Below are positions 1 to 33,561 of a DNA stretch of 33,561 nt, one piece after another. Made by a program: the position numbers and the translations under genes. The notes under the pieces were generated by a model, which was given only the letters and a program-made list of their open reading frames with translations, did not search any database and was not told the origin of the DNA. The stretch's first letter is position 1. Each line of letters opens with the position of its first letter. Source of the stretch: Myxococcales bacterium (lineage in GTDB: Bacteria > Myxococcota_A > Polyangia > Polyangiales > Houyiibacteriaceae); contig JAHEEE010000042.1 in the NCBI GenBank assembly GCA_024640845.1, positions 1 to 33,561 of the forward strand, given 5' to 3'.

Positions 1-2
1 AT

Positions 3-446
3 GACGTCACGCGATGCGAGCTCTGCGGCAACTACGGAGCCGAGTCGCGCTGTGCGATCTGCCAGGACCCCCGTCGCGACGAGAGCGTGGTCTGTATCGT
101 TGCGAAAGTGCCCGACCTGATCGCCCTCGAAGCACTCGGAAGCTTTCGGGGCCGCTACCACGTGCTCCACGGTCTTCTGGCGCCCCTCGACGGCGTCGGA
201 CCAGACCAGCTCCCTCTCGACTCGCTGGAACGGCGCATCGCAGACGAAGGGGTCAAAGAGGTCATCATCGCCACACCTCTCAACGTCGAAGGCGAGGCAA
301 CGGCCCTCTATGTCGCCGATAGCCTCGGAGCGCTGCCTGTGAAGGTGTCGCGCATCGCCGCGGGGGTGCCACACGGCGGAGAGCTCGAATTCACCGACCA
401 GGTCACCCTCGGTCGGGCACTCGAGGACCGTCGATCGCTTCGATGA
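3..446 (+). CDS. recR: Recombination protein RecR, 3' part (5' end outside window)
   Basis: RecR acts with RecF and RecO in loading RecA during recombinational repair of gapped DNA. The frame is open from the window edge, so the N-terminal helix-hairpin-helix part is missing; 147 residues are visible. They begin inside the four-cysteine zinc finger (CELC and CAIC at visible residues 5-8 and 17-20). The Toprim domain follows, with VVCIVAKVPDLIALE, the FRGRYHVLHGLLAPLDGVGPD stretch split around residue 50, and EVIIATPLNVEGEATALY. The C-terminus (EFTDQVTLGRALEDR) is typical of RecR. An internal ATG at 87 lies after the zinc finger and is not the start. A 19-bp palindrome follows the stop at 480-498. 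Confidence 0.95.
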   Translation, partial: DVTRCELCGNYGAESRCAICQDPRRDESVVCIVAKVPDLIALEALGSFRGRYHVLHGLLAPLDGVGPDQLPLDSLERRIADEGVKEVIIATPLNVEGEATALYVADSLGALPVKVSRIAAGVPHGGELEFTDQVTLGRALEDRRSLR

Positions 447-479
447 GACCCTGAAACCAGATGAAATCAGAGGGTATTC

Positions 480-498
480 CAGCGTCGAATCGACGCTG
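480..498. promoter_or_regulatory. Perfect 19-bp palindrome between recR and the barrel gene
   Basis: CAGCGTCGA-A-TCGACGCTG is an exact dyad of two 9-bp arms around one base. It lies 34 bp after the recR stop and 44 bp before the next start. As RNA it could fold as a 6-7 bp stem with a short loop, but the following GTTGAATGTT is a poor U-tract, so it is only a weak terminator. An operator for the downstream gene is the alternative. I recognise no regulator for it. Confidence 0.4.
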
Positions 499-542
499 TT
501 GAATGTTCGAGCGGGCCAGCTCGTAGAACACGAGAGGTCCCA

Positions 543-1223
543 ATGCTCCGATTTCTTCTCCCTTCACTAATCGCCGCAGGCTTCGTGCTCACCTACGCAG
601 AGGACGCCCGTGCCGACGTCGTGGTCGCACCCGGAAACAACGATTCCGGGCAGGTGGTCGTCAAGACGAGGCCGCCGACGATGGTCGTGGTCAAGCACAA
701 GCCAGCAACCCCACCGCCTCCCCCTCCCAAGAAGCAGGACCGAAAGCTCGGCCTGCACTTCGACGTGGGCGGCACGTTTGGCGAGCAGATCACGATGGGC
801 GGCTTCAATGGCGCGCTCCGCTTTCGGCCGAAAGATCACGTCGGAATCGATCTAGGCTCGGGCTACTTCGCAGGTCATGACTATCAGGGCTTCTACCGGA
901 CGGAGATCCCCCTCACCATGAACGTGTTGTTCTTCGTCAACCCGCAGCACAAGTTCCAGTTCTACTTCCTCCTCGGTCCAGGCGCTTCGTTCGGCCGGGT
1001 CGACACGATCACCGGTGTTCGGAACATGACGTACATCGGTGGCCAAGGTGGCTTTGGCGTCGAGCTGCGATTGGCTCCTGCGTTCGCGCTCAACACCGAT
1101 GTTCGAGGCGTCGTGCGCCATCGCGTCGACCGTGACCCTCGCCCGGAGTTTTTCAACGGGGTACAAAGCACGGACACCTCCGGCGGAGCCGTCGTCACGT
1201 TTGGCGGGACGTTCTACTTCTAG
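543..1223 (+). CDS. Secreted protein with proline-rich linker and predicted outer-membrane-type beta-barrel
   Basis: The 226-residue protein opens with a signal peptide (MLRFLLPSLIAAGFVLTYAEDARA, cleavage probably after ADARA). A short beta-rich segment and a Pro/Lys linker (TPPPPPPKKQDRK, near residues 56-68) follow. From about residue 70 to the end there are alternating hydrophobic and polar strands rich in Gly and aromatic residues, ending GGTFYF; the terminal Phe is typical of proteins handled by the BAM machinery. I infer a small 8-10 strand barrel exposed to periplasm or outer membrane. ATG at 543 follows GAGAGG, a fair ribosome binding site. It stands alone on the plus strand between recR and a minus-strand block, so the context gives no function. 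Specific family not recognised. Confidence 0.7.
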   Translation: MLRFLLPSLIAAGFVLTYAEDARADVVVAPGNNDSGQVVVKTRPPTMVVVKHKPATPPPPPPKKQDRKLGLHFDVGGTFGEQITMGGFNGALRFRPKDHVGIDLGSGYFAGHDYQGFYRTEIPLTMNVLFFVNPQHKFQFYFLLGPGASFGRVDTITGVRNMTYIGGQGGFGVELRLAPAFALNTDVRGVVRHRVDRDPRPEFFNGVQSTDTSGGAVVTFGGTFYF

Positions 1224-1235
1224 CGAGCGCCGCGA

Positions 1236-1685
1236 CTACTGCTGCGGCGGTCGGCTCCGCCGGCCGCTGAAGAGCTTCTTGAAGAAGCCATCATCGTCTT
1301 CCTCGCCTTCCTGCGGAATCGCGGGTGGCGCCGTCTTCATGGCATCGTCTTCTCCGACCTTTTCGAGCTCCTCGAGATCATCCTCGTCGACGAGCAGCAC
1401 GAAGTCGGACTCGTCGAGGATCTCGACCTCGGTCACCTCATCGTCCCAACCCGCATCGGCGTCTGCCGCCTCGGGTACGCGAGTCTCTGCGGTATGAACG
1501 TTGGTCGAAGGAAGCTCGACGCTGACCCCTTCCGAAAGGGCCTCGAGCTCCGAGTCGACGGCTTGCAAATCCGCGGGCTCGCGACCCGCGAAGCGGCTGC
1601 GCATCTCGGAGATCTCTTCGTCGCTCTTGCCAAGGTCCGCAAGAGCCTGGTCCGTCCCACCGAGCTTCTCTTCAGGAGTGCTCAC
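1236..1685 (-). CDS. Acidic low-complexity protein of unknown function with basic C-terminus
   Basis: This is a 149-residue reading frame from GTG at 1685 (VSTPEEKLGGTD). The frame stays open upstream into the preceding gene, but protein-like sequence starts here, 56 bp after that gene's stop. The N-terminal third is helical (ALADLGKSDEEISEMRSRF). The middle is strongly acidic (DDEVTEVEILDESD, LVDEDDLEELEK). The tail switches to EEDDDGFFKKLFSGRRSRPPQQ. There are no membrane segments, cysteines or catalytic motifs. The charge split resembles scaffold or interaction proteins, which is inference only. Probably co-transcribed downstream of alaS and the double DsbA-like gene. Confidence 0.6.
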   Translation of the reverse strand: MSTPEEKLGGTDQALADLGKSDEEISEMRSRFAGREPADLQAVDSELEALSEGVSVELPSTNVHTAETRVPEAADADAGWDDEVTEVEILDESDFVLLVDEDDLEELEKVGEDDAMKTAPPAIPQEGEEDDDGFFKKLFSGRRSRPPQQ

Positions 1686-1741
1686 GTAATCAATGTCACA
1701 GGAAAAACGGGTCTCGTAAAGTCTTTCGCCCCAGAGTCGGC

Positions 1742-3046
1742 TCAATCCAGCCCAGAAAGACGCTCGATTTCCGCCTCTAGAAGGGGAATCCGGTCCTGCC
1801 CCCAGGTGGCGTAGCCCCCGATTCGCAAGGACGGCACGCCCCAGTGCCCAAGCTCGGTCAGCGCGTCTCGGTTCGCTTGGGCTTCGTTCTTCCAGGCTTG
1901 CTGTTCGATCGCTGCCCGGACCTCGGCCTCGGCGATCCCGGCGCGGCCGGCAAGATAGACGAGGTCGGGGATGTGGGATACGTCCCGCGCCTCGGCCCAA
2001 ATGCCCTTGGCGATCGAATGCACGATCTCGAGCTCGTCGCTACGGCCTTCGATGCAGTGGAAGAACAAAGCCATGCAATAACCGATGCCCTCCCCGAGGG
2101 GATCGAACACGCGACCGAAGGGAATGCCGAGGCGGTCGGCCTCCCGTTTCGCGTCGAGCGCGATGTACAGGCGCTTGGCTCGGGGGACCGCGAGGCCGCG
2201 CATCACCATCGGGAGCACGGGCCGGACCCGTACGGCCAAGTCGTAGCGGTCGCGCAGAGCGATGATCTGCGGGAGCACGACGTAGGAGTACGGGCTCCGA
2301 AAGGAAAAGAAGAGGTCTAATTGGAGTGGCTCTTTGGAAGGCAGCCGAATCGCCGAGGCGAGGCGAGGGGACGGATTGGCAGAAAGACCGAGGGAGCCCT
2401 CGAGCCCTTCGCGATGGAGCCTTTCTTCCAAATGCCAGAGCCGGTCGATGCCCCAGTACCAGTCTCCACCGTAATGAAGCATCCCGGGTTGGTAGTGCCC
2501 TGCTCTTTCGAGTGCTTCGTAGTTGGCTTCGAGAGCGGGCCGCACCGACTCCCCGGAAAGGCCGCCCTTTCGCTCGACGATGCCGGCGAGGGCCGCGCCG
2601 TCCTCGCGCCAAACCGCCTCGCCGAGCTCGAGCGCGATCTGCGCCTGCTCGTCGACCGGGCGGGGCTCGAGCAAGACCGCGTGCGCGCGCCGAACACGGT
2701 CTTGTGGGGGAGGCGACGCGGCGGCGGGGAAGCTCAGGCCATGGCGCTCCGCGAGGATCGCAGCATCCTCGATGGCGTGACGGAGCAGCATCTCCGGGGC
2801 CGGATTCGCCGAGAGCCCAGGAGGCGCAACGGGAACGATCTCGACCGAGATCCCATACACCTCCTTCAATCGGGGCACTACTTGGGCGAGCAAGTGACTG
2901 TAGGGATCGTCGGCCCGATAGTACAGCCGCGCGCGCCGACGGCCGCCACTTAGCGCGCGACCGATGCTGTAGATGGCGTGCTTCGCGGGACGCGAGCTCA
3001 GGTACGTATTGATGACAGCTCCGATCGCCCGGGACTTCACCGACAC
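1742..3046 (-). CDS. Double DsbA / 2-hydroxychromene-2-carboxylate isomerase-like protein
   Basis: The 434-residue protein carries two thioredoxin-fold units of the DsbA/kappa-GST/HCCA isomerase type. The second (about 241-430) is clear: LDLFFSFRSPYSYVVLPQ, with the SPYS turn at 251-254 where kappa GST-like enzymes place glutathione, a helical insert, and the cis-Pro loop WGVPSLRIGG. The first (about 38-200) repeats the pattern in weaker form (RLYYRADDPYSHLLAQVVP, DPYS at 47-50). No CXXC is present, so it is not a disulfide oxidase; glutathione-dependent isomerase or transferase activity is inferred. The GTG start at 3046 touches the alaS TAG with no intervening base (TAGGTG), so the two are translationally coupled. 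Confidence 0.75.
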   Translation of the reverse strand: MSVKSRAIGAVINTYLSSRPAKHAIYSIGRALSGGRRRARLYYRADDPYSHLLAQVVPRLKEVYGISVEIVPVAPPGLSANPAPEMLLRHAIEDAAILAERHGLSFPAAASPPPQDRVRRAHAVLLEPRPVDEQAQIALELGEAVWREDGAALAGIVERKGGLSGESVRPALEANYEALERAGHYQPGMLHYGGDWYWGIDRLWHLEERLHREGLEGSLGLSANPSPRLASAIRLPSKEPLQLDLFFSFRSPYSYVVLPQIIALRDRYDLAVRVRPVLPMVMRGLAVPRAKRLYIALDAKREADRLGIPFGRVFDPLGEGIGYCMALFFHCIEGRSDELEIVHSIAKGIWAEARDVSHIPDLVYLAGRAGIAEAEVRAAIEQQAWKNEAQANRDALTELGHWGVPSLRIGGYATWGQDRIPLLEAEIERLSGLD

Positions 3047-5710
3047 CTAGCGAGCTCCCACCAACTCGTACACTTTGCCGACCGCCTCGCCGAGCTTAGT
3101 TGGATCTGGACCGCCGGCTTGCGCGAAGTCAGGCCGACCCCCGCCCTTGCCGCCGACGATGGATGCAGCGGCTTTGACAATGTCTCCGGCCCTGAAGCGA
3201 TCGGTGAGGGTCTTCGAAACGCTGCAGACCAGCATCGCCTTCTTGCCGTCCTTGCTGGGAGAGCCCAGCAGGATCACAGCGGGGGCGAGCTTGTCCCTCA
3301 ACTGGTCGGCCATGTCTCGCAGCGCGCCGGCGTCTCCGATGTCGACCGTGGCCCCTAGCACGCGAGCGCCGTCGACCTCGCGCGCATCGGCTGACAAGTC
3401 GGCACTGTCACCCGACATGATCGAGCGCTTGAGACGGTCGATCTCGCGCTGGGCTTCTTTCTGCTGCTCGAGCAAGCGCTCGACGCGGTGGTGCAGCTGC
3501 GGCGCCGGAGCCTTGAGCAGCGCCGCCGTGCTCGAAAGCTCGGATTCGATGCTTCGAAGGTGGCTGAGTGCATTGAAACCCGTCGTCGCCTCGATGCGGC
3601 GCACCCCGGCGGCGAGGCCGGTCTCGGAGAGCACCTTGAACAGGCCGATATCACCGGTTCGGTAGGCGTGGGTACCCCCGCAAAGCTCCAACGAGGGTCC
3701 TATCGTCAGCATGCGGACGACCTCTCCGTACTTCTCCTCGAAAATCCCGATCGCGCCGCGGCTCTTGGCTTCGTCCATTGGCAGGGCTTCAGTCGTAATC
3801 GCGGTGTTCTCGAGGACGCGCGCGTTGACGAGGTCCTCGATCTGCTCGACTTCGGATGGCTCGAGCGGGCGCGTGCCGCTGTAGTCGAAGCGCAAGCGGT
3901 CAGGACCGACGAGAGAACCCTTCTGGGCCGCGGTCTCGCCGACGACTTGCCGAAGAGCCCAATGCAATAAATGGGTGGCGCTGTGGTTTCGGCGCGTGGA
4001 GCTACGAAGCTCATGGTCGACGCTCAACTCGGCCTTGGCGGCCACCGCGATCGACCCGGACGTGACTCTCCCGCGGTGGACGATCAAACCTTCGACGGGC
4101 TTCTGGGTGTCCTCTACCTCGAAGCGCGCGCCGGCCACCTCGATGATCCCGCGATCGCCCACCTGCCCACCCTGCTCGGGATAGAACGGCGTCGCGCGGG
4201 TGACCACTTCGCCGACATCACCCTCTGCGAGCGCGTCGACCCGAGCGCCGTCGGACAACAGAGCAACGACTTCGCTCTCGGCGTGCTCGGTCTCGTAGCC
4301 GAGGAACTCGACCGGACCGAGCTCTTGCGCGAGCGTCGGATAGACCTCCGCCACGGCCGAGCTGCCAACCTTCGACCCACGGCTCCGCTCACGCGCCTGC
4401 GCGAGTTGGCGGTCAAACCCCTGTTGGTCGATCTCGAAACCTTGCTCGCGACCGATGACCTCTTGAAGATCGAGCGGAAAGCCATACGTGTCATAGAGCT
4501 TGAACGCGACCTCGCCCGGCAAGGAGCGGACGCCTTCTTCGTCGACCCATTCGCCGTTGTCGGCGATCATCTGAAGACCTCGGTCGAGAGTGCGCCGAAA
4601 GCGCTCTTCTTCCTGCAAGGTGATCTCTTCGATCAGGGCGCGGCGCTCGGCGAGCTGCGGATAGACGTCACCCATCTTGTCTGCGACCCGAAGCGCGCAG
4701 TGGTGCAAGAAGGGCTCGCCTATGCCGAGCCTGTGTCCGTGGCGGATCGCGCGGCGCATGACTCGACGTAGAACGTACGCGCGGCCGTCCTTGTCGGGGA
4801 AGATGCCCTCGGAGATCAAGAAGGCCGTGGTACGGGCGTGGTCCGCGATGACCCGCATGCTGATGTCGTCCTCGGACTGGCTGCCGCCGTAGCGCTTGCC
4901 GGAAATCTCCGAGGCGAGATCGACGATGGGCCGCAATAGATCGGTGTCGTAGTTGCTGAGCACTCCCTGCTTGACGACGGCGATGCGCTCGAGGCCGGCG
5001 CCCGTGTCGATCGAGGGAGCGGGGAGCGACTCCATTCGCCCGTCGGCGTGGCGCTCGAACTGCATGAAGACGAGGTTCCAGAGCTCGAACCACCCTCGCC
5101 CGTCGGCTAGAGGTTCATCTCCAAAGGTGCGCGGGTCGATGTCGTCGAGGCCGAGGCAATAGTGGATCTCGGAGCAGGGACCGCAGGGCCCGGTATCGCC
5201 CATTTGCCAGAAATTATCCTTCGCGCCGCAGCGAATGATGCGTTCGTCTGGAAAGCCCGTCACCTCTTTCCAGATCGCCGCTGCCTCGTCGTCGGCCGGG
5301 GCAAGCCCTTCCTCGCCGCCGAATACCGTCACGACGAGCCGTTCGGGCTCGAGACCCAGCGTGCCGATGAAATAGTCCCATGCAAACTGAATGGCGTCAC
5401 GCTTGAAGTAGTTGCCGAAAGAGAAGTTGCCGAGCATCTCGAAGAAGGTGTGGTGGCGCGCGGTTACGCCGACGTTCTCGAGGTCGTTGTGCTTACCGCT
5501 GATGCGGATGCACTTTTGGGACGAGGTCGCGCGTGTGTATGGCCGCTCCTCCTTGCCGGTGAAGACGTCCTTGAACTGGACCATGCCGGCGTTGGCGAAC
5601 ATCAACGTCGGGTCGTTCGGAGGGACGAGCGGGCCGGAGGCGACGCGCTCGTGCTCGCGCTCGGCGAAGAAGCGGAGAAACGATTCGCGAATTTCGGCGG
5701 ACGAGGACAT
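3047..5710 (-). CDS. alaS: Alanine--tRNA ligase
   Basis: AlaRS charges tRNA-Ala with alanine in the cytoplasm and hydrolyses mischarged Ser/Gly-tRNA. At 887 residues it is full length. The class II catalytic core is at the N-terminus (LMFANAGMVQFKDVF, TRATSSQKCIR, HHTFFEMLGNFSFGNYFK). The editing domain has both metal-binding elements, HSATHLLH (HXXXH) and CGGTH. The C-terminal C-Ala domain carries the glycine-rich GGKGGGRPDFAQAGG. The start is ATG at 5710, followed by the usual SSSAEIRESFLRFF opening. It diverges from recN across 60 bp that must hold both promoters. The following gene starts on the base after its stop. Confidence 0.98.
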   Translation of the reverse strand: MSSSAEIRESFLRFFAEREHERVASGPLVPPNDPTLMFANAGMVQFKDVFTGKEERPYTRATSSQKCIRISGKHNDLENVGVTARHHTFFEMLGNFSFGNYFKRDAIQFAWDYFIGTLGLEPERLVVTVFGGEEGLAPADDEAAAIWKEVTGFPDERIIRCGAKDNFWQMGDTGPCGPCSEIHYCLGLDDIDPRTFGDEPLADGRGWFELWNLVFMQFERHADGRMESLPAPSIDTGAGLERIAVVKQGVLSNYDTDLLRPIVDLASEISGKRYGGSQSEDDISMRVIADHARTTAFLISEGIFPDKDGRAYVLRRVMRRAIRHGHRLGIGEPFLHHCALRVADKMGDVYPQLAERRALIEEITLQEEERFRRTLDRGLQMIADNGEWVDEEGVRSLPGEVAFKLYDTYGFPLDLQEVIGREQGFEIDQQGFDRQLAQARERSRGSKVGSSAVAEVYPTLAQELGPVEFLGYETEHAESEVVALLSDGARVDALAEGDVGEVVTRATPFYPEQGGQVGDRGIIEVAGARFEVEDTQKPVEGLIVHRGRVTSGSIAVAAKAELSVDHELRSSTRRNHSATHLLHWALRQVVGETAAQKGSLVGPDRLRFDYSGTRPLEPSEVEQIEDLVNARVLENTAITTEALPMDEAKSRGAIGIFEEKYGEVVRMLTIGPSLELCGGTHAYRTGDIGLFKVLSETGLAAGVRRIEATTGFNALSHLRSIESELSSTAALLKAPAPQLHHRVERLLEQQKEAQREIDRLKRSIMSGDSADLSADAREVDGARVLGATVDIGDAGALRDMADQLRDKLAPAVILLGSPSKDGKKAMLVCSVSKTLTDRFRAGDIVKAAASIVGGKGGGRPDFAQAGGPDPTKLGEAVGKVYELVGAR

Positions 5711-5770
5711 TCAACGCGTTTGCTAGCGCTTGTGCAGCGCCCACGCAACGCCTGTGCTAGAGCGAGCGCC

Positions 5771-7468
5771 GTGCTGACGTGTCTCCGCGTCCGGAGCTTC
5801 GCGATCATCGAAGCGCTCGAAGTCGAGCTCGACGCTGGACTGAACATCGTCACGGGCGAGACCGGCGCTGGGAAGTCGATTCTCGTCGATGCGCTCCAAC
5901 TGGTACTCGGAGCTCGGGGGCGACCTGAGGTGGTCCGAACGGACGCCGAGACCGCTGAAGTAGAGGCGCTCTTCGACCTGAGCCGAGACCCCGAAACGCT
6001 CGCTGCTCTGCGCGACCAAGGGATCGAAACCGAGGGCGAGCTGTTGGTCCGCCGCGTCGTGAGCGCGACGGGGCGGACGCGGGCCTACATCAACGGACGC
6101 CTCGCGACACTCGCACAGCTCAGGGAGGTGACCAAGGGCCTGGCAGACATCTCGTCGCAGCACGAATACCACTCGCTCGCCGACGCGCGGCATCATCTGA
6201 CCTATCTCGATGCGTTCGCAAAGCATGGGCCGCTCCTCGCGGAGGCGGAGAAGGCCTACGAGATGCTGGTCGACAAGGCGGCACGGCTCGAAGAGGTCGT
6301 GACCGAGGAGCGCGGGCGCATCGACCGCGAAGATCTCCTTCGTTATCAGGTGAACGAAATCGATTCGCTGCGAGAGGCCCTCGAGCACGAGGATGAGCTC
6401 CTGGTCGAACGCGAGCGGCTTCGACACGCCGAGAAGCTCGGAACCGCGGCAGGAGAAGCCGAAGCCCAACTCTACGCCGACGATGACTCCATTTGCGGGG
6501 CGCTGTCTCGTATCGCCGCGTCGGTGGAGGACGCATCGGAGCTCGACCGGAGCCTCGAGCCGACGGCGACGCAGGTTCGCGAGGCCCTCATACAGCTCGA
6601 GGATGCCGCGTCGGAGCTCGGGCGGTATGCGCGAGATCTGTCGTACGACCCGGCCCGGCTATCCGTGCTCGAAGACCAGCTCGATCGCTTGGTACGGATC
6701 AAGAAGAAGTACGGCGACACGAGTCGAGAGATTCTCGCTCATCGCGACCAGGCTTCTGCGGAGCTCGAGTCGCTCGAGCGATACGAAGAAAGGCTCGATC
6801 GCTGCCAGCGCGAGTACGACGACGCGCTCGAATACGCGGGCGGCGTTGCCAAAAGGCTACGCGAGAAACGGCAGTCGGCTGCAGTCGAGCTCAGCAGGGC
6901 GATCAGCAAAGAGCTGTCTTCGCTCGGCATGGGGGAAGCCAAGGTCACCGTCGAGCTCGCCTCCCTCGAGGGCGGTCCGCGCGAGCTTCAAGTCGCCGGA
7001 GCGCGCCTTTCTGCGACCGGCATCGATCGCGCCGAGCTGCTGATCGCCCCGAACCGCGGGGAAGAGGCCAAGCCCCTCCGCAAAATCGCGAGCGGCGGGG
7101 AGCTTTCGCGAGCGATGCTCGCCATCAAGCGCGTCCTCGCAGGCCTCGGTCCGGCCAGCCTCTACGTTTTCGACGAAGTCGACGCCGGAGTCGGCGGCGC
7201 GGTCGCCGAAGTGATCGGCCGCAAGATCCACGAGGTCGCCAAGCACAGCCAGGTCTTGTGCATTACCCACCTTCCACAAATCTCCGCCTACGCCGACGCT
7301 CACTACCGAGTGCACAAAGAGGTCGTCGGCGAGAGAACGAGAAGCGACATCCGATTGCTGTCCGACAAGGAACGCCTGGAAGAGATCGCGAGAATGCTGG
7401 GCGGAGTCACCGTGACCGCCCAAGCCCGCGCAGCAGCCAAAGCCCTAATCCAAAGCGCCACCACCTAG
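5771..7468 (+). CDS. recN: DNA repair protein RecN
   Basis: RecN is an SMC-like ATPase recruited to double-strand breaks with RecA. The 565-residue product has the normal family length. It has the opening strand (LRVRSFAIIEALEVEL), Walker A GETGAGKS at 29-36, a Q-loop region with DISSQHEYHSL, and a long coiled coil (about 200-370). The C-terminal ATPase half has the signature KIASGGELSRAMLAIKRVL, Walker B LYVFDEVDAGVGG and the switch CITHLPQISAYAD. GTG at 5771 is chosen because family similarity begins there; the frame is open further upstream only as antisense of alaS. The stop TAG shares its last two bases with a palindromic element (7467-7610), so the element abuts the gene. Confidence 0.96.
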   Translation: MLTCLRVRSFAIIEALEVELDAGLNIVTGETGAGKSILVDALQLVLGARGRPEVVRTDAETAEVEALFDLSRDPETLAALRDQGIETEGELLVRRVVSATGRTRAYINGRLATLAQLREVTKGLADISSQHEYHSLADARHHLTYLDAFAKHGPLLAEAEKAYEMLVDKAARLEEVVTEERGRIDREDLLRYQVNEIDSLREALEHEDELLVERERLRHAEKLGTAAGEAEAQLYADDDSICGALSRIAASVEDASELDRSLEPTATQVREALIQLEDAASELGRYARDLSYDPARLSVLEDQLDRLVRIKKKYGDTSREILAHRDQASAELESLERYEERLDRCQREYDDALEYAGGVAKRLREKRQSAAVELSRAISKELSSLGMGEAKVTVELASLEGGPRELQVAGARLSATGIDRAELLIAPNRGEEAKPLRKIASGGELSRAMLAIKRVLAGLGPASLYVFDEVDAGVGGAVAEVIGRKIHEVAKHSQVLCITHLPQISAYADAHYRVHKEVVGERTRSDIRLLSDKERLEEIARMLGGVTVTAQARAAAKALIQSATT

Positions 7469-7610
7469 GGGACAGGCTCCGGGTCTCCAACTACCCGGAA
7501 CCAAAGCATTCCTCAGCGAAAGATCGCAGCGCCCCCAATGATGAGCCTTGCGATCTTTGCCTGAGGAACCGTGTGAAGTCGGTGACTTACAGACCCGGAG
7601 CCTGTCCCCT
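7467..7610. repeat. Nested palindromic (REPIN/MITE-like) element between recN and DUF4442 gene
   Basis: The outer arms are a perfect 20-bp inverted repeat: AGGGGACAGGCTCCGGGTCT at 7467-7486 and its exact complement at 7591-7610. Inside is a second pair matching 18 of 20 (7509-7528, TTCCTCAGCGAAAGATCGCA, and 7549-7568). The 144-bp unit has no coding capacity. Palindrome-in-palindrome organisation and the GGGGACAGG terminus recall small non-autonomous elements mobilised by IS200-like / REP-associated tyrosine transposases; this comparison is from memory. One end overlaps the recN stop. The other supplies the last seven codons of the opposing DUF4442 gene. It may also act as a bidirectional terminator. 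Confidence 0.75.
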
Positions 7611-8114
7611 CTTGGGGCCTACTAGCGTCCTTAGCATTCCGTTCACGACGATTTCGCCGCTCTCGTCTTTCAGCGTCACCGGGACGTCGTATTCGTTTCT
7701 TGCGCTCGACTCGATTGGGGGGATGCGACACTCGCCGGTGATCGTTCCACGGGCCTTCTTGACGTAGTCGAGGCTCATCCCGGCGACGATGAAGCGAGCG
7801 TCGTCGGGAAGTGAGTAGGCCAGCGCGACGTTCCCAGTGAGCTCGACCAGATTGGCAAGCGCGACCGCGTGGACACAGGAAAGATGGTTCCGCACCGCCT
7901 TCCGATCGGCAAGCGTGACCTTCGCGTACCCATCGCCGAGCTCGCGAACCACCGCGCCGATGGTCGCCGTATAGGGAGCAAGGCGGCCGATCATGCGGCT
8001 GAAGATGTAGTTCCCGCCCGGGATTCTTTGCAATCCGTCCCAAGCCGTGCGAACGACGTTGGTCTTGGTTTCGGTGGTGATCGCCTCGGCGCGAAAAAAC
8101 GTGGTCAAGGCCAT
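7587..8114 (-). CDS. DUF4442 family hotdog-fold protein (putative acyl-CoA thioesterase-like)
   Basis: The 175-residue protein resembles the DUF4442 branch of hotdog thioesterases: long N-terminal helix, RMIGRLAPYTATIGAVVRELGDGYAKVTLADRKAVRNH split over residues 43-80, then HAVALANLVELTGNVALAY (the hot-dog helix) and VAGMSLDYVKKARGTITGEC. The likely substrate is an acyl-CoA or related thioester, and the neighbouring acyl-CoA dehydrogenases fit lipid metabolism. ATG at 8114 is chosen over GTG at 8117. The C-terminus is odd: residues RGQAPGL are encoded by the outer arm of the palindromic element, and the TAA falls just inside it, so the original tail has probably been replaced. Confidence 0.8.
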   Translation of the reverse strand: MALTTFFRAEAITTETKTNVVRTAWDGLQRIPGGNYIFSRMIGRLAPYTATIGAVVRELGDGYAKVTLADRKAVRNHLSCVHAVALANLVELTGNVALAYSLPDDARFIVAGMSLDYVKKARGTITGECRIPPIESSARNEYDVPVTLKDESGEIVVNGMLRTLVGPKRGQAPGL

Positions 8115-8255
8115 CACGGAAAACTACCGCAATCGCCGTCGGCGGCCAACAGGCGTTCGTGCCGTGGGTCCATGCATAAACCTTCGGGAACCGCGACCGT
8201 AACGAACGGCCTCGGGCGTCGTAAGACCCAGTACAACCTCTCCTTCATTTCATCC

Positions 8256-8303
8256 CCCCGCCTGGCCCCCACGGCCTCACCAACCGCTGGTCGCCAGGCG
8301 GGG
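8256..8303. repeat. 11-bp perfect inverted repeat in the 8115-8317 spacer
   Basis: CCCCGCCTGGC (8256-8266) and GCCAGGCGGGG (8293-8303) flank 26 bases. It lies 14 bp beyond the stop of the acyl-CoA dehydrogenase at 8318. No U-tract follows in either direction, so it is a poor intrinsic terminator. It could slow polymerase or protect the 3' end of the dehydrogenase mRNA. I see nothing else in this roughly 200-bp spacer. Confidence 0.45.
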
Positions 8304-8317
8304 ACTCTTAAAGGTCC

Positions 8318-9433
8318 CTAGGCGCTGATGAGATCGCCGAGTCGGGTCAAGCTCTCATGAGTGCCGCCGAGGGTGAACTCGAGGTGCTTTGACGTCATGA
8401 AATAGCGGTAGAGCGGGTAGTCGCGGTCGAAGCCCATGCCACCGTGGATGTGCTGCGCGGCGGCCACCACGCGTGCGCCCGCCTCCGACGCGAAGAACTT
8501 CGCGACGGCGAGCTCCTTATCGGCTTCCAAGCCCTGGTCGAGCCGCCAGCAGGCTTGCCACATCGACGATCGCATGGCCTGAACGTCGATGTACGCATCT
8601 CCTACCCGCTGCGTTACGCCCTGGAATACACCGATCGGCACACCGAACTGCTTGCGCTCGCCGGCGTAGTTCGCGGTCATGAAGAGCGCTTGCTCCGCGA
8701 TCCCGTACTCGACCGCACAAATGCCCAACGTGGTGCGGTCAACCAGGTACTTGAGGACTGCGGCCCCGTTCTCCTGGCGGCCTAGAACGTCAGCGGAGGC
8801 GACTTTCGCTCCATCGAGATCCAGTAGCCACAGAGGCTGTCCGTTGGTACCGCGTTGCTCACCGAGGCGAACGCCCTCGCTCTTGGGGTCGAGCAAGAGC
8901 ACCAGCGTCGCGCCACCCTCCGCCCGTGCAGGCACGACGATGCCGTCCGCCAGATCCGCGTAGGCCACGTTGCTGAAGCGGCCGGTCACCCGCCATCCAT
9001 CACCGTCGGCCTTGGCGACTGCAGAGGGTTTGAACGGATCACGGCTGCCCAAGTCGACGAGCGCCGCCGTCATGATGATACTCCCCTGGGCGATCCCACC
9101 GAGGAACCGGTCCTTCTGCTCTGCCGTTCCGTACTCGGCCAGTGGGAGGGCTGCCGAAACCAGCGTTTCGATCGCCGGAATCGGCGCCACGGTTCGCCCG
9201 ACCTGCTGAAGCAGCAAGCAGAGCTCGGTCAGCCCCATGCCGGCGCCACCGTGCTCTTCGGGAATGGCGAGCCCGAGCATCTCCGACGCCGCAAGCTGCG
9301 CCCAAGCGCGCTGGTGGAACCAGGCGCCCTCTCTCGAGAGCGCCTTGAGCGAATCATCGTTCACGATGTCGCTGAGCACCTGCTTGACGAGGTCCCGGAT
9401 GCTGTTCTGGTCTTCGGTGAAAGAGAAATCCAT
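8318..9433 (-). CDS. Acyl-CoA dehydrogenase-like protein, probable second subunit of a heteromeric pair
   Basis: The 371-residue protein has the three-part acyl-CoA dehydrogenase fold: N-terminal helices (MDFSFTEDQNSIRDLVKQVL), a beta domain (GRFSNVAYADLADGIVVPA) and C-terminal helices with HIHGGMGFDRDYPLYRYF and TLGGTHESLTRLGDLI. The middle-domain TEPXXGSD-type motif is missing and the terminal GGTXEI motif reads GGTHES. This fits the less canonical half of split dehydrogenases such as the FadE28/FadE29 (ChsE) complexes of steroid side-chain degradation; the assignment is inference. ATG at 9433 follows GAGG and lies 11 bp after the stop of the partner gene, so both are made from one message. 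Confidence 0.85.
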   Translation of the reverse strand: MDFSFTEDQNSIRDLVKQVLSDIVNDDSLKALSREGAWFHQRAWAQLAASEMLGLAIPEEHGGAGMGLTELCLLLQQVGRTVAPIPAIETLVSAALPLAEYGTAEQKDRFLGGIAQGSIIMTAALVDLGSRDPFKPSAVAKADGDGWRVTGRFSNVAYADLADGIVVPARAEGGATLVLLLDPKSEGVRLGEQRGTNGQPLWLLDLDGAKVASADVLGRQENGAAVLKYLVDRTTLGICAVEYGIAEQALFMTANYAGERKQFGVPIGVFQGVTQRVGDAYIDVQAMRSSMWQACWRLDQGLEADKELAVAKFFASEAGARVVAAAQHIHGGMGFDRDYPLYRYFMTSKHLEFTLGGTHESLTRLGDLISA

Positions 9434-9444
9434 GATCTGCCTCG

Positions 9445-10623
9445 TCAGCGCCGCCCGAGTCGCGGCATGCGAAGCCCCGCCTGGCAAATGATGTCCCGTT
9501 GAATCTCGTTCGTGCCGCCTCCGAAGGTGAGCACCAGCGACATGCGGTAGTACTTCTCAAGCCTCCCACGAAGAAGCGCCCCTTCTGAGCTATGATGAAG
9601 AATGCCCGCAGCGCCGTGCACCTCCATCAAGAGCCGAGAGCCCTCGACGTAAAATTCCGAGCCGAATACCTTGATCGCGGATGCGTCAGCCGGCGAAAGA
9701 GCATCCGCAGCGATTCCCCAGGCTTGCTGCCAGTTGAGGAGCTTGAGAACCTCGAGATTGGCGTAGACCCGCGCGAGGTTGGTTCTCACCCACGGCAGGT
9801 CGATGATCATGCTGTCATCGCCGTTCGGTGTCTTCTTCGCCCATTCAACTGTCTGGGCATAGATCTTTTCGAGCGGGCCTACGGAGCAAAGCGCGACGCG
9901 CTCGTGATTGAGCTGCGTCGTAATCAGGTGCCAGCCCTTGTTCTCCCCACCCACGACATTCCCGGTTGGGACCCTGACGTTGTCATAGTACACGGCGTGG
10001 ACGTTGTTCTCGCCGAGCGCGTGCATCGGGGTGATCTGAACACCTTCCGCGTCTGCGGGCACGATGATAATCGAAATCCCCTTGTGCGGCGGCGCGTCCG
10101 GATCCGTGCGGCAAGCAAGCCACATGTAGTCCGCGTGATCTGCGAGGCTGGTCCAAATCTTTTGGCCGTTGATCACGTAGTCGTCGCCGTCACGAACCGC
10201 ACTCGTCTTGAGCGAAGCCAAATCGGTGCCGGACCCGGGCTCCGTGTAGCCGATCGAGAAGTGGCACTTGCCTTCGAGGATCTTCGGCGGGTACTTCGCC
10301 TTCTGCTGCTCGGTGCCGAACTTTAGCAACGTGGGTCCAACCGTGTTCAACGTCAGGATCGGCACGGGGAAGCCGGCGCGCTGCACCTCGTCGAAGAAGA
10401 TGAACTGCTCGATCGGGCCACGTCCCTGCCCTCCGTGCTCCTTCGGCCAGCCGATGCCGAGCCAACCGTCTGCTCCGAGCTGCTGCATCGCCCGGTGGTA
10501 GAGAGGCCCACCGCCCTCGAGCTCGTCGAGCTCGGCCAGGAGCGCATCGTCGATCAGGTGAGCGAAGTACGCGCGCAGCTCGTCGCGCAGCGCTTTTTGT
10601 TCGGGGGTGTAGTCGAAATACAT
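9445..10623 (-). CDS. Acyl-CoA dehydrogenase (FAD-binding subunit type)
   Basis: The 392-residue enzyme has all usual signatures: N-terminal helical domain (YFDYTPEQKALRDELRAYF), WLGIGWPKEHGGQG, the flavin/substrate loop FSIGYTEPGSGTDLASLKT, KIWTSLADHADYMWL, and the C-terminal LTFGGGTNEIQRDIICQ. It oxidises the alpha-beta bond of an acyl-CoA, passing electrons to ETF. The chain or ring substrate cannot be read from sequence. ATG at 10623 starts the family similarity and follows GAGCCTGAGG; the frame extends further upstream without similarity. The gene is first of a pair with the dehydrogenase-like gene at 9433-8318, and the two products probably form an alpha2beta2 enzyme. A terminator at 10711-10741 separates it from the upstream lipoprotein gene. 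Confidence 0.92.
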   Translation of the reverse strand: MYFDYTPEQKALRDELRAYFAHLIDDALLAELDELEGGGPLYHRAMQQLGADGWLGIGWPKEHGGQGRGPIEQFIFFDEVQRAGFPVPILTLNTVGPTLLKFGTEQQKAKYPPKILEGKCHFSIGYTEPGSGTDLASLKTSAVRDGDDYVINGQKIWTSLADHADYMWLACRTDPDAPPHKGISIIIVPADAEGVQITPMHALGENNVHAVYYDNVRVPTGNVVGGENKGWHLITTQLNHERVALCSVGPLEKIYAQTVEWAKKTPNGDDSMIIDLPWVRTNLARVYANLEVLKLLNWQQAWGIAADALSPADASAIKVFGSEFYVEGSRLLMEVHGAAGILHHSSEGALLRGRLEKYYRMSLVLTFGGGTNEIQRDIICQAGLRMPRLGRR

Positions 10624-10710
10624 GGCCTCAGGCTCTCCGCCGCCGGCCGAGAGTGAAACGTGTTCTAGTTTCTCGCGTGCTGGATGACAAGTGCCCGGCA
10701 AGCAAACACG

Positions 10711-10741
10711 AAAAAAGCCGGCTCCAAGAGAGCCGGCTTCT
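10711..10741 (-). terminator. Rho-independent terminator of the Ala/Glu-rich lipoprotein gene
   Basis: On the minus strand a 9-bp stem AAGCCGGCT/AGCCGGCTT with a 7-base loop (arms at 10731-10739 and 10715-10723) runs straight into six T residues. It lies 24 bp after the stop at 10765 and is the cleanest intrinsic terminator in the window. Confidence 0.9.
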
Positions 10742-10764
10742 TCGATGAGAGCAATGCGCTGGCG

Positions 10765-11073
10765 CTAGTGGCCGACGTGCTCTTTCGCCTCGTCGGCGGC
10801 CTCGGCAGCGGCCTCCTCGACGTCTTCCGCGGCTTCTACGGCAGCTTCGACCGCGTCTTCAGCGGCTTCCTCGGCTGCCTCGGCTGCCTCGCCCGCCATT
10901 TCGGCGGCCTCTTCAGCTGCCTCTTCGGCGACCTCGGCTGCCTCGCCCGCTGCCTCAGCAGCCTCGTCGGCCGCCGCAGCAGCCTCGTCCGCGGCGTCCT
11001 CGGACTTCTTGCAACCCATCATGGCCGCGCACAATGCGAGCGCGAGACCCAATCGGAAAATAGTCTTGGTCAT
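10765..11073 (-). CDS. Small Ala/Glu-rich helical lipoprotein
   Basis: The product has 102 residues. A lipoprotein signal (MTKTIFRLGLALALCAAMMGC, lipid-anchored Cys at 21) is followed by KKSED. About 70 residues then consist almost only of Ala, Glu, Asp, Gly and Val in AAEEAAE-type repeats, ending EAKEHVGH. Such a segment should form one long acidic helix or coiled coil standing in the periplasm; a spacer or envelope-tether role is inferred. ATG at 11073 follows AGGGAGAAG, an excellent ribosome binding site, so translation is probably strong. The repeats may expand or shrink by slippage. The gene is monocistronic, ended by the terminator at 10711-10741. Confidence 0.8.
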   Translation of the reverse strand: MTKTIFRLGLALALCAAMMGCKKSEDAADEAAAAADEAAEAAGEAAEVAEEAAEEAAEMAGEAAEAAEEAAEDAVEAAVEAAEDVEEAAAEAADEAKEHVGH

Positions 11074-11428
11074 AGTGATTCTTCTCCCTTGCTGTACGCC
11101 GGGGCTCACCACTGCACCCACACAACCCCGCGTCAGGGGTCTGAACTACCCGCTTTGACCCATCGCGTCAAACCTGCGGCACACATGAACGCACCTTCGG
11201 GTGAAGCGCGCACTAGGTAGTCGCGCGAAGTCACCAGAAGGCCCTTGAGCACCTAAGAGCCCGCAAGAACGAAAGGAAGCCAGATCGGAGAAGCCGATAG
11301 AGTTCCAAAAGGGAACAATTAATCCAGCGGTGCTGCTCTTGACGATCCAATTGTCATTTTCTGTCGCTGCGGTTCGTTGCGGCCGAGGCTTCTCGCCCGC
11401 GATGCTCGCTGCTAGAGCTTCGACGGCG
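11074..11428. other. 355-bp divergent intergenic region, no gene seen
   Basis: This separates the lipoprotein gene from the rightward membrane-protein gene and must hold both promoters. A TTGACG at 11339-11344 could be a -35 for the rightward gene, but no convincing -10 follows at the right distance. A small hairpin GTTCC/GGAAC sits at 11302-11316. The frame of the rightward gene is open from GTG at 11330, but the 33 extra residues do not look like protein. Confidence 0.4.
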
Positions 11429-13714
11429 ATGAGCGGAATCCGGCTTGGCTTTATATGGCTGCTCCTCTTGGCGGCGGGCTGCGGTTGGGGAAGCGCCGAG
11501 GAGCGGATCACGCTTGGCGCACCGATCGAGTCCGCCGGTGTGCGGAACGTCGAGCGGATTAGCGATGGTCAGCGCGCGATGAACGGCGCCCCTTGGAACT
11601 CGAGGAGCGTCGCGGTCTTCGAGGGGGACCGCGCCTTCGTCTTGTTCGACCTCGGAGACGTGAAGCCCATCGATGCGGCCTACGCGCAGGGGGACAACAA
11701 CGATAGGTTCGTCATCGAGGTTTCGGTCGACGGGCAACGCTTCTCGAAGCTGTGGACTGCGCCAGCGGTCGGCGGATCGGGGCTACGAGCGCGCTCGCAC
11801 AAGAACCTCGGCGGGTCGGGTCGCTTCGTTCGCGTGAGCGCGATTGGCGGGGACCGCTGGATCAGCCTGAGTGAGCTTCAGTTGTTCACGGCAACTCCGC
11901 CGATTTGGCCACCGCTCGTTCCTATCGACATCGAAATGACGGCTTCGTTGTGGGCCCGACTCGCCCTTCTCGTCTTTGCGGCGCTGGCGATCGTGGCAGC
12001 GCTGTTTCATCGAACTGGGTCACGAAGATCCGTGGCGCTCTGGGCGCTTGCTGGCGCTTCGGCGATCGCAGCACTCTACGCATTGGTGGCGAGTTGGCCT
12101 GTCGATACGCCATATATCGATCTGGCGCGCGCGGTTGCCGCAGCCGTCGCATGCGCCGTCGTTCTGCGATTGGGCTTTCGTCCCAAGAGCGCCCAAAAAC
12201 CAGTCTCGATGGCGCTTCTCGCAGCGATGGCGGCCTTTTCAGTCCTCACGTTCTACAACTTCGGCCACCCGCAGTTCTACGACGCGGCACAGCGCAAACC
12301 GACCTATGTGCACACGTGGGACATGCGCGTGTACTTTCCGGCGGTCAAGTACGCGCACGAGCTCGGCTATGACGGCGTCTACCTCGCCAGCGTGAAGGCG
12401 TACGCAGAAGAGAGGCTCGGCGACTCCCTCGATCCCATCGGCGACATTCGGCTTCGTGACTTGCGCGACTACGAGATGCGCACCGTCCGCGAGCTCTCGG
12501 ATGAGATACACGCGGTCAAAGATCGCTTCACTCCCGAACGCTGGAACGAGTTCCGGCGTGACATGTCGTATTTCTGGAAGGCGATGGGCAGAAGCGCCTA
12601 CCTCGACAGCCTCCGCGACCATGGCGGCAACGCGACGCCCGCGTGGCTGCTTCCGGCCTATTGGATCTTTCGCACCGCAGACGCGAACGAGTCGACCTTC
12701 CTCTGGACAGCCCTCCTAGACCCGCTCCTCTTGCTGCTTTTCTTCCTCGTAGCCTGGCGAAGCTTCGGCTTGCAGACGGCGCTCGTGTGCATGGTCGCTT
12801 ACGGCGCGACGAGCGTTTACCAGTTTGGTAGCAACTGGGGCGGCTCCACCCTTCGTAGCGACTGGATGGTCTTGATCGGACTCGGCGTATGCGCGCTCAA
12901 GTCGCGGCACTTGATGCTGGCGGGCATGCTGCTCGGGTGGACGGCGATGATCCGGGCTTTCCCCGCTCTCGCGCTCGCCTTCCTCGCGGTCCCCGTGGGC
13001 TGGAAGTTGATCGAAGCACTGCGAGCGTCGCCGACGGAAGGCGAAAGCAAGCGAGCGTGGGCAGAGCTCGTGCCTCTGTTCAAGATCGGGGCCGGAGTCG
13101 TCGTCATCGTCATCGCGCTAGGGGCGCTGTCGACCGCGACTTTCGGGTGGGACAAGTCCTGGGGCGCATGGTCACAAAAGATCTCCATGCACGCCAACAG
13201 GCCCAACGTGAATCACCTGGGGCTCACCGCATTGGTCAGCTTTGATCCGGACAACCTATGGAACAATCTCCGCAAGCGTGGCGAGAACCCAGAGCTGTGG
13301 GGCCCCCGAACGGCGCAAACCATGAGAGACCGTCGCTGGATCATCATCGCAGGCATGATCCTCTACACTGCCCTCGCGGTCCTTGCGTGCCGCGGATTGA
13401 GACTCTCCGACGCCGCGGTGGTCGGGACGATGATGATCCCGATCTATTTCTATCCATCGAACTACTACATGCACATCCTATTCGTATGGCCCTTGATGCT
13501 CGCCGCATGGCGCGGGGGCAGAGATAGGGAGTGGGCGCTTGCCACATCGACGGTCCTCTTGGCGTGCGTGCTTCAGGCGTTCGGCTGGTTGATCCCAGGC
13601 AACTACGGCCAGTTCTTGTTCTGGAGTGGCACTCTGCTCGTCGCGATCGTCGTGTTACTACTGATCCCGATCCAAAGCGATCGACGGCGTCGGGCTACTT
13701 CCGGAACTGCTTGA
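11429..13714 (+). CDS. Discoidin-like (F5/8 type C) domain fused to a polytopic GT-C-like membrane protein
   Basis: The protein has 761 residues from ATG at 11429. The N-terminus reads MSGIRLGFIWLLLLAAGCGWG with a textbook lipobox (LAAGC, Cys 18). A roughly 130-residue beta domain follows, with features of F5/8C carbohydrate-binding modules (FVLFDLGDVKPIDAAYAQGDNNDRFVIEVS in pieces, then RFVRVSAIGG and SLSELQLF). From about residue 170 there are some 10-12 membrane helices. Between two of them a large loop contains YVHTWDMRVYFPAVKYAHELGYDGVY, an acidic first-loop pattern of GT-C enzymes using lipid-linked sugars. I infer a glycosyltransferase or glycan-binding membrane protein; the sugar is unknown. 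The last 20 bp overlap the convergent enoyl-CoA hydratase gene. Confidence 0.7.
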   Translation: MSGIRLGFIWLLLLAAGCGWGSAEERITLGAPIESAGVRNVERISDGQRAMNGAPWNSRSVAVFEGDRAFVLFDLGDVKPIDAAYAQGDNNDRFVIEVSVDGQRFSKLWTAPAVGGSGLRARSHKNLGGSGRFVRVSAIGGDRWISLSELQLFTATPPIWPPLVPIDIEMTASLWARLALLVFAALAIVAALFHRTGSRRSVALWALAGASAIAALYALVASWPVDTPYIDLARAVAAAVACAVVLRLGFRPKSAQKPVSMALLAAMAAFSVLTFYNFGHPQFYDAAQRKPTYVHTWDMRVYFPAVKYAHELGYDGVYLASVKAYAEERLGDSLDPIGDIRLRDLRDYEMRTVRELSDEIHAVKDRFTPERWNEFRRDMSYFWKAMGRSAYLDSLRDHGGNATPAWLLPAYWIFRTADANESTFLWTALLDPLLLLLFFLVAWRSFGLQTALVCMVAYGATSVYQFGSNWGGSTLRSDWMVLIGLGVCALKSRHLMLAGMLLGWTAMIRAFPALALAFLAVPVGWKLIEALRASPTEGESKRAWAELVPLFKIGAGVVVIVIALGALSTATFGWDKSWGAWSQKISMHANRPNVNHLGLTALVSFDPDNLWNNLRKRGENPELWGPRTAQTMRDRRWIIIAGMILYTALAVLACRGLRLSDAAVVGTMMIPIYFYPSNYYMHILFVWPLMLAAWRGGRDREWALATSTVLLACVLQAFGWLIPGNYGQFLFWSGTLLVAIVVLLLIPIQSDRRRRATSGTA

Positions 13715-14468
13715 AGTCGGCTGGGCGCCTCTCCATGAACGCCGCAAAGGCTTCCATGTTGGAGGGCGACCCCATGAGCTTTTCGAAACCCGCCATCTCG
13801 AGCTTTCGCGCGTGGGCCACTTTGTCGCCGTGCATCGCCTTCATGATGCGCTTGATCTCGACGAGCGATTCGACCGGCCATTGCGCCATCTCGCGTGCCT
13901 TGCCAACCGCGGTGGGGAGCAGCTCGTCGTCGGGGAGCACGCGCGTCGCAATCCCGTACTCGAGCGCCTTTTGCGCGTCGAAGCGTTCAGCCGTGAAAAG
14001 AAGCTCGGCGGCCTGCTTGTATCCGATCGTCGCCGGCCCGAGATAGGCAGCGGCGGCTTCGGTCACCAGACCGAGGCTCACGAACGGAAATCGCAGTGTC
14101 GTGCTCTGCCCGAGGTACACGACATCCGCGTGAAAGAGGACGGTCGCGCCGAATCCGATGGCGCAGCCTTTGGCCGCGCACACGAGTGGCTTCTCGAACG
14201 CGCATATTGCATCCATCATGCGCTCGAACGGCGGCTCGCCATCTCGGCTCACGTCGATCGCAGAGAGGTCGAGCCCCGAGCTGAAATCGTCGCCCGCGCC
14301 GGTGAGCAACACGACAGCGACGCGCGGATCCTCGTTGGCTTCCGCAAATGCACGTCCAAGAGCCAGAAAGCCCTCCGAGTTGAAGGCGTTCCGACGAGAG
14401 GGTCGATTCATCGTCAAAGTGAGAACACCCTCGGAATCGAGAGAGGATAGGATCGTTGCGTCCGCCAT
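13695..14468 (-). CDS. Enoyl-CoA hydratase/isomerase family protein
   Basis: The 257-residue crotonase-fold protein has the oxyanion-hole elements FSSGLDLSAID and AAKGCAIGFGATVLFHADVVY. Next comes LRFPFVSLGLVTEAAAAYLGP and the C-terminal helical region. The residue that is Glu in the PE of classical hydratases is Phe here (PF), while GLVTE keeps the glutamate typical of delta3-delta2-enoyl-CoA isomerases. Isomerase-like activity is therefore more likely than hydration, though this is a judgement from memory. ATG at 14468. It lies 44 bp downstream of the inactive amidotransferase gene on the same strand, across a 12-bp direct repeat. It fits with the acyl-CoA dehydrogenases nearby. Confidence 0.85.
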   Translation of the reverse strand: MADATILSSLDSEGVLTLTMNRPSRRNAFNSEGFLALGRAFAEANEDPRVAVVLLTGAGDDFSSGLDLSAIDVSRDGEPPFERMMDAICAFEKPLVCAAKGCAIGFGATVLFHADVVYLGQSTTLRFPFVSLGLVTEAAAAYLGPATIGYKQAAELLFTAERFDAQKALEYGIATRVLPDDELLPTAVGKAREMAQWPVESLVEIKRIMKAMHGDKVAHARKLEMAGFEKLMGSPSNMEAFAAFMERRPADFKQFRK

Positions 14469-14482
14469 ACACCGTTCGTACC

Positions 14483-14512
14483 ACACGGACGCTGACGCTG
14501 ACACGGACGCTG
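14483..14512. repeat. Short direct repeat ACACGGACGCTG (x2) with intervening GACGCT units
   Basis: ACACGGACGCTG occurs at 14483-14494 and 14501-14512, with another ACGCTG between. The second copy abuts the stop codon at 14513. This is a slippage-prone microrepeat in the 44-bp spacer; no function is evident. Confidence 0.6.
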
Positions 14513-15154
14513 CTAGAAGGCTCTGCCCCCTTTATCGCGGAGCAGCGCCATCAGGTTATGCAGAATCACCGGCCTCGTGTCCGCGCTTTCGAGGACCGCA
14601 GGATGCAGCAAGTGTACCGGTCTGAATACGTGCGAGGCGCCGATCAGCTCGCCGTCGCGGCTCCAGGCGGTGGCGCTGAATTCCGCACTGAGGTCGGTGT
14701 GCTCGAAACGATCTCCGGCGGGGAGCGCCAAGCGGAACTCGGAAGGCAAGCCGTTGAAGAGGCCCTGGCTAAGCGAGTGGATGTCGGCAAGCCGTCCGCT
14801 CGTCCCGTTGTCCGCCGACGTGGCTCGCCGCGAGCCAAAGAGCTCAGCAACGGGACGGACCGATGCACCCACCGCGAGCACGGGGGCACCCTTCCAGCAA
14901 AGCTGGCGGGCCCACTCGCGCAGCCGCCGGCTCTGCGCAGCACCTGGGCGGGTCGCGATGACGGCTAGAGCCCCAGGTTCCTGATGGATGGCCGATGGAG
15001 CGAGTAACGGGCCTTCGGCGACCTCGAAACCGTATTGCCTCAGCTCGGTGGCGAGCTCGAATGCCGAGCCGTCGTGCACGACGATTGCTTTTCGCGTCCG
15101 CGCCTGAACGCGGGAGTCTCGTTTCGGGGCTTGTTGTCTATTTGTCCGTGCCAT
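14513..15154 (-). CDS. Catalytically dead class I glutamine amidotransferase-like protein (TrpG/PabA-like)
   Basis: The 213-residue protein has a basic N-terminal 20 residues, then a glutamine amidotransferase-like fold. AIVVHDGSAFELATELRQYGFEV corresponds to the first Rossmann unit, ATRPG to the conserved SPGPG, and PVLAVGASVRPVAELFG to PVLGVCLGHQAIAEAFG of TrpG/PabA. GLFNGLPSEFRL and HVFRPVHLLHPAVLE correspond to the VQFHPES block. The nucleophilic Cys is Gly 96, and Glu of HPE is Ala 186; His 184 remains. It cannot release ammonia from glutamine by the family mechanism, so a regulatory or binding role is inferred. ATG at 15154 follows GGAG. Upstream lies an attenuator-like leader (15203-15306). 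No anthranilate or aminodeoxychorismate synthase gene is adjacent. Confidence 0.65.
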   Translation of the reverse strand: MARTNRQQAPKRDSRVQARTRKAIVVHDGSAFELATELRQYGFEVAEGPLLAPSAIHQEPGALAVIATRPGAAQSRRLREWARQLCWKGAPVLAVGASVRPVAELFGSRRATSADNGTSGRLADIHSLSQGLFNGLPSEFRLALPAGDRFEHTDLSAEFSATAWSRDGELIGASHVFRPVHLLHPAVLESADTRPVILHNLMALLRDKGGRAF

Positions 15155-15202
15155 CGTCAGGGCTCCAGCCCCTCTCACGACGACCTCGGGTGATTTAACC
15201 AG

Positions 15203-15254
15203 AAAGGCCGCCCTGAGAGGCGGCCTTTGAGCGACAAAACGCGCAGGCCACCTC
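15203..15254 (-). promoter_or_regulatory. Candidate attenuator: antiterminator and terminator hairpins before the amidotransferase-like gene
   Basis: On the minus strand a 10-bp terminator stem AAAGGCCGCC/GGCGGCCTTT (15228-15219 with 15212-15203) has a 6-base loop. Its 5' arm can instead pair with GAGGTGGCCT (15254-15245), which overlaps the leader-frame stop codon: 10 pairs with AGGCCGCCTC including one G-U. A further small hairpin (CACC/GGTG) can hide that upstream strand and contains the Trp codon region. These are the 1:2, 2:3 and 3:4 alternatives of ribosome-controlled attenuation. The U-tract after the terminator is short (TTTCT), so termination may be partial. Confidence 0.5.
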
Positions 15255-15306
15255 AGTCGGTGAACCAAAAGTAGTCGTTACGCAGCATGTCGCAGTGGGT
15301 TTTCAT
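15253..15306 (-). CDS. Putative 17-residue leader peptide rich in aromatic residues
   Basis: The frame encodes MKTHCDMLRNDYFWFTD and ends at TGA (15255-15253) directly before the antiterminator strand. The run Tyr-Phe-Trp-Phe lies four to seven codons before the stop, where ribosome stalling would free the antiterminator. There is one Trp codon, fewer than in classic trp leaders. There is no Shine-Dalgarno sequence, but the predicted start of transcription is only about 4 bases upstream, so translation could be leaderless. It is short enough that chance is a real alternative; support comes from its position between promoter and hairpins. Confidence 0.4.
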   Translation of the reverse strand: MKTHCDMLRNDYFWFTD

Positions 15307-15316
15307 ACGTGTCTTC

Positions 15317-15344
15317 ACTGTAGGGTTATGGGCACATCCGTCAA
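15317..15344 (-). promoter_or_regulatory. Candidate sigma-70-type promoter for leader peptide and amidotransferase-like gene
   Basis: TTGACG (15344-15339) and TACAGT (15322-15317) are separated by 16 bp on the minus strand. The -35 box overlaps the stop codon of the cyclotransferase-like gene. The predicted start near 15310 leaves about 4 bases before the leader ATG at 15306. Confidence 0.45.
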
Positions 15345-16195
15345 GCAAGCGTCCAACGTCCCGATGAAATCAAGGGGAAAGCGGCGGGATCACCCAAAAA
15401 GACGTATGTCCACGCGAGCACGGATTCATGGCCTGCAACCGCACTCACGAGGGAGCGACGGTACAGGGAGTCGGTCCTATCGTAACCGCTGAAGTCCTCG
15501 TAAGCGTCGAGCTCGTGCAGCACCGTCTCGACCTCGTCGATCTCATAGAGCTCGCCGTGTACCGCTCCGTCTTCGCTCAACACCAAGCCGGGGTACCAGT
15601 CGATTTGGACCAACGAGGCCCCCGTGACGTGGGCCGCTCCATGCGCTCGCCGCACACGAGGCTTCAACAGGCCGTGGCTGCGCTCGCCGCGCATCAATGT
15701 CCCGTAGGCGAAGAGCGTGTTCGGCATCGAAGGCGGCGATAGTCCTTCGGCTGCAGCGAGAAACCCTTGGCAACCGTGACCGAAACGCCTGAGACCGCGC
15801 GTGACGATCTCGACGTACTCTCGTCCCGGGGGGACGAATCCTTCCACCCGCGCGTTACAGACCGTATAGGTCGTGGCTGGATGCGCTCGGCCGTCGTCGG
15901 TCAGCGCGGTCACAGAGACCCGCCGATAGTAGCCACCCGACACGCCCTCCTTGGCATCGAGCCCCGCCCAGTCGTGCACTCGAAACAAGGCTCCTGGGAT
16001 CGCAGTGCCTCGGCGCGGCCGTATGTCGAGTCTCCCAGCATGTCGAAGCCTCGACTTGTAGTGAAAGACGAGCTCGTGATCGGGCAACCAGGCGCGTCCA
16101 AGCGGCTCGATCGCCCCGGCGTCGTAGCCATTGTCTGCGCACCAAGCAGTCCAATGCTCAGCCTCGAGATTGGATCCATAGGCAAAATAGAGCAC
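15341..16195 (-). CDS. Tandem gamma-glutamylcyclotransferase/AIG2-like fusion protein
   Basis: The 284-residue protein has two complete cyclotransferase-like domains. Domain 1 (1-150) opens with YFAYGSNL at 3-10 and keeps the catalytic-acid position in AKEGVSGGYYRRV (Glu 83). Domain 2 (about 157-284) opens with LFAYGTLMRGERSHGLL and keeps Glu 233 in LDAYEDFSGYDR. These folds convert gamma-glutamyl-amines or dipeptides to 5-oxoproline and free amine. Both active sites look intact, so this is a bifunctional or internally dimeric enzyme; substrates are unknown. The start is GTG at 16195, immediately before LYFAYGSN. An internal ATG at 15727 could start domain 2 alone. The downstream promoter overlaps its stop. 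Confidence 0.85.
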   Translation of the reverse strand: MLYFAYGSNLEAEHWTAWCADNGYDAGAIEPLGRAWLPDHELVFHYKSRLRHAGRLDIRPRRGTAIPGALFRVHDWAGLDAKEGVSGGYYRRVSVTALTDDGRAHPATTYTVCNARVEGFVPPGREYVEIVTRGLRRFGHGCQGFLAAAEGLSPPSMPNTLFAYGTLMRGERSHGLLKPRVRRAHGAAHVTGASLVQIDWYPGLVLSEDGAVHGELYEIDEVETVLHELDAYEDFSGYDRTDSLYRRSLVSAVAGHESVLAWTYVFLGDPAAFPLISSGRWTLA

Positions 16196-16632
16196 GGGGC
16201 GAGTATAGCGCGAGAGGATCGGAGAATCGGTCGGGGTTTAGTTACATCCGACCCACCCACCCCCACCGCGTAATCCTCCCTCCGCGCGCTTTGCTTCGCT
16301 TGCGCTTGGCGGCGCCGTTGGCGCCGGGCTTCGCCCTATGGGCTCGCGCTGCCGCGCATGTCTTGGGGCCGCTCGCGTTTACTTAGGAGAATCGATCGGG
16401 ATGCGCGGCACAGGGAGTGGGCGGGAGGCGAGTCGTACATCGGCGTATCGAGTCGGCCGAGCGGGACCCGCTCCCGAGCACGTGCGTCGCGATCGATTCT
16501 CCGGACCGTGTATTGCGACCTAAACGCATCTGCAAGCCGAGCCGTCCCGTGAAACCCCTATCGCGTTTTTCCGAGACCCGTCAGCACCTCGACGCCTGGG
16601 CGTCCTGCGCTTGGCTTCCCCCGGGTGTCTGC
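16196..16632. other. 437-bp intergenic region with GC-rich repeats, no convincing gene
   Basis: Short overlapping frames occur on the plus strand but none has protein-like composition or a ribosome binding site. The left half has repeated GGCGCC/GGGCTTCGCCC motifs (about 16310-16340). The centre is the long imperfect palindrome at 16386-16502. The rest shows nothing I recognise. It lies downstream of the unknown gene at 17250-16633 and upstream of the cyclotransferase-like gene. Confidence 0.5.
16386..16502. repeat. 117-bp imperfect palindrome with perfect 13-bp ends
   Basis: The ends are GGAGAATCGATCG (16386-16398) and its exact complement (16490-16502). Pairing continues inward with mismatches, many of which would be G-U pairs in RNA, through GATGCGC and GGGAGTGGG on the left arm. 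A second perfect 7-bp palindrome GAGCGGG-A-CCCGCTC sits in the right half. The organisation resembles a MITE or REPIN-type element, or a long structured RNA hairpin. Its sequence differs from the element at 7467-7610. No transposase is nearby. Confidence 0.55.
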
Positions 16633-17250
16633 CTACTTCTTTTGTCCGCTGAATTGATCCTCTTTGCTCTTGAACAACACGTTGAACGTGGTCAGTGAGC
16701 CGTAGCAGCCGGTGATGTATTGCTGGAGCTGGACTTTGTCCTCTTCGCTCAGGCCTTTGTGGCCGTTGATCTTCTGTTCGAGGACGCGGAGCTTGTCGCG
16801 AACCATGACGATCTTCTTGAAGAATACATCGAGAGGGATGCGCTTTTCCTGCGTTCCTTCCCGACCTGGGACCAGTACGAGCTCGCCCTCGCGCCAACGG
16901 TCACCCATGTCGACGTCTCGGATACCGAGCTCGTCGAGAAGAACTTCGCGGAGGACCTGTCGAAAGGTGTCTTGATCCATGTCGATTCCAATCTCCGAAG
17001 GGATAGTTGGGCGCGGCTTGCTGGGCGGCTCCTCGCGATAGCGGCGGGGAGTCCCCGCAGCGGGCTTTCTTTTGAGGGCTTGCTCCCAGGGGATGTCCTT
17101 GGGCTTGTGACTCGCGCAGGTGGCTGTGTCCTTCACCGGCCACTGCAGTGTCCCGAGCCGGCAGTTCCCAACCCATGAACCGTCCGGCTCCTCACGCTTG
17201 CGGATATACCAGCCGCAAGTGCCACATCGCCCTGAGAGGTCGCGGGTCAT
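16633..17250 (-). CDS. Conserved-looking unknown protein with N-terminal four-cysteine (zinc-ribbon-like) motif
   Basis: The 205-residue protein has a small N-terminal metal-site candidate: Cys 9 and Cys 12 (GRCGTCGWY), Cys 30, Cys 45 and His 48. A Pro/Lys/Arg-rich linker (about 55-85) follows, then a helical C-terminal domain (about 88-190) with DTFRQVLREVLLDELG, RIPLDVFFKKIVMVRDKLRVLEQKI and EEDKVQLQQYITGCYGSL. That domain looks like a helix bundle for protein interaction; it is hydrophilic and has no signal peptide, so it should be cytoplasmic. ATG at 17250. I do not recognise the family. The Cys-rich start followed by a long helical part could suit a nucleic-acid-binding adaptor, which is a guess. 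Confidence 0.7.
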   Translation of the reverse strand: MTRDLSGRCGTCGWYIRKREEPDGSWVGNCRLGTLQWPVKDTATCASHKPKDIPWEQALKRKPAAGTPRRYREEPPSKPRPTIPSEIGIDMDQDTFRQVLREVLLDELGIRDVDMGDRWREGELVLVPGREGTQEKRIPLDVFFKKIVMVRDKLRVLEQKINGHKGLSEEDKVQLQQYITGCYGSLTTFNVLFKSKEDQFSGQKK

Positions 17251-17318
17251 GAGGTGCGGAGACTAGGGCAGGGGCGGTGGCAGTGCCAGCGTCGAGTGAC
17301 GGCGTCCCTACCGCGAGG

Positions 17319-18260
17319 CTAGTACATGAGCCCCAACGCGTCGCGGTATGGCGCGTCGTTCACCCCGTTGTGGTGCCAGTAGTCGTCGATGATCGCGTTG
17401 GTTCTCACCGCGGTCGTGCGGAAAGGGCCTTCGACTTCTTCCCACGCTTGGATGACGTGGGGAAAGCCGGGCTCGTAGTAGATCACTAGCTTGCGACCGA
17501 GCGGAGGATAGTCGACCTCGACTGCATCGAGCGGGTGGTCGACCAAATCGGTGTCGATACCGGTTCGCCGCGTCACGTTCGCCGGGTACGGGCGGAGCGC
17601 CTTGTGACGCATCCGCAGGTAGTCGAGCGCGGGGACGACCTCCTGCTTGCCTTGGTCAATGCGATCTGGGGCGATTCGGATCTGCGCCCAGAGCCCATCC
17701 TCCAGCGTCGCGGCTGGAAGGACCGTCTTCTGGTCCGCCTCACGCTGGAAATACGAATGCATCAACGAGTGGAGTCCGTCGTCCCGACGGTTGATCTGGC
17801 TGTACACCTGGCCACACCACTCCTGAACCGTATTGCTCAGCTTGAGCGTCGGAGAACCAGTCGCCGGAGTGAAGGACGAGGTCATGACGGTATATGGATA
17901 GATCCCTGTGTAGAATCGACGGTAGGCGTTGAGCTTCAGCACAGAGATCGCGTCCGCCGCATCGCCCGCCTCGTGCTTGACCTGCAGCTTTGGAAGGAAG
18001 TCCTCGGTGACGAAGATCAGCACCACCTCGCCATCGTGAATCTCACCGTAGCGCGCTTGGTGCAGCGCATAGCGCGTGAGCTCGGCTTTGCCTTGATACC
18101 AGTAGCTATCGAACGCGCCGTGCTCCAGTGCAAAACGCTCTGGCGTGGGCAGCCCATCGACGGGCTCGAGGGAAGAGGCTGGCCGCGGCGCGAACGACTC
18201 CCGATCGCAACCGGCCGATAGGGCGGCGATTGCAAGCGCGACGAAAAGGGTACGGGGCAT
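17319..18260 (-). CDS. Lipoprotein of unknown function (resembles proteins often mislabelled Maf-like)
   Basis: The 313-residue protein starts with MPRTLFVALAIAALSAGC, a clear lipoprotein signal with LSAGC and lipidated Cys 18. The mature part is soluble, mixed alpha/beta: ELTRYALHQARYGEIHDGEVVLIFVTEDFLP (in parts), ISVLKLNAYRRFYTGIYPYTVMTS, then TVQEWCGQVYSQINRR and HSYFQREADQ. The EWCGQVYSQ block is, as I recall, shared with lipoproteins of Bacteroidota that databases sometimes call septum formation inhibitor Maf, without real similarity to Maf. Anchoring in the outer membrane, facing the periplasm, is inferred. ATG at 18260 is preferred; the frame runs further upstream without a signal. 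It diverges from the DUF2236 gene. Confidence 0.75.
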   Translation of the reverse strand: MPRTLFVALAIAALSAGCDRESFAPRPASSLEPVDGLPTPERFALEHGAFDSYWYQGKAELTRYALHQARYGEIHDGEVVLIFVTEDFLPKLQVKHEAGDAADAISVLKLNAYRRFYTGIYPYTVMTSSFTPATGSPTLKLSNTVQEWCGQVYSQINRRDDGLHSLMHSYFQREADQKTVLPAATLEDGLWAQIRIAPDRIDQGKQEVVPALDYLRMRHKALRPYPANVTRRTGIDTDLVDHPLDAVEVDYPPLGRKLVIYYEPGFPHVIQAWEEVEGPFRTTAVRTNAIIDDYWHHNGVNDAPYRDALGLMY

Positions 18261-18339
18261 AAGGAAGGCATAGGGGCGGCAGCGAACACCGCAAGGCGCT
18301 GACACTGGCACCGGCGCTCGGTATCCTTAGAAGGGGGAG

Positions 18340-19497
18340 ATGAGCGAAAGCTTTCCGAGTCGCTACTGCAACCGTGAGCAGGCTCGCCGCGAGTTCGGAG
18401 CGGATGCGGACCGGTACGCCAGCTACTACCTCATGGGCGACCCGATCGCCGATGATCTCGCGGCATGGCTGCACCGTGGCGGTGAGCGGGCCAAGACCCA
18501 GCTCGAGGGCGCGCTCGAACACGGATTGTCTTCGGTCCCAAACCCGCCCCCAGAGCTCAGGGGCTTTTTCGAACGCGCGGAGAGCATTCCGTCTTGGGTC
18601 GACTTCGCCGAGTTGCGCCAGGGCGCCCTCGCCTATCAGCGTTTTGGGATTCTTGGAATGATCGTCTTGAGCGCTTGGTCGCTGATCAACGGCTACCACT
18701 CGAGCGCAGCCGTCAAGCCTCTGGCGTTTACCGGGCAGCTCCGTCACAACGCCCAGCGCCGTCTTGCCGAGACCGCGCGTTTCGTGAGCGAGGCATCGCA
18801 GGTCGACGGCCTACGCCGAGGCCGCCCCGGATACGAGATCTCACTTCGGGTCGCACTGATTCACGCACACGTTCGAAGCGCCTGTGCTCGATCTCCGGGT
18901 TGGCGAACCGAAGACTGGGGGGTTCCGATCAACCAAGCCGACATGCTCGGCACCCTGCTCGAGTTTTCCTTGCTCATGCTCGACGGCGCGCAACGGCTCG
19001 GGTTCCACGTCGACCCGAGCGAACGCAAAGCGATCCTCGCGATGTGGCGATACGCCGGCCATCTGAGCGGGGTGGATCCCTGGTTACTGAAACACCTGGG
19101 GAGCGAGGTCGAGACACGCCGCATCGCGGAGCTCATTCGCTTGGTGCAACCGGGACCGGATGAGGATTCCCTCGCCCTCACCCGGCAACTCCTGAATGTG
19201 CCCAAGCAGAACGCCAGAGGTGCAGGGCCTGGCGTGCTCGGTGTCGCGGTCAGCCGGTTTCACAACGGCCTTGCCCGCGCGCTCAACGGTCCCGAAATCG
19301 CTGACAACCTAGGCATCCCAAACGACCTTTGGAAGTACTCCGAGTACCCCGTGCGCGCGGTGCTCACACCCCTCGAGCGGCTGCGCCGCGTGATCCCGGG
19401 CGCGAGCGCCTTGGTTGCCCATACCAACAACACGATCATTCGCAGAGACCTAGAGCGAATCCTTCGAGGCGCACAGGCTGAGTTCGACGTGGCGTAG
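18340..19497 (+). CDS. DUF2236 family oxygenase-like protein (latex-clearing / MpaB type)
   Basis: The 385-residue protein belongs to the heme-dependent oxygenase-like family that includes rubber oxygenase Lcp and fungal MpaB. Visible hallmarks are the helical core, the heme-region motif SLRVALIHAHVRSACAR (Arg 170, His 175, His 177, Arg 179), and WGVPINQADMLGTLLEFS near 194-210. Family members cleave C=C bonds in isoprenoid chains or hydroxylate lipids; the actual substrate here is unknown. There is no signal peptide, so it is probably cytoplasmic or peripheral. ATG at 18340 is immediately preceded by AAGGGGGAG, a strong ribosome binding site. It stands alone between a divergent lipoprotein gene and a convergent glycosyltransferase gene. 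Confidence 0.85.
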   Translation: MSESFPSRYCNREQARREFGADADRYASYYLMGDPIADDLAAWLHRGGERAKTQLEGALEHGLSSVPNPPPELRGFFERAESIPSWVDFAELRQGALAYQRFGILGMIVLSAWSLINGYHSSAAVKPLAFTGQLRHNAQRRLAETARFVSEASQVDGLRRGRPGYEISLRVALIHAHVRSACARSPGWRTEDWGVPINQADMLGTLLEFSLLMLDGAQRLGFHVDPSERKAILAMWRYAGHLSGVDPWLLKHLGSEVETRRIAELIRLVQPGPDEDSLALTRQLLNVPKQNARGAGPGVLGVAVSRFHNGLARALNGPEIADNLGIPNDLWKYSEYPVRAVLTPLERLRRVIPGASALVAHTNNTIIRRDLERILRGAQAEFDVA

Positions 19498-19501
19498 CCC
19501 A

Positions 19502-21802
19502 TCAAGGTTGGTGCAAAACGAAGCCATCCGCGCTCACGTGAGCTGAGCGCGATTCGTCGAAGGCCTCGATACGAATGCTCCGCCCCGAAAAGGGAGCCAG
19601 GTCCGCGCACACCTCACGAGGGCGGTCGTCGTTCTCGCCGGTGAACACCATGCGCGTCGTTGGCTCCTCCGCCGAGAGATCGATCAGTCGAACGCCGACC
19701 TGACTCTCGTAGCCCTCCGCTCGGCCGCCGGAGATATTGAAACAGAGCCAGGCGTCTTCCGAAACGGTGAACGGCTCGAAGGTCTGCAAGCCAGCAGCAG
19801 CGGTCGAAGTGCGAGGATCGAGATGGCGCCAAGGAGTCGTGGGGATCGGAGCCGCGAGCTGAACTGCGATCGTGGCTCGACCCTCCCGCTCCTCTGGGAC
19901 CGCGGGGCCAAGTCGCTCCAAGACGATCTCACCGACGAGCGTAGAGAGATGTAGCGCACGAACTTCGAGCCTCAAGACCGAAGGGACACGAAGCTCGAAG
20001 ACGTCGTCTGCGGCCTGCTCGAGGGTGGCTCCCGTCCGCGACCGCACCACGATGTCAACGCGCGCGTTCTCGGGCCGGAGGCGAGCGCGATATCGCCCTG
20101 GAGGAAGCTCGGGAAGCTCGACGGTCGCTCGTGTGCGTGGGTCGATCCGGGCACCGAGACTGCCGTCGGCCAGGGGATGGCCGACCGCCTTGCGCAAGAG
20201 GTATGCGGGGACGACGAGCTCGCCTGTTAGCGGTCCGTCGGTAGCGTCGAGCAGCGAGCCCGAGAGGCCGATTTTCCCGCGCTTTTTGACGTAGGTATCG
20301 GTCAGGACGGAGATGGGCGTCAGCGTACGAAAGGTAACGCTCTGATAGTCCCTGGCAAATCGGGGATCGTGCTTCATCTCGCGACCCGACTTGAACGCGG
20401 GTCGCGTCCCCCGAGGCAGGCCGAAGGTGACGAGATCGGGCGCGCGATCCAGAACGTACCGCCCATCGCCGTGATCATGTGCGAGCGGCATCGAGGGATC
20501 GGGAGCTTGGCGCGCGATGTGAGCATCGTTCAGGCCCAGCATGTCGAGCGCGGGAAGGCCGGAGAAATATGGCAGGCATCCGGCCGCAGTCACCGCCCAA
20601 AGCGGCCGCTCAGCGCCGAATGCGTTGCCAAACATGCGGCCTACCGCTTGTCCGTCCCACTGCCAGCGCGCGCGCTTGGCGACGTTGACGTCGCCGACTC
20701 TCCGTTGGGTCACCACGTATGGCCCGAGCAACGAGATCACGAGCGCGAGGGCGGCGACGGGCATTCTCCGTGAGAACGGCCCCGACCAGCCGCCGAGGCC
20801 GACCACGAACAAAGCGACCAGGCAGAACTGGGTCACCAGCATGTGGCGGTACGCCGGGAAGTGGTCGCCTCCGATGAACGCCACATACGCGGTCCAAACC
20901 AATGCGACTGCCGAGATCGCACCAGCCAGCGCGCGGGTGTCACGCCGCAAGAAAGCAAGCACCGCCCCGATCACACCCGCCGCAGTCACCAACCAACCTA
21001 CGCCGAGGCCGCCTCCAACGTAGGTCAGTCCCGAAAGCATCCGCGCGGCGTTCACGTGGGTCTTGATGAAGGCGGGGTTCGGAAGCCACTCGCCATAGTA
21101 CGCAACCCGAAAGCAGAGCTGCGCCAACCAGGCGAGGAACGGCGCCCCGGCGACGAACGCGAACACGACGAATGCCGCTCGCGAGTTGGCGCGTCGCCGT
21201 ACGATGAGAAAGCTCGAAACGGCGATGACGATCACGATAAGGGGGGCATCGGGGCGTGTCCAAACCAGTAGGCACAGCGCCGCGGCGGCAACGCCCGCCC
21301 ATGTCGAGCTTCGGTCACGGCTGCGGTCGAGCTCTGCCAATGCCCAAAGTGCGATGGCCAAACACGCGACGACGAGCGGTTGCTCGAGCGCGCCCATCGC
21401 CCAAACCGACAGCGACGCCGTCGCGCCCAACGCGAGGGCGCCCGCGCCGAATCCGGCAGACGTCGCCCCTGCCCTGCGCGCCAGCATCAGGAGCGCTCCG
21501 AACGTTGCTCCCCAGCAAGCGAAGGCGAGAATCCGAACGGCGAGAATCAGGTCGCCCCCCAAGGCGCCGAGCGCAGCCGAACCGAGTACCCACGCGAGGT
21601 TCGAGTATCCCTCGACCCGTTCGCCATCGTTCCACGTCAGCCCTTTGCCCTCGAGGAGGCGCTCCGCATAGCGCAAGCTGATCAGCGTGTCGTCCTCGAT
21701 GAAGTTGCCGACCCAAGCGCTACCGACGACCAAGAGAGCCACGCCGGCGGTCAGAGCAAGCGCCCACCCAAGCCGATCGAGCCAGTCCTTCTTTCCGACC
21801 AC
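19502..21802 (-). CDS. GT-C family membrane glycosyltransferase (AftB/arabinofuranosyltransferase-like)
   Basis: The 766-residue protein has about 10-11 membrane helices in its first 400 residues and a large soluble C-terminal domain of beta type (about 480-766). The first periplasmic loop holds FIEDDTLISLRYAERLLEGKGLTWNDG, with the EDD at 36-38 expected to bind metal and lipid-phosphate sugar, and ERVEGYSNLAWVL. This layout matches deltaproteobacterial relatives of AftB-type GT-C enzymes, which add sugars from polyprenyl phosphate on the periplasmic side. The C-terminal domain may bind the acceptor. The start is GTG at 21802; an 82-bp divergent region separates it from the PMT-like gene. The donor sugar is not readable from sequence. 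Confidence 0.8.
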   Translation of the reverse strand: MVGKKDWLDRLGWALALTAGVALLVVGSAWVGNFIEDDTLISLRYAERLLEGKGLTWNDGERVEGYSNLAWVLGSAALGALGGDLILAVRILAFACWGATFGALLMLARRAGATSAGFGAGALALGATASLSVWAMGALEQPLVVACLAIALWALAELDRSRDRSSTWAGVAAAALCLLVWTRPDAPLIVIVIAVSSFLIVRRRANSRAAFVVFAFVAGAPFLAWLAQLCFRVAYYGEWLPNPAFIKTHVNAARMLSGLTYVGGGLGVGWLVTAAGVIGAVLAFLRRDTRALAGAISAVALVWTAYVAFIGGDHFPAYRHMLVTQFCLVALFVVGLGGWSGPFSRRMPVAALALVISLLGPYVVTQRRVGDVNVAKRARWQWDGQAVGRMFGNAFGAERPLWAVTAAGCLPYFSGLPALDMLGLNDAHIARQAPDPSMPLAHDHGDGRYVLDRAPDLVTFGLPRGTRPAFKSGREMKHDPRFARDYQSVTFRTLTPISVLTDTYVKKRGKIGLSGSLLDATDGPLTGELVVPAYLLRKAVGHPLADGSLGARIDPRTRATVELPELPPGRYRARLRPENARVDIVVRSRTGATLEQAADDVFELRVPSVLRLEVRALHLSTLVGEIVLERLGPAVPEEREGRATIAVQLAAPIPTTPWRHLDPRTSTAAAGLQTFEPFTVSEDAWLCFNISGGRAEGYESQVGVRLIDLSAEEPTTRMVFTGENDDRPREVCADLAPFSGRSIRIEAFDESRSAHVSADGFVLHQP

Positions 21803-21884
21803 GGAGCGAAACTCTAGACGACCACGCCGTACGTTGCGAGGCGCTGGGATGATCCTGGGGCCGCGATGAGGTAGAACGCGGCTC

Positions 21885-23072
21885 TTGACTGAGGCCAGAT
21901 TGACCTGGGCGACCCGCGCGGTCCTGCTGCTGTTGATAGCTGGTGGGATCGCGGCTCGGATCTACGATCTAGGCTATCCGGAGAGTCTCATCTTCGACGA
22001 GCACCATTTCGTCAAGAATGCGCGCAACTACCTCGCGACGCGCTCGGACTGGAATGACCATCCTCCGCTCGGAAAGCTCGTGATCGCGCTTGGACTGCTC
22101 GCCGAGGGCGACAATGCAACCGGCTGGCGCTTGGCATCATCGACCTGCGGTGTCCTCCTGGTGCTGTTGTCGTATCTCGTCGGCGCTCGAACCTTCGGGC
22201 GCCGCGAGGCCGGCCTCTATGCGGCCGCGTTCGTCGCCGCCAGCGGCTTCCTCATCGTCTATTCGAGGACAGCTCATCTGGACGGAATGCTAGCGACCGT
22301 CATGACAGGCGCCGCGCTCGTCATGTGGCGGTCGAAGAGCCGCCTCGGCATGCTCGCTTCGACCGCGCTGATCGGCGTGGCCGCGTCGATCAAGTTCACC
22401 GGGATCGTCCTCACACTCCCATGGGCGCTCCTCTCGTTTCGACGCTTCGGAGTCGAAAAGCGAACGGTCGCGCTGCTCACTGGAGGGCTCGGTTTGATGG
22501 TCGGCACCTACGTCGCGCTTTTCTCGCTGGGGCTCGCGGTTGCGGGCGAACCGCATGGCGTCGCGGACGTGGGGCTGAAATCACTCGAGCTTCTGCAACA
22601 TCACTGGGGGCTCGACGACTGGGAGAACGCAGCGACATCGCGCTGGTATACCTGGTTCATCCCCTTGAACCGGATCAACATGCACTTCGTCCGAAACGGA
22701 AGCGAGATCCGTGCCCTCACGACTGCGGACAACCCGGTGCTCTGGTGGGGCGTCAACGTCGCAGTGGCCTGGTCGGCGTTTCTCCTGATCCGCCGTAGCT
22801 TGGAGCCTGCCGGTCGGAGCTATCTCCTCTTGCTTTGGACCGTGCCCCTACTCCCATGGATCTTCACCAACCGTGATAGTTACATCTACCACTACGTTCC
22901 GTCGTACGCGTTCGGACTGATGCTGCTGGGCGGCTCCGTGGCGATGCTGGAAAGACCGGTCCTTCGGTTCATCTTCGTCGCCGCCGTAGCCGTGGTCTTC
23001 GTATTCTGTGCGCCGGTCTGGTCGACGATTCCATTCGCCGCCGATTCCTGGCTACACCGGATATTCTACTAA
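21885..23072 (+). CDS. Dolichyl/polyprenyl-phosphate-mannose--protein mannosyltransferase family protein (GT39-like)
   Basis: The 395-residue polytopic protein has about 10 helices. Its first loop reads SLIFDEHHFVKNARNYL with Asp 38-Glu 39, and DHPPLGKLVIALG at 58-70. This pair (DE plus HPPLGK) is the signature of protein O-mannosyltransferases. The short family length suggests the catalytic membrane part only; the MIR domain of eukaryotic PMTs is absent. It may glycosylate exported proteins or other envelope acceptors. The start is uncertain: TTG at 21885 is the first possible codon after an in-frame stop at 21867 and gives a complete first helix; TTG at 21900 is an alternative. It is divergent from the AftB-like gene, so the two probably serve one pathway. 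Confidence 0.82.
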   Translation: MTEARLTWATRAVLLLLIAGGIAARIYDLGYPESLIFDEHHFVKNARNYLATRSDWNDHPPLGKLVIALGLLAEGDNATGWRLASSTCGVLLVLLSYLVGARTFGRREAGLYAAAFVAASGFLIVYSRTAHLDGMLATVMTGAALVMWRSKSRLGMLASTALIGVAASIKFTGIVLTLPWALLSFRRFGVEKRTVALLTGGLGLMVGTYVALFSLGLAVAGEPHGVADVGLKSLELLQHHWGLDDWENAATSRWYTWFIPLNRINMHFVRNGSEIRALTTADNPVLWWGVNVAVAWSAFLLIRRSLEPAGRSYLLLLWTVPLLPWIFTNRDSYIYHYVPSYAFGLMLLGGSVAMLERPVLRFIFVAAVAVVFVFCAPVWSTIPFAADSWLHRIFY

Positions 23073-23078
23073 AGAGCT

Positions 23079-23543
23079 CTAGAGCATCCCGAGCTCGAGC
23101 TTGGCGGCGTCGGTCATGTTGTCCGGGGTCCAAGGCGGATCCCAGACGAGCTCGACGTGCGAAGTGGATACGCCTTCCACGCGCCCGGACTTCTCTGCAA
23201 CTTCTTCGACCAGTGCGCCTGCGACGGGGCACGCGGGGGCGGTCAAGGTCATTCGGATCTCCGCGTGGCCGTCTTCCGAGACCTCGACACCGTAGATCAA
23301 ACCGAGCTCGTAGATGTTCACCGGGATCTCCGGGTCATACACCGTCTGAAGCGCCTCGATCACTGCGGCTTCGACCTTGGCTGGGTCGATCGGCGTCTGG
23401 GGCTTCTCGCCGGTTCCGCCGACGGCCTCGGTGATCGGTTCCGTCGGGGGGTGGGGCACGTCGGATACCGGCAGGAAGACGTGCTCGGACGTCGTTCGTG
23501 GCTTGATCTTGTGGATCTTCAGGCGTTCGATGTCGTCGCTCAC
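23079..23543 (-). CDS. sufT: SufT / MIP18-family (DUF59) iron-sulfur assembly factor
   Basis: The 154-residue protein ends the SUF operon. The MIP18 domain (about 56-140) has EALQTVYDPEIPVNIYELGLIY, a metal-site candidate TLTAPACPVAG with the conserved Cys, and the SufT-type tail WDPPWTPDNMTDAAKLELGM. SufT proteins help mature Fe-S proteins under high demand, probably by cluster handover. An N-terminal extension of about 55 residues (KIHKIKPRTTSEHVFLPVSD and a PTEP-rich linker) precedes the domain. GTG at 23543 is chosen because it starts 4 bp after the sufU stop. It is convergent with the PMT-like gene, with 6 bp between stops and no clear terminator. Confidence 0.9.
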   Translation of the reverse strand: MSDDIERLKIHKIKPRTTSEHVFLPVSDVPHPPTEPITEAVGGTGEKPQTPIDPAKVEAAVIEALQTVYDPEIPVNIYELGLIYGVEVSEDGHAEIRMTLTAPACPVAGALVEEVAEKSGRVEGVSTSHVELVWDPPWTPDNMTDAAKLELGML

Positions 23544-23547
23544 CGCT

Positions 23548-23997
23548 CTACTCCGTCGTCGCTTCGCCGCGTTCGTTTCGAAGGGCCTGGTTGAGGGTGT
23601 GCCAGCCGAGCGTCGCGCACTTGACCCGCATGGGGAACTCGCGAACCCCAGCAAACACAGCAAGCTTGCCGAGCGCGTCGAGATCAGGCTCCGAGTCATC
23701 GTCGACGGTAAGCATCTTGTGGAACTTGCCGAACATCTCCTCGGCTTCGGCGAGCGTCTTACCCTTGAGGGCTTCGGTCATAGTGGAGCACGAAGCCTGT
23801 GAGATCGCACAGCCTTCGCCGATGAAGCCGATGTCGGTGATGGTGTCGCCCTCGAGCTGAAGGCGCAGCGTAATCTTGTCACCGCAAAGCGGGTTGTAGC
23901 CGCGGCCTTCGCGATTATAGGGCTCGGGGAATCGATGATTCCTGGGGTTCTTTCCGTGGTCGAGGATCACTTCCTGATAGAGCTCTCGCAAGTCCAT
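23548..23997 (-). CDS. sufU: SufU-type iron-sulfur scaffold / sulfurtransferase partner of SufS
   Basis: SufU accepts persulfide sulfur from SufS and passes it to the SufBCD complex. The 149-residue protein has Cys 38 and Asp 40 (NPLCGDKI), Cys 63 (EGCAISQAS) and Cys 127 (RVKCATLGW), the zinc ligands of Gram-positive-type SufU. It also has the extra segment before the last Cys (DDDSEPDLDALGKLAVFAGVREF, read in parts) that separates SufU from IscU. No IscU-type LPPVK chaperone motif is seen. ATG at 23997 overlaps the sufS stop by one base (TGATG). No SufE is visible, which fits SufU as the sulfur acceptor. Confidence 0.95.
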   Translation of the reverse strand: MDLRELYQEVILDHGKNPRNHRFPEPYNREGRGYNPLCGDKITLRLQLEGDTITDIGFIGEGCAISQASCSTMTEALKGKTLAEAEEMFGKFHKMLTVDDDSEPDLDALGKLAVFAGVREFPMRVKCATLGWHTLNQALRNERGEATTE

Positions 23998-25250
23998 CAG
24001 CCGAACAGCTCCCGCACCTTTTCGAGCGCGCGTACCAATGCATCGATGTCATCCGTCGTGTTGTACATCCCGAGTGACGCCCGCGCGGTGGCCGCGATGC
24101 CAAAGTGCTCCATGACCGGCTGTGCACAATGATGCCCAGTACGGATCGCGACGCCTTCCGCGTCGACGATCGTGCCGATGTCGTGTGGGTGAGCGGCATC
24201 CATCAGAAACGAGAGCGTGGCGACCTTGCCGGGCGCCGTCCCAATCAAACGAACACCGGGAAGGGATTCGAGTGCATCCGTCGCGTAACGCAGCACTTGG
24301 CTCTCGTGCGCGTGAACCGACTCTCGATCGAAGGAGCAGTAATAATCTACTGCAGCACCGAGCCCGATGGCGCCTGCGATGTTCGGGGTGCCCGCTTCGA
24401 ACTTGTACGGGAGGTCGTTGTAGATCGTCTCCTCGAACGTCACCGAGCGAATCATGTCCCCGCCGCCCTGGTAAGGCGGCATCCCTTCGAGCAGTCGCTC
24501 TTTTCCGTAAAGCACGCCGATGCCGGTGGGGCCGTAAAGCTTGTGCCCGCTGAACGCGTAAAAATCGCAGTCGAGCGCCCGCACGTCGACTTCCACGTGC
24601 GACACGGCTTGCGCGCCATCGAGGAGGACGACGGCGCCCCGTTCATGCGCAAGTGCGATCAGCTCCGGCACCGGAAGTACGGTTCCGAGCGCATTCGAGA
24701 CATGGGTGAGCGCTACGATCTTGGTGCGGTCGCTGAGCTTCTCCTCGAACGACTCCCTGAGCACTTCGCCGCGGTCTGTCATCGGGACGACCACGAGCTT
24801 GGCGCCCGTGCGCTGGCATAGCATCTGCCAAGGCACGATGTTCGAATGGTGCTCGAGCTCGGTCACCAAAACCTCGTCGCCCTCTCGGAGCGCGCTTTCA
24901 CCGAAGCTTTGGGCTACGAGGTTGATCGCTTCGGTCGTACCACGGGTGAAGATGATCTCGCTCTTCTTCTCGGCATTGAGAAACGCCTGCACCTTCTTGC
25001 GTGCTTCCTCGTAGCGAAACGTGGCCCTCTGGGACAGCAGGTGCACCGCGCGGTGGATGTTTGCGCAATCCTTGGCATAGACCTCAACGACCGCATCGAT
25101 GACCGCACGCGGTTTCAAGGACGTTGCGGCACTGTCGAGATAGACCAGCGGCTTGCCGTGGACTTCCTGGTGAATTGCCGGGAAGTCCTCGCGCGCTCGC
25201 AAGACATCGAACGTGGATGAAGGTGCTTCGGTGATCGGGTTTGGATGCAT
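23997..25250 (-). CDS. sufS: SufS cysteine desulfurase (class II)
   Basis: SufS is a PLP enzyme that takes sulfur from cysteine as an enzyme-bound persulfide. The 417-residue product has the normal length. The PLP lysine is Lys 237 in SGHKLYGPTG; the cofactor-binding THVSNALGT and DGAQAVSH blocks are present. The active Cys 375 is in RTGHHCAQP, the short-loop form typical of class II SufS enzymes. ATG at 25250 is preferred over GTG at 25253 because it overlaps the sufD stop as TGATG. Sulfur goes to SufU, encoded next. Confidence 0.97.
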   Translation of the reverse strand: MHPNPITEAPSSTFDVLRAREDFPAIHQEVHGKPLVYLDSAATSLKPRAVIDAVVEVYAKDCANIHRAVHLLSQRATFRYEEARKKVQAFLNAEKKSEIIFTRGTTEAINLVAQSFGESALREGDEVLVTELEHHSNIVPWQMLCQRTGAKLVVVPMTDRGEVLRESFEEKLSDRTKIVALTHVSNALGTVLPVPELIALAHERGAVVLLDGAQAVSHVEVDVRALDCDFYAFSGHKLYGPTGIGVLYGKERLLEGMPPYQGGGDMIRSVTFEETIYNDLPYKFEAGTPNIAGAIGLGAAVDYYCSFDRESVHAHESQVLRYATDALESLPGVRLIGTAPGKVATLSFLMDAAHPHDIGTIVDAEGVAIRTGHHCAQPVMEHFGIAATARASLGMYNTTDDIDALVRALEKVRELFG

Positions 25251-26458
25251 CACGTCACTTCCCGAATTTCGTCGCCGTGAGGAATGCGCGCGATGAGGGC
25301 CTCGCGCATGCGGGTGCGGGTCGGCTCGTGGCCCACGCGATCAATGATGGACTCGAGAAAGGCATACGTCAGCATGGCGTGGGCGAGGTCGGCGGGAATG
25401 CCGCGCGCCCTGAGGTAGAAGAGCTGGTCCTCGTCGAGCGCGCCGACGGTCGCACCGTGGCTGCACACGACGTCGTCTGCGTCGATCTCGAGGTGCGGCT
25501 TGGTGTGAATAGTCGCGGTGTCGCTCAACAGAAGGTTCCGGTTCTCCTGGTGGGCTTCGGTCTTCTGCGCGTCGCGATGAACGATCACGATACCGTCGAA
25601 AACTGCAGTGCCCTTGCCGGATGCGATGCCCCGGTACGTCTGATTGCTTCGACAGTGCGGGGCGCGGTGATCCACCCTAGTGTGGTGGTCCACATGATCC
25701 TCCCCCTCGACGAGGTACGCACCATCGAGCTGGCACTCCGCGCCTTTGCCGTCGAGCAGCGAGCGCACATCGAGTCGAAGCAGGGCGCCACCGAGGGTGA
25801 TGACCGTCGATCGATACACGCTGTCCGCGGCCTGACGCACGTCGACGCGGCCCACCTGCATCCCGGCGTTTTCGTGAATCCGAACGTGGCTAACCTTCGC
25901 ATTCCGTCCCACGTCGAGCTCGACCACGGAGTTCGTCAGCCCGCCGACCGTTTCGCCCTGATAGGTCTCGATCAAAGTGAGCTCGGCGCTTTCGCCGGCG
26001 GTCACAAAAACGCGCGGGTAGCTCACTCCTGCACGACCGATGGCGTGCGTGATCTCAACTGGCGTGTCGACGGCCGTGCCATCCGGAACGTCAATCCAAA
26101 GCCCGTCGGTGAATAGCGCCGTGTTCAATGCCGCGAAGTGCTCCGGCGTGCCGGCAAAGTCGAGCCGCCCGTCCAAGAGCCCCGGTTCGCTTTCCAAGAC
26201 CTCGCGCAAGCTCCGCGCGGTGACTCCCTCAGGAAGCGCAGAGACCACCGATAGGGCGTCTCCCTCGGCGGGGCTGAACACAGCTTCGACGACGGAGCGC
26301 ACCGGCGTGAATCGCCACGCTTCGGTCTTCTTCGTGGGCAGCCCGCCGGCGCGAAGCGCATCCGCCGCACGACCGCGAAGCAAGCGAAGCCATTCGGGCC
26401 CGGCCTCGAAAGAGGAGGGAAGGCTCTGGATGAGGGTCTTGGGAGAGCTATCGGTCAC
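25250..26458 (-). CDS. sufD: SufD, Fe-S assembly scaffold subunit
   Basis: SufD pairs with SufB and the SufC ATPase to build clusters. The 402-residue protein has a variable N-terminal helical part and the beta-helix core (about 150-330). The best conserved block is near the C-terminus: DHHTRVDHRAPHCRSNQTYRG in parts, AVFDGIVIVHRDAQKTEAHQENRNLLL, and DDVVCSHGATVGALDEDQLFYL, where the Cys-Ser-His corresponds to the metal-site Cys/His of SufD. It starts with GTG at 26458, overlapping the sufC stop by four bases (GTGA), so translation is coupled. Confidence 0.95.
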   Translation of the reverse strand: MTDSSPKTLIQSLPSSFEAGPEWLRLLRGRAADALRAGGLPTKKTEAWRFTPVRSVVEAVFSPAEGDALSVVSALPEGVTARSLREVLESEPGLLDGRLDFAGTPEHFAALNTALFTDGLWIDVPDGTAVDTPVEITHAIGRAGVSYPRVFVTAGESAELTLIETYQGETVGGLTNSVVELDVGRNAKVSHVRIHENAGMQVGRVDVRQAADSVYRSTVITLGGALLRLDVRSLLDGKGAECQLDGAYLVEGEDHVDHHTRVDHRAPHCRSNQTYRGIASGKGTAVFDGIVIVHRDAQKTEAHQENRNLLLSDTATIHTKPHLEIDADDVVCSHGATVGALDEDQLFYLRARGIPADLAHAMLTYAFLESIIDRVGHEPTRTRMREALIARIPHGDEIREVT

Positions 26459-27207
26459 GGCTGAATCGCGTCCCGAACCTCGCTGTAACCGTCTCTCTCG
26501 AGCTGCTTGGCGAGGTTCTTGTCTCCGGTTCGAACGATGCGGCCGTCGATCAACACGTGTACGACGTCGGGCACGATGTAGTCGAGGAGACGTTGATAGT
26601 GGGTGATGACGAGCATGGCGCGCTCGGGGCCACGAAGGGCGTTGACTCCTTCGGCGACGACCTTGAGTGCGTCGATGTCGAGGCCCGAGTCCGTCTCGTC
26701 GAGGATCGCAAGCGACGGTTCTAGCATCGCCATCTGATAGATTTCGTTACGCTTCTTCTCTCCGCCGCTGAAGCCGTCGTTGACGGACCTCTTCGTGAGC
26801 TGGTCGGGAAGCTGCACGAGCCCAGCCTTCTCCTTGGAGAGCTTCATGAAATCGATCGCGTCGAGCGGGTCTTGCCCGCGGTGCTTTCGAATCGCGTTGA
26901 GCGCGGCTTTCAGGAAGTAGATGTTGCTGACCCCGGGTATCGCCACGGGGTACTGGAATCCGAGAAAGACCCCTTCTGCGGCCCGAATCTCGGGTTCCAT
27001 CTCGAGCAGGTTCTGCCCCTTGTAGGTTACGCTGCCCTTGGTCACCTCGTAGCCCTCGCGACCCGCAAGCACGTAAGCCAACGTGCTCTTGCCCGAGCCG
27101 TTCGGACCCATGATGGCGTGCACCTCACCGGCTGCAATGTCGAGTGTGATCCCCTTGAGGATGGTCTTCCCATCCACTTCGACGTGCAGGTCTTCGATCT
27201 TCAACAT
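26455..27207 (-). CDS. sufC: SufC, Fe-S assembly ATPase
   Basis: SufC is an ABC-type ATPase that dimerises on SufB-SufD and drives conformational change during cluster assembly; it is cytoplasmic and not a transporter. The 250-residue protein has Walker A GPNGSGKST (34-42), a Q-loop in FLGFQYPVAIPGV, the signature DGFSGGEKKRNEI, Walker B LAILDETDSGLD and the switch HYQRLL with the family-typical His-Tyr-Gln. ATG at 27207 overlaps the sufB stop by one base. Confidence 0.97.
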   Translation of the reverse strand: MLKIEDLHVEVDGKTILKGITLDIAAGEVHAIMGPNGSGKSTLAYVLAGREGYEVTKGSVTYKGQNLLEMEPEIRAAEGVFLGFQYPVAIPGVSNIYFLKAALNAIRKHRGQDPLDAIDFMKLSKEKAGLVQLPDQLTKRSVNDGFSGGEKKRNEIYQMAMLEPSLAILDETDSGLDIDALKVVAEGVNALRGPERAMLVITHYQRLLDYIVPDVVHVLIDGRIVRTGDKNLAKQLERDGYSEVRDAIQP

Positions 27208-28655
27208 CAGCCAACGGCTCCTTCCAAGCTAACGCCGAGAAGCTTCTGCGCCTCTACGGCAAATTCCATCGGTAGCTCCTTGAGCACCTCTTTGGCGAAC
27301 CCGTTTACGATGAGACTCACCGCATCTTCCTCGGCTAGCCCGCGTTGTCGGCAATAGAAGAGCTGATCCTCCCCGATGCGCGATGTCGTCGCCTCGTGCT
27401 CGAGCTTGGACGTGCTGTTACGCACGTCGACGTACGGCACGGTGTGTGCGCCGCACTTGTCGCCGATCAACAGCGAATCGCATTGCGTGTAGTTTCGCGC
27501 GTTCGAGGCCCCGCGCATGATTTTGACGCCGCCGCGATAGGTCTGTTGGCCGTGCCCCGCGCTTATCCCCTTGGAGATGATCGTCGACTTCGTGTTCTTG
27601 CCGAGGTGAATCATCTTCGTTCCGGTGTCGGCCTGCTGGCGGTGATTGCTGAGAGCGACCGAGTAGAATTCGCCGATGGAATCGTCGCCCTTGAGAATGC
27701 AGCTCGGATACTTCCACGTGATCGCGGAGCCCGTCTCGACCTGGGTCCAGCTGATCTTCGAGCGCTCGCCCTCGCAGAGCCCACGCTTGGTCACGAAATT
27801 GAAGATGCCGCCCTTGCCGTTCTCGTCGCCGGGGTACCAATTTTGCACCGTCGAGTACTTGATCTGAGCATCCTTGTGCGCGACTAGCTCGACAACCGCT
27901 GCATGAAGCTGGTTCTCGTCCCGCATGGGGGCAGTGCACCCTTCGAGATAGCTCACGTAGCTGCCCTCATCGGCGACGATGAGCGTGCGCTCGAACTGCC
28001 CGGTCTTCGCAGCGTTGATGCGAAAATAGGTCGAGAGCTCCATCGGACACCGAACGCCCTTCGGAATGTACACCACCGACCCATCGCTGAAGACCGCGCT
28101 GTTCAGCGCCGCGAAGAAGTTGTCTGACACCGGAACGACTGAGCCGAGATACTTCCTGATGAGCTCGGGATGCTCTTGCACGGCCTCAGAAAACGACATG
28201 AAGATCACGCCGACTTCGGATAGTTTCTTTCGAAACGTCGTCGTGACCGACACGCTGTCGAACACCGCGTCCACCGCGACGCCAGCGAGCACCTCGCGTT
28301 CGTGGAGTGGAATCCCAAGCTTTTCGTAGGTGGCGAGCAACTCGGGGTCGACCTCGTCGAGGCTCTTGGGGGCGTCGTCTTTGGACTTCGGGGCGGCGTA
28401 GTAGCAGATGTCCTGGTAGTCGATCTCGGGGTAGCTGACTTTGGCCCAACGTGGCTCTTTCATCTCGAGCCAGCGCCGGTACGCTTTGAGCCGCCACTCG
28501 AGCAACCATTCCGGCTCTTCCTTCTTAGCCGAGATGAAGCGCACGATGTCTTCGTTGAGACCGGGCGGCGCGTACTCCTGCTCGATATCGGTGATGAAGC
28601 CAGCGTCGTACTTCTTCTTGAGAATTGCGTCGATCGATTCGGTGGCGGATGACAT
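27207..28655 (-). CDS. sufB: SufB, Fe-S cluster scaffold
   Basis: SufB is the scaffold on which nascent clusters form. The 482-residue protein is full length and very well conserved: [19 protein letters not shown] near the N-terminus, [38 protein letters not shown] in parts, [23 protein letters not shown], and [31 protein letters not shown] in parts with the TQCDSL cysteine used for cluster binding. ATG at 28655 is chosen because SufB similarity ([18 protein letters not shown]) begins there, 4 bp after the regulator's stop; the frame remains open upstream only as a shadow of that gene. Confidence 0.97.
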
Positions 28656-28659
28656 CTGC

Positions 28660-29133
28660 TTACTCCAACCCCGCGCGAAGGCGGTCGGCCTCAGTACCCG
28701 AGCGCGCAAGCGAGACCAGCTCTGCGGTGCCCGGAACGGCCATGTCGGCCAAGGTGATTCTGGAAAGCGCGCCCTGGACGGCGATGTTGATGCGCTGCCA
28801 GTTCGCGCGAACGCCGCAGTTGGTCTCGTACTCGCAAAACGATTCGTTGCTCTCGTCGGAGCACTCGGTGACCGCGATGGGACCTTCGATCGCCTCGATG
28901 ACCTCATGGATCCCGATACGCTGCGGAGCGCGAGCGAGGGCGTAGCCGCCTTTCGCGCCCCGCTGAGAGGTCACGACCCCGGCGCGGGCAAGCTTTTTCA
29001 GGACTTTGCTCGCGGTCGGCTCTGGAATTTGCGTGTGAAGAGCCAAGTCACGGGCAGCGTGAGGCCCATCCGCGACGGCCAAGTGGGTGGCCAGCACGAC
29101 TGCATAGTCAGTCATTTTCGAAATACGCAGCAT
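28660..29133 (-). CDS. Rrf2-family SUF regulator (IscR-like, Fe-S-binding)
   Basis: The 157-residue protein has an N-terminal winged helix ([17 protein letters not shown], recognition region [16 protein letters not shown], wing [11 protein letters not shown]). A cysteine cluster follows: Cys 91, Cys 100 and Cys 106 ([20 protein letters not shown]), spaced like the 2Fe-2S ligands of IscR. It should sense cluster status and repress its own operon when clusters are plentiful. It is the first gene of the suf operon. An IscR-type operator at 29148-29172 lies directly before its ATG at 29133. It resembles the SUF regulator group known from gammaproteobacteria (SufR in function), but is not the cyanobacterial DeoR-type SufR. 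Confidence 0.93.
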
Positions 29134-29147
29134 TTCCAGGCAGTTAG

Positions 29148-29172
29148 ATATCGGACCGTTTCAGTCCTGTAT
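29148..29172 (-). promoter_or_regulatory. IscR type 1-like operator of the suf operon
   Basis: On the minus strand the halves ATACAGGACTG and CGGTCCGATAT flank three A residues. Compared with the IscR type 1 consensus as I remember it (ATASYYGACTRWWWYAGTCRRSTAT), 20 of 25 positions agree and spacing is exact. The two halves match each other at 8 of 11. It covers roughly +1 to +20 of the predicted start, a good place for repression. The binding protein is presumably the Rrf2 regulator encoded 14 bp downstream. Confidence 0.75.
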
Positions 29173-29175
29173 TGG

Positions 29176-29204
29176 GATCTAGAGTACGCCCGAGGGGGTG
29201 TCAA
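29176..29204 (-). promoter_or_regulatory. Candidate sigma-70-type promoter of the suf operon
   Basis: A perfect TTGACA -35 (29204-29199) is followed after 17 bp by a weak TAGATC -10 (29181-29176). A poor -10 with an Rrf2 operator just downstream suits a regulated promoter. The -35 lies in the spacer after the universal stress protein stop. Confidence 0.55.
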
Positions 29205-29316
29205 GGTCGTCCGCTTGGCCAAGACGCAAGGCGCGATCGTCCCAAAGCTCAGCGACTTCGTCGAGGATCAGCGGCTCGAAGATCAGCGCGACGATCGTGC
29301 CGAGAGCCTCGACGGC

Positions 29317-30252
29317 CTAGGGAGCGGCCTCGGGGACCATGAGCACCGGCACGGGGGCGATCCGGAGACATCGTGTGGCTGTGCTGCCGACGAACAGGCG
29401 CCCGAGCACGGTCTGCCGGTGCGTGCCGACTACCATGATGTCCGCGGGGATCTCCTCCGCAGCCTTGCAAAGCGCATGCGCGGCGTAGTCGGGCGAGACC
29501 ACCTGATGTATCTGCGCCTCTGGAGCGTGCTCCTTGGCGTACTCCGCCAACTTCAACCCGGCTTCGAGCTTGCTTTGGTCGCGCAACACCTGGCGCCAAG
29601 TACGCTCTTCGTCGGGCTTGTCCTCTCCACCAGCGGGGATCACGACGTTCGCAAGATGAAGCTCCCCATGGACGCGCGCCGCGGCGCGCTTGGCCCAAGC
29701 CACAGCCGAAAGTGCCGAACCGGAGAAGTCGATTCCGACGAACCACTTGGTGCCTTGCAGTCCGTTCGGAATCGGGCGCTCGCCGGTCGCGACGAAGACC
29801 GGGCGGTCTGCAACGCGGATCACACGTTCGGCCGTCGAGCCGATCACCGACTCAGTCCGACCCCGGCTATCGACTGAGCGAGGGCCGCTCGAGCCGTACG
29901 GCCCAATCGTGATCAGAAAGGACCCGCGCTCTTGTGCGAGCTCAGGAATGACGCGCCAAGGTCGCCCGCGCACTACGAACGCTTCGCACTCCACGCCCGC
30001 GGCTGCGCAACGGTGCTGTTCTTTGCGAAGCTCGACTTCCAACGCCTTCTCGTAGCGGGTCGTGTCTTCCTTCGCGGCCTCCGCCTCCGCTTGAAGCTCG
30101 GCCGACTCGGGCCACCACGAATCCGCGTCATCGAGGACGTGTATCAGGTCTAGGCGTACGCCAAAGGCCTGGGCCGCTGCGATCGCGAGATCGACCGCAC
30201 GAGTCCCTGCCGAGGTCAAATCGGTGCCACAAAGAATGCTCGCTCCTGCCAT
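29317..30252 (-). CDS. Tandem-domain universal stress protein
   Basis: The 311-residue protein contains two UspA domains. Domain 1 (1-150) opens with ASILCGTDLTSAGTRAVDLA and ends with the nucleotide-site pattern GPYGSSG...GSTAERVIRVADRPVFVA. Domain 2 (about 165-308) opens with KWFVGIDFSGSALSAVAWA and ends with VVGTHRQTVLGRLFVGSTATRCLRIAPVPVLMV, the G-X-X-G-X9-G-S form typical of ATP-binding members. Such proteins help survive oxidative or starvation stress; the partner is unknown. ATG at 30252 is chosen at the first Usp strand; earlier in-frame codons lead into antisense of the cysteine desulfurase gene. After the TAG the same frame stays open for 45 more codons (see findings). Confidence 0.9.
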   Translation of the reverse strand: MAGASILCGTDLTSAGTRAVDLAIAAAQAFGVRLDLIHVLDDADSWWPESAELQAEAEAAKEDTTRYEKALEVELRKEQHRCAAAGVECEAFVVRGRPWRVIPELAQERGSFLITIGPYGSSGPRSVDSRGRTESVIGSTAERVIRVADRPVFVATGERPIPNGLQGTKWFVGIDFSGSALSAVAWAKRAAARVHGELHLANVVIPAGGEDKPDEERTWRQVLRDQSKLEAGLKLAEYAKEHAPEAQIHQVVSPDYAAHALCKAAEEIPADIMVVGTHRQTVLGRLFVGSTATRCLRIAPVPVLMVPEAAP

Positions 30253-30274
30253 GCCGAAAGCATAGACCAAGGCG

Positions 30275-30303
30275 TTGGAGGCGCACATGGTCAGCGCTAA
30301 GAT
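30275..30303 (+). promoter_or_regulatory. Candidate promoter of the class I cysteine desulfurase gene
   Basis: TTGGAG (30275-30280) and TAAGAT (30298-30303) are 17 bp apart. The predicted start near 30310 leaves about 6 bases before the ATG at 30316, and no Shine-Dalgarno sequence precedes that ATG. The message may therefore be nearly leaderless. An overlapping TATAAG at 30303-30308 is an alternative -10. Confidence 0.35.
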
Positions 30304-30315
30304 ATAAGCGCGCCC

Positions 30316-31521
30316 ATGCCGCAAACGCCGATTTACATGGACCATCACGCCACGACGCCGGTCGACGAGCGGGTCCTCGAAGCGATGCTCCCGTATTTCC
30401 ACGATCGCTTTGGCAATGCAGCCAGCCGCGTTCACGCGCACGGCCAAGCAGCGAGGGATGCGGTCGAGGCCGCGCGTGCCGACGTGGCAGGCCTGATCGG
30501 GGCCCGGGCCGAAGAGCTGATCTTCACCTCGGGGGCCACCGAAAGCGACAACCTCGCCATCACCGGAACGGCACGCGGCCGAGCTTCCGAGGGCAAGCAC
30601 ATCATCACAGTGCGAACAGAGCACAAGGCCGTGCTCGACACCTGCAGCGCGCTCGAGCAGGAGGGTTGGCGCGTTACGCGGCTCGGCGTCGACGAGCGTG
30701 GCTTGATCGCCCCCGATGCAGTCGCGAACGCTGTCGCCGACGACACGGTGTTGGTAAGCGTCATGCTGGCCAACAACGAAGTCGGAGTCGTGCAGGACCT
30801 TGCTGCGATCGGGGCGTTGACCCGGTCCCGCGGAATCACCTTTCACTGCGACGCTGCTCAAGGGCTCGGCTACCTGCCGCTATCGGTCGCCGAGATGAAC
30901 ATCGATCTCGCCAGCATCGCGTCCCACAAGATGTACGGACCCAAAGGCGTCGGCGCCCTCTACATCGCCCGCTCGATGCAAACACGAGGCCTGCCGCTCC
31001 CGCTTATCCATGGAGGTGGCCACGAACGCGGTTTCCGCTCGGGCACCTTGAACGTCGCCGGCATCGTCGGCTTCGGCGCCGCTGCCTCGATCATGCAACT
31101 CGAGGGACAACCGGAGGCAGTGCGAATCGCTGAGCTTCGCGATGCCCTGCAGAGCCGACTCGAGGAGTCGATTGATGAGGTACGGGTCAATAGCGCGGGC
31201 GCGCCGCGTCATCCCGGCAACCTCAACGTGTCGTTCGGCTACGTCGATGGTGCCGCGCTACTCCTCCGGCTGTGCGAGATTGTTTCTGTATCGAGCGGAG
31301 CTGCGTGCAGCAGCGCGCAGGCCGGTCCGAGCTACGTGCTCGAAGCGATGGGGGTGCCCCGAGATTGGAGCAGCGCGTCGGTACGCTTCGGCCTCGGGCG
31401 CGGCTCGACCTTAGCCGAGGTCGAAGCGGTAGCCGAGGCGACGGTGTCCGTGGTCAGCGAGCTTCGCGCTCGTTCGCCGTTGTGGGCGGCCAGGAAGGGC
31501 GGGAAACCGATCGACTGGTGA
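30316..31521 (+). CDS. Class I cysteine desulfurase (IscS/NifS family)
   Basis: The 401-residue PLP enzyme has IYMDHHATTPVDERVLEAM at the start, GATESDNLAI, and HCDAAQGLGYLPL. Lys 205 in SHKMYGPKGVGALY is the PLP lysine, and Cys 331 in SSGAACSSAQAGPSYVL lies on the long mobile loop typical of class I enzymes. It supplies sulfur for Fe-S clusters or tRNA thiolation. It is separate from SufS in the nearby operon, so the organism has two desulfurase classes. No IscU or HscA/B is adjacent; the next gene is an A-type carrier, 56 bp on. ATG at 30316 is the first possible start matching the family. IscS versus NifS naming cannot be settled from this sequence. Confidence 0.93.
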   Translation: MPQTPIYMDHHATTPVDERVLEAMLPYFHDRFGNAASRVHAHGQAARDAVEAARADVAGLIGARAEELIFTSGATESDNLAITGTARGRASEGKHIITVRTEHKAVLDTCSALEQEGWRVTRLGVDERGLIAPDAVANAVADDTVLVSVMLANNEVGVVQDLAAIGALTRSRGITFHCDAAQGLGYLPLSVAEMNIDLASIASHKMYGPKGVGALYIARSMQTRGLPLPLIHGGGHERGFRSGTLNVAGIVGFGAAASIMQLEGQPEAVRIAELRDALQSRLEESIDEVRVNSAGAPRHPGNLNVSFGYVDGAALLLRLCEIVSVSSGAACSSAQAGPSYVLEAMGVPRDWSSASVRFGLGRGSTLAEVEAVAEATVSVVSELRARSPLWAARKGGKPIDW

Positions 31522-31577
31522 AGCGCGCTCGGGGACCGGGGTGGCGAAACCTCCGATCACGTCTTAGATAGGATGGG

Positions 31578-31922
31578 ATGAGCAACGCCGACGGCATCAC
31601 CCTCACGCCGAGGGCCATCGAAATGGGTAAGCAGAAGGTCGCGGACGCCGAGACGCCGGTGGAGGGCTTGCGCTTGGGCATCAAGGGCGGCGGCTGCTCC
31701 GGTTACTACTACGTCTATGATTTCGCCACGAAGATTCGGCCCCAAAAGGACCTCGTGTTCGACTTCGACGGCCTCAAAGTGGTGGTGGACCATCGCAGCT
31801 TGGAGTTCCTCAAAGGGGCCGTGCTCGACTGGGAGCAGGGCCTCATGAGCTACGGCTTCAAATGGAAGAACCCGAATGCCGTGGGCGACTGCGGGTGCGG
31901 ACAGTCGTTCGAAGTGGCCTAG
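31578..31922 (+). CDS. IscA/HesB-family A-type Fe-S carrier
   Basis: The 114-residue protein has the three invariant cysteines of A-type carriers: Cys 40 in GGGCSGYYY, and Cys 105 and Cys 107 in GDCGCGQSF. The rest follows the family pattern (ITLTPRAIEMGKQKV, LRLGIKGGGCSG, VVVDHRSLEFLKGAVLDW, GFKWKNPNA). It accepts clusters from the scaffold and hands them to apo-proteins. ATG at 31578 is preceded by AGGATGGG. It lies 56 bp after the cysteine desulfurase stop on the same strand and is probably co-transcribed. IscA, SufA or ErpA naming is not safe. Its last 4 bp overlap the convergent gene. Confidence 0.93.
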   Translation: MSNADGITLTPRAIEMGKQKVADAETPVEGLRLGIKGGGCSGYYYVYDFATKIRPQKDLVFDFDGLKVVVDHRSLEFLKGAVLDWEQGLMSYGFKWKNPNAVGDCGCGQSFEVA

Positions 31923-33139
31923 AAGCTCTCTTCGAGAGGCACCGGAATCGGGTTGGGTAAATCCGTGTATCGCTGCAGGTCGCTCGGCGTGCAGTCGGCC
32001 GGAAGCAGACTCGGGCTGTCGAGCTGGACCGAGCGGCAGCACCGATCGAATGCGGGCTCGGGCCCTGATTGGGGTCCCGTGCCAGCACACGGATCCGGAA
32101 TCGGCAGCTCGACCGGCGCGATGGTCTCGGCGATACGGGCGCGTACACCCTGGAAGCTGAAGGCCACGCTGCTCGCGGTACATTGGTCATCGGGGGTCCC
32201 GAGCGTCGGATCGATGCGCAGGTCGAGGTTGTCGGTCAACAGACTCGTCACGCTGCCGCGAAACCCTTCATCACAGATCCCGAGCGGTTCCAGGGTCGCC
32301 ACCAGGTCGCCGGCCGAGAACCGCCCTGCAAGCAGCCCCTTTTCGAGGGTTTGCCCGTCTTCGCTGATGTCAGCGATGAGGTAGCCGTCGAGCGATAGCC
32401 AGAAGCTCCCTGGGCCGGTGAGGAACACGAACGTCGTCGCCGTGTCCACGGGAAGGACGACGCGCCCATTGCTGATGTAAGCGTCGGTCTTCCACACGAG
32501 CGGATACCGAATGTCGCCTGCAACGAGGCTTCCTGGATCCACGAAGAAGATGTCGTCGCCATCCCACGCCGGAGGTGGGGCTTCCTCGGCCGCCCCGGGC
32601 AACATCAACGTCGCGCCCTCGGGTCCGTCCCACTCGAACCCGGTGACGTCGTCCGCAGAGGTCCCATCGACGGCGGAAACCACCGACACGTCGACCTTCG
32701 CGTCATTCGGTGTGCCGTTCCATTCACGCAGCCGGAGCAGAACGGTGCCGAAACCGAGTCCCTGATTCAACGCGATGTTGTCCTCGAGGCACGCGATCAG
32801 ACCCACGACCGTTGGCAGAACGTTCTGGCCGAAGGAGTTATCGATGCCCTTGTCGCCGTCGAGCGTCGGGCGGCCGTTTGCTGCCACGCACTCGGCGGGG
32901 CCGTCCACGGATGCGGTATTCATGCCGTCGAGATCGAGTCCGAATCGGCGCCAGCGGTCGCCTGCCTGGTCGAGGGAGATGTTACGGAACGCGAAGGTTG
33001 CCTCGACATCGTCGGTCGACTTGCTCGTGCTCGCCGGCGGTCGGTCGGGGACCCCTGCAAGGCTCTGAGTCATCAGGCTCGGGTCGTAGACACTGCAGGC
33101 CTGAGAGACGAGCAGCAGAAGCGTGAGCTGTGGTTTCAT
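31919..33139 (-). CDS. Secreted, possibly lipid-anchored protein of unknown function
   Basis: The 406-residue protein starts MKPQLTLLLLVSQACSVYDPSL. The signal is hydrophobic and ends at a Cys, but SQAC is a weak lipobox, so lipidation is uncertain. The mature part is acidic and beta-rich, with DGDKGIDNSFGQNVLPTVVG, LLRLREWNGTPNDAKVDVSVV in parts, FVDPGSLVAGDIRY, and a DLDG-like segment that may bind calcium. The C-terminal third has several Cys (GICDEGF, DDQCTAS, DPCAGTG, DRCCRS), probably disulfides. The DNSFG-type block reminds me of myxobacterial surface lipoproteins; no function is known to me. ATG at 33139. A promoter and a CRP-like site lie upstream (33182-33230). Confidence 0.75.
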   Translation of the reverse strand: MKPQLTLLLLVSQACSVYDPSLMTQSLAGVPDRPPASTSKSTDDVEATFAFRNISLDQAGDRWRRFGLDLDGMNTASVDGPAECVAANGRPTLDGDKGIDNSFGQNVLPTVVGLIACLEDNIALNQGLGFGTVLLRLREWNGTPNDAKVDVSVVSAVDGTSADDVTGFEWDGPEGATLMLPGAAEEAPPPAWDGDDIFFVDPGSLVAGDIRYPLVWKTDAYISNGRVVLPVDTATTFVFLTGPGSFWLSLDGYLIADISEDGQTLEKGLLAGRFSAGDLVATLEPLGICDEGFRGSVTSLLTDNLDLRIDPTLGTPDDQCTASSVAFSFQGVRARIAETIAPVELPIPDPCAGTGPQSGPEPAFDRCCRSVQLDSPSLLPADCTPSDLQRYTDLPNPIPVPLEESF

Positions 33140-33181
33140 CGTTCCAGCGCGGCCGGCCGAATCCATCGATACCGCTTCACT

Positions 33182-33209
33182 ACAATATAACAGTATCAAA
33201 GGATTTCAA
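33182..33209 (-). promoter_or_regulatory. Candidate AT-rich promoter of the secreted-protein gene
   Basis: TTGAAA (33209-33204) and TATTGT (33187-33182) are 16 bp apart on the minus strand, in the only AT-rich tract of the region. A TATATT overlaps the -10 as an alternative. The predicted start near 33175 gives a 5' leader of about 36 bases. Confidence 0.45.
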
Positions 33210-33214
33210 CAGAC

Positions 33215-33230
33215 TGTGAGAGATCTCACA
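33215..33230. promoter_or_regulatory. Perfect CRP/FNR-family consensus dyad TGTGA-N6-TCACA
   Basis: TGTGAGAGATCTCACA contains both CRP half-sites at exact spacing. Its centre is about 47 bp upstream of the predicted start of the secreted-protein gene, between typical activator positions. It overlaps the stop codon of the BASS transporter gene. Whether this organism's Crp-like regulator uses this consensus is unknown. Confidence 0.45.
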
Positions 33231-33561
33231 AATCTGGGGATGCCACCGCAGGGCTACGCCGCGACCACCACGCCGCGCACGCACTCCCGATGATGCAGTG
33301 GGTGATGGCCGATATCGCGCTCGGGATCGCCGTGAGCGGATTCGCGAAGTGCGCTTGCGCCAGCACCGCCCCGAGACCTGAGTTCTGCATACCCACCTCG
33401 ATCGCGGTGGTCCGCGCGACGCTCTGGTCGCCCGAGCGCCACGCGGCAAGCAGATACCCGAGGACAAAGCCGAGTGTATGCGTCGTCACCACCGCGCCGA
33501 GCAAGGACAACCCGGAGTCGAGGACCGCGGCCTTTTGAGCGCCGAGGATCGCTGCGACGAT
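33226..33561 (-). CDS. BASS-family (bile acid:sodium symporter-like) transporter, 3' part
   Basis: The frame is open to the window edge, so the N-terminal part is missing; 111 residues are visible. They match the last membrane helices of Na+-coupled BASS transporters: VAAILGAQKAAVLDSGLSLLGAVV, HTLGFVLGYLLAAWRSG, then the hallmark ARTTAIEVGMQNSGLGAVLAQAHF (in parts), where GMQNSGL sits in the discontinuous helix near the sodium and substrate site. The tail is SAISAITHCIIGSACAAWW. It would import an organic acid with sodium; the substrate is unknown. The start codon is outside the window. Confidence 0.9.
   Translation of the reverse strand: MVAAILGAQKAAVLDSGLSLLGAVVTTHTLGFVLGYLLAAWRSGDQSVARTTAIEVGMQNSGLGAVLAQAHFANPLTAIPSAISAITHCIIGSACAAWWSRRSPAVASPDL

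Follow-up and report, generated by a model that had tools for sequence, protein, structure and literature searches.

The DNA analyzed here (33,561 nucleotides of a Myxococcales bacterium; contig JAHEEE010000042.1, positions 1 to 33,561), referred to below as the window, contains two convergent genes, recN and a DUF4442 gene, whose ends meet in a long palindrome. This locus raises the question of what the palindrome is and how it came to occupy the 3′ ends of both genes. We conclude that it is very probably a TIR dimer, i.e. a non-autonomous miniature of the resident TIRtron, whose cognate transposase (TIRYT) is encoded once, between the same arms, and that the whole family is probably a small mobile element. 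The observations that lead to this conclusion are the copy number, the shared arms, the transposase gene flanked by them, an insertion between recN and DUF4442 that the relatives examined do not share, and the placement of the copies on stop codons.

The palindrome is an inverted repeat of 144 bp, composed of two 62-nt arms and a 20-nt loop (Table 1). An inverted-repeat search of the window found it as the single repeat in this region, with arms that are 76% complementary. The sequence bears out the preliminary description of a nested palindrome between convergent genes: the outer 20 bp (7467–7486 and 7591–7610) are perfect, the inner 20-mers are matched at 18/20 positions, the A and G of the recN TAG lie inside the element, and so do the last codons and the stop of the DUF4442 gene. 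Within the window, exact matches to the outer motif GGGGACAGGCTCCG are confined to the two ends of the palindrome, and further copies occur elsewhere in the genome. The predicted RNA fold has an energy of −85.1 kcal/mol (z −8.67; equalled by 0/200 shuffles), and folding as DNA gave a z of −7.84 against shuffles. A chance palindrome was ruled out by the shuffles and by the genome copy number.

Table 1. Features of the recN–DUF4442 junction (positions in the window)
Feature	Position	Strand	Basis
Probable TIR-dimer element (non-autonomous palindrome), whole	7467..7610	.	inverted repeat; one of 13 full-length genome copies
Left arm; GGGGACAG (GGGGWSAS) foot at 7468-7475	7467..7528	+	sequence, inverted repeat, arm alignment
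Inverted right arm, with its GGGGACAG foot at 7609-7602	7549..7610	-	sequence, inverted repeat, arm alignment
Inner core of left arm (AAAGATCGCAGCG)	7519..7531	+	arm positions 51-63, conserved across 86 copies
Inner core of right arm (AAAGATCGCAAGG in the window copy)	7546..7558	-	arm positions 51-63
recN stop TAG, last two bases inside the element	7466..7468	+	sequence; same recN end in G007, G011 and G015
Last seven codons of DUF4442 (RGQAPGL) and TAA, written by the element	7587..7610	-	sequence (read from 7610 down to 7587); orthologue tails differ
recN (start approximate)	5744..7468	+	TIGR00634, 514.5 bits
DUF4442 (hotdog-type) gene	7587..8117	-	PF14539, 119.6 bits

When the element was used as a blastn query against its own genome, 41 matches were obtained on many contigs. 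An alignment of 17 full-length copies was then converted into a covariance model, with which 37 genomes were scanned. The model identified 13 full-length copies and two weak ones in the own genome (29 rows, both strands counted), i.e. the palindrome is multi-copy there and not unique. Family matches were present in 19/19 genomes of the genus and in 1/18 others (G020 alone). Named relatives of the DUF4442 protein place the host among uncultured myxobacteria. Genomes that carry a TIRYT of either type are richer in matches (10 genomes with 9–36 rows vs 9 with 1–28; one-sided p 0.002), yet in G002, an 80% complete genome, a TIRYT was not detected despite 28 match rows. Eight of the 13 own copies share both flanks with copies in other species, and many occupied sites are common to up to 7 species, which suggests that present movement is rare or confined to few copies.

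A profile search revealed a single PF01797 (Y1_Tnp, IS200-like) gene in the own genome (44.8 bits). This gene has an arm of the window-palindrome family on each side, one left and one right, and together they form an 818-bp element located where an mglA-like gene meets leuS (we assigned both names from the protein sequence). The same arrangement was found in G001, G004, G005, G007, G013 (where an N gap cuts it), G015 and G017. The element is 796–846 bp long in the 6 genomes in which both ends are readable, and its 63-nt arms stand on both sides in 6 genomes, with an arm–arm identity of 0.65–0.79. HVH and YxxLNPV are invariant among 6 aligned transposase proteins, in keeping with the HUH motif and a putative catalytic tyrosine of a Y1 transposase. 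The presence of a transposase gene between the same arms strongly suggests that the window element is the non-autonomous form of this parent, with a loop where the parent has its gene. Of all 13 genome copies, the window copy is the sole one with GGGACAGG at both feet, as has the resident TIRtron. A second TIRYT type, with the ends GGGACACGCTATA, was observed at another locus in G010, G005 and G012 (L074, L084 and L085).

RAYT-like genes with long flanking TIRs that share GGGGWSAS, the TIR families occurring singly or as dimers, have been described (PMC3733652); the same consensus is repeated for TIRYT repeats in PMC6006769, where TIRYTs mostly fall in subclass 2.1. The present family agrees with these TIRtrons in having a Y1/HUH gene, long GGGGWSAS inverted repeats and many dimer copies: the window copy has GGGGACAG at either end, GGGACA is almost invariant over 172 arms, and the full-length copies of the own genome are dispersed as dimers. 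It differs in its occurrence in Myxococcota, in its 62-bp arms, in which an inner core is conserved as a second block, in the location of its copies on stop codons, and in a transposase-matched motif change (see below) that is absent from the TIR descriptions in the available parts of those papers. It adds a well-resolved TIRYT family for Myxococcota; within a single genus one can see the autonomous parent alongside its miniature copies, sites with and without an insertion, and turnover from species to species. The linked IS200-like/REP tyrosine transposase that had been anticipated from the palindrome is present as an arm-flanked IS200-like gene; judged by the GTAG and arm-fold tests described below, its type is TIRYT and not REP.

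The recN–DUF4442 site itself was compared among the relatives. In G009 it is an empty 20-bp gap, recN ending with TAG and DUF4442 with LVGPKEI. In G015 (L209) a GGGGACTGTCCCC palindrome starts at the recN stop, as do a GGGGTCAGACCCC palindrome in G007 (L212) and a variant of the latter in G011 (L211). The site being empty or differently filled, the window insertion is private among the genomes examined. In the 11 other genus members that have the gene, the C-terminus of the DUF4442 protein is LVGPK plus 2–3 residues; as the preliminary description had supposed, these orthologous tails are shorter, and QAPGL occurs in none of the 11. Since G005 has RG after LVGPK, the addition is best counted as QAPGL alone, and in annotation this tail should not be taken as conserved protein sequence. 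The window retains neither the spacer nor the former DUF4442 stop, which indicates that a deletion accompanied or followed the insertion. The DUF4442 tails, the 13 copies and the arm-flanked transposase gene support the earlier view of a non-autonomous mobile palindrome.

The short GGGGWCWGWCCCC palindromes of the same genus resemble the window element in that they begin with GGGGWSAS and start at the recN stop (G007, G011, G015), but they are 19-bp perfect palindromes lying in A/T runs and reach up to 155 copies (G013), with 1 in the own genome. Of the second repeat family, AAAGGGGWCWGWCCCCTTT, G013 has 155 copies, G007 108, G011 91, G016 81 and the own genome a single one; a search of open-licence literature, a weak negative, gave no mention of GGGGTCAGACCCC. 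A Y1 transposase gene in G012 (L066, contig C95) is bracketed on both sides by AAAAGGGGACAGTCCCCTTTT-like palindromes and is perhaps, judging from this arrangement, the transposase of the short-palindrome family. Simple repeats of the CAGTGGCAGTG, CAGCGG and CAGTGC types were seen soon past the DUF4442 stop in G004, G002, G012, G010 and G016 (L213, L214, L216, L217 and L219).

These features would fit the following sequence of events. Two 62-bp terminal inverted repeats of the TIRtron, joined by a short loop, would form the TIR dimer. Recognition by the TIRYT may involve both the GGGGWSAS foot and the inner core AAAGATCGCAGCG; by analogy with other Y1 enzymes, the substrate would probably be a single strand in the form of a long hairpin. 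The enzyme would then cut at the foot and move or re-copy the element. In the window, a spacer of approx. 20–30 bp would have been lost with the insertion or after it, a loss that a simple IS200-type insertion does not explain; recN would still end at its TAG, and DUF4442 would have gained a new TAA and a tail lengthened by QAPGL. For the host, the insertion at this site is probably close to neutral.

The location at gene ends is a general property of the family. The 86 copies analyzed occupy 35 convergent, 39 tandem and 11 divergent junctions and 1 contig edge, compared with 47 convergent, 102 tandem and 24 divergent element-free pairs in the same loci (genes in these counts were called by a simple codon-usage caller and not taken from annotation). 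Of 110 neighbouring gene 3′ ends, 67 fall within −2 to +6 nt of a foot, another 37 extend into the element and 6 lie farther away, so that stops touch or overlap copies in 104/110 cases. Element-touching stops are TAG in 52/67 cases vs 42/136 in other genes of the same loci, and stops inside the element are TAA in 22/37 vs 15/136, which gives statistical backing to the earlier proposal that the palindrome provides stop codons. Among tandem copies at least 20 nt from the next start, 33/34 touch or overlap the upstream stop, and among the non-overlapped of these, 23 are touching vs 2.3 expected from uniform insertion. Per-copy counts are not independent; collapsed to 22 site clusters, they give a similar picture (of 33 ends, 19 touch the element, 10 extend into it and 4 lie farther off).

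A fixed insertion target could not be derived, though the bases preceding the foot favour [TA]AG. Several copies (L204, L223, L227, L231, L239 and L247) stop just short of a TTGACC-like sequence resembling a −35 box, and from these edge sequences the elements may abut promoters too. The elements reshape gene ends by new stop codons and altered C-termini. Rickettsia palindromic elements likewise add codons to host proteins, but they are inserted in frame inside ORFs, whereas the present copies terminate ORFs. Rickettsia palindromic elements are mentioned in PMC3733652.

The element itself belongs to a known TIRYT kind; what is new is the apparent concerted change of motifs at fixed sites. At sites shared between species, foot position 8 is G in 15/16 own arms and T in 68/68 others, and the other arm positions at these sites carry a same-site signal (0.529 vs 0.470; 0/2000 shuffles). 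The arms of the TIRtrons follow the same division, with T at foot position 8 in the readable T-foot genomes and G in G000, although most G000 feet agree with the G000 TIRYT at position 8 only, not at 7 and 9.

The most clear-cut case is that of G015. Its leuS fragment is 88.8% identical to that of G007 and 86.5% to that of G017, and groups with both at 98/97; the sequences flanking its copies share 87.2% identity with those in G007. Nevertheless, at least 7 G015 sites that are occupied in other species too carry the foot and core of the G015 TIRYT, not the motifs of the relatives. Its 22 arms, from 11 copies, have the foot GG[ACT] in 19/22 cases and C after GATC in the core in 16/22, compared with the foot CTC in 129/136 arms and the core base G in 136/136 arms of eight T-foot genomes. 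The foot/core pairs are GGGACACTCTCC/GATCGCA (G007 type) and GGGACAGGATCC/GATCCCA (G015 type), and the G015 copy motifs resemble the arms of its own TIRtron; one G015 copy (L194) retains the T type. The G015 TIRYT has a long branch, and its placement in a clade with G007 and G017 was rejected only at p 0.0445; its sequence may reflect a swap or fast divergence. Outside the motifs, the G015 arms show weak same-site similarity (0.53 vs 0.477; 4/5000 permutations), with next to none at 3 of the 7 sites (L300, L304 and L305), so that either overwriting or re-insertion would fit.

We tentatively propose, at somewhat below even odds, that copies long fixed in place have their recognition motifs rewritten in situ, or are re-inserted, when the resident TIRYT changes. 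If true, this would amount either to motif conversion guided by the transposase or to selection that acts on the sites of a transposase that has been domesticated. In the available portions of the open-licence TIR, REP and REPIN literature (a weak negative), no description of in-place conversion or of such selection was found. Equally weak negatives were obtained in open-licence literature for concerted evolution of repetitive extragenic palindromic sequences with a transposase and for a REP-associated tyrosine transposase in Myxococc-, and for MITEs in Myxococc- a single paper, on Thiomargarita, was found. The genus provides a natural experiment on the co-evolution of a tyrosine transposase with its dispersed substrates: in one host the transposase diverged, and its motifs are found in the copies at shared sites.

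The same pattern has to be weighed against the idea that the copies are not mobile DNA at all, but binding sites of a domesticated TIRYT, or of another host protein, selected at fixed sites. Such sites might well be common to up to 7 species, have a foot and core that follow the resident TIRYT, and contain conserved blocks spaced by approx. 11 bp, as the copies do. The private nature of the window site and the loss of most copies in genomes without a TIRYT argue against this idea, and we consider it unlikely. As regards the blocks, alignment of the 86 copies revealed conservation at arm positions 1–12 (the foot), 21–22, 29–35, 42–45 and 51–63 (the inner core), and within positions 13–51 the conserved blocks recur approximately every 11 bp; the permutation test of this spacing assumes independent positions and overstates its significance. 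Such a spacing might reflect recognition of double-stranded DNA from one side of the helix.

The preliminary description had also suggested bidirectional termination, and an RNA structure, a terminator or another one, that the host maintains at convergent gene pairs would account for the strong hairpin, the placement at gene 3′ ends and the share of copies in convergent junctions (35/86 vs 47/173 element-free pairs); moreover, the A/T-flanked short palindromes of the relatives at the recN site resemble bidirectional terminators. This suggestion was not borne out. No T-tract accompanies the element (scan of 7300–7800), the tandem and divergent junctions hold 39/86 and 11 copies, respectively, and the motifs track the transposase type. 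Furthermore, the two arms of a copy agree no better with each other (0.681) than arms swapped within a genome (0.690; 979/1000 permutations at or above the observed agreement), so it is the motifs that are kept and not pairing as such. Although RNAalifold reported 34 pairs, 8 of them with double changes, this apparent covariation vanished on permuting arms within genomes, and structured RNA was rejected as a candidate; the one strong double change, at foot position 8, follows the genome and its TIRYT and not the individual hairpin. A retained terminator or other structured RNA is very improbable.

The probable TIR dimer shares with REPIN/RAYT systems (PMC3116915) a non-autonomous inverted pair, a long hairpin and a single RAYT-like gene, but differs from what is described there in lacking GTAG, in arms that are not self-palindromic, and in about a dozen copies per genome instead of hundreds. 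GTAG precedes only 8/172 ends; the 172 arms do not fold singly (mean z −0.13, 11 under −2), whereas whole elements fold strongly (40 tested, mean z −6.8), and the GTAG-based definition of REPs and REPINs therefore does not describe this family. That the palindrome is a GTAG-type REP doublet mobilized by a true RAYT is the least credible reading, despite the intergenic dispersal and the top NCBIfam match of the transposase (NF047646, REP_Tyr_transpos), which at 55.4 bits is below the cut-off of 80, and given that the feet carry the TIRYT motif GGGGWSAS; a search for solved structures related to the TIRYT gave none at E 0.001.

One divergent junction deserves separate description. In 12/19 genomes a single copy (L287–L298) makes up the whole interval separating the start codons of a divergent gene pair, whose members we called aminotransferase-like and ACT-domain-like from sequence. 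Its outer parts are recognizable in 12/12 genomes, and in G004, G005 and G007 it keeps the G foot, while nearly all other copies there have T. Both of its arms have an intact inner core in 5/5 genomes with the cognate TIRYT and in 0/7 without it (Fisher 0.0013, by a criterion of intactness chosen after the sequences were seen). This pattern is the one expected from host use of the outer parts combined with a requirement of the transposase for the core; judged from its position, this copy has apparently become the promoter region of both genes.
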